Shown here: one piece after another, positions 1 through 54,709 of the stretch | Layout of the letters: the number at the start of each line of letters is the position of its first letter | How positions within the stretch are numbered: the stretch's first letter is position 1 | IMG/VR virus record: IMGVR_UViG_3300009545_000027 | Span: 1-54,709 of that record | Reading direction: 5' to 3' (one strand) | DNA length: 54,709 nt | DNA from: a virus | Notes under the pieces: generated by a model | Told to the model about the DNA's origin: nothing | Seen by the model: only the letters and a program-made list of their open reading frames with translations | Database searches by the model: none | Program-made: the position numbers and the translations under genes

Positions 1-1
1 A

Positions 2-1405
2 GGCGGCGGCGCAAGCTTTGATCCGGTAGCGGCGGCGGCAGCATCCGGTAAAGGCGTCTGGGAAGCCTTGCAGGACCACTACGACGCGGTTGGTGCAGTC
101 ATCGCACAAGAAGCAGCAGCACGGGCAGCAGCGGCGGCAACAGGCACCACGTACGGATCAACACCCGGCAAGACATCAACATCCGGAACGATTCCTAGCA
201 GTGTTGCCGGATATCCGGGCGGACCGTCGACAAAAGCCCCAACAGATGAATACTCGTCAACACCCGGTTCAACTTCGATTTCATCTTCAAAACCCGGAAC
301 CGTTCCGGGATATGAAGGTTTTGTATCAGCAGCGACAGCGGCGGCAATAGCGGCAGTAAAGGCAACAGGCGACAAACCAGAAACAACAAGTTCAAATGCG
401 AATGCCGCGCAAGCGTTAGCGGTTAGCCAAAAGCAAATGGCAGATTTGCAAGCGCAGTTGACGCTTGCACAACAGGCGCTTACCGCCGCACAAACTGCTG
501 AAAATCAGATTCGTGAACAGGGTCTTAGCGACTTCAAAGCCGCGCAATTACAGCTTACGAAGGACGCGAACGACAAGACGGTGTCGGCGGCTACAATCGC
601 AGCAGAACAGCAGCATTTGACGGCGCTTCAACAACAGTTGAACACACAGGTTTCAAGCGCTGACGCTAAAACCCAAACTGCGTACGCACTGGTTCATGAT
701 ATCCAAGGACAGATTGCAGCGCTGCAAAACAAGATCAATGCGGAAACACCTAAAACAGGAACAGGTACCGCATTGCCCACAACGTCATCGACGTCCGGAA
801 CAGTTGCCACCGCGCCGACGGAAGCAGCGCAACAGCCACAATTTCCGCCGCTCGATCCGGAACGTCTGTTCAACTGGTTAAACACCATTTCAGGATGGAT
901 GAAAACCGAAGTTGACGCCACAAACGACGCAGGACAACGGGTCACGGATCGAATCGCGTGGTCGCACAACATCATGACGAATGCGATTTTTGAAATTCCG
1001 CAACATATCGACGTCGGAGCAAACAACATCGTCGTGACACTTGAACGACTCGGAAAGGGTTTTGCACTTCCGAGTTTCGATGTCGGTGGTCATATCGACC
1101 GTGACATGATTGCAAAGATTCATAAAGATGAATGGATTATTCCGGCAAAGGGATCGATCGCATTACCGGAAGACGTACTTGCAAGATTGGTCGGTGATGA
1201 TCCTACGCAAGCAATGCGTTTGTCGGGTACCGCGTCACTTGCCGCGTCTGTCAATCCGCCACGTCAACAGCTTGAAGGCGGAAATCACCTGTACGTCGAA
1301 GGCGGCATTCACTTGCATAATGTTCAGAACCCTACACAGCTTATGGACGCCGTCATCGCCGATGCGAAGCTTAGAACGCCTAAACTATCTCCTGGTAGCA
1401 ACTGA
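2..1405 (+). CDS. C-terminal part of tape-measure-like tail protein (5' end outside window)
   Basis: The frame is open from the left edge, so the gene starts upstream; a TTG at 68 is unlikely to be the true start. The visible part is rich in Ala, Thr, Ser and Gln, with a long predicted coiled coil (about residues 140-255 of the visible part) and low-complexity Pro/Gly/Thr stretches on either side. Near the C-terminus is FDVGGHIDRDMIAKIHKDE followed by WIIPA, close to the GG...AxxHxGExVxPA ending common in phage tape measure and related tail proteins. It directly precedes, and overlaps by one base, the hub gene, the usual order for tail genes. Assignment rests on this ending, composition and position; another large tail-fibre-associated protein is possible. 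Confidence 0.6.
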   Translation, partial: GGGASFDPVAAAAASGKGVWEALQDHYDAVGAVIAQEAAARAAAAATGTTYGSTPGKTSTSGTIPSSVAGYPGGPSTKAPTDEYSSTPGSTSISSSKPGTVPGYEGFVSAATAAAIAAVKATGDKPETTSSNANAAQALAVSQKQMADLQAQLTLAQQALTAAQTAENQIREQGLSDFKAAQLQLTKDANDKTVSAATIAAEQQHLTALQQQLNTQVSSADAKTQTAYALVHDIQGQIAALQNKINAETPKTGTGTALPTTSSTSGTVATAPTEAAQQPQFPPLDPERLFNWLNTISGWMKTEVDATNDAGQRVTDRIAWSHNIMTNAIFEIPQHIDVGANNIVVTLERLGKGFALPSFDVGGHIDRDMIAKIHKDEWIIPAKGSIALPEDVLARLVGDDPTQAMRLSGTASLAASVNPPRQQLEGGNHLYVEGGIHLHNVQNPTQLMDAVIADAKLRTPKLSPGSN

Positions 1406-4400
1406 TGATCAAAATCTTTATTGATGAAGGCGCAGGACTCGTTGACCAAACCGGACGCCTTGCCGAAACTTCTGGTTCATTTACTTGGGATCTTTCGCAA
1501 GGGTTGCGCGGCGTCGCTACGATACCGTTGCGCACGAATAAAGGTGACACGTACCGACCGACTATCGGTGCACCTGTGTTCATTCATGAAATCGTTGACG
1601 CCGTTGACGTCGTTGTTTGGGCGGGCAAGATCTTAAAGTGTGATCGCAAGTGGAATGGAAATCAAGGCTACTTTCTAACGACCGTCAGTTGTGGAACGCT
1701 TGATTCCTATTTCGACATGCTGATTGTTGACCCGCCACAGTCGTACACAGGCATGACTGTTGGGGCAATTTTTACCGACATCTTCAATAAATTTTGCTCT
1801 GACTGTCCGATCACGTTAGGCGTTATTGAAGACGGTCCGACGATTGATGTTGACTACACGCATCTTGAAAAAATCCGCGACGTATTCGACGATTTGCAAA
1901 CCAAAGCTGAAAAGATTTGGGGTATTCGGAATGCTGATCAGACAATCTATTTGACAGCGGCGTCGACCACACCAGCACCGCATACGTTAACGACATTCCA
2001 ATACGATTCGGCAACGTTCACGGAAGATCAATCAGACTATCGGAATCAACAGACGATTCGAATCAACTTCACGGCGTTCGGTCCCACGATCGAAGTATTT
2101 GACGGCGACGAAACAACGCTAGAAATCCCAACATTCAACAGGATTGATCATATCGTTTCGATCATCTTAACGAACAGTGTGCGGTCGTCATGCGTCGGAA
2201 GCTTAGGCGGTTCGCCCGGACATTTTGTTGTAGGCGACACGGTCACGATTTCACGATCCGGGTTTACAGCAATTCCATACACGTTTGTTGCAACGCTCGA
2301 TAATACGGAACAACGGCAAGTTCTCATTGATGACGGCGAAGCAGGCGCAATCCGCAACCTTTGGGACGCGATCATGGCGACGCCGATTAAAGCAGGCGTC
2401 ACGTTTTCGTTACCAACATGGCAAAACGAATTCTGTGTTGCGGATTTTCCAGGAACAGGCGGAACAGATCTGACGGTACGGTGCAAAAAACCGGGCACGG
2501 GTGGCGACGTCGTAACGGTTGCTTGTTCAACAGGTGCCTTTGTTTGGGCAACCGCAAACTTGACAGGTGGCGTTGATGGTGACTTTACGGGTTCGCTGAC
2601 GTCGTCGGTTGTCGGTCAAGGTTCATTAGGATCAGACGTCCAATACGTTGTGGGTGAAAATGTCCTGTTTTTGAACGCACCGATTCAAGGCGGCGTATCG
2701 CTTTGCGTTGCGTACTACCGATCAGGTGCAGACTGCATCACCGTACGTGACAGCGTAGAAGTTGCAGCACGTGCGGCAGTCGAACACGGTCCGGGCTTGC
2801 ACGCGCAATTGATGAACGACACGAACAATGTCGACGCACGTGCCGCCTACATCAAAGCATTGACGTTACTGAACAAGTTCAAGACGATTCCGGACATAAT
2901 CCAATGCGATACGTTGCGCCCTTTGTTTGAACCCGGTCAACTGATGACCATTACGTTGAACGATCCGAACGGCGGCGCATCCGTTGACCTTGATGGACTT
3001 TGGTTGTTGCAATCCCTTTCGGCGCGGCTTGAACCTGCGGTTGAAAAACTTCCGGAACCGTTAGGCCACTTTTTTTACACACTGAACGCCATCAAGGTAA
3101 ATCAAATCGGTACCCGCGTTGCGTTTTGGGAAACAGTCGCATTGACTGCGCCTAGTGCTTCACAATCGACTGTTAATTCGGATTCGACCGTAGCAACGCC
3201 GAAACTTAAAACGCTTGATTCTGTGCCCGCAGGAACGCCGACAACAGGCGCACCACAATCGACAGCGGGGCAACAGTGGGTACAGGAACAATTAGGACCC
3301 GCGACCGAACAGGAATTCACAGATCTTGCTGTTGATGCATCCGACGCCGATAAGGTAACGAGTGCGTCGTATGCGTTCGTAAGCGATGACGTCGGTAAGG
3401 TTATCCAAACCTTTGCGGGTGGCGCGTGGTCGGATGCGTCCGCAAACATTACTTCCGTAGCGTCGGGTGCGGCTTCACTCGATTCAAGTTTGGCGGCAAC
3501 AGGTTCGACAGGTGGGCACTGGCGTCTTTTTGATCCGAAGGTTCTAGGCTTTACTTGGACTCCTACCCGCAGTCAATTCACCGACAATCAGGTTGCCGCG
3601 ATCATCAAGCTTGCCAGTGATGGCGCTTCACCTGCAACATACACGTCGGTCAAGTTAAGCCCGTTCAGACGCAGTGTTGTCGGCTATCACATCGACGCAA
3701 TCGATACAGATTTAGGACCCGATTACACGATCACAGGCAACAACCTGACGTTGCAGACGAAGCCGAACGAAGGCGACGTTTTTATCACCGAATACTTTCC
3801 ATCAGGACCGAAGCGAATTCCACCGACGCCGACACCACCTGCATCAGGCCAATTTGTCGGACTGTTTATCGATTCAGGGTTTACCACGTGGGTAGCGTTG
3901 ACTTCGCCTGACGGGATTACATGGACTAGTCATGATGTTCCGCAAACAACTAGCCTGTACTTCAACATCATTTTCGGTGGTGGCAAGTATGTTGCCTGTG
4001 GTGGAAACGATGGTTCGATAATTTATTCGAGTGATGGAATTACGTGGTCGTCAGCAACATCTGTCATTCCTGCAACTCACGGCATAGCGTACGGTGGTGG
4101 GCTTTACGTGGTGGTCGGGTGGCATAGCGGCGGCGTCGGTGGTAGCGAAGGAACAGGCTACATCATGACGTCACCTGATGCCATTACGTGGACGGCGCGC
4201 ACGTGTCCGAACAACAACCAATGGTCTGATGTCTGTTTCCATGACGGTCTGTTTGTGGCAGTTGCGACGATCGTGCACACAGCCGGAACCGGGCAAATCA
4301 TGACGTCTACGGATGGAATCACGTGGACTGTAACCGCCGCACCTGCGGTAAAGCAGTGGAGCAACATTCGTTTCGGAAACGGGCTTTTCATCGCAGGTGC

Positions 4401-4770
4401 ACACAGCAGCGGAAGCACGCAAGGCGTGATGACATCACCCGATGGTGTGACATGGACATTGCAAACAACACCAAGTCCGAACCGAGCGTTTGAAGGTGTT
4501 GCTTATGGTGCAGGTACTTTTGCTTTTGCATGCAGTTCACCGTCTGGTGTTCTTGCCGTTACTTCACCCGATGGTGCCACGTGGAGCGATGTATCTGAAT
4601 CGACAGATTCATCGTTTGGTGTGACGTTCGGAAACGGTCTGTTTGTTCTTACAACGTTCTTTGGTGGTGCATCCGAACAGATTTGGACATCACCCGATGG
4701 CGTAACGTGGACTGCACGAAGTTCATCGGCTGACGGTGGCGGCGCGCTTTGTATTTGTTTCGGTGATTAA
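1405..4770 (+). CDS. Tail/baseplate hub protein fused to seven-repeat propeller-like domain
   Basis: The 1121-residue protein starts at ATG overlapping the previous stop. The first 500 or so residues resemble phage tail hub proteins (gp27/prophage tail endopeptidase type: short N-terminal beta domain, WAGKI segment, then TIDVDYTHLEKIRDVFDDL). The C-terminal 320 residues hold seven repeats of the pattern S-x-D-x-x-T-W (for example TSPDGITWT, YSSDGITWS, TSTDGITWT, TSPDGVTWT), spaced about 40-50 residues, each with a preceding YVA/FVA-G strand. This is the BNR/sialidase-like repeat expected for a seven-bladed beta propeller and is a plausible receptor-binding or glycan-binding tip. The hub role is inferred from order and sequence style; the repeats are directly visible. 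Confidence 0.65.
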   Translation: MIKIFIDEGAGLVDQTGRLAETSGSFTWDLSQGLRGVATIPLRTNKGDTYRPTIGAPVFIHEIVDAVDVVVWAGKILKCDRKWNGNQGYFLTTVSCGTLDSYFDMLIVDPPQSYTGMTVGAIFTDIFNKFCSDCPITLGVIEDGPTIDVDYTHLEKIRDVFDDLQTKAEKIWGIRNADQTIYLTAASTTPAPHTLTTFQYDSATFTEDQSDYRNQQTIRINFTAFGPTIEVFDGDETTLEIPTFNRIDHIVSIILTNSVRSSCVGSLGGSPGHFVVGDTVTISRSGFTAIPYTFVATLDNTEQRQVLIDDGEAGAIRNLWDAIMATPIKAGVTFSLPTWQNEFCVADFPGTGGTDLTVRCKKPGTGGDVVTVACSTGAFVWATANLTGGVDGDFTGSLTSSVVGQGSLGSDVQYVVGENVLFLNAPIQGGVSLCVAYYRSGADCITVRDSVEVAARAAVEHGPGLHAQLMNDTNNVDARAAYIKALTLLNKFKTIPDIIQCDTLRPLFEPGQLMTITLNDPNGGASVDLDGLWLLQSLSARLEPAVEKLPEPLGHFFYTLNAIKVNQIGTRVAFWETVALTAPSASQSTVNSDSTVATPKLKTLDSVPAGTPTTGAPQSTAGQQWVQEQLGPATEQEFTDLAVDASDADKVTSASYAFVSDDVGKVIQTFAGGAWSDASANITSVASGAASLDSSLAATGSTGGHWRLFDPKVLGFTWTPTRSQFTDNQVAAIIKLASDGASPATYTSVKLSPFRRSVVGYHIDAIDTDLGPDYTITGNNLTLQTKPNEGDVFITEYFPSGPKRIPPTPTPPASGQFVGLFIDSGFTTWVALTSPDGITWTSHDVPQTTSLYFNIIFGGGKYVACGGNDGSIIYSSDGITWSSATSVIPATHGIAYGGGLYVVVGWHSGGVGGSEGTGYIMTSPDAITWTARTCPNNNQWSDVCFHDGLFVAVATIVHTAGTGQIMTSTDGITWTVTAAPAVKQWSNIRFGNGLFIAGAHSSGSTQGVMTSPDGVTWTLQTTPSPNRAFEGVAYGAGTFAFACSSPSGVLAVTSPDGATWSDVSESTDSSFGVTFGNGLFVLTTFFGGASEQIWTSPDGVTWTARSSSADGGGALCICFGD

Positions 4771-4825
4771 CCGTCAACTCATCTGTTCATTGACGGCGCG
4801 TTACTATAGCTAAGAAGTCGAAACT

Positions 4826-5203
4826 ATGTGTTTCTTTCGCGTTTCGATAGATCCCGCGACAATCGATCGTATCGGCGACAAGCTGTCGACGGTCCTTGAT
4901 CGGTTTGCGCTCCAACTAGGCAACCGCGAACAACTCGACAGAATCGAACTCGCGATAACCAAATTAAAAAGTGAGGAAACTGAAATGGCAGCTACGTTAG
5001 ACGATTTGGTATTGGAAGTACAGGAAGTCAAAACCGTCAACGCGTCCGCGATTACCTTGATCAACGGTATCGCGGCGCAACTGAAGGCCGCACAGGGTGA
5101 TCCGACAAAGATTGCTGCGATTATCGCGGACCTGAAAGGCAGCGCAACCGACCTTGCGGCGGCAGTTACGGCAAACACCACGACGCCCGCGACCGACGCC
5201 TAA
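4826..5203 (+). CDS. Small helical tail-region protein
   Basis: The 125-residue protein is almost entirely helical, with heptad-like Leu/Ile spacing. An internal ATG at 4985 preceded by GAGGAAACTGAA would give a 72-residue product that on its own looks like a small phage protein seen behind tail genes (ends AAAVTANT plus Pro/Thr tail). Both starts are possible: the upstream start has only a weak purine stretch (AAGAAG), the internal one a better ribosome binding site. No enzymatic motif is visible. A structural or chaperone-like role in the tail module is only inferred from position. Confidence 0.55.
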   Translation: MCFFRVSIDPATIDRIGDKLSTVLDRFALQLGNREQLDRIELAITKLKSEETEMAATLDDLVLEVQEVKTVNASAITLINGIAAQLKAAQGDPTKIAAIIADLKGSATDLAAAVTANTTTPATDA

Positions 5204-5216
5204 AAACCGGGGTATC

Positions 5217-5291
5217 CCCCTTTCCGCCGTCAAAGACATGGTGGACTCGTCCACCAGGGCTTAAACGCCCTTTATTTGAGGCGGAAAGGGG
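5217..5291 (+). other. Multi-branched structured intergenic element
   Basis: The gap 5204-5395 has no convincing gene but is rich in inverted repeats. A perfect 12-bp outer stem, CCCCTTTCCGCC (5217-5228) with GGCGGAAAGGGG (5280-5291), encloses two hairpins: GGTGGA-CTCG-TCCACC (5240-5255) and AGGGC-TTAAAC-GCCCT (5256-5271). GGGG-TAT-CCCC around 5209-5219 could compete with the outer stem, and a small CGGG/CCCG hairpin follows at 5307-5320. It lies in the leader of the strongly SD-preceded gene at 5396. It could be a terminator/antiterminator, an RNA processing site or a regulatory leader. Confidence 0.55.
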
Positions 5292-5395
5292 CTTTAAACG
5301 GGTTTTCGGGACGCTACCCGATGAAAGTGACCCGCGCGGCAATCGAAACGCGTCAAGCGCCTGAAAAACGCCGAATTCGATTAAGGAGAAAAAGG

Positions 5396-5986
5396 ATGGA
5401 TACGCAAAAGTTGCAGGATCTTGTAAACGACCTCCGTCAAGCTGGAATTAACGAATTCGGCGACGTGGGAAGCGAAACGTTTCCGACCGCATACTTCAAT
5501 TCGAAAGTTGAAATTCTCGGTCCGAACAAAACCATTAACATCAAAGAATTTCGGGCGGCGAAGTTCTGCGCAACGAATTACGGCGCGGCGCGCTTGTCCG
5601 AAGCGTTCAATGCAGCGGGCACCGGGTACACGGCGATCGGGTCGAAACTCGAAAACGCCGAAAACGAAGCCGGAATGCAATTTGGTTGGGTTGACTCCGA
5701 ACCTGTGCCGTGGCTGATCTTTCAGGACGATGACGATCTTACAACCGTCAACGTCAACGCGGGCACAATGCTTGACCTGATTAACCACGGTCGACCCGCG
5801 CGTAACACGATCGCCGATCTCATCAACGAAGTCGAAAAAGGCTTCATGAATGCGGCGATGGAAGCAAACAAAAAGCCCGATATGGTGCAGACCGGACCCG
5901 CCGATGCGGATAACGATCCTTCGGACATTTCCGGCAAAAAGGACGCAGCGGCGAAAGCGAAAGCGGAGGTTAAGAAAACCAAATGA
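5396..5986 (+). CDS. Unknown protein, Lys/Ala-rich C-terminus
   Basis: The start at ATG 5396 is chosen because AAGGAGAAAAAGG lies just upstream; the frame is open further upstream but only through the structured leader. The 196-residue product begins MDTQKLQDLVNDLRQAG, has a globular mixed middle with an acidic patch (DDDDLTT), and ends in a disordered Asp/Ser/Lys/Ala tail (KKDAAAKAKAEVKK). It overlaps the next gene by four bases, so the two are probably co-translated. I do not recognise the family. It sits at the end of the tail operon, so a virion-associated role is possible but unproven. Confidence 0.7.
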   Translation: MDTQKLQDLVNDLRQAGINEFGDVGSETFPTAYFNSKVEILGPNKTINIKEFRAAKFCATNYGAARLSEAFNAAGTGYTAIGSKLENAENEAGMQFGWVDSEPVPWLIFQDDDDLTTVNVNAGTMLDLINHGRPARNTIADLINEVEKGFMNAAMEANKKPDMVQTGPADADNDPSDISGKKDAAAKAKAEVKKTK

Positions 5987-6426
5987 GTTGGGTTACAACC
6001 GTTTTAAAAGACATCGGTAAGGGCGCGTTGAAGGTTGTTGGCGTGCTGTCTTCACCGACTGCGCAGAAGATCGAAAGTGCTATTCCGATCGTTGCCGGGT
6101 TCGCCACCATGATCAATCCCGCGTTAGGTGCTGCTGCTGCGATCGGCAGCAAAGTTGTCAACATGATTGAAGGCGCGGTCGACATCGAAAAGGCAGGTGT
6201 GCTCAAACACCAAACCGCATCACAGATCATCGTGGCGGAAATTCAACACGCGGAAGAGTTCACATCTCAATTCGGACTCGGGTTCGATGTACCGCCCGAT
6301 GAACTGAAGGCCGCAATTGACGCCACAGTTGCGAACTGGAACGCATGGGACGCGTTAGTCAAGAAGATCGCGGCAAACCATGCCGCCAAAGCGCCCGCAG
6401 TTGCGCCCGCAGTCAAGCCCGCGTAA
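5983..6426 (+). CDS. Small protein with hydrophobic segment, end of tail operon
   Basis: The 147-residue protein starts at the ATGA overlap with the gene before. Residues about 32-62 (SAIPIVAGFATMINPALGAAAAIGSKVVNMI) form a hydrophobic Ala/Gly/Ile stretch that could be one membrane segment or a helical hairpin; the rest is helical and it ends in an Ala/Pro/Lys tail (APAVAPAVKPA). Being the last gene before the terminator, a holin-like or other lysis role is conceivable, but no lysin is visible in the window and the evidence is only hydrophobicity and place. Confidence 0.6.
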   Translation: MSWVTTVLKDIGKGALKVVGVLSSPTAQKIESAIPIVAGFATMINPALGAAAAIGSKVVNMIEGAVDIEKAGVLKHQTASQIIVAEIQHAEEFTSQFGLGFDVPPDELKAAIDATVANWNAWDALVKKIAANHAAKAPAVAPAVKPA

Positions 6427-6463
6427 ACTGGTTTTGCGTATAAGCGAAATGAATTTGGTCTTC

Positions 6464-6494
6464 GGCGGAACTTCGGTTCCGCCATTTTTTTTTT
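6464..6494 (+). terminator. Strong intrinsic terminator of the tail operon
   Basis: A perfect 8-bp stem GGCGGAAC / GTTCCGCC closes on a stable TTCG tetraloop and is followed by A and ten T. This is a textbook rho-independent terminator on the + strand, ending the tail operon just before the oppositely oriented helicase gene. A 14-base palindrome AATCACATGTGATT follows at 6496-6509. Confidence 0.95.
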
Positions 6495-6549
6495 GAATCA
6501 CATGTGATTTGTGTAAGACGAACGGGAACCTTGTGATCCCCGTTCATTA

Positions 6550-8067
6550 TCAGGAGGAGGAGTTTGATTTACGCAAGATGTTCGAAATCTCACGTTCAGC
6601 AAATTGTACAATATTTCGCGGATTGTTCTTCCACAGGACTGTTTTGATTTCAGTTCCAAGCTCACGGTAAGCAACGCGGCGCGACCGTGCCGTCTTTTCA
6701 AACGCGGTGCCTGCATCAGAAATATCGAAGTACAAAAGCCCGCGCTTTCCCTTCTCATTGCGCGTACCGCGCCCGTAGCGTTGATGTGTGGCGTTCCTGC
6801 CGGGTAAGCCTGTCCCGTCAACGATCATGTCAATACGGGGCACGTCTGCGCCCTTACCGAACACTCTACTTGCCAGTACAAGACTGATTTTTCCGGATTG
6901 AAGGTCCGCCATGTGCTTTCGGCGTTCTTGCGCTTTAACGAACCCGGCAATAACCCCATGTGGAATGTTTGCCGATAAGAAGCGCCGACGCAGCACGGTC
7001 ACGTGATCTTTACGTTCGACAAGCACGACAACGGTGCGTCCTGCCTTGACGCCTTCGATTGCAAGTGTTGCGATCGCATCGTTTCGATAGCGATTCAACG
7101 CGATATGGAATCGATAGAATGCGGACGGATGGCTTCCGGAAATTCGAACAGTCTTACCCTTGATGACGGTGTCGTATGAATGTGGCATTTGCCCGCGCAA
7201 CGGGTCCGGAAACGTGACCGCGACAACAAGCCCGCGACTCAGGTGTCCGTCTGCAACACCTTGCTGCAACGGATACACAAAGATCACAGGACCACATAGC
7301 GCGATCGCAGGCACTTTGATGTACTCGTGCTGTAACTCGACAGTAGCGGTCAAGCCAAAGACCGCAAGCGGCTTTGCGGACCTGATGACGTCGTCGCTTC
7401 GTTTGTTGATCATGACGTGCAATTCGTCAATCACAATGACGTCGACGCGGTTAAACCATTTTTGAAATACCTTGTCATGCCGATGAAGCTTCAACGTTTG
7501 CACGGTTGCGACCGTGATACGTTCGATCATCACTTCACTTTTGCCCACAATGCCGACGGTTTCGTGAAGCAGTTCCGCAAGTGCGTCACGAGTTTGCAGT
7601 AGTAATCCAAGTTCATCGACAACGAAGATCGCACACCCGTCAAGCCGTGAAAAGTATGCAGCGGCGGTACGCGTTTTGCCTGTTCCGGTGGCGGCAACGA
7701 TGATGCCACCGACAGAGGAGTTCTCAACCATCGCGTCAACGGCGGCTTTCTGATAATCACGGACCTCGATCTTGCCTGTTACGAACTTTGGAGTTTCACG
7801 TACATCGGTGATTTCGAGTTCATAATGCTTTTGCAGTTCGGCAAGCTTTTCGATAAACAACCCGGACGGCACGCGACTACGATTGAACAGTGTGTCGCGT
7901 CCGTCCCATTCCTCATTGCGAACGGAGTCGATTCGATCGGCATTCTTGACCAAATACGAATACAACGGTTTCAGGTCAAGCTGTACTTCCGGGTCGACGT
8001 AGAAGCGTGCCCAACGATTTGATAGTTCGATCTTCAAACACGTTCTTGCTTTTTTGGTCGGTGCCAT
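6550..8067 (-). CDS. SF2 DNA/RNA helicase (UvsW/RAD25-like)
   Basis: The 505-residue protein shows superfamily 2 helicase motifs in order: Q-like VRDYQKAAVDA, Walker A AATGTGKT, motif II DELH, motif III LTAT, and motif VI QRYGRGTR, with the C-terminal RecA-like lobe containing SLVLASRVFGKGADVP. The order and size match phage UvsW-type helicases, which remodel recombination and stalled-fork intermediates. The ATG at 8067 lies two bases after the stop of a 38-residue membrane peptide, so translation is probably coupled; no clear Shine-Dalgarno is visible. It is the last gene of the minus-strand operon. Function by family is firm; substrate is inferred. Confidence 0.88.
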   Translation of the reverse strand: MAPTKKARTCLKIELSNRWARFYVDPEVQLDLKPLYSYLVKNADRIDSVRNEEWDGRDTLFNRSRVPSGLFIEKLAELQKHYELEITDVRETPKFVTGKIEVRDYQKAAVDAMVENSSVGGIIVAATGTGKTRTAAAYFSRLDGCAIFVVDELGLLLQTRDALAELLHETVGIVGKSEVMIERITVATVQTLKLHRHDKVFQKWFNRVDVIVIDELHVMINKRSDDVIRSAKPLAVFGLTATVELQHEYIKVPAIALCGPVIFVYPLQQGVADGHLSRGLVVAVTFPDPLRGQMPHSYDTVIKGKTVRISGSHPSAFYRFHIALNRYRNDAIATLAIEGVKAGRTVVVLVERKDHVTVLRRRFLSANIPHGVIAGFVKAQERRKHMADLQSGKISLVLASRVFGKGADVPRIDMIVDGTGLPGRNATHQRYGRGTRNEKGKRGLLYFDISDAGTAFEKTARSRRVAYRELGTEIKTVLWKNNPRNIVQFAEREISNILRKSNSSS

Positions 8068-8069
8068 TT

Positions 8070-8186
8070 TTACGGACTCGTTTTATACGCGTGAACGACA
8101 CAGCAGATTGCAACCCATAACAATAATGTCGCGATCAACAGTGCAACGTGCCCGCGCCGACTTGCAAAGATTTTCCAATCGTTCAT
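8070..8186 (-). CDS. 38-residue single-pass membrane peptide
   Basis: A short gene fits exactly between its neighbours: its ATG overlaps the previous stop (ATGA) and its stop is two bases from the helicase start. The product has a basic N-terminus (MNDWKIFASRRGH), one hydrophobic helix VALLIATLLLWVAICCVV and a short tail HAYKTSP. The coupling at both ends supports it being real. Function unknown; an N-in single-pass inner-membrane peptide is predicted from the positive-inside rule. Confidence 0.6.
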   Translation of the reverse strand: MNDWKIFASRRGHVALLIATLLLWVAICCVVHAYKTSP

Positions 8187-8404
8187 TCGCAAATCCCCTG
8201 TGTTGCTTTGACCCATGTGCCCTTGTTGACACCGGGTCTTTTTCCCTTTCGGAAGTTCACGACGTCACCGTTGCTGTCGACTGCGTATCCGGTCACTTTG
8301 GTGTCGACAACTTCACGAAGAAGTGAATTCCAACTTGTGAACTGTTTCGGCGTACCGGGTTCACCGAGGTTGTGCAGGTAATGAATGCGTTCTTTTTCTG
8401 GCAT
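8183..8404 (-). CDS. Small hypothetical protein
   Basis: The product is 73 residues: MPEKERIHYLHNLGEPGTPK at the start, then SWNSLLREVVDTKVTGYAVDSNGDVVNFRKGKRPG and a short tail. It reads like a compact alpha/beta domain of no recognised family. It overlaps the membrane peptide downstream by four bases and follows a 120-base gap containing a long inverted repeat, which may control it. No good ribosome binding site precedes the ATG. Confidence 0.65.
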   Translation of the reverse strand: MPEKERIHYLHNLGEPGTPKQFTSWNSLLREVVDTKVTGYAVDSNGDVVNFRKGKRPGVNKGTWVKATQGICE

Positions 8405-8422
8405 TTGGTTTTGTCCGGTAGG

Positions 8423-8516
8423 AAGCGCGTTCAGTACCGTGCCGTCATCATGTTCATCGTCGACCGGAGAGCGAATCCATCGACGGGTGACTAACGGCGC
8501 GGTACAGAACGCGCTT
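8423..8516. other. Long imperfect inverted repeat in intergenic gap
   Basis: Between the genes ending at 8525 and starting at 8404 lies an arm AAGCGCGTTCAGTACCG (8423-8439) and its near-complement CGGTACAGAACGCGCTT (8500-8516), one mismatch in 17. The pairing extends inwards through TGCCGT / ACGGCG with wobbles, and an inner CGTCGA/TCGACG stem is possible. The non-Watson-Crick pairs are G-U in + strand RNA but A-C in the other, so the fold is better in a + transcript. No gene is seen here. Confidence 0.5.
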
Positions 8517-8524
8517 TCTACATT

Positions 8525-8848
8525 CTAGTTGATTGACTGCATCCATTTGTTATAGCGGGTGTGGTCGGTGTCCGGGTGCTGTATCGACTGTACAGCTTCG
8601 GGCAGTGTCATTCCGATTTGCTGAAACACCCAAATCTTTAAGGCGGCGTCCGGGTCAACTTCACAGGGTTGATCGGGTTCATAGACTGCCTGTCCTTCAA
8701 GTTCCGCAAGCTCGACCTGTTCAGCGAGTGAAACGGTCTTCAGATCCGCGATTGTGATCTGTTCGGTTTGGTGTACTGCTTTCAGTTTTGCAAGCACTTC
8801 ACGTTCACGAAGTGCCTGCACTGCCGTATTGATCAGATAGGATTCCAT
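8525..8848 (-). CDS. Hypothetical helical protein
   Basis: The 107-residue protein is preceded by AAGGAGATTAC in front of ATG, a strong ribosome binding site. It is acidic and helical, starting MESYLINTAVQALREREVLAKL, with a conserved-looking end ALKIWVFQQIGMTLPEAVQSIQHPDTDHTRYNKWMQSIN. No known motif is recognised. It is cotranscribed with the UvrD-like helicase immediately upstream (9 bases apart). Confidence 0.75.
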   Translation of the reverse strand: MESYLINTAVQALREREVLAKLKAVHQTEQITIADLKTVSLAEQVELAELEGQAVYEPDQPCEVDPDAALKIWVFQQIGMTLPEAVQSIQHPDTDHTRYNKWMQSIN

Positions 8849-8857
8849 GTAATCTCC

Positions 8858-10681
8858 TTATTCGGTTTCGTATTCAGGTTCAAACTCGTGTTCAGGTTCA
8901 AAGGGGTTCTGTTCGAACCCGGTTTCATCGTCGCCGTCGTAGGGCGGAATGGTTCCGCCCGTGTAGATGGTGGGGATCTTGCCGCAGAACACCAGCGTTC
9001 CGGGTGCGTCTTTGGTGTACTTGGCGCGGGTGGCAGCAATCCACGCGATGTTGTGTTCGCCTTCAATTTCCCAATCAACCTTAGCGGCGGGATGTGGGAT
9101 CAGTTCGGGCGCTAACACGAACACCGTTTCGGATTCAAGCCCTTTGGTACGGTGAACAGTTCCAAGCGTGACCGCATTCTTGTCGACGCCTGCATCTTCT
9201 TTCGAAAACATCGTTTCGATTTTGGCAACCATCGCGTTAATGGTGTCGTTGTTGGCAATGAACTCACGCAGGCAATCCGCTTTGTCACGGATCGAAGCGA
9301 TACGTCCTTCAGCGGCGTCACCAAGTTCGGCAAGCTTCGAAACTTCAAGCTTGACCCATTCGTTCAGTGCAAATTCAAGACGCCCGAGTTCACCTTGACC
9401 GCGATAGTTGTTAATGGCTTCGTCGAGAACCTTGATCAACGACGTTAAGCCCGCGCCGATGTCACGACCTTTCACATCCGGACGGATACCGCGCTTGATC
9501 AACGCATACGCGCATTTGATCAAGGGTTGATTGGTGCGCGAGATAACCAGATCACCCGCTTTCATCATTTTGATGGCGGCGGGTTCACTCGTCTCAATGA
9601 TCACGCCGTTCGGCGCATCCTCGACCGCTACCAAGTCCGGGTAAACGTTCGTTGCAAGCGCGACGTGCAGTTTCGGGCAACGGCGCGTAATCGTCAGCGG
9701 GAAGGTTTTGACCCCGCGCTTCGTCGCTGCAAGCGTTGCCGTCAACGTGGCCATTGAATTAGCCATTGCACCGCGAAACTGGTAGATAGCCTGATGGACA
9801 TCACCGATCACAATTGCGCGTCCGTGGGGCAAGAACTTTGCAATCAAGGCATGTTGACAGGCGTTCAAGTCCTGCGATTCATCGCTGATAAAACGGCTAG
9901 GTGTGTTGCGCGGTTTTAGATTGAGTTGGATTGGCAACCAAATCATGTCATCGTTGTCATAGATGACGTGGGCGCGTTTGATCGATTCTTCAAGGGCAGG
10001 ACGTATCAGGGAAAGCGCGTTTTCGAAAATCACAGGTGACGGAGCAATGACGCCGTGACGGTCCGCAACCTCGATCATTTTGGCGCGAAAGTCATCAGCC
10101 GTGAAATCCATCAAGTAATTCTTCGCGAACGAAACCAGCTTCTTGGTGATGTTCAACATGCGACGCCAGTCACCACGCGCTTGTGAATCGGGCATCGGAA
10201 CCAGCGCTTCAAGGATGGCGGTTGTTTTGTTGTCGTCGGGCGAATTCGCAAGTCCTTTGAACTCGTCATGAAGCATCGCGTACCCGAGACCGTGATAGGT
10301 GGCAACGCGGACGTTGCGCAGTTTGCTTGCTGTGGCCTTGCCCGCGATCTCTACTTTGTTGTGGCGGTTGAAGCAGGCAAACACAATGTCTTGATCAACA
10401 GCACGCAGGCAGTATTGAACGCCTGTCCATGTCTTGCCAGTTCCCGGACCCGCGTTAACCACGATGTGACCGCGCCCTTCTTCAGCGTATTCCCAAATGG
10501 CTTCTTGTTCGTGGGAACCGTCCATCAGGCGAATCGGTTCGAACACCGGACCGACCGCTTCACCGTCCGAAGCACAACCCTTGTGCTTGATGGTGCGGGT
10601 TGCGTGGTTCCAGTCAACATCGGTGCCCTTCTGAATCTTGGTACCGCATACGCTGCATTTGCCGTCAAACTTTGTGATCAT
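8858..10681 (-). CDS. UvrD/Rep-like SF1 helicase with N-terminal zinc finger
   Basis: The 607-residue protein has SF1A helicase motifs: Walker A AGPGTGKTWT, motif Ib TYHGLGY, motif II DESQD, motif III GDVHQAIYQFRGA, motif IV TRRCP, motif V VHRTKGLE, and motif VI WIAATRAK. Residues 1-35 add a short zinc-binding module (CSVC, later C with a His). The family unwinds DNA 3' to 5' in repair and replication restart. The C-terminus is a disordered Glu/Phe/Pro repeat (EPEHEFEPEYE). The start has AGGAGAGCGAAACA and lies behind a palindromic promoter at 10701-10730. Confidence 0.9.
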   Translation of the reverse strand: MITKFDGKCSVCGTKIQKGTDVDWNHATRTIKHKGCASDGEAVGPVFEPIRLMDGSHEQEAIWEYAEEGRGHIVVNAGPGTGKTWTGVQYCLRAVDQDIVFACFNRHNKVEIAGKATASKLRNVRVATYHGLGYAMLHDEFKGLANSPDDNKTTAILEALVPMPDSQARGDWRRMLNITKKLVSFAKNYLMDFTADDFRAKMIEVADRHGVIAPSPVIFENALSLIRPALEESIKRAHVIYDNDDMIWLPIQLNLKPRNTPSRFISDESQDLNACQHALIAKFLPHGRAIVIGDVHQAIYQFRGAMANSMATLTATLAATKRGVKTFPLTITRRCPKLHVALATNVYPDLVAVEDAPNGVIIETSEPAAIKMMKAGDLVISRTNQPLIKCAYALIKRGIRPDVKGRDIGAGLTSLIKVLDEAINNYRGQGELGRLEFALNEWVKLEVSKLAELGDAAEGRIASIRDKADCLREFIANNDTINAMVAKIETMFSKEDAGVDKNAVTLGTVHRTKGLESETVFVLAPELIPHPAAKVDWEIEGEHNIAWIAATRAKYTKDAPGTLVFCGKIPTIYTGGTIPPYDGDDETGFEQNPFEPEHEFEPEYETE

Positions 10682-10700
10682 TGTTTCGCTCTCCTGAAAC

Positions 10701-10730
10701 TATAATATTATACCCGTACGCGGTTGTCCA
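10701..10730 (-). promoter_or_regulatory. Palindromic-box promoter P1 (minus strand)
   Basis: TATAATATTATA at 10701-10712 with a TTGGACA box centred near 10727 on the minus strand, a short leader and AGGAGAGC in front of the UvrD-like gene. A TTGGA/TCCAA inverted pair surrounds the -35 region. Confidence 0.8.
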
Positions 10731-10743
10731 ATAAAATCTTGGA

Positions 10744-10959
10744 TTATTTTTTGTTCTTGCAGGCACCACTTTTGCACGTGTAAAAACCTGAGCATTTCGA
10801 ACAATGCCGTAAAAATAGCAGTTGAGGCACGTACATCGTGTCTGTACGTGCAGGTATCGCGCGAAGTTTGCGAATCGCTTCATCGCGAGCGGCAGCAGCA
10901 ATCGCGGCGTTGCGTAGTGCGTTTTGCTTCTTTTGTTCGAAAGTTACTGTGTTGTTCAT
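10744..10959 (-). CDS. Small Cys-rich basic protein, probably leaderless
   Basis: The product has 71 residues: a helical N-terminal half rich in Ala/Arg and a Cys-rich tail with CSKC, C and C in HCSKCSGFYTCKSGACKNKK, suggesting one zinc-binding knuckle. Only GGTTC separates the promoter palindrome from ATG, with no Shine-Dalgarno, so the mRNA should be leaderless or nearly so. Function unknown. Confidence 0.65.
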   Translation of the reverse strand: MNNTVTFEQKKQNALRNAAIAAAARDEAIRKLRAIPARTDTMYVPQLLFLRHCSKCSGFYTCKSGACKNKK

Positions 10960-10964
10960 GAACC

Positions 10965-10994
10965 TATAATATTATACCGGAATGCGGTTGTCTA
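10965..10994 (-). promoter_or_regulatory. Palindromic-box promoter P2 (minus strand)
   Basis: TATAATATTATA at 10965-10976 and TAGACA (minus strand, 10989-10994), 17 bases from the inner TATTAT. It lies five bases from the start codon of the 71-residue gene. Confidence 0.8.
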
Positions 10995-11029
10995 CTGAAA
11001 AATCCAACTTTTTTGCCCGGTTGATCCCT

Positions 11030-11045
11030 GTTATCAATCGATAAC
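11030..11045. promoter_or_regulatory. Operator-like palindrome upstream of a lone + gene
   Basis: GTTATC-AATC-GATAAC is a perfect 6-bp inverted repeat in the short region between divergent genes. A weak + promoter (TTGATC at 11021, ATAACATTAA region) would overlap it, as expected of a repressor site. Inference only. Confidence 0.4.
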
Positions 11046-11077
11046 ATTAACGGTGTTAGCATCGTTCAGGAGAATTT

Positions 11078-11461
11078 ATGCCGTTCGATCGAAAAGCACA
11101 GTTTGCGCCGTTACTGGCACTAATCGCAGCAATGGAAGATGTTCGCGTCGCAAGCGACGCCAACGTTGACGCATTTGAAAAACAACAGGCAGTTGTTCAA
11201 GCCGCGAAGGACGCCTACAACAAAGCACGCGCACAGGTCATCAACTTCAACGACTACAGTGCCGAAGCTTTGGCGGCGTTTAGCTCGACGACAGCAACGT
11301 ACACCGCTGAGTCTGCAAAGATCGCGGAACTCGAAACTGCCGAACGAAAAGGAATCGCCGACTTCAACGCATTGTGGACTCAAGGCGAGGTGATGTATCA
11401 CCAGTTGACCCAAAATCCGGGCGCGGTCGAACAGATACCTGCGTCGCAGCAATCGAAGTAA
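11078..11461 (+). CDS. Coiled-coil protein, lone + gene in a minus-strand block
   Basis: The product is 127 residues, almost fully helical, Ala/Gln/Glu-rich, with a long coiled coil (VDAFEKQQAVVQAAKDAYNKA and later AESAKIAELETAERKG). AGGAG precedes ATG. Its 3' end overlaps the opposing zinc/HTH gene by 98 bases. Transcription against its neighbours and an operator-like palindrome in front suggest independent control. No family recognised. Confidence 0.7.
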   Translation: MPFDRKAQFAPLLALIAAMEDVRVASDANVDAFEKQQAVVQAAKDAYNKARAQVINFNDYSAEALAAFSSTTATYTAESAKIAELETAERKGIADFNALWTQGEVMYHQLTQNPGAVEQIPASQQSK

Positions 11462-11828
11462 TCCATCGCTGTTTTCGTTTCCGGTCAAAGGCGCGTTGAT
11501 GTTTGATGCATCGCGCGCCACCTTCGTAATATTTTCGTTTTTCACTCCAACGCCGTTCAAAGACTTCACCACAGTCAAGACAGGTGCCAAATTGTCGACC
11601 TGTGCGTTTCGGTAGACGCGCAGTTTTGACAACCGCCATCACAGTCGATACTGAACAGTTCGCCGAATGCGCCAGTTCCTTTAATGGAATTCCGGCAAGG
11701 TACTGACGGATGATTTCGGAGCGATCGTACTTTGGTTTCCGGAATTGCGCCCGGTACCGCAGGATGCAGGACCGTGAACAGAATTCGACGTCAACGGCAA
11801 CGTAGTTATCACAAGTCAGGCAACGCAT
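11364..11828 (-). CDS. Zinc-finger plus helix-turn-helix protein
   Basis: The N-terminus has CLTC...CSRSC, a zinc knuckle like those of phage recombination-associated proteins; residues about 35-70 (DRSEIIRQYLAGIPLKELAH followed by CSVSTVMAVV) form a helix-turn-helix; a second pair CLDC with C...H follows. The frame then runs 98 bases antisense into the + gene at 11078-11461, so the last 33 residues are probably poorly constrained. The TATAGT box lies five bases from ATG (minus strand), suggesting a leaderless message. A DNA-binding regulator is the likely role. Confidence 0.6.
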   Translation of the reverse strand: MRCLTCDNYVAVDVEFCSRSCILRYRAQFRKPKYDRSEIIRQYLAGIPLKELAHSANCSVSTVMAVVKTARLPKRTGRQFGTCLDCGEVFERRWSEKRKYYEGGARCIKHQRAFDRKRKQRWITSIAATQVSVRPRPDFGSTGDTSPRLESTMR

Positions 11829-11833
11829 AAAAG

Positions 11834-11898
11834 ACTATACAGAACCCGGTTTCTTGAGGCGGAAACTGCCCTAGGACAGTTCCGCATCGGGTTCCTGG
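11834..11898. repeat. Copy 1 of dispersed GGAAACTGCCCTAG element, within a nested hairpin
   Basis: GGAAACTGCCCTAG occupies 11861-11874. It is part of a nested inverted repeat on the minus strand: outer GAACCCG/CGGGTTC and inner GCGGAACTG/CAGTTTCCGC with one bulged base, overlapping the end of the TOPRIM gene. Beyond it lies a TATAGT box (11834-11839, minus) for the zinc/HTH gene. It may terminate the upstream transcript while the promoter starts a new one. Confidence 0.5.
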
Positions 11899-12854
11899 TT
11901 GTTCGGGTTCTCTTTCTTCTTCAAATCACGTAGAAACTGAATGACGGACGGCAACTTCTTTGCGACGGTGTCGAGTGTTTTGCGCCCGCGATGTTCAAGC
12001 TTCGTTGCTTCATTCCAAATCGTCTCATCACGGAATTGCTTGACTGCCCGCGTGATGAGGTCGACAAGCGTGCGCGGGTCAAGTGCGTCAAGTTCCCACG
12101 ATTCATCACCGTATTTTTGTTGGTACTCCGCAAATCTGCTGTCGGTGGTCTTTGCCGGGTTCGGCGGCGGATTGTAGCGTTCGACCTGTGGCATGTTCAA
12201 GGCAATACGTTGCACGTGCACCCGATCGCCCACGAACAAAGACAGGCGTTCGAAAATGTCGCGCGACATATCCATTCCTGATGGATCGTGATCACCTAAA
12301 TGAATGATGTGAACCTTCTTGCCGTGCTGCTGTTGCCGCAATAGCCGTTGCGACGCTTCCCACATTGCCGTCTGCGACGTGTAGCCTTTGCAGGCGAAAT
12401 ACCGGACGTCAAGCGGTCCGCAAGCTTGACCGAGTACGTCTTCAAGCGCTTCCTTTTCGACCCAAACTTCAACGTACTGTGGCTGATCCTTCCACTTGTC
12501 GATGCGGTAGGAGTTTGCAGCAACCTTGATGACGTCGGACGGTTTTTCGTAATGCTGTGTGGCACGAGAAGCGCGCCCGCGATCGATAATTGCGTACCAG
12601 TCGACGAGACCCGCAAGCCGCGCATCAGAAAGAAGATCACCAAGTTTGTCGTAATTTTCCGGGCGGTTGACAATGCCGTTCTTGTCCGCCCATTCTTGCG
12701 GGAACAGGTCGCGAGCAACGCCTTGATAATACAACTGGCGTAAAGTCAGGCTGAATCCGGATCGTTGGTACTCTCCGATGATTCCGTTCATCACTTCAAT
12801 TAACCGAAGCTTTAACGGTGAAAACTTGATGTCTTTGTACTTGATCTTCGGCAT
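11871..12854 (-). CDS. TOPRIM-domain protein (TopoVI-A/Spo11-like fold)
   Basis: The 327-residue protein starts at ATG 12854, overlapping the HNH stop (ATGA); an upstream in-frame ATG at 12896 is less likely. The N-terminal half has a winged-helix-like region (LTLRQLYYQGVARDLFP); the centre has a TOPRIM signature, VEKEALEDVLG (the catalytic Glu) and HLGDHDPSGMDMS (the DxD). Such proteins occur in phages and are usually annotated as hypothetical or topoisomerase VI A-like. The catalytic tyrosine of a true Spo11 protein cannot be assigned with confidence, so nuclease or topoisomerase-like activity is inferred. Confidence 0.75.
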   Translation of the reverse strand: MPKIKYKDIKFSPLKLRLIEVMNGIIGEYQRSGFSLTLRQLYYQGVARDLFPQEWADKNGIVNRPENYDKLGDLLSDARLAGLVDWYAIIDRGRASRATQHYEKPSDVIKVAANSYRIDKWKDQPQYVEVWVEKEALEDVLGQACGPLDVRYFACKGYTSQTAMWEASQRLLRQQQHGKKVHIIHLGDHDPSGMDMSRDIFERLSLFVGDRVHVQRIALNMPQVERYNPPPNPAKTTDSRFAEYQQKYGDESWELDALDPRTLVDLITRAVKQFRDETIWNEATKLEHRGRKTLDTVAKKLPSVIQFLRDLKKKENPNNQEPDAELS

Positions 12855-13378
12855 CAGATGACCTCGCGATATGACTTGCGGTTTACGATGTTGCAAACGC
12901 TGCTATTTGTTATTCCGAATCGTTTTCCAATAGACGCCTGTGATTCGATGCCTTTTGCGTATTCTTTTCGAACTGCACGAACCTGTCTTGCTGAAAGCTT
13001 GGCTTGCCCATTTGCGGTACCGGACGCAACACGCCCTTTTTGATCACGATCGCGCATGTTGTCAAGATGCGTGCCGAGGAACAGATGTGCTGGGCGAACG
13101 CATGCATTTACGTCGCACGTGTGGCAAACAAAAAGTCCTTTTGGCACAGGTTTCTTTTTATGAATCGCGAAAGAAAGAACGTGTGCTGTTATCGGGAGTT
13201 TACCGAGTGCCGACGCGTTTAAAATGCCGTATCCGGCGGCATCTTTTCCGCCAGTCCATAACCAGCATGTTTTTGTCTTTTTAACACGCTTCCAAAAGTC
13301 TTTGATGACCTGTTCAAGGGTCCGTGGTTTCGGACCCCTTTTATTTGGTGGTCGTGGTGGGCAGTGCGTTAACTGCAT
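12854..13378 (-). CDS. HNH homing-type endonuclease with C-terminal HTH
   Basis: The 174-residue protein has the HNH_3 pattern: CWLWTGGKDAAGYG at the N-terminus, LSFAIHKK, then CHTCDVNACVRPAHLFLGTH with DN for metal and zinc binding, typical of free-standing phage HNH endonucleases. The C-terminal 45 residues (LSARQVRAVRKEYAKG...) form a small helix-turn-helix for target recognition. It lies between two coupled genes (TAATG upstream, ATGA downstream), so it is well integrated in the operon. A nearly matching HTH occurs alone at 20875-21045. Confidence 0.85.
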   Translation of the reverse strand: MQLTHCPPRPPNKRGPKPRTLEQVIKDFWKRVKKTKTCWLWTGGKDAAGYGILNASALGKLPITAHVLSFAIHKKKPVPKGLFVCHTCDVNACVRPAHLFLGTHLDNMRDRDQKGRVASGTANGQAKLSARQVRAVRKEYAKGIESQASIGKRFGITNSSVCNIVNRKSYREVI

Positions 13379-13566
13379 TACAGGTACCCGAAGTAGCGGA
13401 CGTCACGGATAATCCAAAGCTGTGTAAGTCCGTTAAGAATCCGATCGTCGCACTCGATCCACGATGCATCAGGCGCATGTTCCGCGATGCATGCGACAAC
13501 GTTCGTGCATTCGTAATTGCGCTTTCCGTCCCAAGCTTTGTTTTTGAATGTTTTCGTTTTGCTCAT
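13378..13566 (-). CDS. Small protein, probably leaderless
   Basis: The 62-residue product (MSKTKTFKNKAWDGKRNYEC start, DRILNGLTQLWIIRDVRYFGYL end) sits directly behind promoter P3; only GATTC lies between the palindrome and ATG, with no Shine-Dalgarno. Its stop overlaps the HNH start. Two Cys are present but no clear motif. Function unknown. Confidence 0.7.
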   Translation of the reverse strand: MSKTKTFKNKAWDGKRNYECTNVVACIAEHAPDASWIECDDRILNGLTQLWIIRDVRYFGYL

Positions 13567-13571
13567 GAATC

Positions 13572-13601
13572 TATAATATTATACCGATTCAGGTTTGTCC
13601 A
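13572..13601 (-). promoter_or_regulatory. Palindromic-box promoter P3 (minus strand)
   Basis: TATAATATTATA at 13572-13583, TGGACA box at 13596-13601 on the minus strand. It drives the leaderless 62-residue gene and the HNH/TOPRIM genes behind it. Confidence 0.8.
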
Positions 13602-13815
13602 ACATTTTTTGCGAAAAAGCTTCACCACTGAAAGAAATTCCGATCATGTCAAGAAGTACGCGATCCGGAATTTCAACACGTTCGGTTGCTCCGTGGCAGT
13701 ACAGCGTGTAGACAGTTTTGCCCGACATAAACAGGTATTCCGACGTGATCTTCTCGACCGGGCGTTTGCAGACCGCGCACATCGGCATTGTGAAATCGTT
13801 GCTTAAGAAATCCAT
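13579..13815 (-). CDS. Small zinc-binding-type protein
   Basis: The 78-residue product starts at ATG 13815, overlapping the previous stop (TAATG). MCAVCKRPVEK gives a C-x2-C pair, with a further Cys/His in LYCHGATE. The 3' end overlaps promoter P3, so transcription of the next gene is restarted there. Function unknown. Confidence 0.65.
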   Translation of the reverse strand: MDFLSNDFTMPMCAVCKRPVEKITSEYLFMSGKTVYTLYCHGATERVEIPDRVLLDMIGISFSGEAFSQKMLDKPESV

Positions 13816-14030
13816 TATAGATGCACCAAGTCGCCGTTGCAGAGCAACCAAAGCCCGGTAAACTCGGGCGGCGTTTCCGTGTAGTCGTAAAGCTGTGGGT
13901 GGTCGTAATAGATGCGTCCGCAGATCATGCAGACCACATCACCACATGCGCGGAAGTAGTCATGTTGTGCAAGCCGCCATTCGAGAAGAACCAGCTTCTC
14001 AAACCATGAATCAAACGTCATGCACTGCAT
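13815..14030 (-). CDS. Small Cys-containing protein
   Basis: The 71-residue product begins MQCMTFDSWFEKLVLLEWR; CMICGRIYYDHPQLYDY contains a C-x2-C pair with a nearby His. AGGA lies six bases upstream of ATG. It overlaps the preceding 51-residue gene by 13 bases. Role unknown. Confidence 0.65.
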   Translation of the reverse strand: MQCMTFDSWFEKLVLLEWRLAQHDYFRACGDVVCMICGRIYYDHPQLYDYTETPPEFTGLWLLCNGDLVHL

Positions 14031-14173
14031 CGTTTTTCCTGGTTAGGAACTATCTGCACGAATACTTCATGGCATTTTTCACATATCCAAAACGCCGAAC
14101 CTATCCAGATCATCGGATGATCTTTCGGGCACTTGAGCGGTTCGTTATGTTGCCAGTATTTAGACGTGTCCAC
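14018..14173 (-). CDS. 51-residue zinc-ribbon-like protein, GTG start
   Basis: This short gene starts with GTG overlapping the previous stop (TAGTG), with GAGGA six bases upstream. The product contains CPKDHP and, 13 residues on, WICEKCHEVF, giving a CxxxH / CxxCH pattern typical of small zinc ribbons. It fills what would otherwise be an empty 140-base gap in the operon, which supports it. Confidence 0.65.
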   Translation of the reverse strand: MDTSKYWQHNEPLKCPKDHPMIWIGSAFWICEKCHEVFVQIVPNQEKRCSA

Positions 14174-14424
14174 TACAATTCCTCATAATCGCGGGCACGG
14201 TTGATGGTGACGTGGTCGAAGCGACCATTCCGATAGGCACGGGCTTTCTTGTCGAGTGCCGTAAATACGATCTTGGTGGCGCGTGCGATTGCAAGTTCAG
14301 GCGTCTCACCTTCTTTGACGGACGTCGACATTCCGATATCCATCTTGAAGCCTTCATACCGCCCGTTGTTCAGATTCAACCCTTCCGAGACCCACACGCG
14401 ATCACCTTCAACTTTTATTTCCAT
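14173..14424 (-). CDS. Small unknown alpha/beta protein
   Basis: The 83-residue product, MEIKVEGDRVWVSEGLNLNN onward, looks like two beta hairpins followed by a helical part (ELAIARATKIVFTALDKK). It is the first gene of the minus-strand operon and is divergent from the initiator-like gene; only about 10 bases separate its start from the -35 box of the + promoter. Function unknown. Confidence 0.7.
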   Translation of the reverse strand: MEIKVEGDRVWVSEGLNLNNGRYEGFKMDIGMSTSVKEGETPELAIARATKIVFTALDKKARAYRNGRFDHVTINRARDYEEL

Positions 14425-14431
14425 ACGTAAT

Positions 14432-14460
14432 TTTACAGATACGGGTCAAATCGGTATAAT
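14432..14460 (+). promoter_or_regulatory. Consensus sigma70 promoter for the replication operon
   Basis: TTTACA (14432-14437), 17-base spacer, TATAAT (14455-14460): near-consensus host sigma70 promoter. Transcription would begin near 14467, upstream of the initiator-like gene; likely an early promoter. Confidence 0.85.
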
Positions 14461-14478
14461 CGATCAACTGTAGTAACC

Positions 14479-15261
14479 GTGAACGCGGGCGAAAGACTGC
14501 ATGCTTTTGCCTGCGTTCCGTCAAATGCATGCAGAATGCCGAAACCGCCGCAATCACGACGCAAGCCCGCTGACGTCTACGACATTAACGGCACCATAGT
14601 TCCTCCGTCAAAGCTTCATTACCAGTCGCACCAACTTCGATTCTTTGATTCCTGTCACACCTATCAGGTTTGTGTTTTTGCGCATAGCATCGGTGATCAC
14701 GCACGCTTGCCACATGCAGTTGCGTCGGCGCGCATATCGGCGCGCAAGAAGCTGGTGTTCGCAGCATGCCACCGCGAACTGACGTTCACCAATCACTATC
14801 GGGTGCTTGTGCCCGTCCGGATTGCGGATGCAACCTTAATGCCTGTTAGGTTCGTTAGCAAATGTATACGTGAGTTTTTCACGGACGGGTGGCTGTTTGA
14901 ACGGTGGGATCAGATTCACGTATCCGACAAGATTGATCCATCGAAGGCGGCAATTCCTGCACCGTTTGAGTACTCACCAATAAAAATCGAGGTTTTGCGG
15001 ACTACGACTTTGACACCGGGCGCAAAAATTGTGTTCTCGCGACTGATCGCTTTAGCGGGTCCGAAAGATCACTGGTACGGCACGTACAGAAAGCTTGGGA
15101 CCCTATGCGGAATGGCTCGCGGAAAACTGCGGGAAGCAGTTGAAGAACTTGAAAAAAATTTCTTCATTGAGGTCCGAAAAAACGAGCATCGTGTGGTGCA
15201 TCGAAAAGGCGTCGGACGATCCAATTTTTATCTGGTAAAAGCACCGATTTTTGATGCATGA
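14479..15261 (+). CDS. Replication-initiator-like protein with winged helix
   Basis: The 260-residue reading starts at GTG 14479; an ATG at 14536 (241 residues) is an alternative and would leave a leader with a CTGCATGC/GCATGCAG hairpin (14497-14534). Neither start has a good Shine-Dalgarno. The C-terminal 90 residues (LTPGAKIVFSRLIALAGPKD, then GTYRKLGTLCGMARGKLREAVEEL) form a winged helix of the type in phage and plasmid initiators. The gene is first in the early operon and is followed immediately by three iterons, the arrangement of an initiator with its origin. The initiator role is inferred from domain and context. Confidence 0.6.
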   Translation: MNAGERLHAFACVPSNACRMPKPPQSRRKPADVYDINGTIVPPSKLHYQSHQLRFFDSCHTYQVCVFAHSIGDHARLPHAVASARISARKKLVFAACHRELTFTNHYRVLVPVRIADATLMPVRFVSKCIREFFTDGWLFERWDQIHVSDKIDPSKAAIPAPFEYSPIKIEVLRTTTLTPGAKIVFSRLIALAGPKDHWYGTYRKLGTLCGMARGKLREAVEELEKNFFIEVRKNEHRVVHRKGVGRSNFYLVKAPIFDA

Positions 15262-15306
15262 AAGGCACAGGTTGGAATATGTTGAATGTTGGATTATAAC
15301 ATTTTA

Positions 15307-15412
15307 AATAGGGCCGATTTTGGTCTTCCAACACGGTCTATAATGTTTTAAATAGGGCCGATTTTGGTACATTTCGATAGTTAGACAAGCGTCTAATAGG
15401 GCCGATTTTGGT
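15307..15412 (+). repeat. Three iterons at exact 44-bp pitch (candidate origin)
   Basis: AATAGGGCCGATTTTGGT occurs perfectly at 15307-15324, 15351-15368 and 15395-15412. The first two follow TATAAC/TATAAT-like boxes (TTTTAAATAGGG context); the third follows a TTAGAC-AAGC-GTCTAA palindrome. The gap 15262-15620 has no gene. Iterons beside an initiator-like gene and before the DnaB-type helicase suggest a replication origin; operators or tandem promoters with a common start sequence are alternatives. Confidence 0.7.
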
Positions 15413-15549
15413 ATCAAGACAAAAAAGTCTGCTTCTAAACTACTGATTCGAAAGGAAAGATAAACGACAAGTGTCGTCCTCTAAACCATGTATTTATATG
15501 AGCGTTGATTAAACCATCAGGTTTCTTTTTCTTAAAACCATGAAAAAGT

Positions 15550-15575
15550 GACGGCGGGCAAAATCTCCCGCCGTC
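15550..15575. terminator. Strong hairpin behind the iterons
   Basis: GACGGCGGG (15550-15558) and CCCGCCGTC (15567-15575) form a perfect 9-bp stem. On the minus strand it is followed by ACTTTTT, so it could stop antisense transcripts coming through the origin; on the + strand there is no T run. A role in origin structure is also possible. Confidence 0.5.
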
Positions 15576-15620
15576 GAAAACCCTTTTCAAAACCCAACAC
15601 AGCGTCCGATCGGAGGTCGT

Positions 15621-16163
15621 ATGAGCGAAGCACTTTTTTACCTCGACACGGAGTCAAAAAAGTGGCACGAAAAAATCGTTGCCACCTTACCGCGCGTCGA
15701 AAACTTTTTACGGTTTGAACAAGAACTTCCAGAGCTAGAGTGGAATGAAATTTTTGTTCCGTCAGGACCGACACACCTGATGCAGTTCTGGAATTGGAAA
15801 GTCTGGTGTGCGAAGCACAAGATATCGCTTGATCTTTTGATGACGATCATTCTTCGCTACTACCGACGCCGACGCATGCAGTCGAAGCAAAAGTTTTCGC
15901 TTGCATTAGGTCTTCCGGTCAAAACGATCACAAGCCGCACCTGCCATGCAATGCTGATCGCGGAACTCGCAAAGATCTATCCGAACAACGAACAGATGAA
16001 AGCCGCACGATCAACTGTCAGCTATCAACCAGTGCGTGGGGTCGATTTCGGTGATGGATCAGATATCGAAGGTGCACTTGATCAATACACAGCAATCATG
16101 CTGCAACGTCAGAAAGACAATGCACGGCAACGAAGGCCAAAACGTGCGGGCAGGTGGTCGTAA
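15621..16163 (+). CDS. Unknown replication-operon protein
   Basis: The 180-residue protein has an excellent ribosome binding site (CGGAGGTCGT ATG). It is basic and helical, with Trp-rich centre (FWNWKVWCAKHKISLDLLMTI) and Arg-rich segment RYYRRRRMQSKQK, ending in a basic tail. Placement just before the DnaB-type helicase suggests a replication accessory or helicase-loader-like role, but no AAA+ motif is seen. Confidence 0.75.
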   Translation: MSEALFYLDTESKKWHEKIVATLPRVENFLRFEQELPELEWNEIFVPSGPTHLMQFWNWKVWCAKHKISLDLLMTIILRYYRRRRMQSKQKFSLALGLPVKTITSRTCHAMLIAELAKIYPNNEQMKAARSTVSYQPVRGVDFGDGSDIEGALDQYTAIMLQRQKDNARQRRPKRAGRWS

Positions 16164-16229
16164 CAAAGTCAGTGCTTAGAATTACAATCGCTAGTTGCCG
16201 TAAAACTGTAAAGTTCAAAGACTCCACAC

Positions 16230-17576
16230 ATGAACGATCCGAAAACTTTCTTCGACGACGAAGACTATCAAGATGCTCTAGTGTCCCTTCTCGTCAAGGA
16301 TGCGCGCACATTGAAAGATTGCGCGACGTTCCTATCACCCGATGATTTCAAGCCACAACGCGGTATGCGTCACGGTAATGCACGTTGGACTATTGCTGAA
16401 GTCGTCCTTGAACACTGGCGGAAATTCCACACGCCGATCGGAGGTTTGCTGCAATCAAGCGTTCTCGACTACGCCGAACAAATGGGATTCAATGATCTTA
16501 AATTACAAGGCTTAAAAGAGTACTGCACACTTGTCAAACAGAACGTCGTGACCGCGCCGACTGCTGTGACTGAAAAAGTCGTACGTTTCAAGAAAGCCCG
16601 TTTAATGGGCGCGGCACTCCGTGAAATGATGGAGTTACAACAGGCAGGACAACTGACAGATGAAAAGTGGTCTGCGATTTCGCGGAAGCTGAATATCGTG
16701 TCAAACAATCGCCCGGTGTTGACTGACTTTCTAGGCACACTGCCTGAACGTAATGCGCGCCGTCGTTTAACAGAAGCACGTGTCCGCAGACCTTGGACTT
16801 TGATTGACCCGCTTGATGCTTTGGTGCGTGGCTTGACGTACGGGGAAATAGGCGTCTTGATTGCACCGTACAAACGCGGCAAGTCGTTAGGTCTTCAATG
16901 GCTCGCAATCGCATACGTAATCCAAGGTCTAAACGTTCTGCTGATCACGCTTGAAACTCCGAAAGCGGTTGTGGAAGACCGCCTTGATTCGATCGTTAGT
17001 CACGTGCCGATCAAGGCGTTGACGGAGTACCCGCAAACGCTTGATAAGCGATTCCGCCGTTTCCGTGCCATGACAGCAGCACAACTTCACATTTATGATG
17101 GAACACAAGGCGGCGTCACACTAGGGCGCGTTGAAGAACTCGTCAACGAAGAACGTGAAAACGGGTTCATCGTTGACGCGGTCATCATCGATTACGACGA
17201 CGAGATCACGCCCGAAACGAAAAACAAAGATCGCCGTTTTGAATTCGCTGAAATTTACCGCGAGTTCCGACAGATGAGTTCGCGTCTAAACTTCATTGGT
17301 TGGACGGCAGCACAAACGCAACGCGGCACGGAAGCATTGAAGATCTTGTCGGCGGACCGTCTCGCGGAAGACATTTCAAAAGTCAGGAAAGTTGCACTTG
17401 CGATCTCGATGGGTAAAGGCGACTGGGACACACTTGAAGAATCGATTTACCTGTGGGTTGCAGCAGCAAACAATGACAGTCAGCATATCGGGTGCCACAT
17501 CGTACCGGATCGATCACGTGTGCTTGTCTACGATCGTGAAGCGACAGCGAAAGCGGCGAAGAGGTTTGCAGCGTGA
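16230..17576 (+). CDS. DnaB-type replicative helicase
   Basis: The 448-residue protein has a helical N-terminal domain and a RecA-like C-terminal ATPase. Walker A is APYKRGKS (about residues 212-219), a form seen in phage DnaB-like helicases; Walker B region is VDAVIIDYDDEI; ITLETP and GWTAAQTQRG match motifs H1a and H3. It would unwind the fork in a hexameric ring and work with the primase at 19902. It is followed by a gene overlapping its stop (GTGA). Confidence 0.85.
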   Translation: MNDPKTFFDDEDYQDALVSLLVKDARTLKDCATFLSPDDFKPQRGMRHGNARWTIAEVVLEHWRKFHTPIGGLLQSSVLDYAEQMGFNDLKLQGLKEYCTLVKQNVVTAPTAVTEKVVRFKKARLMGAALREMMELQQAGQLTDEKWSAISRKLNIVSNNRPVLTDFLGTLPERNARRRLTEARVRRPWTLIDPLDALVRGLTYGEIGVLIAPYKRGKSLGLQWLAIAYVIQGLNVLLITLETPKAVVEDRLDSIVSHVPIKALTEYPQTLDKRFRRFRAMTAAQLHIYDGTQGGVTLGRVEELVNEERENGFIVDAVIIDYDDEITPETKNKDRRFEFAEIYREFRQMSSRLNFIGWTAAQTQRGTEALKILSADRLAEDISKVRKVALAISMGKGDWDTLEESIYLWVAAANNDSQHIGCHIVPDRSRVLVYDREATAKAAKRFAA

Positions 17577-17794
17577 CCCCGCGAAAGATTGGGTTTTGGA
17601 ATCGTAATTTTGAAATCTTCTACCGCGCGGAAATTCTGAAGGAACCACACGGGGCAATCGCGTCGACGTATTCAATCACGCGGGAACGTGTCGTCAAGAT
17701 CGTGGCTGACGGGCGCAAAGACCCGAAGATCGCAAAATCTGTACAGTTACGGGTTCGGAATGAACAGCAGAAATTTGAAAGGGAATTCAAGTGA
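17573..17794 (+). CDS. Small basic HTH-like protein, GTG start
   Basis: The 73-residue product starts at GTG overlapping the helicase stop. Residues about 15-48 (EIFYRAEILKEPHGAIASTY followed by SITRERVVKIVADGR) resemble a sigma/resolvase-type helix-turn-helix. It may bind DNA. It overlaps the ThyX start by four bases. Confidence 0.7.
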   Translation: MTPRKIGFWNRNFEIFYRAEILKEPHGAIASTYSITRERVVKIVADGRKDPKIAKSVQLRVRNEQQKFEREFK

Positions 17795-18654
17795 TTAAAG
17801 TCGAACCGAAAATATTCTTTCTGGCGGAACCCTGCAAAAACGATGATGGAATCGAAGCATGGTTACACCACATAGGCGGCGACGAAGCCGTCGCGTGTCT
17901 TGACCACGTTAATGGATCGGACATCGAACAGCTTGTCGAACTGCTGGCGAGACGTTGCTACAAATCGTACGCGCCCGGTCTCAATCCGAACGTTAAGAAA
18001 ATCCGCACGAATTCATCCGACTATCACGAGAACATCGCAAAGCAACGGCACGGTAGCGTTGTCGCAAACGGTGGCATGGTGACGTATGCGATTGAAGACG
18101 TCAGCCGGGTGTTCACGCATGAAATCGTTCGCAATACGATCGGAACGGAACGATCGCAAGAATCACTGCGGTACGTCCGTTTGACGGACATCCGGTTTTG
18201 GACGCCACCGCTAATTGCGAACGCGACAGACCGGAAACTTGTTCCACATCCGTTTCGAGGGGATCGAGAACTTAAACGTCAAGTTCTAATGAATCCGATT
18301 GACATATTCGATCACGTTGTTGATGCGTGCGAGTGGGCGCAACAGGCGCTTGCCGACTACTACGACATCAACAATATCCCGGACTTCGAAACGAAAAAGA
18401 AGCTGACGTCGGCGTTTCGTCGTGTTGCGCCCGAAGGACTCGCAACCGGAATTGTGATGTCGTTCAACCTTCGCGCAATGCGTTGGATTATTGAACAACG
18501 CACGAGTCGACACGCCGAGGAAGAAATGCGCATTGTGTTTGGCCTGATCGCGGAGGATGCTATCAAGCATTGGCCGATGTTCTTTCAGGATTTTCAAAAG
18601 GTCGACACGAACGACGGACTGTTCGAATACGTGCCCGTCTACAGCAAGATTTGA
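17791..18654 (+). CDS. thyX: FAD-dependent thymidylate synthase (ThyX-like)
   Basis: The 287-residue protein has the ThyX landmarks: VTYAIEDVSRVFTHEIVRN, then ERSQESLRYVRL, corresponding to the RHRxxSxxxxSxRY nucleotide and FAD-binding motif (here diverged, with RN rather than RH), and near the C-terminus NLRAMRWIIEQRTSRHAEEE, the NLRE...LR.DxHAQxE element. ThyX makes dTMP from dUMP using methylenetetrahydrofolate and FADH2. Start is GTG overlapping the previous stop. It lies beside a nucleotide pyrophosphohydrolase fusion, forming a dNTP-supply segment. The diverged first His of the motif deserves note. Confidence 0.82.
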   Translation: MIKVEPKIFFLAEPCKNDDGIEAWLHHIGGDEAVACLDHVNGSDIEQLVELLARRCYKSYAPGLNPNVKKIRTNSSDYHENIAKQRHGSVVANGGMVTYAIEDVSRVFTHEIVRNTIGTERSQESLRYVRLTDIRFWTPPLIANATDRKLVPHPFRGDRELKRQVLMNPIDIFDHVVDACEWAQQALADYYDINNIPDFETKKKLTSAFRRVAPEGLATGIVMSFNLRAMRWIIEQRTSRHAEEEMRIVFGLIAEDAIKHWPMFFQDFQKVDTNDGLFEYVPVYSKI

Positions 18655-18660
18655 GGCGAT

Positions 18661-19572
18661 ATGGAACACGAACAGAGACTACAAAAACTTGAAAACCTCG
18701 CAATTGCTTGGGTGTACGATGCACTCGGGCGCATTTATGGCATACCGCGTGAACGTGCACTTCGATTGCTTGAAGAAGTGATCGAACTCACACAGGCGCA
18801 CGGGTGCAATCTGAAAATGGTGCATGCACTCGTTGATCATGTGTACGCGCGTCCTGTAGGCACACCGGAAGCTGAATCCGCCGCAGTTGTTTTTGCGTTG
18901 TATGCATATTTCGGGGCAACGCTCCCGAATGACTCGGTTGACGTTGTCGGGTACGGCGAACTGTCGCGCATTACGCAAATACCGCGTGAACGGTTAATGG
19001 AAAGTTTGAATCGCAAGATCAATGCAGGGCTTGTTTCGGTTTGTGCTAACTGTGACACCCGGATTGAATTTTGCAGGTGTTCGCGACTGCCGTTAGATCT
19101 GCCGTTAGATCAACTCGCGGACATAATGCAGAAATTCAAAACAGGTTCCGAAACCCTGAACCAAAAAATTTCGCTGTATACGCCGTCTGCCGATATGTCC
19201 GATGCATATGCATTCAAGACAGGTGGCATCCGTTCGCACAAAGCGCCGCGTTTTGATTTGATTCCGCGTGTGTTCCTCGCATGCATTGCAGACCGCCTAG
19301 AACTTGGACTTGCCAAAAAAGGCGACCGTGAAATCTTGCAGCGGTATCGACGTGGCACGCCGGAAGAACGCACCGCAATTCTTGCCGATGAGTCTTGGTG
19401 GACTGAAATGAAAAACCACCTGCAAGAGCATGTAACCGCGTTGATCACAGGGGAACTCGGGTCTGAAAGTCTGTGGGGACATGTCGGTGCAATTGCGTGG
19501 AATGCGTTGATGTTCGCGTGGCGGTATGCCGAAACCGCAAAGTCCGGGGACGAACCACCTGTAAAACGGTGA
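18661..19572 (+). CDS. MazG-like / dATP-dGTP diphosphohydrolase-type fusion
   Basis: The 303-residue protein appears to have three parts: residues 1-110 MazG-like (EEVIELTQAHG with the EExxE metal-binding style and ESAAVVFALYAYFG); a short Cys cluster CANC...CRCS; and a C-terminal part RSHKAPRFDLIPRVFLACIA with later NHLQEHVTALITGEL and HVGAIAWNALMFAWR, like the phage dATP/dGTP diphosphohydrolase domain (DUF5664 type). It probably hydrolyses (deoxy)nucleoside triphosphates to shape the pool for replication, next to ThyX. The family reading is from pattern memory and not tested. Confidence 0.6.
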   Translation: MEHEQRLQKLENLAIAWVYDALGRIYGIPRERALRLLEEVIELTQAHGCNLKMVHALVDHVYARPVGTPEAESAAVVFALYAYFGATLPNDSVDVVGYGELSRITQIPRERLMESLNRKINAGLVSVCANCDTRIEFCRCSRLPLDLPLDQLADIMQKFKTGSETLNQKISLYTPSADMSDAYAFKTGGIRSHKAPRFDLIPRVFLACIADRLELGLAKKGDREILQRYRRGTPEERTAILADESWWTEMKNHLQEHVTALITGELGSESLWGHVGAIAWNALMFAWRYAETAKSGDEPPVKR

Positions 19573-19582
19573 TCTTTGGCGC

Positions 19583-19650
19583 GGAAACTGCCCTAGAATC
19601 GTTTTTCGGGGTACCGGACGGTAGTCTATACCCCGGAATCGATCCTAGGG
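19583..19650. repeat. Copy 2 of the GGAAACTGCCCTAG element in nested inverted repeat
   Basis: GGAAACTGCCCTAG lies at 19583-19596. Its end forms an outer stem CCCTAGAATCG (19591-19601) with CGATCCTAGGG (19640-19650), one mismatch; inside are CGGGGTA (19607-19613) and TACCCCG (19629-19635). A further AATTTG-AG-CAAATT palindrome follows at 19654-19667. No gene fits in the 19573-19676 gap. Confidence 0.6.
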
Positions 19651-19676
19651 CTTAATTTGAGCAAATTCGAGGTCAC

Positions 19677-19901
19677 GTGTTCAAAACCATTACGTTTACT
19701 CCAAAAGGTGGGCAAAGTAGAGTTTGTATCCGCTACAGTGCAATTGATGGAATGGTCGAAACCGATGAATCGATCGGGGCACCGTACATCATGCTTGGTG
19801 GGCGTGAACTCCTGCTAGACCGCAGTGATTATTGCCGCATTTTTGATTTGTGGTGGAATTGGCTACATGAACGAACACAGGATGAATTTCCCGGTTGTTA
19901 A
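19677..19901 (+). CDS. Small unknown protein before primase
   Basis: The 74-residue product starts at GTG with GAGGT upstream and ends directly against the primase start. It appears beta-rich in the first half, ending DRSDYCRIFDLWWNWLHERTQDEFPGC. Tight packing with the primase suggests co-translation. No family recognised. Confidence 0.7.
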   Translation: MFKTITFTPKGGQSRVCIRYSAIDGMVETDESIGAPYIMLGGRELLLDRSDYCRIFDLWWNWLHERTQDEFPGC

Positions 19902-20828
19902 GTGACGTTCACCGAGACATTAGCGCGGTTTCAAGTTCCTTTCCGTCGTGGCAACGGCGTTGAGATCGCGTTGAACTGCCCGTTTTGTGGGGACCATGAA
20001 TTTCGTTTCCACGTCAACGTGCGGACGGGCGCGGGTAAGTGTTGGCATGGATCTTGTGAATTCCGTTCGAAGCGCGCAGACCTTGCATTTCTAAAGCAGC
20101 GTCGAATCGTTGCAGGGGATTTATCAGGCGTTGAAGAAGCAGCACCACCACTGCCCGCAGTTCATTTACCGCGCGACTTCCACAGGCTAACCTGCATCGA
20201 TGATGAATTTGACCGCAAAGCGCTTGCATACCTGTTGAAACGGGGCATTACACGCGCACAGATTGCACGTTGGAAAATAGGCGTTAGCTTTGAAGGTCGG
20301 TATGCATACCGGGTTCTGTTCCCGGTTTACGCCGACGGTGATCTAAAAGCATTTGTCGGGCGCGACTATACCGGACGGCAAAAGCCGAAATACTTAAACA
20401 GTAAAGGCGACAAGTTTCTTTACGGTGTCGACCGTGACGCCGAAACCGTTGTGCTTGTTGAAGGCGTCTTCAAAAAGTTGCGCATGGATTCAGCCGGGTG
20501 GAATGCGTCAGCCGTTCTAGGGCGCGATATCACGGACTTGCAACTTGCACAGATTAACGAATGCGCCTGTGAAAATGTGGTCGTGTACCCGGACCCGGAC
20601 CCGGTCGGGCGCGATGGTGCCCGGAAGATTGCCGGAAAGCTTGCGGAGCAAACCAAAAAGAATGTTTGGGTTGCATGGCCGATTGTGCGTCCTGCGGATG
20701 AAGCATCGTTAACTGAACTGCGTGAAATGCCTGTCGTACCGTACGATGACCGGGTAGACCTTGAACTTCAGTCGGTCCGCCACATGACCTCAGAAAATGA
20801 ATATCGCGAAATCTTTCGATCGTTATAG
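19902..20828 (+). CDS. DnaG-type primase
   Basis: The 308-residue protein has an N-terminal zinc ribbon, CPFC at 26-29 and CWHGSC at 47-52, and a TOPRIM core with VVLVEGVFKKL (catalytic Glu) and VVVYPDPDPVGRDGARK (the DxD). YLNSKGDKFLYG matches the RNA polymerase basic motif region of DnaG. It is shorter than bacterial DnaG, lacking the long C-terminal helicase-interaction domain, as in many phage primases. It starts with GTG immediately after the previous stop. Confidence 0.88.
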   Translation: MTFTETLARFQVPFRRGNGVEIALNCPFCGDHEFRFHVNVRTGAGKCWHGSCEFRSKRADLAFLKQRRIVAGDLSGVEEAAPPLPAVHLPRDFHRLTCIDDEFDRKALAYLLKRGITRAQIARWKIGVSFEGRYAYRVLFPVYADGDLKAFVGRDYTGRQKPKYLNSKGDKFLYGVDRDAETVVLVEGVFKKLRMDSAGWNASAVLGRDITDLQLAQINECACENVVVYPDPDPVGRDGARKIAGKLAEQTKKNVWVAWPIVRPADEASLTELREMPVVPYDDRVDLELQSVRHMTSENEYREIFRSL

Positions 20829-20855
20829 ACTTTTGGCCTTTCGTATAATATTATA
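20826..20855 (+). promoter_or_regulatory. Palindromic-box promoter P4
   Basis: TAGACT (20826-20831), 17 bases, TATTAT inside TATAATATTATA (20844-20855). It drives the small HTH gene and the exonuclease region. Confidence 0.8.
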
Positions 20856-20874
20856 GGTACGGAAAGGATTTCTT

Positions 20875-21045
20875 ATGTCCCAATTAACGGTAAGTCCGCT
20901 TGCTGCGTTGACGCCTGCAAAGGTGCGTTCAATTCGCAAGGACTACGCGGACGGCGCAACGCAGGTGTCGTTAGCTGAAAAGCACGGTGTCAGTCAGGTA
21001 ACGATTTCGAACATCGTAACAGGCAAGATTTACAAGAACGTTTGA
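20875..21045 (+). CDS. Stand-alone helix-turn-helix protein
   Basis: The 56-residue product (GGAAAGGATTTCTT before ATG) is an HTH: LTPAKVRSIRKDYADGATQV, SLAEKHGVSQVTISNIVTGK. It aligns closely with the C-terminal domain of the HNH endonuclease at 12854-13378 (LSARQVRAVRKEYAKG...IGKRFGITNSSVCNIVNRKSY). It is therefore a target-recognition module on its own, either a regulator derived from, or a remnant of, an HNH gene. Confidence 0.75.
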   Translation: MSQLTVSPLAALTPAKVRSIRKDYADGATQVSLAEKHGVSQVTISNIVTGKIYKNV

Positions 21046-21073
21046 AGAACGCGCAATTGTGCGCGGAGGTGTA

Positions 21074-22039
21074 ATGGATCAAGATCCGCTTATTCTTGTT
21101 GACGTTATGAACCTTGTGTTCCGTCAACATTTTGCTCATGCCAATTTGTCGGCAGACGATGACGCGCCGACAGGCATGACATACGGGTTCATCAAGACGG
21201 TTGATGATCTTCGTCGCAATGTATCGCGACGACTCGTATTTTGTTGGGATCACGGTATCCCGGTTATAGGTTCGTCGAAGCCTGCGAACTGGCGCGACCG
21301 TGTTGTCTCTGACTATAAAGCGACGCGGAAGCCAAACCCTGCATACGAACAGATCATTCCGCAGTTGTTGCCGTTGTCCGATTTAATCACCACGCTTGGA
21401 TATGAACAGGTCATGGTGCCCGGACTTGAGGCAGACGATACGATAGGAATCATTGCAGCAAATGCAAAAGGCCCGGTACTTGTCTTTTCGACAGACCGCG
21501 ATTTCTATCAACTCCTGACAAACCCGAACGTTGCGGTCTTGGTGCCTAAAAAAGAAAAAGGCGGGTTTCGCCGGATTCGCGCGATTGATGTTAAAAACGA
21601 GTTCGGTGTTCCCGTTGATTTTTGGCCTGAATACCTTGCGCTAGGTGGTGACAAGTCCGACGATATCAAGCCAATTCGCGGAATGGGTCCTAAAGCCGCA
21701 ATTAAGCTGATTGGTGCAGGCATCGATCCGGAAGTAGAAGACGTGCGGGAACTTGATCCGATAGCGTTTGTGACACTGACGAAGTACCAAAAAGAAGGAA
21801 CGATCGAGGATCTTTGGAAACGAGTTCGTGCCTGTTATTCGGCGGCGTTGATTCCGACCGATCCTGATGACGAACGTCTTGCCGGGTGTTGGTCGCACGG
21901 CAAGTATCGAAAGTATCGCCTTGATGGAAAGCAACGCGTCAAGAACGTCGACGCAGCAGTTGCGCAGTATGCGAAGTTTTGCGCTAACCGCGATATGCCG
22001 TCGTTGATGATGATGAAAGACAGGCTGTTTGAATTTTAG
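21074..22039 (+). CDS. 5'-3' exonuclease (FEN/PolA-exo family)
   Basis: The 321-residue protein starts at ATG 21074 behind CGGAGGTGTA; an upstream start at 21059 is less likely. Acidic metal-binding motifs are present: ILVDVMNLVFR, FCWDHG, GLEADDTIG, FSTDRDFYQLL, and GGDKSDDI followed by IRGMGPKAA, a helix-hairpin-helix. It would remove RNA primers and flaps. It supplies the 5' nuclease that the split PolA protein lacks. Confidence 0.88.
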   Translation: MDQDPLILVDVMNLVFRQHFAHANLSADDDAPTGMTYGFIKTVDDLRRNVSRRLVFCWDHGIPVIGSSKPANWRDRVVSDYKATRKPNPAYEQIIPQLLPLSDLITTLGYEQVMVPGLEADDTIGIIAANAKGPVLVFSTDRDFYQLLTNPNVAVLVPKKEKGGFRRIRAIDVKNEFGVPVDFWPEYLALGGDKSDDIKPIRGMGPKAAIKLIGAGIDPEVEDVRELDPIAFVTLTKYQKEGTIEDLWKRVRACYSAALIPTDPDDERLAGCWSHGKYRKYRLDGKQRVKNVDAAVAQYAKFCANRDMPSLMMMKDRLFEF

Positions 22040-22047
22040 GAGAGCGA

Positions 22048-22623
22048 ATGCGGAAAATCGGGAAAGGTCGTACTGACGACTCGATTGCAACACGTAATGT
22101 TGGGATCGTTGTCACACGTTGCCGTCATTGGTGGTCGATGTTGCCACCGAGAACGCGTGGGTGGTATGAGGTCGACGATATGGTTGCAGACGTTTTAATG
22201 CATATCGTCAAGATGTCTGATCGTTTTGATTCGAAGATTGCACGTGAATCGACTTGGGTTCAACACGTCACAGATAACTTTTGTGTCGGTGTGCTTGCTA
22301 AGCACACGGCGAAGGTACGCTGTGATTCTGAAACGATCTATCTAAGCGATCTTGTTGAACGCCACTTAGCATCAGGCGACGAAGTCATTCGAGTCGGTGA
22401 GGCGCTTGCCGCCATTCAACGCGTTATCGAACACACATCCGACCCGGTCCGCGAAATCATTGCCGCCGTTTTAGAACCTGAATTCCTCCAAAAATCTTCC
22501 GCCGCAATCCTCGCATACGTGGAACGTGACCGCGAGTTCCTAAACGAGTTTGTTGCCGAAATGGTGAATGCGTCGGTCACGTACGAAGACTTTGTTCTAG
22601 TGTTGCGTTATGCGGTTTCGTGA
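22048..22623 (+). CDS. Sigma-factor-region-2-like protein
   Basis: The 191-residue protein (AGGAGAGCG before ATG) contains WYEVDDMVADVLMHIVKMSD, then RFDSKIARESTWVQHVTDNF, a pattern like sigma70/ECF region 2 (DDLVQE.f..lw....rFdp....f.tWl..ia.N). A recognisable region 4 helix-turn-helix is not seen in the C-terminal half, so promoter recognition would have to be partial or shared. It is a candidate phage transcription factor for the palindromic promoters, but that link is inference; it could be an unrelated helical protein. Confidence 0.5.
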   Translation: MRKIGKGRTDDSIATRNVGIVVTRCRHWWSMLPPRTRGWYEVDDMVADVLMHIVKMSDRFDSKIARESTWVQHVTDNFCVGVLAKHTAKVRCDSETIYLSDLVERHLASGDEVIRVGEALAAIQRVIEHTSDPVREIIAAVLEPEFLQKSSAAILAYVERDREFLNEFVAEMVNASVTYEDFVLVLRYAVS

Positions 22624-22924
22624 AGAAGAAGAACCAGACCGCGCAGGTGGCACGGAACGAATTCTTGATTGTCTGAAGTGTGACGAAAAGTTTTCGCGAA
22701 ATGACGTCCGTTTAGGGCGCTATCGACCGCGTACAATGATCTGTTCTCACTGTTACGCGAAGATGCAAAAAGCGCCGTATTCGGTTAGCTGTTTCGGAAA
22801 GCCAACAACCGTCTATGAAGACCATCAATACGTGCTTGGATTCCACGAAGACGCGAAGGAATGTAAACGGTGTCTTGACCGCGCGGAGTGTCGCAGTATA
22901 GTTATCGGACACGATGAAACTTAA
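22610..22924 (+). CDS. Cys-rich zinc-finger protein
   Basis: The 104-residue product overlaps the sigma-like gene by 14 bases and the clamp gene by 11. It has two Cys pairs, CLKC and CSHC (like a C4 finger), and later CKRC...C. It is acidic at the start and basic in the middle. It probably binds zinc and may bind nucleic acid. The promoter for the next gene lies inside its 3' end. Confidence 0.7.
   Translation: MRFREEEEPDRAGGTERILDCLKCDEKFSRNDVRLGRYRPRTMICSHCYAKMQKAPYSVSCFGKPTTVYEDHQYVLGFHEDAKECKRCLDRAECRSIVIGHDET
22875..22902 (+). promoter_or_regulatory. Sigma70-like promoter before the clamp gene
   Basis: TTGACC (22875-22880), 16 bases, TATAGT (22897-22902). The ATG follows 11 bases later without a Shine-Dalgarno. 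Confidence 0.55.
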
Positions 22925-24005
22925 AATCGAAGACTTACGAAACGCCGTTGCAATTATCAACCGCGTCGACGATCAAACAGGAATCCTTTCGAGTCAATAC
23001 GTCAGGATCGCGGCGTCCGCATCACGCGGGCGTATAGACCTCGCGCTAACGGGGCTTTGTGTCGGGCGTTCAGACTGCCCGGTCACGGATCTGAAGACTG
23101 ATTTCGTCTGGTTCGTTGACAGGCGAGTTCTTGCCGCGTTCGCGAAGTCGACGAAAGCCAAAGAAGCAACCGTCGATGTTGTTAACGGCACGCTGGTTTG
23201 GAAAAGCGGAAAACAGAAGATTGTGTCCGCGAAGGTTGACGAAATCAGCGGGTACGCGGATTGGAAGCCCGCGAAGACGAGTATAAAGATTTCGATGACA
23301 CCGGAACTCTGCGCCGAACTGTCGTTTCACGCGAAGTTTGCGCCGTCGCCGATCGCATCCGAAAACATGTCGGCGGTTGTGGTTTCGAAAGGGTACGGAA
23401 CGCTCGCATCAGACATGTTTGTTATTTCGGCGACGCTTTACAAATGCTCGGTTGCAGCCGTCAAGATTCCGGGCGCGCTTGCAGCATCGTTGCACGCATC
23501 CGATGAAATCCATTGCGAAGAAACAGGCGCGGGTATCCGGTACAAAAACGGGTACGTGTACCAACCGCTAACCGACGAGACCGTCAAGAAATATCCGATG
23601 AAGAAATTGGCGGACCTGTTGTCTTCGTTAGCGGGTGCGAAGACGCTTGCGACGATCAAAGCGTCTAGTTTTTTGGCGTCGTTGTCGGAACTCGACAATT
23701 ATGCTTTTGGATCTGGCAATGTGCCGATCGTCTACTGTGAGAATCTGAAGGCACCGAACTCATTGACGACGGCGGTATTGACGCTTGATGTTGTCAGCGG
23801 CAAGTATCACAACTCGTTAACCGTCGACTTCGACAGCGATTTCAATTTCGCGTGGCCACTTGCGCAGTTAAAGCCGTGGGTTGCACGTATTGCAGGACTC
23901 GATAGCGACGCGCGAATCGCTTGTTCGAACCGTAGCGGGTGCAACGTGCTGATTGCACAAATCGGCAGTGACAGACATATGCTTGCACTGGCGGAACCTG
24001 TCTAA
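22914..24005 (+). CDS. Candidate DNA sliding clamp (beta-like)
   Basis: The 363-residue protein has size, beta-rich repetitive build and a position between nuclease/sigma genes and DNA polymerase that fit a DnaN-type clamp: MKLKIEDLRNAVAIINRVDD is like the first helix of a clamp repeat, and it ends IAQIGSDRHMLALAEPV, similar to the C-terminal strand of beta clamps. A clamp loader gene at 30381 requires a partner clamp, and this is the best candidate in the window. Sequence identity to any one clamp is not asserted; assignment is structural and contextual. Confidence 0.6.
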   Translation: MKLKIEDLRNAVAIINRVDDQTGILSSQYVRIAASASRGRIDLALTGLCVGRSDCPVTDLKTDFVWFVDRRVLAAFAKSTKAKEATVDVVNGTLVWKSGKQKIVSAKVDEISGYADWKPAKTSIKISMTPELCAELSFHAKFAPSPIASENMSAVVVSKGYGTLASDMFVISATLYKCSVAAVKIPGALAASLHASDEIHCEETGAGIRYKNGYVYQPLTDETVKKYPMKKLADLLSSLAGAKTLATIKASSFLASLSELDNYAFGSGNVPIVYCENLKAPNSLTTAVLTLDVVSGKYHNSLTVDFDSDFNFAWPLAQLKPWVARIAGLDSDARIACSNRSGCNVLIAQIGSDRHMLALAEPV

Positions 24006-25796
24006 ATGCCGCGCAACCTTTTCGGCGACATCGTTTCAGATCCAAAACGAAAAGGCGCGGCTTTAGGGTGCCTATCGTGTCCGCTTGACAAACTCAAATC
24101 CGAAGGCGTCGTCAAAAATATCCGCGTCGATTCCGTAAAAGGTCGACACGTTTTCATTTGGGGTTTGTGTCCGGACGCGCTTGAAAACGAAACAGGCGAG
24201 GAACTAGGCGGACGTGCAGGCGCAATACTTTGGAAAGCATTACGCGCGGTAGGAATCGAAAGAAGCGACTGCGACGTTCAGAACGTCGTCAGGTGCCACC
24301 CCTATTATTCCGATGCAGTAGAACCGCCCGCAAAGGCGTTAAAGTGCTGTTCTATTTACAATGCGGAAGCGCTTGAACGTGGTGGCGGACGTGCCGACGT
24401 TCATCTAGTTCTCGGGAAGCTTGCCGGGAAGCAACTTCTAGGGAATCGATTAGCGCGTGCCAAGAAGTCGGCAGTGTGGCATGACGAATGGGGTGCGTAC
24501 GTCGTCGTAACGGAACACCCGCAAAAGCTGTTGCGTGCAGGTTCGAAAGGATGGCTGTACAAACAGTTTCGCGACAAGATGCGTGCGGTTGCCGCGATCT
24601 TGAATAACCCCGGACGATTCGGGTACGTGAAAGCGCAAGACTATCGTGCAGTTGAAACGCCTGCACAGATGGATTTTTTGAAAGCTGAAATCAAGAGGCA
24701 TGCGGCGCGTGGCGAACGTGTTAGCGTTGACATTGAAGACGACGTCATCGACGGCAAACGCATTATCTTGATGGTCGGGTTCGGAATGGGGGCATACGAC
24801 GTTAATGGCACCTGGAAAGGTAAAGCCCGGTGTGTCGTTCTCAATCATCCGGAAGCAGATCAATCACCCGAACGTATCGACCCGCTAGTTGAATCGTTGT
24901 GCGAGATTTTCGAAGATGCATCGATTTTGAAAGTTTTCCATCACGGTTCTTACGACGTGCCTGTCGTGCGCAAATCTTTTGGTTGTGTGATTCGTGGTTA
25001 TGATTTCGACACACAGTATGCGGCGTACCTGTGGTATCCGCACTTGCGCGCCTATGGTCTCGACGCACTTGTCGGGCACTTTCATGTTGAATTTGGCGAT
25101 TACAAGCTTATGGTGGCGAAGTGGATGCCACACCTGTCGAATGCACCGCTTGACACACTGATCACGTACAACTGTGCGGACTGCGATTTAACGAAGCGAA
25201 TCGAAGCCGCATCACGTGATCACATCGTTCACCCGCTACTTCAGATCTACATTCACTGTGCCTTTACACTCGGTGCAATGGAAAAACGCGGACCGATTCT
25301 TGATTACGAATCGCATGCCAAGATCGCGGATGTCGTGCGCCCGCGTGTCGAGAAGTTGAAGCGCGATTTGCAGCAAATGAGCGGTGATCCAAATTTCAAC
25401 CCGAACACTCCGCAACACATCGCGAAACTGCTGTTCGACAAATTGAATCTGCGGCAGATTGCAGGACGGTCGACAGGCAAAGACATCTTGACCGAATTGA
25501 TTGCAACCGCGCGGACGAAAGCCGGAAAGCACGCCTGTACGCTGGTTCGTGATTATCGTCAAATTTCAAAGATGGATTCAACTTATTTGGTAGGGTTCAT
25601 GCGGTCCGCCGAATTGCATGACGGGCAACTCCGTACAGTTTGGTGGTTGACAGGTGCGGCAACCGGGCGCTTGCGGTCCGGACGTTCCGACAAAGCGGAA
25701 GTCGAAGAAGGTGTGATCAACTTTCAAAACCTGCACGGCAACCCGCTATTGAAGAACTTGCTAGTCAGCGACGTTGATTGGAGAAAAGCTCTGTGA
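24006..25796 (+). CDS. Split family A DNA polymerase, N-part: UDG-like + 3'-5' exonuclease + polymerase start
   Basis: The 596-residue protein carries: (1) residues about 20-200, a family 4/5 uracil-DNA-glycosylase-like domain with Cys 22, 25, 97 and 114 in the iron-sulphur spacing, NVVRCHP, LGKLAGKQLLG and TEHPQKLLR; (2) from about 238, a DEDDy proofreading exonuclease (VDIED, HHGSYD, YNCADCD); (3) a PolA thumb/palm with TGRLRSG and NLLVSDVDWRKAL. It stops exactly where motif A should begin. The rest is at 28967-29875. It starts directly after the clamp stop. The two halves presumably assemble, as known for split T4-like polymerases of family B. Confidence 0.88.
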   Translation: MPRNLFGDIVSDPKRKGAALGCLSCPLDKLKSEGVVKNIRVDSVKGRHVFIWGLCPDALENETGEELGGRAGAILWKALRAVGIERSDCDVQNVVRCHPYYSDAVEPPAKALKCCSIYNAEALERGGGRADVHLVLGKLAGKQLLGNRLARAKKSAVWHDEWGAYVVVTEHPQKLLRAGSKGWLYKQFRDKMRAVAAILNNPGRFGYVKAQDYRAVETPAQMDFLKAEIKRHAARGERVSVDIEDDVIDGKRIILMVGFGMGAYDVNGTWKGKARCVVLNHPEADQSPERIDPLVESLCEIFEDASILKVFHHGSYDVPVVRKSFGCVIRGYDFDTQYAAYLWYPHLRAYGLDALVGHFHVEFGDYKLMVAKWMPHLSNAPLDTLITYNCADCDLTKRIEAASRDHIVHPLLQIYIHCAFTLGAMEKRGPILDYESHAKIADVVRPRVEKLKRDLQQMSGDPNFNPNTPQHIAKLLFDKLNLRQIAGRSTGKDILTELIATARTKAGKHACTLVRDYRQISKMDSTYLVGFMRSAELHDGQLRTVWWLTGAATGRLRSGRSDKAEVEEGVINFQNLHGNPLLKNLLVSDVDWRKAL

Positions 25797-26089
25797 AGAA
25801 TACGAAGTTTACGAAGGGTCCGTTTACTGCACATCATCGTGAAGGTGTGTCGTACGTGGCATCAAATACGAAGATTGCAGACGTGTACTCGACTGCATTT
25901 CGTGATCGGGAAAATCAAGAAGCAAACGCAAATCTGTTTGCCGCGTCTTTCGAAATGCTGCAAGCCTGTAAGCGCGTGCTTGATGCATATGAAAAGAATT
26001 GGGATCAGCTTTCCTTTGCAGAAATGGCGCGATTGATCGATTTAGATAGCGTCAAACGCGCGATCGATAAAGTTGAAGGTGTTGTGTGA
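25793..26089 (+). CDS. Small phage protein inside the split polymerase
   Basis: The 98-residue product starts at GTG overlapping the polymerase stop (GTGA), with GGAGAA upstream. KFTKGPFTAHHREG and NANLFAASFEMLQACKRVL match a very common phage hypothetical family (FTPGPW...ANAxLIAAAPEMLxALK). Its presence here shows the polymerase is interrupted by ordinary genes and not by an intein. Confidence 0.75.
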   Translation: MKNTKFTKGPFTAHHREGVSYVASNTKIADVYSTAFRDRENQEANANLFAASFEMLQACKRVLDAYEKNWDQLSFAEMARLIDLDSVKRAIDKVEGVV

Positions 26090-26655
26090 TCGATCCGACC
26101 GAAATGCAGTATTACCGGGTTCTTGATGGACCTGTGAAGAAAATTCTTGATCAGTTCTCGGAAGACAACCGGATGTTCGTCAAGGTGCTGTCGGAGTTCC
26201 GCGACGAAGTCGGCGCGATTGATATCACTGTCAAGAACAATAAGTTTTGCGGCGTTAAGTTCCTGAATGACGCGGTTCCTAAGCATTGGAAAAAGCTTGT
26301 CGATGGTGGGTGCTCACCAAATGCCCGTACAATCCCCGGACGGGCGCTTGCAAAGCGTGTGCAGACCTTCCCGCGTGGTGTGGGCACCTATCAGCTAAGC
26401 GTGCGCCTGAACGAAGAATTCCGCTCGGAAATCGATAACGACGCGCGTGTTCCTGTCGGGTACGTGCTTGGATTTATTGATGACTATGATCGCACCAATT
26501 TCTATACGACCGTCGAGTACATCGGGGCAACATGCGTGTTGAAGGTTCCGATTCGTTGTGTTCCGTTTCCTGGTAATGCACTGGCACGCGCCAATGTCGA
26601 ACCGCTGAAGACCTCGGAGTACTGGCGGTTGCGTGAACAAGAACGCAGTAAATAA
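26086..26655 (+). CDS. Unknown protein inside the split polymerase
   Basis: The 189-residue product starts with GTG overlapping the previous stop. It has mixed alpha/beta composition, with VGYVLGFIDDYDRTNFYTTV, and a Cys/Pro-rich KVPIRCVPFPGNALARAN. No endonuclease motif (LAGLIDADG, GIY-YIG, HNH) is visible, so it does not explain the insertion as homing. Function unknown. Confidence 0.72.
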   Translation: MIDPTEMQYYRVLDGPVKKILDQFSEDNRMFVKVLSEFRDEVGAIDITVKNNKFCGVKFLNDAVPKHWKKLVDGGCSPNARTIPGRALAKRVQTFPRGVGTYQLSVRLNEEFRSEIDNDARVPVGYVLGFIDDYDRTNFYTTVEYIGATCVLKVPIRCVPFPGNALARANVEPLKTSEYWRLREQERSK

Positions 26656-26677
26656 GTTCAAAGGAAAAGCGCCTTAA

Positions 26678-28951
26678 ATGAAAGAGTACGGAAAGTTTTT
26701 AGAAAAGAAGTCTCAAAATGCATTACCTGTCGGATTTGCTTTTAATGGTGATTTCAGTCCTCTTACGATGGACTTTCAAAAAGCATCTGTACGGTGGGCA
26801 GTAGAACGCGGGCGCGCCGCAATATTTGGGGATTGCGGACTTGGAAAGACACTCATTGAACTTGAATGGGGACGTCAGATCTACCAGCATACGAAAAAGC
26901 CTGTTATTGTCTACACACCGTTAGCTGTGGCTGATCAGATGGTTGCGGAAGGGAACAAGTTTGGAATTCATATCGTTCATGCTCCGCATCCGTCAAAACT
27001 CGGCAAGTTCAGCGCAACTAATTACGAAAAGCTTCATCTCTTTGATCATCCTGAAATGTTTGGCGGCATCATTCTCGATGAGAGTTCGATTCTAAAATCT
27101 TATGATGGGAAAACACGAACTGCGTTGATCGAATATGCCAAACAGATTCCGTATCGTCTGTGTGCTACAGCAACACCAGCACCGAACGATTACATGGAAC
27201 TTGGAAATCATGCAGAGTTTCTTGATATTTTGACGCGATCTGAAATGCTTGCTACGTTTTTCACGCATGACGGTGGTGAGACATCTAAATGGCGTCTTAA
27301 AGGTCATGCGAAAAAGCCATATTGGTCATGGGTGGCGAAGTGGGCACTTGCGTTTCGTAAACCGTCTGACTTAGGGTTTCCTGATACAGGGTTTGATCTT
27401 CCAAAGTTGAACATGGTCCCCGTTGAAGTTGAAGATAATTTCAACTCACGAGGCCGTCTTTTTACGGTCACGGCGGAAACTCTGCAAGAACGTCGGGAAG
27501 TGCGGGCGCAAACAGTTGGCGCACGTGTTGCCGCATGCGCCGAACTAGTGGCCAAAGAACCGAATGAACCTTGGATAATTTGGTGCAACCTTAACGCGGA
27601 AGGTGACGCACTTCAAAAAGCGATTCCAGGATCGGTGCAGGTTTCAGGAAGTGATCCCGAAGCAGTGAAGGAAAAGCGTTTGAACGACTTCACGGCGCGA
27701 CGTATAAAAGTTCTCATCACGAAACCTACGATTGCAGGATTTGGGATGAACTGGCAGCACTGTGCCCGTATCGCTTTTGTCGGGCTTAGTGACTCTTATG
27801 AACAGTTTTATCAAGCGGTCCGTCGGTGTTGGCGGTTTGGTCAAAAACGTCCGGTAGACGCGTATGTGATTACGAGTAGTTCTGAAGGGTCGGTCGTCCG
27901 CAATATCGAACGTAAGGAAAAACAGTCCCGTGAAATGATGAATGGGTTAGTCGAAAACATGAAGGATGAAATGCAGAAAAATTTAACGCAAGCGGTGCAT
28001 CAGGCAGATGCATATGAAACTGCTGTAAAGAAGTCCGCCAACTTCACCGCGCATCTCGGAGATTCGGTTGAAGTGCTGAAATCCGTTCCGGATAATTCGA
28101 TCGGGTACACGATTTTCAGTCCACCATTTGCGTCTCTCTACACGTACACGAGCAGTAATCGTGATATGGGAAACTGCAAAACTGAAGAAGAGTTTTTCGA
28201 GCACTTCGAATTCCTAGCTCCGCATCTTTTGCGCACCCTGCAAGCGGGACGTCTTCTTTCGATGCATTGCATGAATCTGCCGACATCGAAGTCGTATCAC
28301 GGGTATATTGGAATTCGTGACTTTCGCGGACGTCTGATTAAGATGTTTGAAGACGTCGGTTTCATTTTTCATTCAGAGGTCGTCATCTGGAAAGATCCGC
28401 TCGTGGCGATGCAACGAACGAAGGCATTAGGGTTGCTCCACAAGCAGATCGTAAAAGATTCGGCGATGTGCCGTCAGGGAATACCCGATTACCTCATTAC
28501 GTTTCGAAAACCGGGTGAAAACTTAAAACGGGTGGCGCACGCACCGAATGGGTTTCGGCGTTTTGTTGGTGATGACCCGCCGAAAGCTTCAGTACATGCT
28601 GATGCAAAAAAGAACAAGTTTTCTCATGAAGTGTGGCAACGGTACGCATCACCTGTGTGGATGGATATCAATCCGTCAAAAACACTTCAGTTCCGTGCAG
28701 CACGCGAAAAGGACGATGAACGGCATATCTGCCCGCTGCAATTAGAAGTCATTGAACGAGCATTAGAACTGTGGACGCTTCCGGGGGATCTTGTTTTATC
28801 ACCGTTTATGGGGATCGGGTCCGAGGGTTATGTGGCCTTGCAGACCAAACGAAAGTTCTTTGGTGTAGAACTGAAAAAGTCTTATTGGAATCTGGCAGTC
28901 AAGAACCTCGAACACGCGTCGGTGACATCGGCACGAAAGAAACTTTTCTAG
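26678..28951 (+). CDS. SNF2-like helicase fused to N4-cytosine-type DNA methyltransferase
   Basis: The 757-residue protein has an SF2/SNF2-like ATPase in residues 1-430 (DFQKASVRWAVE, Walker A FGDCGLGKT, motif II DESS, TATPAP, motif VI QAVRRCWRFGQKRP) and a beta-class amino methyltransferase in 460-757 (motif IV FSPPFASLYTY, then LSPFMGIGSEGYVAL as motif I, and FFGVELKKSYW). SPPF suggests N4-cytosine, but N6-adenine is possible. Such fusions occur in phages and may protect or mark DNA. The gene is visibly more AT-rich in codon choice than its neighbours, suggesting recent gain. It sits inside the split polymerase. Confidence 0.85.
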   Translation: MKEYGKFLEKKSQNALPVGFAFNGDFSPLTMDFQKASVRWAVERGRAAIFGDCGLGKTLIELEWGRQIYQHTKKPVIVYTPLAVADQMVAEGNKFGIHIVHAPHPSKLGKFSATNYEKLHLFDHPEMFGGIILDESSILKSYDGKTRTALIEYAKQIPYRLCATATPAPNDYMELGNHAEFLDILTRSEMLATFFTHDGGETSKWRLKGHAKKPYWSWVAKWALAFRKPSDLGFPDTGFDLPKLNMVPVEVEDNFNSRGRLFTVTAETLQERREVRAQTVGARVAACAELVAKEPNEPWIIWCNLNAEGDALQKAIPGSVQVSGSDPEAVKEKRLNDFTARRIKVLITKPTIAGFGMNWQHCARIAFVGLSDSYEQFYQAVRRCWRFGQKRPVDAYVITSSSEGSVVRNIERKEKQSREMMNGLVENMKDEMQKNLTQAVHQADAYETAVKKSANFTAHLGDSVEVLKSVPDNSIGYTIFSPPFASLYTYTSSNRDMGNCKTEEEFFEHFEFLAPHLLRTLQAGRLLSMHCMNLPTSKSYHGYIGIRDFRGRLIKMFEDVGFIFHSEVVIWKDPLVAMQRTKALGLLHKQIVKDSAMCRQGIPDYLITFRKPGENLKRVAHAPNGFRRFVGDDPPKASVHADAKKNKFSHEVWQRYASPVWMDINPSKTLQFRAAREKDDERHICPLQLEVIERALELWTLPGDLVLSPFMGIGSEGYVALQTKRKFFGVELKKSYWNLAVKNLEHASVTSARKKLF

Positions 28952-28966
28952 GTTGTGGAGGCGTTC

Positions 28967-29875
28967 TTGAACTCGGAGATCTTAGAGTTAACTACATTCC
29001 TAGCTTTCGATTTTTCACAGGCAGAATTAAGAATGCTAGCCGAGATCAGTGGCGACGCATTGTTGATCAAACAATTCCAAGAAGCGGCGGCAGATCCGGG
29101 AAACCCGTTGAAGGATATCCATTGTCAGGTCGGGCATTCAATGACAGGTTGGGACCACATCAAGATCAAGGAATCAAAGTCGACGCGCAAGGTCGTCAAG
29201 AACATTCAGTTCGGGCTTGTTTTTGGAAAACAAAAGAAGGGCATGTACGACTACGTCGTGCAGAAGATTCGCGAAATCGACGGCGAAAAAGCGGACCTGA
29301 CAGGCATCACCCGCGAGTTCATCGAAAAGTGCGTTGATGCGTACTTCGCCCGGTATAAAGGCGTTGCGCGGTACATGAAGCGGATGCAAGAACAGGTCGA
29401 GACCGACGGATACGTTGATACGCTTTATGGGTTCCGTCGACAGATTTTCGAAGATGATGCGCGTGATACCTTCATGGGCAATCAAGCAATCAATACGCCT
29501 GTGCAAGGGTCTGCACACCAACTGTTGTTGATCGCGCTTGCCCTTCTTCACATGAAGCCGAAGACATACGCGTTACTGCAAAATGTCTTGATGGAAGTGC
29601 ATGACGCGCTTGTGTTCTTAGTGAAGGTTCGCGATTTACCAGCAGCATTCTTGCAGGGAAAACACCTTCTTGAACGTGGTGTCGTCGACTACACCGAACG
29701 GCATTTCAAGCGGAAACTAAAGGTCCCACTGCTTGCGGAAGCTGAAGCAGGTTTCTGTTATGGCACGTGTGTCGAGTATTCAGGAGAACCGCTTGACGAG
29801 TGGTTAGCGAAATGGCGGAAGAACCACACCGACAAGGAAGCCGAAGCATGGAAGAAGCTTTTGTCAGCGGCATGA
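28967..29875 (+). CDS. Split family A DNA polymerase, C-part: motifs A, B and C
   Basis: Start is placed at TTG 28967, because GGAGG lies five bases upstream; the frame is open from GTG 28955. The product of about 302 residues begins just before motif A (FLAFDFSQAELRMLAE), continues with the O-helix RKVVKNIQFGLVFG (motif B) and motif C MEVHDALVF. Compared with E. coli PolI, the DE pair of motif C is DA, and the O-helix Tyr before Gly is Phe. These residues are the catalytic palm and fingers; the protein cannot work without the N-part at 24006-25796. Confidence 0.9.
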   Translation: MNSEILELTTFLAFDFSQAELRMLAEISGDALLIKQFQEAAADPGNPLKDIHCQVGHSMTGWDHIKIKESKSTRKVVKNIQFGLVFGKQKKGMYDYVVQKIREIDGEKADLTGITREFIEKCVDAYFARYKGVARYMKRMQEQVETDGYVDTLYGFRRQIFEDDARDTFMGNQAINTPVQGSAHQLLLIALALLHMKPKTYALLQNVLMEVHDALVFLVKVRDLPAAFLQGKHLLERGVVDYTERHFKRKLKVPLLAEAEAGFCYGTCVEYSGEPLDEWLAKWRKNHTDKEAEAWKKLLSAA

Positions 29876-29887
29876 CCTTCGTAATCA

Positions 29888-29900
29888 ATCCCGTATAATT
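29888..29900 (+). promoter_or_regulatory. -10 box directly before a start codon
   Basis: TATAAT at 29894-29899 is followed by TCAGCA and then ATG at 29906; a weak ATGACC box lies 16 bases upstream. The message would start at or next to ATG, with no Shine-Dalgarno. Confidence 0.5.
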
Positions 29901-29905
29901 CAGCA

Positions 29906-30388
29906 ATGCCAGATAATCAGAACGAAACCGAACCCGTTGCAGCGACCGGAACGCCGTTAGCACGCGGATATTATTGGGTGAAGCTTACCGAAACGGTGCG
30001 ACCGTTTCCGCTGAACCTTTGGGACGTCGCTTTCTTTGACGAATATTCCCGTTGGTGGTGCTGTCGGCATAGCGTCGCGATCGATCCTGCACAGATCACT
30101 GAAATCGGGATTCCATGCCGTGCACCGAACGACCTGACGGATGAAATCACCAGAATTTTTGTTAAGGCGATTTTGTCGCGGGTGATGCAGACCTCGCAAT
30201 TTTCGGCAGATCTTGACAAGATCAGCGACGAGATTACGCGTGCCATTTCTGTAAAAGGATCTGGTATTGATCCGGAACAAATGAGCATCCTTACCAAGGA
30301 ACTTAGCCAAAAAATCCGTGAACAAATTGCACAGTCGCCGTTAAACAAGCGTGCAGCGGCACTGGCGGAACTGAAAAAGAATGGCTAG
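29906..30388 (+). CDS. Unknown protein between polymerase and clamp loader
   Basis: The 160-residue product has a Trp-rich beta N-terminal part (RGYYWVKLTETVRPFPLNLW, then WWCCRHSVAIDPAQ) and a helical C-terminal part. It probably starts on a leaderless mRNA. Its stop overlaps the clamp loader start, so it may be a partner of that protein. No family recognised. Confidence 0.7.
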   Translation: MPDNQNETEPVAATGTPLARGYYWVKLTETVRPFPLNLWDVAFFDEYSRWWCCRHSVAIDPAQITEIGIPCRAPNDLTDEITRIFVKAILSRVMQTSQFSADLDKISDEITRAISVKGSGIDPEQMSILTKELSQKIREQIAQSPLNKRAAALAELKKNG

Positions 30389-31370
30389 AGTTCTCAGTGT
30401 TTCGTTGCGTCCGCAACGGTTCGCTACGATCATTGGTCAAGACGCGTTACTTGCTTCGATTCAAAAACAGGTCGCAACGCGTCCGCCACAGTCTTGGATG
30501 TTTTATGGTCCGACCGGATGCGGTAAAACGACACTCGCGCGCATCATTGCGGTTTCGTACCAGTGCGTGCACTCAACGGTATTTGGTGAACCGTGCAAGG
30601 AATGCTATGCGCACAGAAGCGAATTCGATTTCCATGAAATCAATGCAGGTACGACACGCGGCATTGAAGAGATGGGAAAAATCGAACAAATGGCGCGCTT
30701 TCATCCGATCGTCAGCAAGAAGCGCGTGTTCTTGATTGACGAGTTCCACAAGGCCACACCGGACGCGCAATCATTACTACTCAAACCGACGGAGGAACCA
30801 CCACCGACAACGATTTGGATTATTTGCACAAATGAACCACAGAAAATCTTGGCAACGTTGCGCGGGCGTTTCACGACATACGAACTTCGTGGACTCAATC
30901 ACAGCGACCGCGAGAAGCTGTTAATGCGTGCCGCAAAGGTTGCAAGCTTCACAAGTCCGTTGACTGATTTGTTTGAAGCAGTCCATGAAGCGCGGCTATC
31001 AAGCCCGCGAAGTTTGCTGCAAGTGCTCGAAAAGTTTATTGCTGGTATGCCTGCTGACGAAGCGGTTGCCGGGATTGAAGGCAGTGTCATAAACGGGCTT
31101 GCATTGTGCAAAGCGCTGACGTCAGGAAGTTGGAAAGAGATCGAAAAAATTCTTGATAAGGCAAACCCGGAAGACGCGCGGTACATCCGGAGTTCTACTG
31201 CAAATTGGTTGCGCGGGTTCCTGCGTAACGCCCGTGATCCACGTGAACAGGAACGCGCTGTCAAATCGATTGATGAATTGCTATCGCCTGCACCGTTCGA
31301 AGACGCGAACATGCTGACATGGCTATATCCGCGATTGTGGACGATCGCAAGAAGGTACGCGGCGAAATGA
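30381..31370 (+). CDS. DnaX/RFC-type clamp loader ATPase
   Basis: The 329-residue AAA+ protein starts RPQRFATIIGQDALLASIQ, as in DnaX. It has Walker A GPTGCGKTT, a zinc module with C...C..C around EPCKECYAHR, Walker B FLIDEFHKA, and sensor 1 TNEPQKI. An SRC-type arginine finger is not obvious, as in some phage loaders with one subunit type. It would load the clamp candidate at 22914. Starts overlap the previous stop. Confidence 0.88.
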   Translation: MARVLSVSLRPQRFATIIGQDALLASIQKQVATRPPQSWMFYGPTGCGKTTLARIIAVSYQCVHSTVFGEPCKECYAHRSEFDFHEINAGTTRGIEEMGKIEQMARFHPIVSKKRVFLIDEFHKATPDAQSLLLKPTEEPPPTTIWIICTNEPQKILATLRGRFTTYELRGLNHSDREKLLMRAAKVASFTSPLTDLFEAVHEARLSSPRSLLQVLEKFIAGMPADEAVAGIEGSVINGLALCKALTSGSWKEIEKILDKANPEDARYIRSSTANWLRGFLRNARDPREQERAVKSIDELLSPAPFEDANMLTWLYPRLWTIARRYAAK

Positions 31371-31639
31371 CCGGACGGACAACAAAGATCGTGTGCCCGA
31401 CGTGTAAACAACTCGTTGAAGTTGTCGACAAGCGCGTCATTGATCATGATTGGGCAGCAGCGGGCGAACTGTGCCCGTATAGCAACATGCGATACGTACC
31501 GTCACCGATTAAGTTTGGCAGTGCGGGCGGACCAAAGATCGAGATCACCGCAACAAAGACCGAATCGTGTGATGATTGCGGTTTGACTGTAACGACCGTT
31601 CATGGAAAAATATCAACACCAGATCCGACGAACAACTAA
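31367..31639 (+). CDS. Small zinc-ribbon protein
   Basis: Start is ATG 31367, overlapping the loader stop (ATGA); an in-frame upstream ATG at 31319 is inside the loader. The 90-residue product has CPTCKQLVEVVDKRVIDH (C-x2-C with His) and later CDDCGLTVTTVHGK. Role unknown, likely zinc-binding. Confidence 0.7.
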   Translation: MTGRTTKIVCPTCKQLVEVVDKRVIDHDWAAAGELCPYSNMRYVPSPIKFGSAGGPKIEITATKTESCDDCGLTVTTVHGKISTPDPTNN

Positions 31640-31650
31640 AACAAAAACTG

Positions 31651-31656
31651 TATAGT
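31651..31656 (+). promoter_or_regulatory. TATAGT -10 box before leaderless start
   Basis: TGTATAGT ends seven bases before ATG 31664. No good -35 and no Shine-Dalgarno are seen. This is the same geometry as at 29894 and 11834. Confidence 0.35.
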
Positions 31657-31663
31657 CAATCAA

Positions 31664-32284
31664 ATGCCGTATTTGTCAGCAAAGCAGCCGAAAGTGTCAC
31701 CGAAACAAGCAAAACCGATCGTAAAACTGTACAAAAAACCTGTTGAGGAACCGGAAGCGGAAGAAAACGAGTACATCGAAGACACGCCGGAATCACACAA
31801 GCGGAAGATGACGATCAGCGAGATTTTCGACGCTGTTGACTTTGCACCGGAAAACATCATCGCGGAAGTAGCGAAGAACTCGGTCATCTTCGGCGACGTA
31901 ATCCAACTTCGATATGACACGTTAATGGAGGTTGCCGACGCAAAAGCGGACCTCGAAAGGAACGACGCCGAATGCGACATGATTCTACGCGACGAAGCGC
32001 GACAGCGAGACGAGAAGATCACCGAGAAGGCGCTTGCTGTGCTGGTGTCGGTCGACCCGAAGGTCGTGGCAGCAAAGCGGCGATTAGCAAAAGCGGAAGC
32101 CACGGACAAGTACGTTTCATTGATGGTCGACTTGTTGAAGATGCGCCGCGACTGCTTAGAAATGACTACGAACTTGGTGCGCAACGAACTGGGAGTGCAA
32201 GCCGCCTTCGAAGCGAATGCCGGGAAACTGAGGTCACACCGCGACGCGATCAGACGGCGCTTTCAAGAATCCGACGAAGACTAG
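31664..32284 (+). CDS. Helical protein upstream of SSB and RecA
   Basis: The 206-residue product has a Lys/Pro/Glu-rich disordered start (about 45 residues) and a long charged helical rest with coiled-coil potential (KADLERNDAECDMILRDEAR...AKRRLAKAEATDKYVSLMVD). Its position directly ahead of SSB and RecA suggests a recombination-associated role, but no motif confirms this. Confidence 0.72.
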   Translation: MPYLSAKQPKVSPKQAKPIVKLYKKPVEEPEAEENEYIEDTPESHKRKMTISEIFDAVDFAPENIIAEVAKNSVIFGDVIQLRYDTLMEVADAKADLERNDAECDMILRDEARQRDEKITEKALAVLVSVDPKVVAAKRRLAKAEATDKYVSLMVDLLKMRRDCLEMTTNLVRNELGVQAAFEANAGKLRSHRDAIRRRFQESDED

Positions 32285-32322
32285 CGGAATGGTGGTGCGA
32301 AAGCTTTCACCCACCTGAGAAA

Positions 32323-32406
32323 ATGGGTTGGCCTGTTAACGGGTTCTCGACGTGTATGATTTGCCAGTGCCAAAAGAAAGTTGATTGGGAAATTCCACCT
32401 AAATGA
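32323..32406 (+). CDS. Possible zinc-binding peptide with unclear start
   Basis: A reading frame continuing past the helical gene encodes CESFHPPEK and then CMICQCQKK, a convincing zinc-binding pattern, and its stop overlaps the next start (ATGA). The first standard start near by is ATG 32323, giving only 27 residues and missing the first Cys/His. An overlapping gene starting inside the previous one with a rare start, or a frameshift product, may be the real form. Confidence 0.35.
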   Translation: MGWPVNGFSTCMICQCQKKVDWEIPPK

Positions 32407-32558
32407 ACACCGGACTCGAAATCATCGGTATTTTGCTAGGCGAATTGATTATAATCAGACTCGGAATTCGACTCTACTTCAAAGAAAAACTACGATACCA
32501 AACCGATCTATTGAATTTTGAACTGAAGAAAAACAACCAAAACGAAAAGGAAAATTGA
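32403..32558 (+). CDS. 51-residue membrane-anchored peptide
   Basis: The product is MNTGLEIIGILLGELIIIRL, with one hydrophobic N-terminal helix, followed by a basic, polar tail (LYFKEKLRYQTDLLNFELKK...). It overlaps the upstream stop (ATGA) and ends one base before the SSB gene. Function unknown. Confidence 0.6.
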   Translation: MNTGLEIIGILLGELIIIRLGIRLYFKEKLRYQTDLLNFELKKNNQNEKEN

Positions 32559-32559
32559 A

Positions 32560-33774
32560 ATGGCTGATAACGACTGGCGCAAAGAAGCGCGCGAACGCAT
32601 AGACGAACGTAAAGCAGGGAACACGCATAAGATGGAAGTTGGCGACAACACTATGCGTGTTGCACCTGACAAAAAAGACATCGACTCGAAAACAGGCAAG
32701 TGCACAGGCATCAAACACAAGCCGATGCGCGAGTACCGAACGCACAAAGATGTTGGACCCGATAAGGTCTACAACTTGCGGTGCGGTATCGAAATGAACG
32801 GCACGGGTAAATGTTGGCTCTGTCGTAAAATCGCGGAAATCGAATCGACAAAGCCCGCGATGGCGGACCGCATGCACCCACAAGATAACTACGTGGTGAA
32901 TGCGTCGCGATACGACACGGACGCTAAGAAGTTTGGACCATTCAAACCCTGGTACATCAGTACAGGCGGGCGCTTGCCGTTGTCGGTTCGCGTCGGCACG
33001 AAGATTATTAGCGAAAAGAAAGACTACCTGTCGCCGGAAAAGGGTTACAACATTACGATCGTTCGCGAGGGTACCGGGTACAAGGGCAAGGATGCAACGC
33101 GCTATCCGGAGGTCGAAGGCGACGAGACACCGACGCGCGTTCCGCCGCAACTCCTGATCGCGATGAAAGACCTGGACGAAATCGTTCCGAAGTACGACGA
33201 AGAAAAACAGAGAAAAGCGTTCTACGGTGAACCGGACGACGAAGACAGCGGACGCGGGCGACGTGATCGTGATGACGAAGATCGTCCGAAACGGCGACGC
33301 GAAGAAGACGAAGATCGTCCGCGACGTCGGCGCGACGAAGAAGACGAACCGCCCGCTGATGAAGCACCCGCCGATGATGACGCGCCCGAAGAATTACCCG
33401 CCGATGACGCGGATTACCAAGATGATCCGCCCGCTGACGACGCAGAACCGGAACCGGACGCAGATCCGGACGTCGAACCGGAAGAGTTCGAACCCGAACC
33501 TGATGGGGAGTATGAAGAAGGTGACAGTGAACCGGATGCAGATCCGGACGCCGAACCGGACTCAGATGATCAAGAACCCGAACCCGAACCGGAACCTGTG
33601 CGGCGTTCTGCACCCGCGCGCCGTCCTGCAACGCCTGCACCTGCACCACGAAGGACAGCACCCGCAGCACCACCCGCGCGCCGTCCTAGCAGCACACCAG
33701 CACCCGCGCGGCGTCCCAGTTCAACGCCTGCACCTGCACCGCGTCGCACCGTGCCACCTGCAAAGAAGCGTTAA
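32560..33774 (+). CDS. Single-stranded DNA-binding protein (gp32-like) with long charged tail
   Basis: The 404-residue protein has a basic N-terminal region, a zinc-type module (LRCGIEMNGTGKCWLCRKI), and an OB-type core to about residue 215, like phage gp32-type SSBs. From about 215 to 404 it is disordered: first mixed Asp/Arg, then strongly acidic Asp/Glu/Pro, then basic Arg/Ala/Pro (ARRPATPAPAPRR and repeats). An acidic tail for partner binding is usual; a long basic tail after it is not. It is followed by RecA, consistent with strand exchange. GGAAAATTGAA precedes the start. Confidence 0.72.
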   Translation: MADNDWRKEARERIDERKAGNTHKMEVGDNTMRVAPDKKDIDSKTGKCTGIKHKPMREYRTHKDVGPDKVYNLRCGIEMNGTGKCWLCRKIAEIESTKPAMADRMHPQDNYVVNASRYDTDAKKFGPFKPWYISTGGRLPLSVRVGTKIISEKKDYLSPEKGYNITIVREGTGYKGKDATRYPEVEGDETPTRVPPQLLIAMKDLDEIVPKYDEEKQRKAFYGEPDDEDSGRGRRDRDDEDRPKRRREEDEDRPRRRRDEEDEPPADEAPADDDAPEELPADDADYQDDPPADDAEPEPDADPDVEPEEFEPEPDGEYEEGDSEPDADPDAEPDSDDQEPEPEPEPVRRSAPARRPATPAPAPRRTAPAAPPARRPSSTPAPARRPSSTPAPAPRRTVPPAKKR

Positions 33775-33784
33775 GGGTTAATCG

Positions 33785-34801
33785 ATGGCAACGAAACGGA
33801 CGGTAACTGTCTCGACGTATGAAAGCAAGATGTCAGCGATTCGAAAGGGGTTGTCGCATGTCTCTTTTAAGGCGAAGCCGTCCGTTTACCTTGATCTCAA
33901 AGACCCGGATTTGAACATCTGTTTTGGCGATCGTGATTTTGGTGCGCCGTACGGAAACATGATTGAGGTCTTTGGTTGGGAATCCGTCGGCAAATCCGCG
34001 ATCATCGAAGAAGTATCGGCGATTGGTCAACGTGATGGCGCACATGTTATTTGGGAAGACCTCGAAAACAGTTTCAAACCACGTTGGGCGTTGAAGCGTG
34101 GGTTCGTACCATGCCCGTTTTGTAAGGGTTCTTCAGCCGTTGCGCTTGATATGAAGTGCAAGCATTGCGGCGGCAGTGAGTCACCAATGCGCGGACTCGA
34201 CCCGGATCGCTTAACGCTGATTTCTCCGTATGTCGGGCAGTTCGAATACATCGACAAAAGGGGCAATAAGCGCCTAGAAAAAGAACCACGACTTGCAAGC
34301 GCGGAAGAACTTTGCGCGGAAACCGAAGCCGCGATGAAACTGCATGACAAATCGATCCTTGTTCTTGATTCGATCGGCGGCATGATGCCCGAAGGTGAAT
34401 CGAAAGCGGGGCTTGAAAATTTGAATATGCGGACATCGATGAATCTTCCTGTGTTTGTTGGAAACCTATGCCGCAGGTGGGTCGGATTGTCGCAGGTGCA
34501 TCGGTGTCTATTGATCATCGTGAATCAGCTTCGTGAAGGTCCGGGCGGATTCAACGCCGATAAGACAATGGGTGGCAATGCACCGCGATTCTACGCACAC
34601 ACACGACTAAAGCTTCGACGTGTGAAAGGAAGCCGCATCGTTGACAAGGGCAAGACGATTGGAATTCGTGGCGTTATGAAGATCGTGAAAAATAAGGCAG
34701 GCGGCGAAGAAGGACATGAACTTGGATACAAGATTTTCAAGGACGGTCCGATCGAGTTCATCAGTGCGAAAGAAGCGAAGGAAAACGAGGAACAAGATTG
34801 A
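33785..34801 (+). CDS. RecA/UvsX-type recombinase with zinc-ribbon insertion
   Basis: The 338-residue protein has Walker A GWESVGKS (64-71), IWEDLENSFKPRWALKRG (the ExxxxFD-like region), Walker B SILVLDSIGG, and the L2 region NQLREGPGG. Between the two ATPase motifs it carries CPFC (110-113) and CKHC (125-128), a zinc ribbon not found in typical RecA. It would catalyse strand exchange with the SSB upstream. The start is ATG eight bases after the SSB region ends, with TTAAGGGTTAATCG upstream. Confidence 0.85.
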   Translation: MATKRTVTVSTYESKMSAIRKGLSHVSFKAKPSVYLDLKDPDLNICFGDRDFGAPYGNMIEVFGWESVGKSAIIEEVSAIGQRDGAHVIWEDLENSFKPRWALKRGFVPCPFCKGSSAVALDMKCKHCGGSESPMRGLDPDRLTLISPYVGQFEYIDKRGNKRLEKEPRLASAEELCAETEAAMKLHDKSILVLDSIGGMMPEGESKAGLENLNMRTSMNLPVFVGNLCRRWVGLSQVHRCLLIIVNQLREGPGGFNADKTMGGNAPRFYAHTRLKLRRVKGSRIVDKGKTIGIRGVMKIVKNKAGGEEGHELGYKIFKDGPIEFISAKEAKENEEQD

Positions 34802-35493
34802 AGCTTCTGTTTACGGCGGATTGGCATCTGTGTTTGCGCAACCTCGCAAATTGCAAGATTGTGGTCAATCAGCTTGGTGAATTGCTCGCGAAGCACTCAC
34901 CGTGTGCGCTTGTGCATGCTGGTGACATCGTCGGCGATCGTGGACCTGCAAACCCGATTGATCAGCGGGTCACGAACTTCTTGCTTGAAGAATTGCCGCC
35001 GCTTGTGCACGCGTCAGACGGCGCATTCTTTGCACGCGGCAATCACGACATGATTTCAGGTCCGGACGGCGTACCGTCGATCTGTGCGCTAATGCGGGTA
35101 CTCGGGTTCAACGTCGCTGACGAGACATGGCAAGGATTCGATGTCGGCGGAACTGGCGTGTTGTTGTGGCTTGTGCCGTTCTTTCGTGATGAAGCATTGC
35201 AGCGCACACAGTTTCGTGAAGCTTGGCAGGATGCAAAATCGTACGCAGGGATGAAGCACCCGCGAGTGCTAACTTTCCATAACGCGATCGAAGGTGTCGA
35301 ACTGAATGCATCGGCGAAAGGTCGCGGCATGTCAGTTGCCGACATTGGTGCGCGCGCCTATGACGTTTGCGTCGGCGGGCACATTCACAAGCCACAAAAG
35401 CTTGAACCGAACATCTGGTTCGTCGGTGATCCCTATCCGAACGATTGGGGCGAATGTAATACACAAAAACGCCATTTAATGTTGGAGTTCTAA
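34798..35493 (+). CDS. sbcD: SbcD/Mre11-type nuclease
   Basis: The 231-residue protein (TTG start overlapping the RecA stop) is a calcineurin-like phosphoesterase: FTADWHL, HAGDIVGDRG, ARGNHDM, LTFHNAI and GGHIHKPQ, with metal ligands in order. With SbcC at 36131 it would form the end-processing nuclease of recombination (gp47-like). It is shorter than bacterial SbcD, lacking a long capping domain. Confidence 0.87.
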   Translation: MKLLFTADWHLCLRNLANCKIVVNQLGELLAKHSPCALVHAGDIVGDRGPANPIDQRVTNFLLEELPPLVHASDGAFFARGNHDMISGPDGVPSICALMRVLGFNVADETWQGFDVGGTGVLLWLVPFFRDEALQRTQFREAWQDAKSYAGMKHPRVLTFHNAIEGVELNASAKGRGMSVADIGARAYDVCVGGHIHKPQKLEPNIWFVGDPYPNDWGECNTQKRHLMLEF

Positions 35494-35663
35494 TGCTCAA
35501 GGCAATTACCGGAAATGTTGATGTGACCAAACCACATTGGCGTTGTGTTTGTGGAACTGTGGCAATGCCGTTGACAGACGACACAACATGTCTTTGTGAA
35601 GACGTCTATATGCAGGATTGGCAACGGATCGACCCGAATGCCAGTACACAACCTGTCGATTGA
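35493..35663 (+). CDS. 56-residue zinc-ribbon protein
   Basis: Starts at the TAATG overlap with the SbcD stop. Two C-x-C pairs (CVCGTVAMPL and CLCED) suggest a zinc ribbon. It fills the gap before RNase H. Function unknown. Confidence 0.68.
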   Translation: MLKAITGNVDVTKPHWRCVCGTVAMPLTDDTTCLCEDVYMQDWQRIDPNASTQPVD

Positions 35664-35690
35664 TTCTAGGGCGGTTTCCGACTCAAAAAC
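35664..35690 (+). repeat. Copy 3 of the dispersed element (CTAGGGCGGTTTCC)
   Basis: CTAGGGCGGTTTCC at 35666-35679 is the reverse complement of copies 1 and 2 with one change. It fills the 54-base gap before RNase H together with TTTTAAACGGGGTGAG, whose GGGGTGAG serves as the ribosome binding site. Confidence 0.6.
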
Positions 35691-35717
35691 TGGCATTTTA
35701 AACGGGGTGAGTGCACG

Positions 35718-36134
35718 ATGTGGGTAACGGCGTACGTGGATGCTTCGTTCAAGGAAAAGGGCACGTGGGCGGTTTGGTTGCGGTCCGAAAGCGGGCGCAT
35801 TGTGGAACACGGGCAGTGTCCTGTTGAAGTGTGGGACAACATCCGGGCGGAATTCTACGCGGCAATCAAAGCGGTAGAAATCGCGGTTGAACGTTGGCCA
35901 CACACTACGGGCGTGTTGATTGTTTCAGACTGTCAGACGGTCGTTGACTACACGCCACACCTTGCCGAAGACGCACGCGGAGATCTGCGAACGTTACAAC
36001 GGCAGATTCGGAAAGCACTAGGCGGACGGTTTGTTCGGACGAAGAAGATCAAAGGACATCAGGACCCACGACGCGGCGTCGGTGCATACCTGAACAATCA
36101 AGTCGATAAGCTTGCCGGGAATGCACACCGATGA
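35718..36134 (+). CDS. Ribonuclease H (type 1)
   Basis: The 138-residue protein has the catalytic acidic residues in order: VDASF, AEFYAA, VSDCQTV and LNNQVDKLA, with the handle-like IKGHQDPRR. It removes RNA from RNA-DNA hybrids such as primers. Its stop overlaps the SbcC start. Confidence 0.88.
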   Translation: MWVTAYVDASFKEKGTWAVWLRSESGRIVEHGQCPVEVWDNIRAEFYAAIKAVEIAVERWPHTTGVLIVSDCQTVVDYTPHLAEDARGDLRTLQRQIRKALGGRFVRTKKIKGHQDPRRGVGAYLNNQVDKLAGNAHR

Positions 36135-38209
36135 AAATTATTTCGATTCCGTCTCGTGTTCCTTCGTGGTACGATCCATCAAAACCGGGTTTTGTTCCTC
36201 CGAAAAGTTGGGCAGGTTGCCGGGTTCGAATTACGTTCCGTGCAGGCAATGATGTCGCTAACGAACAGCGTGCCGCCAAAAAGGAAGCTGAAGTAAAGTA
36301 TCCGGGCGCGATTATTACGGTCGTTCCGGAGTTCACGCACAACAACGCGCCGACGTTAGACGCGACCGACGAAGACGTTCTACGCAAGTATCTTGAAGCG
36401 GCAACACTCCCGAAGGGCATAACAATCGACGACGTCATCGGACGCCTAGAACGGATGCTTCCGCAATTAGGTCGTTATGGAATTCAGGGGCTTGTGTTTC
36501 AAAGCTTTGAGTGTGATAACGTCTTAAGCTTCGAACGTGCTGTTGTTGACTTTGAAGTTTCAGGCATGACGTTGATTTCTGGAATCAACCACGATTGGGT
36601 TGACGATGAAGATAGCGACGTGCATTCGAATGGTGCAGGCAAAACCTCGCTTGCAACCTTGCCGTTCGTGCCGTTGTTCGGGCGCACGTTCAAAAATCAG
36701 ACTGATGATGGTTGGGCACGTCAAAGAACTGATGCGACCGCGCGTTTAAACGGAACCTATCTGTTACCGGACGGGCGCAAGCTTCGTGTGGAGCGGACGC
36801 GGCGTCCTGCATTGGTTCGCGTGTTCGTCGATGGTAAAGAGGAAACGATGGCGTCGAAGTCTGAAACACAGGCGCACATTGAACACCTGACTAATCTTTC
36901 ATGGGATGTGCTGAAAAATGCCGTCTACGTGGAACAACGCGAAATCACAGAAATCTTTGGAACTGACAAACAACGCAAGGAACTTCTAGGGCGACTACGC
37001 GGGTTAGAACGCTTTCTTGATGCACAAGCACGTCTGCGGAAGATCTCGACGAAACGTTCACGTGCAATTGCCGAAATCGAAGGTGATGTCGTTGCTACCG
37101 AAGCCGCAATTGCGGAAGTGTCGCGCGGCTTACCTGCACTGCGTGCTGAACTTGAAGCGCTTCCGAAGGTCACGCAGGCGGACGCACGAACCAAAACATA
37201 CGATGTTGGAAATATCGAAGCCGACATCAAAAAGATTGACATTGAAATTGAAGCCGTTTCGGAAGCAGCAGCGGAAGAACGGCGGGTGCATGATCAGCTT
37301 CATTCGCGGCAGTGCGACATAGAAGAACGGGCGGAACGAGAAAAAGCAGCGCTGAAAGATACGCAGGCGTTAGCGGATAAACCATGTCCTACTTGCGGGG
37401 CACCACCGACACCAAAGGCAAGGCGCGCAAACATTGCGTTGCTCAAGGAACAGATTGAAAACACCGAAGCTGATTGGAATTCTCTTGAAGACAAGTTAGT
37501 TAAATCGCGAGCATTGCGGAACTCCCTGGTTGAACGTCTGACAGCATTGCGAAAACGGCGAGGTGAATTAGTGTTGCACCTGTCTGCCGCACGTTTCGAT
37601 GCAGAAAAAGCAAAGCGTGACGCCGAAGCACGTGATCGTCTTGTCGTAATGGTGAATGACCGCGACGCGCGCATCCGAGAATTGACGGCGGCGCTTGTTG
37701 TCCATAAGAAAGCACGTGAAGCGGAAATCGAGGAACGTGATTTTGTTGATTTCTGTGCGGAAACCGTCGGTCGTGATGGACTGCCCGCGTACCTGAATGC
37801 ACTGGCGGAACCAGCGTTAAATCAAGCGGCGGCGCGCTATAGCAGGATTTTTTCTAATGACGAAATCGCAATTGAATTCATTGGCGATGACGTCATTGTT
37901 CGGAACGCACACGGCGGCGAAAACACAAAAGACCAATCTGATGGGGAAATGAAGCTTGCGGCATTGATCACAGTGCTTGCACTTCGTGACGTGCTTGTTC
38001 CGCACAATCTGCTGGTTCTTGACGAACCGTCAAACGGGCTTGATCCTGTTAGCGCCCGCAAGTTTGCACGTGGCTTAAACGACATCGTCGAACGCTTCCG
38101 TCACGTGATCGTGATTAGCCATCACGCCGAATTTCTGAAAAACTTGGCACCTGATAATATTTGGAATGTTGAGAAGACAAATGGAATTTCCCGTATAGTT
38201 GTGGAGTGA
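36131..38209 (+). CDS. sbcC: SbcC/Rad50-type ATPase
   Basis: The 692-residue protein has the SMC-like plan: an N-terminal lobe with Walker A HSNGAGKTSL preceded by an unusual stretch with VDDEDSD; long coiled coils with the zinc hook KPCPTCGAPP in the centre; and a C-terminal lobe with QSDGEMKLAAL (signature) and LLVLDEPSNGLDP (Walker B). It partners the nuclease at 34798 and is of phage size (gp46-like). The first 100 residues before the Walker A segment are unusual and unassigned. Confidence 0.88.
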   Translation: MKIISIPSRVPSWYDPSKPGFVPPKSWAGCRVRITFRAGNDVANEQRAAKKEAEVKYPGAIITVVPEFTHNNAPTLDATDEDVLRKYLEAATLPKGITIDDVIGRLERMLPQLGRYGIQGLVFQSFECDNVLSFERAVVDFEVSGMTLISGINHDWVDDEDSDVHSNGAGKTSLATLPFVPLFGRTFKNQTDDGWARQRTDATARLNGTYLLPDGRKLRVERTRRPALVRVFVDGKEETMASKSETQAHIEHLTNLSWDVLKNAVYVEQREITEIFGTDKQRKELLGRLRGLERFLDAQARLRKISTKRSRAIAEIEGDVVATEAAIAEVSRGLPALRAELEALPKVTQADARTKTYDVGNIEADIKKIDIEIEAVSEAAAEERRVHDQLHSRQCDIEERAEREKAALKDTQALADKPCPTCGAPPTPKARRANIALLKEQIENTEADWNSLEDKLVKSRALRNSLVERLTALRKRRGELVLHLSAARFDAEKAKRDAEARDRLVVMVNDRDARIRELTAALVVHKKAREAEIEERDFVDFCAETVGRDGLPAYLNALAEPALNQAAARYSRIFSNDEIAIEFIGDDVIVRNAHGGENTKDQSDGEMKLAALITVLALRDVLVPHNLLVLDEPSNGLDPVSARKFARGLNDIVERFRHVIVISHHAEFLKNLAPDNIWNVEKTNGISRIVVE

Positions 38210-38219
38210 GGGACCTTTT

Positions 38220-39581
38220 ATGATGAGAAAACCGAAGTTGACGGTACAGCAGACGGTTTTCGGTGATCGTGTGGCACGCAACGAAGACTTTGAACCCGTC
38301 AGCCTTGAAATCGAAACACCGTATGTTTGCCCGAAGTGCGGGCACAGGTGGCGCGGAACAAAGCGAACAAAGCCGCATGTGAAGCGTAATCTTTTCGCAG
38401 TTGAACCCGTACGGGTCCACTACGATTACGAGTGTCCGAAGTGCAGGCACGAATGGAATGGTACAAACCACATCGCAAAAGGGAAAAATGCGGAACTGCG
38501 CCGTATCATTACGGTCGCGGCGGTTGACCGTCCTGCATTCCGAATCCCTAGCATGCAAGAGATCACAGCATCACCGTTTAACGGCGTGTCTGTGGCATCA
38601 CTGTTCAGCGGATGCGGCGGATCGAGTCTAGGGTATCGAATGGCGGGTTGCAAGGTCGTGTATGCGTCTGAATTCGTCGAAGCCGCAGGCGACACATACA
38701 TTGCCAATTTTCCCGATACGTTCCTTGACCGACGTGATATCCGCGAGGTCGACGCGTCCGAAATCTTGAAAACTGCAAATCTGAAAAGGGGCGAACTCGG
38801 GATTCTTGATGGAAGTCCGCCGTGTGCATCTTTTTCAGCGATCGGTGATCGGCAAAAGAACTGGGATGTTGTCAAGAAGTACTCAGACACGAAGCAGCGG
38901 ACCGACGATTTGTTTTTCGAGTACATCCGGATTTTGAAAGTGCTGCGTCCGAAAGCATTTGTCGCCGAAAACGTTGTTGCGTTGTCGCATGGTGCGGCGG
39001 TTGGATATTTCAACATGATTGTTTCGGCGTTGCGGGAATCCGGGTATGATGTCGCGGTTAAGGTTCTTGATGCGCAATGGCTCGGAGTTCCGCAAATGCG
39101 GAAGCGTTTAATCTTCATCGGAACCCGCAAGGATCTGAAGTTGACGCCGACACACCCGCGACCGCTTCCGTACCGCTATTCAATCGAAGATGCGATTCCT
39201 TGGATTAGCGGAACGACTACCGCGCCGTTTGATTTGATCGTCGAACCGGAAACCAAACTTGCGGGCAGTGTTTTGAAAGCGTGGCGCGAAGTCGAACTCG
39301 GCGAATACTCTAAAGCTTATATGAGCTTGATTCGTCCGCGAATAGAAAATCCATGCCCCACAGTTACGGCGTCAATCGGGTTGCAGGCAGCATCACCGAC
39401 GCATCCGTTTGAACCGCGCAAGTTCTCAGTGCAGGAACTAAAGCGGCTTTGCGGATTTCCGGACGACTTCGTTTTAACCGGAACGTTTGCGCAGAAATGC
39501 GAACGTCTAGGGCGTGCAGTTCCACCACCTATGATGAAAATGGTTGCCGAAACAGTTGTCGGTATTTTGAGGAACTTATGA
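38220..39581 (+). CDS. DNA cytosine-C5 methyltransferase, candidate carboxymethyltransferase
   Basis: Start at ATG 38220 behind GAGTGAGGGA; an upstream in-frame GTG (38199) is less likely. The 453-residue protein has two N-terminal zinc ribbons (CPKC 37-40, CPKC 72-75), then all main C5-methyltransferase motifs: I FSGCGGSSLG (129-138), IV GSPPC with catalytic Cys 202, VI ENV, VIII QMRKRLIFIGTR and X. Motif X is LGRAVPPPMM, with Arg 432 in place of the nearly invariant Asn of GNAVP. Work on C5 methyltransferases, recalled here, showed that Lys or Arg at this Asn lets the enzyme use carboxy-SAM and make 5-carboxymethylcytosine. The coupled CmoA-like gene makes this reading attractive. Target sequence unknown. 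Confidence 0.9.
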   Translation: MMRKPKLTVQQTVFGDRVARNEDFEPVSLEIETPYVCPKCGHRWRGTKRTKPHVKRNLFAVEPVRVHYDYECPKCRHEWNGTNHIAKGKNAELRRIITVAAVDRPAFRIPSMQEITASPFNGVSVASLFSGCGGSSLGYRMAGCKVVYASEFVEAAGDTYIANFPDTFLDRRDIREVDASEILKTANLKRGELGILDGSPPCASFSAIGDRQKNWDVVKKYSDTKQRTDDLFFEYIRILKVLRPKAFVAENVVALSHGAAVGYFNMIVSALRESGYDVAVKVLDAQWLGVPQMRKRLIFIGTRKDLKLTPTHPRPLPYRYSIEDAIPWISGTTTAPFDLIVEPETKLAGSVLKAWREVELGEYSKAYMSLIRPRIENPCPTVTASIGLQAASPTHPFEPRKFSVQELKRLCGFPDDFVLTGTFAQKCERLGRAVPPPMMKMVAETVVGILRNL

Positions 39582-40294
39582 AAGACGAAGTTGTTCCGGG
39601 CGCGAAGTGGCAGTTTGACGGCGCGGTAACAGACGCCTTCGATGACATGCTTAAGCGGTCTGTGCCTGATTACGACCGTATGCGGGAACTTTGTTTCCAA
39701 GTCGGACGTCCGCATGTCGACACACTGGCATGTAGTCACGTTCTTGACCTCGGGTGTAGTCGTGGTGAAGCGCTGGTTCGGTTCGTCGATACGTTTGGTG
39801 CTGCAAATAGGTTCATCGGTGTTGACGTATCAGAACCGATGCTAGCGGCGGCGCGTGAACGCTTTGACGGTATGATCAAGGCGGGCGTTGTTCAAATTGC
39901 GAATATGGATATTCGCGATAGGTTTCCTGTCGGTAAATTTTCATTGACGCTTGCGATTTTGACCATTCAGTTCACGCCGATCGAACACCGACAAAAGCTT
40001 TTGCGCCACATTTTCAAATCTACGTTACCGGGTGGCGCATTCATCATGGTGGAAAAGGTCCTCGGTGCAACGCACGAAATTGACGCCGCATTCGTTGACT
40101 GTTATTACGACGAAAAGCGCGCGAACGGTTACACGCAGGAACAGATTGACCGGAAGCGGCTTGCGCTTGAAGGTGTTCTAGTACCTGTTACGGCGGCATG
40201 GAACGAAGACCTATTAAAGGGCGCGGGTTTCCGACAGGTCGATTGCTTTTGGCGACATCTCAATTTTGCAGGGTGGCTTGCGGTGAAAGACTAA
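39578..40294 (+). CDS. CmoA-like carboxy-SAM synthase homologue
   Basis: The 238-residue protein starts at the ATGA overlap with the methyltransferase stop. It matches CmoA along most of its length: WQFDGAVTDAFDDMLKRSVP near the N-terminus, SAM motif VLDLGCSRGEA (55-65), IQFTPIEHRQKLL, PGGAFIMVEK, YYDEKRANGYTQEQIDRKRL, and the ending RHLNFAGWLAVKD. Arg 194 aligns with Arg 199 of E. coli CmoA, recalled as binding the carboxylate of carboxy-SAM. CmoA makes carboxy-SAM from SAM and prephenate for tRNA wobble uridine. No CmoB is visible, so the product is more likely used by the DNA methyltransferase. An ordinary SAM methyltransferase is the alternative. Confidence 0.82.
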   Translation: MKDEVVPGAKWQFDGAVTDAFDDMLKRSVPDYDRMRELCFQVGRPHVDTLACSHVLDLGCSRGEALVRFVDTFGAANRFIGVDVSEPMLAAARERFDGMIKAGVVQIANMDIRDRFPVGKFSLTLAILTIQFTPIEHRQKLLRHIFKSTLPGGAFIMVEKVLGATHEIDAAFVDCYYDEKRANGYTQEQIDRKRLALEGVLVPVTAAWNEDLLKGAGFRQVDCFWRHLNFAGWLAVKD

Positions 40295-40821
40295 TGGATT
40301 TAATCATCGGTATCGATCCCGGACTAGACGGCGCGCTTGCGGCAATTGAAGCAGACACAGGGAGGTTTATTAGTGTGTTTGACCCGCCGACATCACAAGT
40401 GAAATCCGGCAAGAAGATGAAGCGGATTTACCTTGAACCTGCGATGGTTCAGATTTTTGAAAATCTCCAAAACGGTGTCGGGTTTAATGCAGTCCGTACG
40501 AATGAACTTCACAATAGGATTGTTGCGGTCACAATCGAGAACGTGCACGCGATGCCCGGTCAAGGCGTCGTGTCGATGTTCTCAATGGGTAACGGGTTCG
40601 GTCTGTGGTGCGGCATAATCGCAGCATTACGACTGCCTAGTTACCGGGTCGAACCCGCAAAGTGGAAACGCCTTATGGGTATTCAGACTGCGTCCGATAA
40701 GGGCAAGTCGATTCAAATAGCGTCGCGCCTGTTTCCCGCTGCGCCGTTATCCCGCAAGAAGGACGACGGTCGCGCCGAAGCCCTTCTACTTGCGGAGTAT
40801 TGCCGACAGCATCTAATCTAG
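40294..40821 (+). CDS. RuvC-like Holliday junction resolvase
   Basis: Start ATG 40294 overlaps the previous stop. The 175-residue protein has LIIGIDPGLDGALAAIE (first Asp), VTIENVHAMPGQGVVSMFSM (Glu) and KKDDGRAEALLLAEY (last acidic pair), with PAKWKRLMG and KGKSIQIASRLFP as in RuvC-family phage resolvases. It would cut junctions before packaging. It ends against a convergent minus-strand gene (4-base overlap). Confidence 0.85.
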   Translation: MDLIIGIDPGLDGALAAIEADTGRFISVFDPPTSQVKSGKKMKRIYLEPAMVQIFENLQNGVGFNAVRTNELHNRIVAVTIENVHAMPGQGVVSMFSMGNGFGLWCGIIAALRLPSYRVEPAKWKRLMGIQTASDKGKSIQIASRLFPAAPLSRKKDDGRAEALLLAEYCRQHLI

Positions 40822-41009
40822 CGGCAGACCCGGATAGATTCGGACTTTCGAACGGTGCGTGTACGCTTCTCTCCGCGAGCGTTTACCAGCGTCAAGGTAA
40901 CGTGCTTGCTGTTGTAGGCGACTCCGGTCACGTTCCAGCATTCCGCCGAATCAACGATTACGTTGCCGTTTTCAACTTCGTTTGCCGCCGCTAAGTAAGT
41001 GTTGTTCAT
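40818..41009 (-). CDS. Small protein, convergent to the resolvase
   Basis: Start is ATG 41009; two GTG codons lie just upstream in frame. The 63-residue product (MNNTYLAAANEVENGNVIVD...) looks like a small beta-rich domain with a basic end (GEKRTRTVRKSES). Its promoter P5 is divergent to P6. It starts with MNNT, like the leaderless gene at 10744-10959. Function unknown. Confidence 0.6.
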   Translation of the reverse strand: MNNTYLAAANEVENGNVIVDSAECWNVTGVAYNSKHVTLTLVNARGEKRTRTVRKSESIRVCR

Positions 41010-41017
41010 CACCACTT

Positions 41018-41047
41018 CATAATATTATAACGATCCTCCGAAGTCCA
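41018..41047 (-). promoter_or_regulatory. Palindromic-box promoter P5 (minus strand)
   Basis: TATAATATTATG on the minus strand (41018-41029, one change from the palindrome) with TGGACT at 41042-41047, 17 bases from the inner TATTAT. It faces away from P6, 46 bases apart. Confidence 0.75.
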
Positions 41048-41093
41048 CACTTTCCCGCAACTTTTTTGGATTTATTTTTTCTTCAAAAAGTGT

Positions 41094-41123
41094 TGGACTT
41101 CTGCGGAATCGTATAATATTATA
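41094..41123 (+). promoter_or_regulatory. Palindromic-box promoter P6
   Basis: TGGACT (41094-41099), 17 bases, TATTAT inside TATAATATTATA (41112-41123). The leader has GAGAGCG before ATG 41141. Confidence 0.82.
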
Positions 41124-41140
41124 AAGAAGTGAGAGCGAAC

Positions 41141-41635
41141 ATGACAAACCACAAACACTGCAACGAAGTTTCCGACCTGTACGCGGTTTCGGCTTGTGAA
41201 GCCGCCTATGATGCTGCTGATCAGTGCCATGAATGCGGGCGCGAATCGGATTATGCATTGCGCGAGGATTGCACGGGTAAACGCTATTGCGGTGCATGTT
41301 GGGAAGAATTGCCCACGTGTGAATCGTGTGGCGAAGCTGGTGGTAAGGTGGTTGCTGTGGTTGACGCCGACGGATTGCCCGCAATCGCCTGTTCGCTGTG
41401 CGCGGCAGACTTCGATTTTGATAGTGATGTCGTTACCGAAGAAGAGAACGACGAAGCCGCAACGGACGCGGGCACGTTCGATGGTCTCATGACCTCCGAA
41501 GATTTCTATCACTACCAGGAAATGCTATCGGAAATACAGGCGGAACGCGCGGCAGAACGCTACTATGAAGACGCGGGATGGCAAGAAGCATTGCTTGATT
41601 CGTACGTCGAATCTGGTTTTATTTCCCGGTACTGA
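41141..41635 (+). CDS. Zinc-finger accessory protein
   Basis: Start ATG 41141 after GAGAGCGAAC. The 164-residue product has several Cys pairs: CHECGRES, CGACWEELPTCESCGEAGG and CSLCAADF, which could bind two or three zinc ions in a RING-like or ribbon arrangement. The C-terminal third is acidic and helical. First gene of the right-hand accessory region. Function unknown. Confidence 0.75.
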   Translation: MTNHKHCNEVSDLYAVSACEAAYDAADQCHECGRESDYALREDCTGKRYCGACWEELPTCESCGEAGGKVVAVVDADGLPAIACSLCAADFDFDSDVVTEEENDEAATDAGTFDGLMTSEDFYHYQEMLSEIQAERAAERYYEDAGWQEALLDSYVESGFISRY

Positions 41636-41654
41636 AAAAATTCTTGGATTTTGC

Positions 41655-41685
41655 TGGACAACCGCGAAAGCAGTATAATATTATA
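41655..41685 (+). promoter_or_regulatory. Palindromic-box promoter P7
   Basis: TTGGATTTTGC upstream, TGGACA at 41655-41660, 18 bases, TATTAT inside TATAATATTATA (41674-41685), then a 43-base leader before the vWA gene. Confidence 0.82.
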
Positions 41686-41728
41686 AAGAAGTACCGCAAT
41701 CGCGGATACACGAAAGAGGAGAGCGAAA

Positions 41729-42436
41729 ATGTTTAACCTGAATCTGAAGGGCACCGAGTTAGTGAAGCAGAACACCGAGGTCGCGACGACCACGAACCCG
41801 AAAGTCGGCAAGCTTGCTGATCAGTACGCCGAATTCGCGAAGCTGGTTTACGTCATCGACGTTTCCGGGTCGATGGGGACGAACATCTACGCGACCGACG
41901 AGAACGCCGAAGAAACCTGCATGTCGCGTATCGAACTCGTGCGTCGTATGGGTAAGTCCGAACTGGCGAAGCGCTTCAAGAAGTATCCGAATTCGAATGT
42001 CGCGGTTGTGGAATTCGGCGACGGTGCAGACATCAAGTTCGATAGCGGTACACAAGCGGATGCCGAACAGGCGCTTGACGAACTGAATTGTGATGGTCCG
42101 CGTGCATCGGGTACTGATATTCTCGCGGGTATCCGTGGTGCCATGAAAGCCGCGAAGAAGTCGCCATCATCGATCGGCGTTCACCAGTTCATCATCGTCA
42201 GTGATGGTGGTGATTCCGGTACTGCCTATCTTCCCGAGTGGATGCCTGCATTAAAGGCATCGGGCGTCACGATGGACTACATTCACATCGGCGACGAAGC
42301 GTACATGAACACGTACCTCAAGACCGCGTGCGAGGAATTAGGCGGCGTCGCGGTCGCGGTCAACACGATCGAAGCGTTCAAAGAAAAGTTCCTTGCCGCC
42401 GCAGGACGTCTCATGATCGCAGCACCGACGGCGTAG
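41729..42436 (+). CDS. von Willebrand factor A domain protein
   Basis: The 235-residue protein has the MIDAS motif VIDVSGSMG, later SGTDIL and IIVSDGGDSG, as in metal-dependent vWA domains. GAGGAGAGCGAAA precedes ATG. vWA proteins often bind partner proteins or metal; in phages and tellurium-type operons they are common and mostly uncharacterised. Its exact role here is unknown. It is the first gene of its own transcript. Confidence 0.85.
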   Translation: MFNLNLKGTELVKQNTEVATTTNPKVGKLADQYAEFAKLVYVIDVSGSMGTNIYATDENAEETCMSRIELVRRMGKSELAKRFKKYPNSNVAVVEFGDGADIKFDSGTQADAEQALDELNCDGPRASGTDILAGIRGAMKAAKKSPSSIGVHQFIIVSDGGDSGTAYLPEWMPALKASGVTMDYIHIGDEAYMNTYLKTACEELGGVAVAVNTIEAFKEKFLAAAGRLMIAAPTA

Positions 42437-42450
42437 TTGCAGATAGCATC

Positions 42451-42466
42451 GGGCGGGCAACCGCCC
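42451..42466 (+). terminator. Hairpin with GCAA tetraloop
   Basis: GGGCGG-GCAA-CCGCCC, 6-bp stem with a GNRA-type loop, 15 bases after the vWA stop. No T run, so a weak terminator or RNA-stability hairpin. Confidence 0.5.
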
Positions 42467-42519
42467 TATGTAATGCGGCAGGGTACGTCTAAAGCCCGGA
42501 CCCATTAGGAGAGCGAACA

Positions 42520-42840
42520 ATGAATTTTCCGAACAGCGAAGAACTCGGTGACGGTTTCGTTTTGAGTTATCAGGTTGCAAAGGACGGACAGTCCGGACGC
42601 GCGATCATCAAGGACGGTGCAGGTGAGATCGTTGCACGCGGCAACGTCGTTACTGCCGATGCGCATTTGAAAGCAAGCCGTTTTGCAGCGGTTGCCGCGT
42701 GGATGGAAACCCGCGAAACGCCTAGCGACCACAAAGACGACTACGCCGGATACGATGACGGTGGCGTTGAACTCGACTTTGACGAAGAAGAAGAAGACGA
42801 AGACCCGGACGAAGAAGACGAAGACTCGGAGTACCTGTAA
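42520..42840 (+). CDS. Small protein with acidic tail
   Basis: The 106-residue product has a compact alpha/beta part (DGFVLSYQVAKDGQSGRAII) and a strongly acidic C-terminal tail of Asp/Glu from about residue 88. AGGAGAGCGAACA precedes ATG. It may mimic DNA or bind basic partners; this is inference from charge alone. Confidence 0.72.
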   Translation: MNFPNSEELGDGFVLSYQVAKDGQSGRAIIKDGAGEIVARGNVVTADAHLKASRFAAVAAWMETRETPSDHKDDYAGYDDGGVELDFDEEEEDEDPDEEDEDSEYL

Positions 42841-42868
42841 AAATAATCCAAAAATTTCCGCGAAAACA

Positions 42869-42902
42869 TTGGACAACGCGGGCGGAAACGTATAATATTA
42901 TA
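42869..42902 (+). promoter_or_regulatory. Palindromic-box promoter P8
   Basis: TTGGACA at 42869-42875 and TATAATATTATA at 42891-42902; spacing is longer than in the others. A TCCAA...TTGGA inverted pair overlaps the -35 box. Confidence 0.75.
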
Positions 42903-42923
42903 ACTGGAGAGCGAAACAAACAA

Positions 42924-43940
42924 ATGAACACGAAGCCGCCCGCAGTAGTGCCGATCAAAACCCCGAAAGTAAAGATCGCGGATCTTGAAGCCGCGTACGA
43001 ATGGCTTCCGGTGAGTCCCGAAGCTGGATTAACGATGGCGCTTAGCTGGTTCTCACAGAATGCGCCTGCGTTGCTCTACAATGACGCGCTTGACGACAAC
43101 CGCAAAAAGGCGCATGAACGCGCGACGAAGTCGCTAGCACTCGGTGATCAAGGCATCACGATCAACGAACGGTGGACTAGTTACATGACCGCGATTCGCC
43201 TGTTCGAATCGAAGGTTTGGCCGTCGAAAGGTCTGCCGAAATTAGACGAAGCGCTTGCCGCGAAGACACCGCGCAAGTATGCGAAGCTTGCCGCGTTTCT
43301 GGAAGAACTCGGCGGACTGTTGCAGGGGATCGTGACGATTGCGCCGACGCAAATGTCGACGCGCTTGATGATCAATCCGTCTTTAAAGCTGATGGGCATT
43401 CCGGTTCCGGAACTCGAAAAGATGATGGCGGACGGTGCGTTGAAGACGCTGGTTCTTGAAGCGATGACTTTTGCACAGGCGTCGGTTGCTGACGAAAAAG
43501 GCAACGTCGACGGCGACAGGTTCATGAATGCAATGACTACGATCTTGAATCGCATTGCAAATCAAATCGCATCCGTTAAGCTTGCACCCGTGTCTGTTGC
43601 ACCTGTGGTGCCCGCGCCCGTTCAACAGGTGCCTGTGGTGCCCGCGCCCGTTCAAGTGCCCGTACAAGCGCCTGTAACGTCCGTAACGGGCACCGGAAAC
43701 GCGACCGCGCATCTTGCCGCGATTGATCCTTTCGGACGGTTCCGGCAAGGTACGGCAAAAGCCGCAGTTGCCGCAACGATCGCGTCGGGCGCGTGGGTTC
43801 CGATGGCGGATCTAGTCGCAATTTGCGATTCAATGGGCATCACTACCGGGCAAATCGGTGTTGCTTTCAAGCAATTGACCGCGCACACCGGACGCACGAT
43901 CGAGTTTCGCAACGATAAAAAAGAAGTCCGAATTGCCTAG
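42924..43940 (+). CDS. Protein with C-terminal winged-helix-like domain (paralogue A)
   Basis: The 338-residue product has a helical domain of about 215 residues (contains ALSWFSQNAPALLYNDALDD), a Pro/Val/Ala-rich linker (repeats of VVPAPVQ) and a 70-residue C-terminal domain. That last domain (FGRFRQGTAKAAVAATIASG, ITTGQIGVAFKQL, IEFRNDKK) aligns with the C-terminus of the next protein. The plan suggests DNA-binding. AACTGGAGAGCGAA precedes ATG with a 4-5 base spacer more. Confidence 0.75.
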   Translation: MNTKPPAVVPIKTPKVKIADLEAAYEWLPVSPEAGLTMALSWFSQNAPALLYNDALDDNRKKAHERATKSLALGDQGITINERWTSYMTAIRLFESKVWPSKGLPKLDEALAAKTPRKYAKLAAFLEELGGLLQGIVTIAPTQMSTRLMINPSLKLMGIPVPELEKMMADGALKTLVLEAMTFAQASVADEKGNVDGDRFMNAMTTILNRIANQIASVKLAPVSVAPVVPAPVQQVPVVPAPVQVPVQAPVTSVTGTGNATAHLAAIDPFGRFRQGTAKAAVAATIASGAWVPMADLVAICDSMGITTGQIGVAFKQLTAHTGRTIEFRNDKKEVRIA

Positions 43941-43955
43941 GGAACTGGTTAACTG

Positions 43956-43980
43956 TGCGGGAAGACTCAAACTTCCCGCA
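43956..43980 (+). terminator. Hairpin terminator-like structure
   Basis: TGCGGGAAG / CTTCCCGCA, perfect 9-bp stem with a 7-base loop, followed by TTTAGT. Moderate intrinsic terminator before promoter P9. Confidence 0.7.
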
Positions 43981-43998
43981 TTTAGTCCAATATTTTGT

Positions 43999-44028
43999 TG
44001 GACATTCACGAAACTGAATAATATTATA
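43999..44028 (+). promoter_or_regulatory. Palindromic-box promoter P9
   Basis: TGGACA (43999-44004), 17 bases, TATTAT inside AATAATATTATA (44017-44028). GTCCAA...TTGGAC forms an inverted pair across the -35 box. Confidence 0.78.
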
Positions 44029-44040
44029 GGAGAGTACTTT

Positions 44041-45051
44041 ATGTCAGAGTGCGCGCTAGATGGGTGCGAAAACACGATTAACCCGATGTTGCCGTTTGGC
44101 ATCCAGGGACGTAACGAAAAATATTGCTCGCGAACATGCGTCGATATCGCGTTTGCGGCAATTCAGAAAGGGCAAAAAGGAAAGAAACAGACGGTGCAGA
44201 CACCAGCAGCAGATTACGGAAACGCAGGCGTCACGCGCGCCCGTTGCGATCTCAAGTCATGCCGAAAGCCGATCACAATCAAATGGGCAGACCGTGCGAG
44301 CGGCAAGGAATACTGTTCGAATAAATGCCTGAAACAGGCGAAGGATAACGAAATGTCAGGAGCAACCGCCACAGCAACCGAAGAAGACCTCAACACGATC
44401 GAGGAAATCACCGAAACCGAAACGCCGGAAACGGACATCGTCGAAACTGTCGAAGACCCGGAGTTTGAACCCACGGACGCCGCATCGGAACCCGTGTCGA
44501 CGCCTGCACCTGTGCCCGCAGGCAAAACGAAGGGCAAGAAGACCGCGAAGGCAAAGCCTGTGCCGACAGCACCCGCGACCGCGAAGAAAGCCGCTAAGCC
44601 CGTCAAGAACGCGAAAGCGGCGGCAAAGAAATCGACCGCGAAGCCTGCACCTGCTAAGAAAGCGGCAAAGACGGCAAAAGCGGCAGTAGCGGCAAAGCCT
44701 AAGAAAACGGCGGCAAAAGCGGCAGTAGCGGCAAAGACGGCAAAGACGGCAAAGACGGAAAAAGCCGCAAAGGTCAAGAAAGCGCCGAAGACGCCGAAAG
44801 CGCCGAAGGTTGCAAAGGTTGGATTTGACGTGTTCCGGGAAGGTTCCGCGAAGCATACGATCGCGATGGCGTTCAAGACCGGGAAGTACATGACCCGTGA
44901 AGCGCTTGAAGAACTGGCGGAAAAAGCTGGTGTCGGGTTCGGTCAAGTCCGGTTTGCGATTGCACAGCTTGAAACACGCGGCGGTATCGAATTTGAAAGC
45001 CGTGAATCAGACGGCGCGTTCCGGGCAAAACTGCCTGTGAAAGCCGCTTAA
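44041..45051 (+). CDS. Histone-H1-like tailed protein with C-terminal winged helix (paralogue B)
   Basis: Start ATG 44041 behind AGGAGAG, right after P9; an upstream start at 43933 would cross the promoter and is rejected. The 336-residue product has two Cys motifs (CALDGCEN...CSRTC and CDLKSCRK...CSNKC), an acidic Glu/Thr stretch, a Lys/Ala/Pro-rich stretch like eukaryotic H1 or bacterial Hc1 tails (repeats of KAAKTAKAA type), and a C-terminal winged-helix-like domain FDVFREGSAKHTIAMAFKTG...VGFGQVRFAIAQL. It probably compacts or marks DNA. Confidence 0.75.
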   Translation: MSECALDGCENTINPMLPFGIQGRNEKYCSRTCVDIAFAAIQKGQKGKKQTVQTPAADYGNAGVTRARCDLKSCRKPITIKWADRASGKEYCSNKCLKQAKDNEMSGATATATEEDLNTIEEITETETPETDIVETVEDPEFEPTDAASEPVSTPAPVPAGKTKGKKTAKAKPVPTAPATAKKAAKPVKNAKAAAKKSTAKPAPAKKAAKTAKAAVAAKPKKTAAKAAVAAKTAKTAKTEKAAKVKKAPKTPKAPKVAKVGFDVFREGSAKHTIAMAFKTGKYMTREALEELAEKAGVGFGQVRFAIAQLETRGGIEFESRESDGAFRAKLPVKAA

Positions 45052-45075
45052 GATCTCTTGCGCAGAGAAGGGAAT

Positions 45076-45112
45076 GCGCGGGAACTTGACGAAACGACTC
45101 GTCTTCCCGCGC
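45076..45112 (+). terminator. Long hairpin behind the H1-like gene
   Basis: GCGCGGGAA (45076-45084) and TTCCCGCGC (45104-45112), with an inner GACGA/TCGTC stem and a 3-base bulge. No T run follows; probably a terminator or 3'-end stabiliser. Confidence 0.6.
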
Positions 45113-45159
45113 GCACACCTTAACCCCCCAATCCTCTAAAAATAAATTTCACTTTTGCA

Positions 45160-45189
45160 TGGATTTTGTCACGGTCTTATAATATTATA
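45160..45189 (+). promoter_or_regulatory. Palindromic-box promoter P10
   Basis: TGGATT (45160-45165), 17 bases, TATTAT inside TATAATATTATA (45178-45189). The leader has a GGAAC/GTTCC hairpin before CGGAGAGCGAA and ATG 45233. Confidence 0.78.
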
Positions 45190-45232
45190 CATTCAGGAAC
45201 AAAAACGGTTCCGGTAGAATACGGAGAGCGAA

Positions 45233-45397
45233 ATGAAAACAGTAGAGATCAAGCTAACGATTCAGTTTTCCGCCGACGCGGGAATCACGCCCGGAATCGT
45301 TGCACACCAGCTTAAAGACATGATCGAAACGGACGCCGATTACTTCGGCATTCGTGGTGCTGACGTCACGGCAATTGAAGCGCGCGAGGTCCGCTAA
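45233..45397 (+). CDS. 54-residue unknown protein
   Basis: MKTVEIKLTIQFSADAGITP, then VAHQLKDMIETDADYFGIRG: a small alpha/beta fold. GGAGAGCGAA before ATG is a strong ribosome binding site, and its stop shares one base with the next start. Function unknown. Confidence 0.7.
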   Translation: MKTVEIKLTIQFSADAGITPGIVAHQLKDMIETDADYFGIRGADVTAIEAREVR

Positions 45398-46128
45398 TGA
45401 ACATCATCACGCGCCCGGACGCGATTGCACGCATTCAGGAAGTATATGCGTCGTTGACGCGTGCAACTTGTGAAATCCGCAAAGGACATTGGACGGACGC
45501 AAAAGATCCGCTTGCCGACGCACTTTTCGAATTGCAAAAGATTGCATCAGCAGTCCGCGACGCCGCGAACGTTGAAAGTACGGTCGTTGAAGCTGTCGGC
45601 GTTCATAATTCGAAAGGGTATGACGCGAAGAACAAACCTGTCGGCAGTGCTGCGTATGGCACGCCACCTGCACGGAAGAAAAACATCAAGCCGACAGGCA
45701 AGCCGCAAAACGAACCGCACGTTTATATTCCAACTGCTACACCCGGATACTGTACGTGTGGGCGGTTTGCTGATCATCCGATTCACGGCATAAATGCGCG
45801 TGCAGGTGCAATGGGGTACCGTGGCAGTCAATCATTGACACCGGGATTGAATCCGATACCACCGAAGACGAAGCCGATCATCACGGAACCGCCACCGACG
45901 CCGATTGTCACGCCACCACCTGCGACAGGTTCGACGACGATCGCGGCGGACAAGACGGAAGTCACGTTTGATTTTTCGAAGCCATTCGAATCTGAAGTTC
46001 AAACCATTTGGGACAACTTGACCGAGGAATTACGCGGCAAGATCGCGACTCGGTTCAACGATACAAACAAATCCGTGACAGTGAAGCTTCGCGGTGTTGC
46101 GATCACGGTTGGAAAACACGAGGGATAA
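45397..46128 (+). CDS. Unknown protein with proline-rich linker
   Basis: The 243-residue product has a helical N-terminal domain, a basic linker (PPARKKNIKPTGK), a C-x-C zinc-like motif GYCTCGRFADHPIHG, a Pro/Thr-rich linker (ITEPPPTPIVTPPP) and a small C-terminal domain. Modular, perhaps DNA- or protein-binding. No family recognised. Confidence 0.7.
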   Translation: MNIITRPDAIARIQEVYASLTRATCEIRKGHWTDAKDPLADALFELQKIASAVRDAANVESTVVEAVGVHNSKGYDAKNKPVGSAAYGTPPARKKNIKPTGKPQNEPHVYIPTATPGYCTCGRFADHPIHGINARAGAMGYRGSQSLTPGLNPIPPKTKPIITEPPPTPIVTPPPATGSTTIAADKTEVTFDFSKPFESEVQTIWDNLTEELRGKIATRFNDTNKSVTVKLRGVAITVGKHEG

Positions 46129-46129
46129 A

Positions 46130-46486
46130 ATGCAAAAGCAGATATCGAAGAAGCGCGCACCCGTGCCGCCATCAAAGAAAGCATCAGTCGAACCGGGTGA
46201 TCGAAACTCGCAATTTAACGACAAGTACCCGGACAAGCTGATTATTGGTGTGCAGTCTTATGCGGACGACGAAGACAATGAAGGACTTGTCGAATCAAAC
46301 ACGATCCACGAATTCAGTACGCCGATCCACGTTCATGAATGGACTTTATTGCAGGTACCTGCAAAGACCGGGCGCGTCGTTGCCATCTACCGTCTTGAAC
46401 GTCTCGTTGAAGTCAGCCAGTTGAAGAAGCTGGTAATGACGGACGCAGACGGAAACGAACTCCGCACGGAGGAACAACCGCTGTGA
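46130..46486 (+). CDS. Unknown protein ending EEQPL
   Basis: Start ATG 46130, one base after the previous stop. The 118-residue product begins with a basic Lys/Pro stretch and then a beta-rich domain. It ends EEQPL, like the next gene; the DNA at both ends is identical (see repeat at 46468). Confidence 0.68.
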   Translation: MQKQISKKRAPVPPSKKASVEPGDRNSQFNDKYPDKLIIGVQSYADDEDNEGLVESNTIHEFSTPIHVHEWTLLQVPAKTGRVVAIYRLERLVEVSQLKKLVMTDADGNELRTEEQPL

Positions 46487-46707
46487 AGAACTTCGTCGTC
46501 TGCACAGGACCCGGTTGTGTGCTGTGCGCGATCGTGGCACACACCAAAAAGCTACTGGCGACACCTGCACCCGATTTGAAGGGCAAGACGTTCGAACTTC
46601 ACAGGTGGAACATGGTTGAATCGCCAGATGAACAACAGGCGGAAATGCGCGTCGACATCGGTACATTGAACGACCTGATAGATATGGAGGAACAACCGCT
46701 GTGAAGA
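46468..46707 (+). repeat. 22-base direct repeat at two successive gene junctions
   Basis: The same 22 bases occur at 46468-46489 and 46686-46707: GGAGGAAC, then a stop-start overlap GTGA. Each copy supplies the Shine-Dalgarno and GTG start of the next gene. Confidence 0.85.
46483..46704 (+). CDS. Small Cys-containing protein
   Basis: The 73-residue product starts with GTG overlapping the previous stop; GGAGG lies upstream. CTGPGCVLCAI contains a C-x4-C-x2-C series. It ends EEQPL. Function unknown. Confidence 0.68.
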   Translation: MKNFVVCTGPGCVLCAIVAHTKKLLATPAPDLKGKTFELHRWNMVESPDEQQAEMRVDIGTLNDLIDMEEQPL

Positions 46708-46892
46708 TTCCGATCACGCTGAACTTCAGTGAAGAACTGATCAAAGACGCAATCAGTAAAGCGGCGCTTGCGCAACATCCGGACGCCGAAATTCATACCG
46801 TTACGCTGACGGTGCATGTTGACGAAGATCGACCCGGACAACGAATCGAATCTGTAACCGCGCAAGTCAGCTTAAAGAGCGACACAGCGTAA
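46701..46892 (+). CDS. Small beta-rich protein
   Basis: The 63-residue product (GTG start inside the second repeat copy) alternates strand-like segments: KIPITLNFSEELIKDAISKA and IHTVTLTVHVDE. Similar in style to the 54-residue protein at 45233. Function unknown. Confidence 0.68.
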   Translation: MKIPITLNFSEELIKDAISKAALAQHPDAEIHTVTLTVHVDEDRPGQRIESVTAQVSLKSDTA

Positions 46893-46919
46893 AATAGTTT
46901 GACCTTGGAGGGTCGAATA

Positions 46920-47321
46920 ATGAACAGTAGAAGAATAGGGATCATCTTGTTTATGGTGCTGGCGATTGTCGCGATTACCAGTTTCGGCGGCGCGCACGGT
47001 GTCAAGCCGATACAGGTTGCGCATTCGCAAGATTCTGGCGGGTGTACCGGGTGCTCGACCGACATGGCCTGTTATCAGTGCCACATCATGAACTACTATT
47101 GGGAAAACGCCGTTAACTACGGGTGCATCGGTTGCAGTTCGAATTACCCGTACAAACTCAAGTCGGATCAGTGGCGGCGCGATAGTGTCACGGGAAACAA
47201 GCTTTCTTTCGTCAAAGGCTTTGAAAAGTTGCCACTGCCACCAGACCATAAGCAGAGTGCTATCGACTTCCATAAGAAGCCGAACCCCTGTCAGCGGAAA
47301 ATGAGCACTATCACCGAATAG
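46920..47321 (+). CDS. Secreted Cys-rich protein with CxxCH motif
   Basis: Start ATG 46920 behind GGAGGGTCG. The first 27 residues form a signal peptide (basic RR, hydrophobic IGIILFMVLAIVAITSF, then GGAHG). The mature part has eight Cys, including CTGC, CYQCH and CIGC. CxxCH is the c-type haem motif, but only one such copy is present, so disulphides or zinc are as likely. Probably periplasmic in a Gram-negative host. Role unknown. Confidence 0.72.
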   Translation: MNSRRIGIILFMVLAIVAITSFGGAHGVKPIQVAHSQDSGGCTGCSTDMACYQCHIMNYYWENAVNYGCIGCSSNYPYKLKSDQWRRDSVTGNKLSFVKGFEKLPLPPDHKQSAIDFHKKPNPCQRKMSTITE

Positions 47322-47336
47322 TTCCCGCAAACATTC

Positions 47337-47391
47337 CGCGTGTTGGAATAGTACGGGTATAAGGTACACACCCGATGAAATCCAACACGCG
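47337..47391 (+). other. Nested inverted repeat overlapping a promoter region
   Basis: CGCGTGTTGGA (47337-47347) and TCCAACACGCG (47381-47391) are perfect 11-bp arms; inside are CGGGT/ACCCG. The arms include the TTGGA/TCCAA pair seen around the palindromic promoters. TATGGAATTATA (47393-47404), a decayed palindrome, follows, then GATTC and ATG. It may be an operator or an RNA hairpin. Confidence 0.6.
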
Positions 47392-47409
47392 TTATGGAAT
47401 TATAGATTC

Positions 47410-47640
47410 ATGCAAACCTTAACCGCAGCAACGAAGCAGACGAAGTTAGAACACGGTTCGGTGTTCGGACCGTTCAGCCGTTATCAGTTGATCCGGCATG
47501 AGTCGCACCGAGGACCCGAGTTTTCGATGTGGTTCGTGCAGGACGCCGAAAAGGTCGACCCGCAGTTCCCGCAGTTCCCTGCGGTCATCCGTCAGGCGTT
47601 CACGATCACGGACGCGGTCAAAGGGTTGGCGGTCGAATGA
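47410..47640 (+). CDS. Small protein, probably leaderless
   Basis: The 76-residue product has a compact domain with YQLIRHESHRGPEFSMWFVQD and a Phe/Pro-rich middle. The start follows TTATAGATTC directly, the same bases as before the leaderless gene at 13566, and has no Shine-Dalgarno. Function unknown. Confidence 0.68.
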   Translation: MQTLTAATKQTKLEHGSVFGPFSRYQLIRHESHRGPEFSMWFVQDAEKVDPQFPQFPAVIRQAFTITDAVKGLAVE

Positions 47641-47819
47641 CTGCCAAATTAGTCGTCGACCACGAAGCCAAGCACCGGGCGGAACGCCTGTGCTTATCGC
47701 TTCAAGCGTCGTTGCACAACGTTTCAGAATGTTATCCTGACAGGCTTCGCGAGTCGAAGCGCCTGTACCGGGAACTTGGCAAGCTGGTGAACAGCTTTGC
47801 GGTAAAGGTGGCAAAATGA
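47637..47819 (+). CDS. 60-residue helical protein
   Basis: Start ATG 47637 overlaps the previous stop (ATGA). Mostly helical with a basic centre (HRAERLCLSLQASLHNVSEC, then RLRESKRLYRELGKL). Stop overlaps the next start. Function unknown. Confidence 0.65.
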   Translation: MTAKLVVDHEAKHRAERLCLSLQASLHNVSECYPDRLRESKRLYRELGKLVNSFAVKVAK

Positions 47820-47971
47820 CGCAACGGGAACTTGTTGACGCGGGATATGAAGCCGCGCTTGCAGGCAAGCCATGTGATGCACCAACGTCACGAGAACGTG
47901 ACCGGGCAGCGTGGGAACAAGGTTGGCGTGCAGGTAAGCACACAAAGGATTTGAAATCGAATGAAGCGTAA
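47816..47971 (+). CDS. RMF/CrpP-like small protein
   Basis: The 51-residue product shows AGYEAALAGKPCDAPTSRER and RAAWEQGWRAGK, the YxxGxxA..G....P......WxxGW pattern of ribosome modulation factor-like proteins that are common in proteobacteria and their phages. Such proteins can bind ribosomes; here this is inferred from the motif only. ATGA overlap with the previous stop. Confidence 0.6.
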   Translation: MTQRELVDAGYEAALAGKPCDAPTSRERDRAAWEQGWRAGKHTKDLKSNEA

Positions 47972-47989
47972 CGTCGCAAAGGAACGTGC

Positions 47990-48145
47990 ATGTACTTGGA
48001 ATCCGCGTTCCGATTTGCGGAACATGCACACATCGACAAGTCGTCGGCAGATCATCCGGTATTTGCGGCAATGTACCTGCACGGTTCCGGCAACATCGCT
48101 ATGCCGGAACGCAAATCAGCGGGCGCTAAAGCGGTGGCGACGTGA
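47990..48145 (+). CDS. Small protein (frame choice uncertain)
   Basis: MYLESAFRFAEHAHIDKSSA onward, 51 residues, with AAGGAACGTGC before ATG and codon use like its neighbours. Another frame (47961-48161) would give a 66-residue Arg/Cys-rich protein overlapping the next start; it looks less natural. One of the two is probably real. Confidence 0.5.
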   Translation: MYLESAFRFAEHAHIDKSSADHPVFAAMYLHGSGNIAMPERKSAGAKAVAT

Positions 48146-48157
48146 AAGGCGAATTAA

Positions 48158-48475
48158 GTGATCGTGATCAAGGTCATGCAGACAATTCGGTACGAAGGAC
48201 AGATACCCGTTAGGCTTCGCCAGTTCTGCGACAACAACCGCCATAAGGTCGTTGAAGTTATTCACGGTGGCGGATACGCGACCGATTCAGGCGAAGCCTA
48301 TGACGTTGCTTTACGTCGTGGTTGGAAGGATGGAAGCGACGCGCTAGGCACCACACACAGCATTATTGCGACGTCCTACATGGAAATGATTGCCGCAATC
48401 AAGGGCGCAATTCCCTGTGATTGCGAAGACTGCAAGCCAAAGCCCCGTAAAAACCTGTTTTCTTCGCGTTTCTAA
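48158..48475 (+). CDS. Small protein with CDCEDC motif
   Basis: The 105-residue product starts with GTG behind AAAGGCGAATTAA. It has an alpha/beta look with VEVIHGGGYATDSGEAYDVA and ends with CDCEDCKPKPRKN, a possible metal knuckle and basic tail. Function unknown. Confidence 0.68.
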   Translation: MIVIKVMQTIRYEGQIPVRLRQFCDNNRHKVVEVIHGGGYATDSGEAYDVALRRGWKDGSDALGTTHSIIATSYMEMIAAIKGAIPCDCEDCKPKPRKNLFSSRF

Positions 48476-48506
48476 GCCTGCCACGGCACTTTCACCCCCT
48501 TCCTGG

Positions 48507-48655
48507 TAGTTTTCCGCGTCCGACCCGTTGTAAGCTAACCTACGGTACTGCGGTGAATGAACTTCGGTTCTGCTGGTAAAGGTTGCAACAGTACGGGTCA
48601 ACACTCATGTTCCCGGACATGAGAGAATTCCCCGAAGCCGCAGTACCCCTACCTT
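48507..48655 (+). ncRNA. Candidate structured RNA with possible pseudoknot
   Basis: The gap 48476-48745 lacks a gene but is highly structured. Perfect outer stem GGTACTGCGG (48544-48553) / CCGCAGTACC (48638-48647); stem TTCGG/CCGAA (48563-48567, 48632-48636); hairpin CTCATGT-TCCCGG-ACATGAG (48604-48623). Upstream GACCCGT (48522-48528) is complementary to ACGGGTC (48593-48599) inside the outer loop, which would make a pseudoknot. GGTAG (48505-48509) and CTACC (48649-48653) may close it. It does not match a riboswitch or tRNA that I know. Confidence 0.55.
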
Positions 48656-48683
48656 TTGTTATCCAAAATCAGTACTTAATTTA

Positions 48684-48708
48684 TTGGACTTCGTGTTGGA
48701 TTTAAAAT
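48684..48708 (+). promoter_or_regulatory. Diverged member of the palindromic promoter family
   Basis: TTGGAC (48684-48689), then TTGGAT, then TAAAATACTCTT at the -10 position; 13 bases separate TTGGAC and TAAAAT, as in P1. Confidence 0.45.
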
Positions 48709-48745
48709 ACTCTTCATTCAGGCGGGCAGACCGCGAGGAGAAAAA

Positions 48746-48838
48746 ATGACACGACTTTACAAGATGCTGACGCGTTCGGGCTTCGAACGCAGAATTCGAC
48801 GCCTGTTGATCAAAGCGGCGAAACGGAGGATCTTCTAA
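48746..48838 (+). CDS. 30-residue highly basic peptide
   Basis: GAGGAGAAAAA precedes ATG. MTRLYKMLTRSGFERRIRRL and LIKAAKRRIF: amphipathic, about one third Arg/Lys. It could bind nucleic acid or membranes. It is paired with a hydrophobic peptide two bases downstream. Confidence 0.55.
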   Translation: MTRLYKMLTRSGFERRIRRLLIKAAKRRIF

Positions 48839-48839
48839 C

Positions 48840-48947
48840 ATGACGACCTTGGTGACACTGTTGATCCCTGTCGGCGTGATTGCTGCGATCCTTCACGGGC
48901 TTGGTTTACTACCCGCAGTTGTTTCGGCGATCACGTCGGCACTCTGA
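48840..48947 (+). CDS. 35-residue hydrophobic membrane peptide
   Basis: MTTLVTLLIPVGVIAAILHG and LGLLPAVVSAITSAL: almost all hydrophobic, one membrane helix or a re-entrant pair. CGGAGG lies upstream within the previous gene's end. Holin-like, toxin-like or regulatory roles are possible; nothing decides. Confidence 0.55.
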   Translation: MTTLVTLLIPVGVIAAILHGLGLLPAVVSAITSAL

Positions 48948-48967
48948 AAATAAATGTTGGATTTTGC

Positions 48968-48997
48968 TAGACAATCCGGCAGCAGTATAATATTATA
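48968..48997 (+). promoter_or_regulatory. Palindromic-box promoter P11
   Basis: TTGGATTTTGC, TAGACA (48968-48973), 17 bases, TATTAT inside TATAATATTATA (48986-48997), then TTTCAGGAGAGC. The Shine-Dalgarno begins about where the RNA should start. Confidence 0.85.
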
Positions 48998-49015
48998 GTT
49001 TCAGGAGAGCAAACC

Positions 49016-49279
49016 ATGAGAACCGCACAGACGGCAGCACAAATCGCGAACACAGTTCAGCTTTTTGGATTTAGCAATCCGCGCATGGTGACCATAACGC
49101 GCGACGTCAAAACAAAGTTAGGTGTTGCATTCCGCAAGGGTGACGCACTTGTCACGGTCTACGAATCCGGGATGATCGAATCAGGTCCGTATATGGGGCA
49201 ACAAGGTTACTCCGCGTTCTCGATCCGCAACAACGTTTTCACGGCCATTCGTCCTACACACTTTCGTTTTGGTGTGTAG
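49016..49279 (+). CDS. Small unknown protein
   Basis: The 87-residue product: helical start, basic KTKLGVAFRKGDALVTVYES, then a beta-rich end. AGGAGAGCAAACC before ATG. Its last codons form part of a terminator-like hairpin (49253-49280). Function unknown. Confidence 0.72.
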   Translation: MRTAQTAAQIANTVQLFGFSNPRMVTITRDVKTKLGVAFRKGDALVTVYESGMIESGPYMGQQGYSAFSIRNNVFTAIRPTHFRFGV

Positions 49280-49280
49280 G
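49253..49280 (+). terminator. Hairpin over the gene end
   Basis: CCTACACAC / GTGTGTAGG, perfect 9-bp stem with a 10-base loop containing TTTCGTTTTG, covering the stop codon of the 87-residue gene. Confidence 0.6.
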
Positions 49281-49333
49281 CACAGGTAGGTTATTGTTCT
49301 TGTGACCTTGAAAAAATAATTGTTGGATTTCAC

Positions 49334-49363
49334 TAGACAATCCGACAGCAGTATAATATTATA
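49334..49363 (+). promoter_or_regulatory. Palindromic-box promoter P12
   Basis: TTGGATTTCAC, TAGACA (49334-49339), 17 bases, TATTAT inside TATAATATTATA (49352-49363). Nearly identical to P11. Confidence 0.85.
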
Positions 49364-49383
49364 GTTTTAGGAGAGCAAACGAC

Positions 49384-49545
49384 ATGAAAACGGCAACGAT
49401 CAGCTTGACGGCGGAACAGATGACGAGATTAGCGAACATCCTTTCAGATCACGCGGTTGATCTTTGCGACAACGGAAACGAAGATTCCGAAGACGCGAAG
49501 CTTTGCTACTTCGCTGCAAAAGCACTTCGTCAGGCGGCAAAGTAA
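49384..49545 (+). CDS. 53-residue helical protein
   Basis: MKTATISLTAEQMTRLANIL and later EDAKLCYFAAKALRQAAK, helical and acidic in the middle. AGGAGAGCAAACGAC before ATG. Stop shares one base with the next start. Function unknown. Confidence 0.7.
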   Translation: MKTATISLTAEQMTRLANILSDHAVDLCDNGNEDSEDAKLCYFAAKALRQAAK

Positions 49546-49775
49546 TGACCGGAACTAAACAGGTGGCACAGCGGATTGTGAACGCGGAAGAAAACTTCAT
49601 CGAAACCTTGATGGAGATCGCGGGCATCAATCGCGAAGACGCTGCAAAGGCAATGGCCACCATGTTGAAGCTGAAGGTCGCAAAGCTTGACGCCGTGATC
49701 GGTCGCATTACCGTAAAGCACGGTGCATATCTTGAAGCTTCCGCCATTCACAACGCGGTTGCTTTCAAAAAATAA
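49545..49775 (+). CDS. 76-residue helical protein
   Basis: Start ATG 49545 (TAATG overlap). QVAQRIVNAEENFIETLMEI, then AGINREDAAKAMATMLKLKV: all-helical, similar in style to phage small regulatory proteins. Function unknown. Confidence 0.7.
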   Translation: MTGTKQVAQRIVNAEENFIETLMEIAGINREDAAKAMATMLKLKVAKLDAVIGRITVKHGAYLEASAIHNAVAFKK

Positions 49776-49789
49776 ATGTTGGATTTTGC

Positions 49790-49819
49790 TAGACATCGGC
49801 GATCACGTATAATATTATA
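49790..49819 (+). promoter_or_regulatory. Palindromic-box promoter P13
   Basis: TTGGATTTTGC, TAGACA (49790-49795), 17 bases, TATTAT inside TATAATATTATA (49808-49819), then TTTCAGGAGAGC. Confidence 0.85.
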
Positions 49820-49838
49820 GTTTCAGGAGAGCAAACCG

Positions 49839-50321
49839 ATGACCGAGACATTCACAATTAAGCAGTTTGAAGAAGCGTTACCGACGGATAAGACGGGTGC
49901 ACCGCTTTGGCGGTATGTTGGATTCGTTCAAGGCGAGCATGTTTACGCCGTTGACGTCAAAGAGGGCGTTGTGATTCGCGTTCGGTCATCGATCGGTGTT
50001 TCGGGTGTTGCGGCGGGCGCGGGTGAAGACTCGATTCGCGTCATGCTTGCGGCGGACGATAAGGGTACGCCGCTCGGGTCGAAAGATCAACGTTGGGTTA
50101 CGCGTACGAAGAACTGGCGCGCCAACATGAAGAACCTGATCCGCAAGTTTTGGATTCTTGGTGCACAGTTGCCAGTGTGCCCGACGTGCGGCAAGCGTGC
50201 AGGTGCCTATAAGTCGAAGACAGGCGAACATGCTGGTGATTGGTACGCGAAGTGCTACCCGTGCGATTGGTGGGCAAAGTGGTTGTTCGCCGAAACGACT
50301 GAACGCAAGGAGGTCGCTTGA
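49839..50321 (+). CDS. Unknown protein with C-terminal zinc ribbon
   Basis: The 160-residue product has a beta-rich N-terminal part and a zinc ribbon near the end, LPVCPTCGKRAGAYKSKTGE then CYPCDWWAKWLF (CxxC...CxxC). AGGAGAGCAAACCG before ATG. Probably nucleic-acid binding. Stop overlaps the next TTG start. Confidence 0.75.
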   Translation: MTETFTIKQFEEALPTDKTGAPLWRYVGFVQGEHVYAVDVKEGVVIRVRSSIGVSGVAAGAGEDSIRVMLAADDKGTPLGSKDQRWVTRTKNWRANMKNLIRKFWILGAQLPVCPTCGKRAGAYKSKTGEHAGDWYAKCYPCDWWAKWLFAETTERKEVA

Positions 50322-50557
50322 TCGGTATTCAGGTTTTCATCATCGACCCTGCGGATACAAGCCCGCAGGGTTTGCCTGATGGAAGTATTTTGCGTTTCAA
50401 GAAAGCACGGAATGCTGACATTGTGTTCGCGGTCATCATCGATGTTTTCGGCAACATCCGGGCAACTGGCAAGAAGGTCGAAGAAAAGTACGCATTTGCG
50501 TCACGTTGGGATGTACTCGGTCAAGTAGGGTTGTGGGCACCGCAACCGAAAGGGTAA
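50318..50557 (+). CDS. Small beta-rich protein
   Basis: The 79-residue product starts with TTG overlapping the previous stop (GGAGGTCGC upstream). IGIQVFIIDPADTSPQGLPD and DIVFAVIIDVFGNIRATGKK suggest a beta sandwich. Function unknown. Confidence 0.68.
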   Translation: MIGIQVFIIDPADTSPQGLPDGSILRFKKARNADIVFAVIIDVFGNIRATGKKVEEKYAFASRWDVLGQVGLWAPQPKG

Positions 50558-50561
50558 AGGA

Positions 50562-50771
50562 ATGGCAACACGGAAAGACAAGATGCGCGCGATTTACGAA
50601 ATCATGGCCGAACACCGGGCGGTTGAAGGTGTTGCGGATTATGAAGATAGCCCAACAATGCGAAAGATGAAGGACACGGTCACGAAGCTTGTGCAGCGCG
50701 AACGTGCACAGGCGATCGAAGCGACACGGGCGTACCTATACGGTGAACGTGCAACAGCACCAAAGGCATAA
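50562..50771 (+). CDS. Small helical basic protein
   Basis: The 69-residue product MATRKDKMRAIYEIMAEHRA... is helical and basic. AAAGGA precedes ATG. Function unknown. Confidence 0.68.
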   Translation: MATRKDKMRAIYEIMAEHRAVEGVADYEDSPTMRKMKDTVTKLVQRERAQAIEATRAYLYGERATAPKA

Positions 50772-50776
50772 ACTTT

Positions 50777-51010
50777 ATGGAAACACGGGAAACGTTACGA
50801 CAACTGTTCCGCGAGCAAAGACGACAGGTTTGCAATCGTGTCGGCGTGCCATTCAGTTACTTTTATGGTGAACGCCCGGTGTGGGAATCCGGGCGAATCT
50901 TTACCGATATAACCGGAAATAAGTATCAGGCAGTTTTGCGCAACGGTCAACGATGTTGGGGTAGTTATTTTGAGGAACCGAAGCAGGGGCTTTCGCCCCT
51001 GTCGGATTAG
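50777..51010 (+). CDS. Small unknown protein, convergent with next gene
   Basis: The 77-residue product begins METRETLRQLFREQRRQVCN and ends GLSPLSD. The terminal codons contain a CAGGGGC-TTTC-GCCCCTG hairpin. It overlaps the opposing gene by four bases. Confidence 0.68.
   Translation: METRETLRQLFREQRRQVCNRVGVPFSYFYGERPVWESGRIFTDITGNKYQAVLRNGQRCWGSYFEEPKQGLSPLSD
50984..51001. terminator. Bidirectional hairpin at convergent gene ends
   Basis: CAGGGGC (50984-50990), TTTC loop, GCCCCTG (50995-51001), perfect 7-bp stem just inside the end of the + gene and just beyond the minus gene. No T run. Confidence 0.6.
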
Positions 51011-51420
51011 GACTTCTTCGGGATTTGTGGGGCTTTTGGCTTGATGACATCGCCCTTCTTCGCTTGCGCACATGGATCTGATAGCGTTCCTGTGCACGGG
51101 TCCGGGCATACAGAGCAAAAGCCGGGTGGACAGCACCCGACCCACGGATCAGGCGGCAGACTCGGACCGTGACTATCTTGCGCCCACAACAGGCGCGGAG
51201 TGATGTAAAGCGAAGGCATCACGGCAACCGGGCGGATGTCGTCTTGCGTATCGCTGTGGGTAACGTGTGAAGGCCACAGCGGAACCGCAGTCGTGAACGT
51301 GAAGTTGAAAACCGATGTTTGGATTTGCGTATGCATCCGTGGCTTTAAGCTTACGGACGCGTGATCAGCACACAGTGCAGACATTGCAATGAGTGGCAAC
51401 AGACAGAGCACTTTTCTCAT
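51007..51420 (-). CDS. Secreted Pro/Cys-rich protein
   Basis: Start is ATG 51420; the longer frame to 51579 runs antisense over the + gene. The 137-residue product begins with a signal peptide (MRKVLCLLPLIAMSALCADHA) and ends in a Pro/Cys-rich part (DPWVGCCPPGFCSVCPDPCTG) and a basic tail. Probably periplasmic, disulphide-rich. It is the only minus gene in this region and shares a short divergent promoter region with the next. Confidence 0.6.
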   Translation of the reverse strand: MRKVLCLLPLIAMSALCADHASVSLKPRMHTQIQTSVFNFTFTTAVPLWPSHVTHSDTQDDIRPVAVMPSLYITPRLLWAQDSHGPSLPPDPWVGCCPPGFCSVCPDPCTGTLSDPCAQAKKGDVIKPKAPQIPKKS

Positions 51421-51454
51421 ACCCGTATCGTATAAGAAGCGAGGATCGACAACG

Positions 51455-51907
51455 ATGGCGTACCCGATACCAGAAAAAGCAGACAAAACCAAAGACCCGG
51501 TACTGTTTGAACGGCAAGAACTTGGAGACTGCCTGCGAACGCATTTTCCGCATTCAGGATGGTGTACGCGGTGCGGCATTCCGTGGGCGCACTTTCATCG
51601 AATCAGCGAAGACACGCACACCACGAACTATTGCGTCGCGGAAGTCGGCGGTACCTGTACAGCATCGTTGCGGGTGTTCGATGAAAACGGTGTGGTCGTG
51701 CCCGGTACGGATGCACATCCGGACATTGAATTGCATGCCGGGTGCTTTCCGATGTGTCAATGGTGTTGGGAGCGTTGCACGATCGAAGAACGTGTTCGGT
51801 ATCACGAAATTTTGATCGATTATACCGACAGTTTCGGACACGGGACCGAAGAAGAACGGCGGCAACATCGTGCCGCCATCATCTATTCGATAAGGCTAGG
51901 TCGGTAA
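51455..51907 (+). CDS. Cys/His-rich protein
   Basis: Start ATG 51455 with GCGAGGATCGACAAC upstream. The 150-residue product has DCLRTHFPHSGWCTRCGIPW, and later CFPMCQWCWERCTIEE, a dense zinc-type pattern. Function unknown. Confidence 0.7.
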   Translation: MAYPIPEKADKTKDPVLFERQELGDCLRTHFPHSGWCTRCGIPWAHFHRISEDTHTTNYCVAEVGGTCTASLRVFDENGVVVPGTDAHPDIELHAGCFPMCQWCWERCTIEERVRYHEILIDYTDSFGHGTEEERRQHRAAIIYSIRLGR

Positions 51908-52272
51908 TGGATATAACAAAAATTAGTGAGTTCAATGATCTTGTCGAAGGTCAACGCAGATTAGAGATTACTGCCCGTATCGGCATGATTCACTTTCAAC
52001 TATCGGGTGGTCGTCTTGTTATGATGGACACGTTTCGACTCGACAGTGAAGAAGTCAGTGCTTTTGTAACGGCGCTTTATGCCGCGAAATCGCGTATTCA
52101 CGGAAAGCCCGAACCTGAAGCCTTTGTCACAATTAACGAACGCCTAGAGAACGAATGCGCGCGACAGCGGGCACAATTAACCGCACAGGCGGACGCGTTG
52201 AAGCATTGGCGGCGGGAAGTCGACGAGATGTCCGCCAAGATCGCGCGGCTTGAAGGGAGAACGTTCGAATGA
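51907..52272 (+). CDS. Unknown protein with C-terminal coiled coil
   Basis: Start ATG 51907 shares a base with the previous stop. The 121-residue product has a beta-rich first half (RIGMIHFQLSGGRLVMMDTF) and a coiled coil (RLENECARQRAQLTAQADAL). Stop overlaps the next start. Confidence 0.7.
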   Translation: MDITKISEFNDLVEGQRRLEITARIGMIHFQLSGGRLVMMDTFRLDSEEVSAFVTALYAAKSRIHGKPEPEAFVTINERLENECARQRAQLTAQADALKHWRREVDEMSAKIARLEGRTFE

Positions 52273-52421
52273 CCGACAAACAGTACAAACGTCTCGTGCT
52301 TCGCGGCATTTGGGCAATTCTGTTCACGTTGTGCCGTATTGCAGTGCGGTTGCCTAACTGCACGCTTAGCAACGATGCTGAAGACATCGAAATTGAATTA
52401 CGTCGCGAGGTCAAACAATGA
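52269..52421 (+). CDS. 50-residue membrane peptide
   Basis: ATGA overlap at both ends. MTDKQYKRLVLRGIWAILFT, then LCRIAVRLPNCTLSN: basic N-terminus, one hydrophobic helix, acidic tail. Function unknown. Confidence 0.6.
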   Translation: MTDKQYKRLVLRGIWAILFTLCRIAVRLPNCTLSNDAEDIEIELRREVKQ

Positions 52422-52618
52422 ACTACGACGCCGACATCGTACAGGAAGCGCGTGCAACGGTCTTGAAACCGGAAGCCCACGAAGACAACATCGATTGTTG
52501 GATTGCAGTTCGTTCCGCAGTCGATAACCTGCAAGATCAAATGCATGACTCGTTCTACATCGCGAGGTCTGCACGCGTGACCGTGCGGCTTGTCATTGAG
52601 GTCGAAAAGCAGTTATGA
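52418..52618 (+). CDS. 66-residue unknown protein
   Basis: MNYDADIVQEARATVLKPEA onward, helical then beta (ARVTVRLVIEVEKQL). ATGA overlap with the previous stop. Function unknown. Confidence 0.68.
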   Translation: MNYDADIVQEARATVLKPEAHEDNIDCWIAVRSAVDNLQDQMHDSFYIARSARVTVRLVIEVEKQL

Positions 52619-52878
52619 AGAAGATCGAAATGACGTACGGCGACATGGCACACGCCGCACAGATTTATGCATTCTTGCGATGGATGTACGAGAACAAGGT
52701 CACAGTGCCAAAAGCAAAAGTGGATTCGCAGTCGATTGCGATTAAATACGCAATTGCAAATCGTGATGCCCAGTATCAGGCACTTTTAAAGAAACTCGAC
52801 AAGAAGGTGAAACATGACAGTAAACGACCTGTATCAAATGCTCGGAAACTTAAAGGGCGACATCATGGTATTTCCTGA
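52615..52878 (+). CDS. 87-residue helical protein
   Basis: MKKIEMTYGDMAHAAQIYAF and a basic C-terminal tail (KKLDKKVKHDSKRPVSNARK). Overlaps the next gene by 65 bases in another frame, so its tail is doubtful. Function unknown. Confidence 0.6.
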   Translation: MKKIEMTYGDMAHAAQIYAFLRWMYENKVTVPKAKVDSQSIAIKYAIANRDAQYQALLKKLDKKVKHDSKRPVSNARKLKGRHHGIS

Positions 52879-52975
52879 CGATGACGGCGAACAACGTTTA
52901 CTTGACATCGTCAGCGTTGATTTCATTCCGGAACGCAATTGTTGGGCGATTCGTGCCAAACCGGAGGTCCGATGA
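52814..52975 (+). CDS. 53-residue unknown protein
   Basis: AAGGTGAAAC precedes ATG inside the previous gene. MTVNDLYQMLGNLKGDIMVF, then PDDDGEQRLLDIVSVDFIPE: a neat small alpha/beta domain of a type common in phages. Stop overlaps the next start. Confidence 0.62.
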   Translation: MTVNDLYQMLGNLKGDIMVFPDDDGEQRLLDIVSVDFIPERNCWAIRAKPEVR

Positions 52976-53322
52976 ACGATTCAGACAAGCAAACCGCCGC
53001 TATGTTGTTCGCACAGGAATCGATGTCGCTGATCGAGAAATACCGATTGGCGAAGCGGCAAACCGCGCAAGCATACGCATTTGAATGCAAGATGCTTGAA
53101 GAAGCACGGAAAGCACCGCTACCGTTGCGCCTGCGTCCTGCTGTCGCCGATGACATCAAACGCGGCGCGCTTATCTGGTACAAGCACGGGGACGATGGTC
53201 CTTTTTGGCAAATCGTCGACGAAGTAAGAAATCCAAATAGCGCGTTCAAGGCATATGTGGCGGAAGACGGAAGCCGTTACGGGCTTGACGACGCATTCGT
53301 CGAGGTCAAGGATGGTGAATGA
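52972..53322 (+). CDS. 116-residue unknown protein
   Basis: Start ATG 52972 behind CGGAGGTCCG. Helical N-terminal half (MLFAQESMSLIEKYRLAKRQ) and a beta-rich C-terminal half (RGALIWYKHGDDGPFWQIVD). Function unknown. Confidence 0.7.
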   Translation: MNDSDKQTAAMLFAQESMSLIEKYRLAKRQTAQAYAFECKMLEEARKAPLPLRLRPAVADDIKRGALIWYKHGDDGPFWQIVDEVRNPNSAFKAYVAEDGSRYGLDDAFVEVKDGE

Positions 53323-53575
53323 ATTGTTAGACGCGCATCCGACAGACCACATGCCGGAAAACATTGTAATTGCCTGCATGCAACGTGATGGACCGCCGTT
53401 TATTTTTGCAGCACCGACCGCGCAACCTGTGGGCACACGGTTCGAACTTGGTGGGTTTGTGTTCTCGATCATGCGTGTCGCCACACGTGCAGAATACCGG
53501 GCAAATCAAAAGCGCGTCGGCGGACCGGACATCGGGCTTAGCACAGACTTCTATTTTGAGGCGGTAACAGATTGA
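53312..53575 (+). CDS. 87-residue unknown protein
   Basis: Start ATG 53312 (or GTG 53315) overlaps the previous gene; CGAGGTCAAGG upstream. Beta-rich: PPFIFAAPTAQPVGTRFELG, FVFSIMRVATRAEY. Stop overlaps the next TTG. Confidence 0.66.
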   Translation: MVNELLDAHPTDHMPENIVIACMQRDGPPFIFAAPTAQPVGTRFELGGFVFSIMRVATRAEYRANQKRVGGPDIGLSTDFYFEAVTD

Positions 53576-53856
53576 AAAAAATTATTGGAATTACTTTTTT
53601 GGCATTGTTGATGATCTCGTGCGAGGATGGCGGCACACCGGACACGCAGGTTAACACCACAACCGGAAACAGCACGATTGAAATGCGTCCGTTAGGCGTC
53701 GCGCATGCGGGTCTGAATGAACCGATCAACGGGTGCAAGGTCTATGCGTTCAAGATTGAAGGGTTCTATCAGACCGCCGTCTATTGCAAGAACGGCACTG
53801 TCACGACGGCAAGCGCGCACCACGAAAAAACCGATAAAGATGAATCAGGTGAATGA
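53572..53856 (+). CDS. Small lipoprotein-like secreted protein
   Basis: The 94-residue product (TTG start) has a signal peptide MKKIIGITFLALLMISC with a lipobox-like ending in Cys 17, then a short disordered Thr/Asn stretch and a small domain with two more Cys. Phage lipoproteins of this type often block receptors or superinfection; that role is inferred. It is coupled to a membrane protein downstream. Confidence 0.7.
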   Translation: MKKIIGITFLALLMISCEDGGTPDTQVNTTTGNSTIEMRPLGVAHAGLNEPINGCKVYAFKIEGFYQTAVYCKNGTVTTASAHHEKTDKDESGE

Positions 53857-54065
53857 TGGAACACGATCCGATGAGCAACTTTTTCATTAACCAGCAAATC
53901 GGGCGTGCCCGCATTTTTTGGGGACTCTTCTATCTGGTGCGCGGCATACTGGCGGGTGCAGCAGCAGGTAAAGCAATCGGTTCTTGGCACTGGTACGGTT
54001 GGGGTGGCGCGTTTATTGTGCTCGCAATTAGCGACATGATCGATTACGTCAGGTGTGGGAAGTGA
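53853..54065 (+). CDS. Two-pass membrane protein
   Basis: The 70-residue product has two hydrophobic segments (IFWGLFYLVRGILAGAAAG and WYGWGGAFIVLAISDMI) and small charged ends. ATG overlaps the lipoprotein stop. A membrane partner of the lipoprotein is possible. Confidence 0.68.
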   Translation: MMEHDPMSNFFINQQIGRARIFWGLFYLVRGILAGAAAGKAIGSWHWYGWGGAFIVLAISDMIDYVRCGK

Positions 54066-54313
54066 TGCGAAAAAAGATAGAAGCGATCATCAAGGACCTG
54101 AAAAAGCTTAATCGTGAGAACTTGTGTGAAGCCACCTTCTACGAACACGATTCAGATTTTTTGTATGGTTCGGCATATGGGCGCGCATGCGAACAGGAAC
54201 GGATGATCAAGGTGCTGAAGGCAGTGATCAAGCCCGTAAAGGTGGACCCGGTCAAGAATGTCAAGCATCCCGCAGTAGAGGCAGTGCGGCGGATGAACAA
54301 GCGTCAACGATGA
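54065..54313 (+). CDS. 82-residue helical protein
   Basis: MRKKIEAIIKDLKKLNRENL onward; basic ends with an acidic middle. Start overlaps the previous stop. Function unknown. Confidence 0.66.
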   Translation: MRKKIEAIIKDLKKLNRENLCEATFYEHDSDFLYGSAYGRACEQERMIKVLKAVIKPVKVDPVKNVKHPAVEAVRRMNKRQR

Positions 54314-54579
54314 AGACGTCACCGTTAAGCTTTGGAAATTACGTTTTTCTCGAAAGGGTTGCGCGTGAACCGCAGACATTCCGGGCAAGTTCATTCGAAA
54401 CGGATTTGCAAAAGCGTGGATTCATCGCGATCGTAGAGCTAGGCATTCAGAATATTGAACGCGTCTACACAGCCACACAAGCGGGAGTTGCGCACTTGAA
54501 GACACACAAGCGCCCGGATATTCCAAAACAGAAATCGTACAAGGTGGTCGAACTGTTTATCAACGGGGCAGGAATATGA
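54310..54579 (+). CDS. 89-residue unknown protein
   Basis: Start ATG 54310 overlaps the previous stop (ATGA). MKTSPLSFGNYVFLERVARE, FIAIVELGIQNIERVYTATQ: winged-helix-like pattern possible. Function unknown. Confidence 0.66.
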   Translation: MKTSPLSFGNYVFLERVAREPQTFRASSFETDLQKRGFIAIVELGIQNIERVYTATQAGVAHLKTHKRPDIPKQKSYKVVELFINGAGI

Positions 54580-54709
54580 AACATTTGGTTCTATCAATCC
54601 ATAACATCAATGACCTGAATATCTTGTTGGAAAAGCGTATCGACGAACTCGTACAGATGAACACGGAAGCCGCGTTCAAGAAAATACGACAGCTTCAAGG
54701 ATTGCGCAC
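54576..54709 (+). CDS. Start of an unknown gene cut by the window edge
   Basis: ATG 54576 overlaps the previous stop. The visible 44 residues (MKHLVLSIHNINDLNILLEK...) are helical and Leu-rich; the 3' end is beyond the window. Confidence 0.6.
   Translation, partial: MKHLVLSIHNINDLNILLEKRIDELVQMNTEAAFKKIRQLQGLR

Follow-up and report, generated by a model that had tools for sequence, protein, structure and literature searches.

The window, the whole 54.7-kb stretch of viral DNA analysed here, contains a cytosine C5-methyltransferase gene that overlaps a homologue of cmoA, and this raises the question of whether the phage makes carboxy-SAM and uses it to modify cytosine. We assign the pair to CmoA-CmoX DNA carboxymethylation with a probability of about 0.9. 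This assignment by homology rests on the anatomy of the genes, their intact motifs, a top structural match that is a proven CmoX, and the linkage between a motif X arginine and CmoA. The sequence-only reading had likewise proposed that the phage makes carboxy-SAM and uses it to carboxymethylate its own cytosines. The proposal is supported by analogy: the chemistry has been shown for homologues from Synechococcus phage S-B43, and the S-B43 enzyme structure (8YF3) is the best match of the window methyltransferase.

The S-B43 system was demonstrated experimentally by Yang et al. (Nat Commun, December 2025; PMC12783734). CmoA of this phage makes carboxy-SAM, CmoX makes 5-carboxymethylcytosine (5cxmC) at GC, a modification that blocks HhaI, and CmoY adds glycine to convert 5cxmC to 5gcxmC (PMC12783734). 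The structure 8YF3 shows S-B43 CmoX (SpCmoX) with bound carboxy-SAM. Arg350 of motif X contacts the carboxylate, the R350N variant is inactive, and the wild-type enzyme uses only carboxy-SAM and does not accept SAM at all (PMC12783734). A basic residue in place of the motif X asparagine also allows carboxy-SAM use in the engineered M.MpeI N374K (PMC12783734). The survey in the same study counted 5,615 CmoX candidates, 4,257 CmoA and 2,251 ligase genes (PMC12783734). The view of 5cxmC as solely an unnatural base, held by the sequence-only reading, is outdated, as CmoX of S-B43 makes this base (PMC12783734). The chemistry and the gene pairing have thus been public since December 2025, and the window pair opens no new class.

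We assessed the methyltransferase gene first by its motifs. This cmoX-like gene, a candidate DNA cytosine C5-carboxymethyltransferase, lies on the plus strand at 38220..39581 (ATG at 38220, stop ending at 39581; 453 aa) and matches PF00145 (E = 1.5e-53). The catalytic SPPC motif (38814..38825, plus strand) places the nucleophile Cys202 at the position of SpCmoX Cys98, which is invariant in the alignment. Glu250 of motif VI (ENV; 38967..38969, plus strand) is invariant among relatives, and QxRxR is intact at residues 292-296. Motif X reads ERLGRAVPPP, with Arg432 (codon 39513-39515, plus strand) aligned to SpCmoX Arg350, the residue for the carboxylate of carboxy-SAM. The earlier description of a C5-methyltransferase with LGRAVPPP and Arg432 is therefore accurate in its coordinates, frame and catalytic motifs.

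The same protein was compared with known structures. When all PDB chains were searched by sequence, 8YF3 was the best match (E = 1.2e-59), and the alignment pairs the catalytic cysteine and the motif X arginine of the two enzymes. We also modeled the protein with AlphaFold2 (mean pLDDT 83), using 29 aligned relatives as input, and Foldseek again ranked 8YF3 first for the model (E = 3.6e-29; rmsd 6.7; TM-score by target, 0.76), with M.HaeIII and other C5-methyltransferases behind it. The window protein thus has the two features by which the paper defining CmoX searched for it, SPPC and an arginine at the R350 position, and a C5-methyltransferase fold nearest to SpCmoX by both sequence and structure. 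Because of the E values against PF00145, 8YF3, 1im8 and 4gek, the identities of the methyltransferase and of its CmoA neighbor are beyond chance.

A degenerate or inactive copy was also considered, since the window CmoX departs from its relatives at conserved positions and its ParB-like partner is lost. At otherwise near-invariant positions it has Asp216 for Gly and Val217 for Lys, and it reads ENVVALSHG where relatives near-invariantly have ENVSGLVKG. Its branch in the tree is fairly long (0.72). Despite the changes at 216-217 and 253-261 and the branch length, we consider loss of function very improbable: the cmoX and cmoA frames are intact and overlap in an operon-like run, the catalytic and cofactor motifs are all kept, and the methyltransferase domain is predicted mostly at high confidence by AlphaFold2.

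The second gene, a homologue of cmoA encoding a putative carboxy-SAM synthase, spans 39578..40294 on the plus strand (ATG at 39578, stop ending at 40294; 238 aa). It begins within an ATGA at 39578..39581 (plus strand) that joins the cmoX stop to the cmoA start, so the four-base overlap reported before is real. Its best PDB hits are CmoA/YecO structures (1im8, E = 9.8e-30; 4gek, E = 2e-26), and the search matched it to the E. coli and H. influenzae CmoA proteins. It resembles CmoA along its full length, ahead of other SAM methyltransferases, and the protein also matches PHROG 4752. TIGR00740 scored far above every other NCBIfam model, at 146.8 bits for the window protein compared to 115.6 for the biochemically proven SpCmoA. 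Neither the window protein nor the active SpCmoA reaches the equivalog cut-off of 193.3, which was set on bacterial enzymes and excludes no phage CmoA because proven SpCmoA itself scores 115.6.

Arg194 of the window CmoA (40157..40159, plus strand) aligns with Arg199 of E. coli CmoA, as the sequence-only reading had stated. In the crystal structure, Arg199 forms a salt bridge with the carboxy-SAM carboxylate (PMC3663124). We considered this residue as a sign of carboxy-SAM synthesis in general and rejected it, because it is absent from SpCmoA and from the majority of phage homologues. Because proven SpCmoA carries Glu at this position, alignment indicates that Arg199 is not diagnostic and not generally required. 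We compared 50 CmoA sequences after dereplication (homologues from loci L001-L139, SpCmoA and the window): 16 carry Arg199, and none of these 16 has Arg or Lys at position 207 (E. coli numbering). Arg or Lys at 207 occurs in 29 of the 34 sequences without Arg199, which mostly have Glu and include SpCmoA. The window CmoA is of the Arg199 type. One possible reading of this pattern is that most phage CmoA proteins have the carboxylate-binding residue shifted by eight positions, or two turns of a helix.

The linkage between the motif X residue and CmoA was assessed by scanning viral contigs with the window methyltransferase and reading the residue aligned with Arg432 at each of the 80 loci obtained. 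We observed 38 Arg, 36 Met and 6 Asn. CmoA was present at 38/38 Arg-type loci compared to 0/42 Met- or Asn-type loci. After dereplication at 70% identity the figures were 22/22 and 0/9 (Fisher P = 5e-8); these counts and the P value overstate independence, as the sequences are related. In a second collection, of bacterial and archaeal genome contigs, CmoA accompanied 34/37 Arg-type enzymes and 0/20 others. Of the three Arg-type exceptions, two lie near a contig edge; in the remaining one, CmoA is encoded at another place in the genome. Whole Asn- and Met-type records of up to 82 kb contained no CmoA, and the S-B43 and TurkishDelight controls were detected. A search anchored on CmoA gave the same picture: each CmoA locus with a methyltransferase gene has an Arg-type one, next to CmoA.

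In the tree, one group of Asn-type enzymes (L014) and one of Met-type enzymes (L037) are nested inside the Arg set, both lacking CmoA, and several branches are weakly supported. The tree shows just a few Arg/CmoA switches. In these sequences the motif X arginine appears to switch together with CmoA. The sequence-only reading had suggested looking for the same pairing in other phages and had named GRAVP enzymes regularly lacking a CmoA partner as the contrary pattern; we found the pairing at 38 viral loci and did not see the contrary pattern, as CmoA goes with the Arg-type enzymes in both collections (38/38 and 34/37). This comparative test independently supports the motif X arginine as a mark of carboxy-SAM use.

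These data bear on a second alternative, in which the window enzyme is an ordinary 5-methylcytosine methyltransferase with a chance arginine in motif X, and CmoA supplies carboxy-SAM for tRNA wobble modification through a host CmoB. Bacterial CmoA does serve tRNA cmo5U synthesis. In vivo, CmoX can also be supplied by the CmoA of E. coli (PMC12783734), so the tRNA and DNA uses share a cofactor. We nevertheless regard this alternative as very improbable. Arg432 is invariant among 29 aligned Arg-type relatives and tracks the presence of CmoA almost perfectly, and wild-type SpCmoX rejects SAM (PMC12783734). The record contains no CmoB and no tRNA genes. An Rfam search of the window gave no match.

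In the CmoA-CmoX reading, CmoA would carboxylate SAM with prephenate to give carboxy-SAM. CmoX would flip out the target cytosine, Cys202 would attack C6, and the carboxymethyl group of carboxy-SAM would be moved onto C5. Arg432 would hold the carboxylate and favor carboxy-SAM over SAM. The phage DNA would then bear 5cxmC at some motif, which would probably block host restriction enzymes. By analogy with the S-B43 system, we infer that the pair is active in this phage and that the modification probably protects against host restriction.

The window CmoX carries an N-terminal extension that may be related to a missing partner. The gene directly upstream of CmoX in most relatives encodes a ParB-like protein that ends in a CPKC zinc-ribbon tail; we found no match to a ParB-like gene in the window. 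CmoX residues 18-48 (38271..38363, plus strand) form a zinc-ribbon-like segment with the motif VCPKCGHRW that is homologous to this tail: blastp against a small database aligned it with many ParB tails at 45-54% over stretches of 25-31 aa (lowest E = 2.7e-5). A second zinc-ribbon-like segment, ECPKCRHEW, at residues 66-84 (38415..38471, plus strand) gave weak matches to ParB tails and a Zn_ribbon_8 match below cut-off. AlphaFold2 predicted a beta hairpin in each region (E33-36/E43-46 and E66-71/E78-83) at moderate to low pLDDT. We infer that the ParB domain appears to have been lost and that its zinc-ribbon tail was fused to CmoX and doubled.

We also searched for a ligase that might act on the carboxymethyl group. 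No CmoY-type ligase was found in the 54.7-kb window using the Asn_synthase family and queries with SpCmoY and the TurkishDelight glutamine amidotransferase, and the record is incomplete. Pfam searches of most other window proteins gave no ligase. The record is linear and has no recognized terminase, portal or capsid gene, so the absence of CmoY is unproven. Because no CmoY was found in these 54.7 kb, and the record is incomplete, we file the window as CmoA-CmoX and not as a full CmoA-CmoX-CmoY hypermodification system.

The same pair may therefore make 5cxmC as an intermediate only, to which an amine is then coupled, either by a ligase of the CmoY or another family encoded beyond the 54.7 kb sequenced or by an enzyme of the host. 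We rate this possibility a little short of even. S-B43 phage DNA shows the glycine amide and not bare 5cxmC (PMC12783734), the linear record with no recognized terminase, portal or capsid gene implies that genes are absent from it, and CmoY-like genes accompany CmoX and CmoA in 8/38 Arg-type viral loci and in some close relatives (L091, L094 and TurkishDelight). Yet no Asn-synthase-type ligase was found in the window by the family or the two CmoY queries, and none adjoins the pair. Most Arg-type relatives also have no nearby ligase, and 21/25 whole records searched, some of 72-82 kb, have no PF00733 match, though these records may be fragments. Clustering of neighboring ORFs around Arg-type pairs yielded no recurrent third modification gene; the neighbors that recur resemble genes for packaging or structure, terminase and portal among them. 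We propose, tentatively and with the odds somewhat against it, that bare 5cxmC is the finished base here and in many ligase-less relatives, and that all that remains of the ParB-like partner and its role in DNA targeting is the duplicated zinc-ribbon tail fused to CmoX. As a compact two-gene version with no detected ligase or ParB-like gene, the window pair is a simple test object for asking if bare 5cxmC by itself protects phage DNA.

Compared to S-B43, the window has a motif X arginine CmoX with all catalytic residues (41% identical) and an adjacent CmoA on the same strand. The gene order differs, being CmoA-CmoY-CmoX in S-B43 and CmoX-CmoA in the window, where no CmoY was found in the incomplete 54.7-kb record. 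The window CmoX differs from that of S-B43 by its zinc-ribbon-like N-terminal extension of about 100 aa, and the window CmoA is of the E. coli Arg199 type whereas SpCmoA has Glu. SpCmoX targets GC; the window enzyme need not share this target, as the region between motifs VIII and IX is unlike that of SpCmoX in the alignment. Streptomyces phage TurkishDelight (L082; ParB-CmoX-ligase-CmoA) has a CmoX 50% identical to the window's, with GRAVP and a CmoA homologue close by, but it differs in having two ParB-like genes, a glutamine-amidotransferase-type ligase and a CmoA without Arg199. Pseudomonas phage PaBG (L084) has a CmoX with GRSVP (43% identical) adjoining a CmoA with Arg199, but also a separate upstream ParB-like gene with a zinc-ribbon tail and a downstream CmoY-like asparagine synthase. 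M.MpeI N374K shares a basic residue at the motif X asparagine, engineered as Lys in a CG-specific enzyme, whereas the Arg of the window enzyme is natural and a CmoA is encoded beside it. The E. coli CmoA-CmoB pathway for tRNA cmo5U shares a CmoA homologue with the carboxylate-binding arginine; unlike that pathway, the window has no CmoB, and its CmoA is paired instead with a homologue of DNA cytosine methyltransferases.

The window pair lies within a replication and recombination run, and we treat its two neighbors as context outside the modification system: an SbcC-like ATPase gene upstream (36131..38209, plus strand; profile and phage-collection searches) and a RuvC-like Holliday junction resolvase gene downstream (40294..40821, plus strand; PHROG 1770, E = 7e-31) that overlaps cmoA by 1 base. 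In many relatives, genes named terminase-like from their sequence, not by family search, lie directly downstream of CmoA. A search with the SbcC-like protein found no near relatives, the phage collection giving distant hits only; because no near relatives turned up, no host could be assigned and no empty, cassette-free site was identified.

Other features were observed in the window and among the relatives. Two genes about 3.1 kb apart, at 24006-25796 and 28955-29875, together encode a split family A DNA polymerase that has a UDG-like N-terminal domain; two small ORFs and a fusion of an SNF2 helicase and an N6/N4 DNA methyltransferase (26678-28951) lie between them. A dATP/dGTP diphosphohydrolase N-terminal domain (PF18909) is encoded at 18661-19569, right after a ThyX-like gene. 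The large Met set at motif X (GMSVPP; L037-L038, L046-L080, L140-L157) is spread over phages as well as bacterial genomes; many of these loci have an upstream ParB-like gene, but CmoA is lacking. In Erwinia phage Yoloswag, CmoX (L086:4082-6190) appears from its sequence to have an intein directly before the SPPC catalytic cysteine, and CmoA sits elsewhere in the genome. Two Verrucomicrobia MAGs, JAKQDD01 and JAOSKK01, have six or seven CmoX loci each (L103, L104, L106, L112, L116, L124 and L117, L119, L122, L123, L126, L139, L159), nearly all with an adjoining CmoA; these multiples would represent repeated prophages or another mobile element.

Follow-up and report, generated by a model that had tools for sequence, protein, structure and literature searches.

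Phage mRNAs of the T7 type carry intercistronic stem-loops that are processed by RNase III. The element analysed here resembles these stem-loops in that it lies in a gap between phage genes, lacks a U-tract and has several counterparts in its genome, whereas it differs from them by a closing stem of 10–11 bp with a branched interior, and cleavage is here only proposed. It is also reminiscent of intrinsic (Rho-independent) terminators, as a GC-rich stem at what would be the end of an operon, ahead of the next promoter, but no U-run directly follows the stem and an 84-nt interior takes the place of a short loop. A more remote resemblance, a possible crossing of two helices, is to the HDV-like ribozymes, which are known from phages in the form of theta ribozymes, associated with tRNAs (PMC10879173).

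The element belongs to IMGVR_UViG_3300009545_000027, a whole IMG/VR virus record of the linear class, all 54,709 bases of which were analysed and are called the window. The gap that contains it (Table 1) holds no ORF and no coding signal, all six frames scoring between −14 and −35, which agrees with a preliminary description of the region as non-coding. That description had listed a 10-bp stem, an extension, a 7-bp hairpin and a pairing that crosses the stem, and all of them were found where it had placed them, by reading of the sequence and by inverted-repeat search. The outer stem spans 104 nt, with an interior of 84 nt. The seven Watson–Crick pairs of the 3′ hairpin have pair probabilities of 0.97–1.0, while the extension and the UUCG hairpin are mutually exclusive. 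Just upstream of the region, a 51-aa ORF (47816–47971) matches ribosome modulation factor (Pfam RMF, E 1.5e-6), and the tiny ORFs on the other side form a tandem pair with good ribosome-binding sites.

Table 1. Features in and around the non-coding gap, in order of their first position
Feature	Positions	Strand	Basis or remark
Upstream ORF, 105 aa	48158–48475	+	
Non-coding gap, 270 bases	48476–48745	+	Between ORF 48158–48475 and ORF 48746–48838; six-frame coding scores
Proposed crossing helix, 5′ strand GACCCGT	48522–48528	+	Perfect complement, inverted-repeat search
Outer 10-bp stem, 5′ arm GGTACTGCGG	48544–48553	+	Inverted-repeat search
GAAC-UUCG-GUUC hairpin, cUUCGg tetraloop	48559–48570	+	Pair probability 0.86
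Extension CTTCGG/CCGAAG	48562–48567/48632–48637	+	Read from sequence; used in constrained fold
Proposed crossing helix, 3′ strand ACGGGTC	48593–48599	+	Inverted-repeat search
Hairpin CTCATGT-TCCCGG-ACATGAG	48604–48610/48617–48623	+	Inverted-repeat search
Outer 10-bp stem, 3′ arm CCGCAGTACC	48638–48647	+	Inverted-repeat search
Phage promoter match TTGGAC...TTGGATTTAAAATACTC	48665–48720, −10 at 48703	+	Promoter matrix
Basic tiny ORF, 30 aa, AGGAG upstream	48746–48838	+	Sequence and ORF list
Hydrophobic tiny ORF, 35 aa	48840–48947	+	ORF list

The region corresponds to no known RNA. Rfam gave no family for it at the gathering score and none at E ≤ 10, and ARAGORN found 0 tRNA or tmRNA genes, so that the initial impression of neither a tRNA nor a known RNA family is borne out. 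Covariation is the accepted test of a conserved RNA structure (PMC8250186). Searches for relatives of the region returned only 33-nt chance matches (blastn of the region against phages), no match (distant blastn of 46900–54709 against phages) or none (tblastn of two flanking genes against phages), and five proteins of the window, searched against viral contigs with confirmation by tblastn, gave no relatives. The exact hairpin pattern occurs at 36 loci, 0 of them with the flanking helices; the outer-stem pattern has 0 occurrences in viral contigs and 13 chance matches in genomes, with unrelated interiors; and a search with the promoter pattern identified no related phage. The phage polymerase has at most about 26% identity to its best matches among those listed. 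Judging from these comparisons, the phage is without a near relative in any of the collections searched (phages, viral contigs and genomes).

Several other features of the genome were observed. A gene for an A-family DNA polymerase is split into two parts (24006–25796 and 28955–29875), between which lie a 189-aa ORF and a helicase-methylase fusion. The product of the minus-strand ORF 11871–12896 strongly matches the DNA topoisomerase group of PHROGs (phrog_6247, E 1.6e-101), and TAATAGGGCCGATTTTGGT is present three times with a 44-base spacing in a gap at 15295–15412. A very strong, near-perfect long hairpin lies between two minus-strand ORFs at 8418–8521 (z −5 to −8), and is far more structured than the region studied here. 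A branched stem-loop with a perfect 12-bp closing stem is found at 5208–5292, 14 bases past the stop of ORF 4826–5203, and a long hairpin between two plus-strand genes (19589–19655) starts 17 bases past a stop codon. All three surpass the element at 48507–48655 in strength, and as stem-loops in gaps they speak for the boundary explanation given below.

Assigning the element to a transcript depends on the position of promoters. The motif TATAATATTATA, with at most one mismatch, occurs at thirteen sites within 10701–49819, most of them with TTGGA(C/T) upstream and mostly with a ribosome-binding site just downstream; these sites are a predicted phage-specific promoter family. The site at 41029 resembles a minus-strand promoter, divergent from 41112. 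With a matrix made from the TATAATATTATA sites, the −10 match at 48703 has a score of 18.9 (genome mean −47, s.d. 11.8) and is the top scorer in the window once the training sites and their reverse readings are set aside. It sits directly 3′ of the stem element and 5′ of the tiny ORFs. The window scan gave no matrix match just upstream of the element, and a far weaker one, at 47393, lies before ORF 47410 (score 2.6). Given its position between the element and the tiny ORFs, the match at 48703 would leave the element upstream of their transcript; with this match downstream and none just upstream, the element, if transcribed, would most simply be the 3′ tail of the upstream operon (end at 48475). 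A role as leader of the tiny peptides, one of the possibilities raised at first, is unlikely, since the best additional promoter match in the window separates the element from those ORFs.

Stems in such positions are frequent in this phage. Perfect stems of at least 9 bp in gaps number 11, compared with 2.0 ± 1.3 expected (maximum 7 in 300 shuffles), an about five-fold excess, and those of at least 10 bp number 5, compared with 0.52 in shuffled gaps; each set includes one pair of promoter palindromes, without which the counts are 10 and 4, respectively. In the segments that run from a gene end to the following promoter, 9-bp stems are present before P44017 and before P45178, a stem of 7 bp within the segment and 11 bp in full before P47393, and stems of 10 and 9 bp before P48703 and P49352, that of P48703 being the outer stem itself. 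Promoters with a short preceding gap show no stems beyond chance in their gene-end-to-promoter segments. The outer stem thus lies in non-coding sequence, follows a gene end and precedes the next promoter, is longer than expected by chance for its gap, and is one of several in the genome; the enrichment of gap stems and their recurrence between gene ends and promoters support the idea that it is a selected boundary element. No U-run immediately follows any of the boundary stems examined, including the outer stem, and the terminator scan detected 0 canonical intrinsic terminators in the region, observations that fit processing or protection better than intrinsic termination. An intrinsic terminator was rejected as a candidate, there being no short-loop GC-rich hairpin with an immediate U-run.

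Our preferred explanation, held tentatively and at slightly less than an even chance, is that the outer stem is the stem-loop of an operon boundary, in a 3′-UTR. The element would be part of the 3′ untranslated tail of an operon of small genes, which ends at 48475, and would lie just ahead of the promoter at 48703, as one of at least five stem-loops that this phage has at gene-end/promoter boundaries. In the transcript, the long closing stem would be a barrier to 3′ exonucleases, a processing site for a double-strand-specific RNase (RNase III-type), or both; the mRNA upstream would thereby acquire a stable 3′ end, and the unit downstream would be insulated. Neither the crossing helix nor the interior hairpins are required for this, and they may be incidental. 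We infer the transcription of the element and its role in processing or protection, 3′-end protection, RNase III-type processing and insulation being roles suggested by what is known of phage mRNAs. Several observations count against a boundary stem-loop. With 104 nt, the stem has a longer span than the majority of the other boundary stems, and chance produces long spans more readily; the interior of the stem is at chance level (see below); the promoter before 47410 is weak; and the searches brought no homologue. Furthermore, 10-bp stems are in excess in coding regions also (10, compared with 4.2 in shuffles), and part of the excess may therefore be compositional.

How much of the region exceeds chance was addressed by comparison with shuffled sequences and with the rest of the window. 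The 149-nt region (48507–48655) folds at −46.6 kcal/mol, with a z of −2.1 (−1.9 in a second run); its z is matched or undercut by 12%, and its energy by 23%, of the 150-nt pieces of the whole window (728 pieces, both strands). The best z of sliding 120-nt windows in the gap is −2.8, within the range of 30 coding controls, which reach −4.0, while values of −4 to −7 are attained in other gaps of this genome. When the windows are trimmed to the outer stem, z is −2.5 to −3.5, but shuffled sequence trimmed to a 10-bp stem already has a mean z of −3.0, and the interior of the outer stem, with a z of −0.8, is equalled by 26% of null 10-bp stems from shuffled sequence. Folding beyond the outer stem is therefore at chance level: only the outer 10-bp stem exceeds chance among the helices of the region, and the qualification of the region as highly structured is not supported, a z of about −2 being ordinary for this genome. 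Such values would suit a spacer under no selection, placed after an operon and ahead of a promoter, in which a 10-bp stem and two 7-bp complementarities would have arisen fortuitously, and in keeping with this idea about six 10-bp stems spanning at most 110 nt are expected in a shuffled window (16 are present in the actual one). However, a 10-bp stem has a probability of only 0.005 in this particular gap, and gap stems are strongly enriched as a class. In addition, the combination of a 10-bp stem, a 7-bp crossing helix and a 7-bp hairpin, a pattern defined post hoc from the case itself, is found once in the window, compared with a mean of 0.05 in shuffled windows (present in 3 of 60) and 0 of 20,000 local shuffles. 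A fortuitous fold is a serious if somewhat doubtful possibility, close behind the operon-boundary stem-loop.

The other explanations give the region a function of a different kind. The preliminary description had proposed a possible pseudoknot, and the perfect 7-bp crossing helix is indeed compatible with the outer stem, the extension and the 3′ hairpin. The minimum-energy fold is nevertheless nested: the junction closed by the outer stem joins the UUCG hairpin and a second, weak one to a 3′ arm, where CGGG (48594–48597) is paired with CCCG (48631–48634). This CGGG uses bases of the crossing helix, hence the two compete. A constrained fold in which both crossing strands are kept open has an energy of −38.8, to which the crossing helix would add about −11; as a pseudoknot carries a penalty of about +9 kcal/mol, the crossing fold is estimated to be less stable than the nested one by some 6 kcal/mol. 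Two mutually exclusive states only a few kcal/mol apart by this estimate could suit a regulatory RNA (sRNA or switch) in which GACCCGT/ACGGGTC crosses the outer stem in the functional fold, the CGGG common to both states perhaps allowing an alternation with the nested one. However, a 7-bp complement within 150 nt is common by chance and the searches for homologues were empty. By these calculations the pseudoknot is possible, not favoured, and such a pseudoknotted RNA is unlikely, although the sequence leaves room for a phage regulatory RNA as a possible function of the region. An element acting as DNA rather than RNA (an origin, a packaging site or a protein-binding site) would account for inverted repeats in a non-coding gap adjoining a promoter, and the opposite strand folds about equally well; but there are no iterons, no repeats common to other gaps except the promoter motifs and no turn of GC skew at the gap, which makes it quite improbable. 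The likeness to HDV-like ribozymes goes further than the crossing. In a self-cleaving nested pseudoknot cut 5′ of G48522, the crossing helix would be a 7-bp P1 beginning with G and the outer stem a 10-bp P2, the 3′ hairpin, located between P1′ and P2′, would resemble P4, and the CGAA(G) directly before P2′ fits the CNRA of junction J4/2. Nonetheless, the full descriptor with a P3 (3 bp or longer, next to P2 and P1′, short L3) had 0 matches on both strands, P1.1 is not apparent, and there is neither a tRNA nearby as partner nor an Rfam match even at E 10. Furthermore J1/2 measures 15 nt and the distance from P2 to P1′ 39 nt, far longer to our knowledge than in known HDV-like examples. A ribozyme of this family is extremely improbable. 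It is also very improbable, if a little less so, that the region represents a new class of pseudoknotted phage RNA at an operon boundary, either an HDV-like crossing ribozyme without P3 or a crossing/nested switch. Were the pseudoknot both real and catalytic, it would represent a new variant of ribozyme, but the data presented here do not lead in that direction.

In conclusion, the operon-boundary stem-loop is the explanation that we tentatively retain. Stem-loops that mark operon boundaries beside a phage-specific promoter, and lack U-tracts, would be useful for annotation rather than surprising, and, if this reading is true, they would show how a divergent phage separates many short transcription units.
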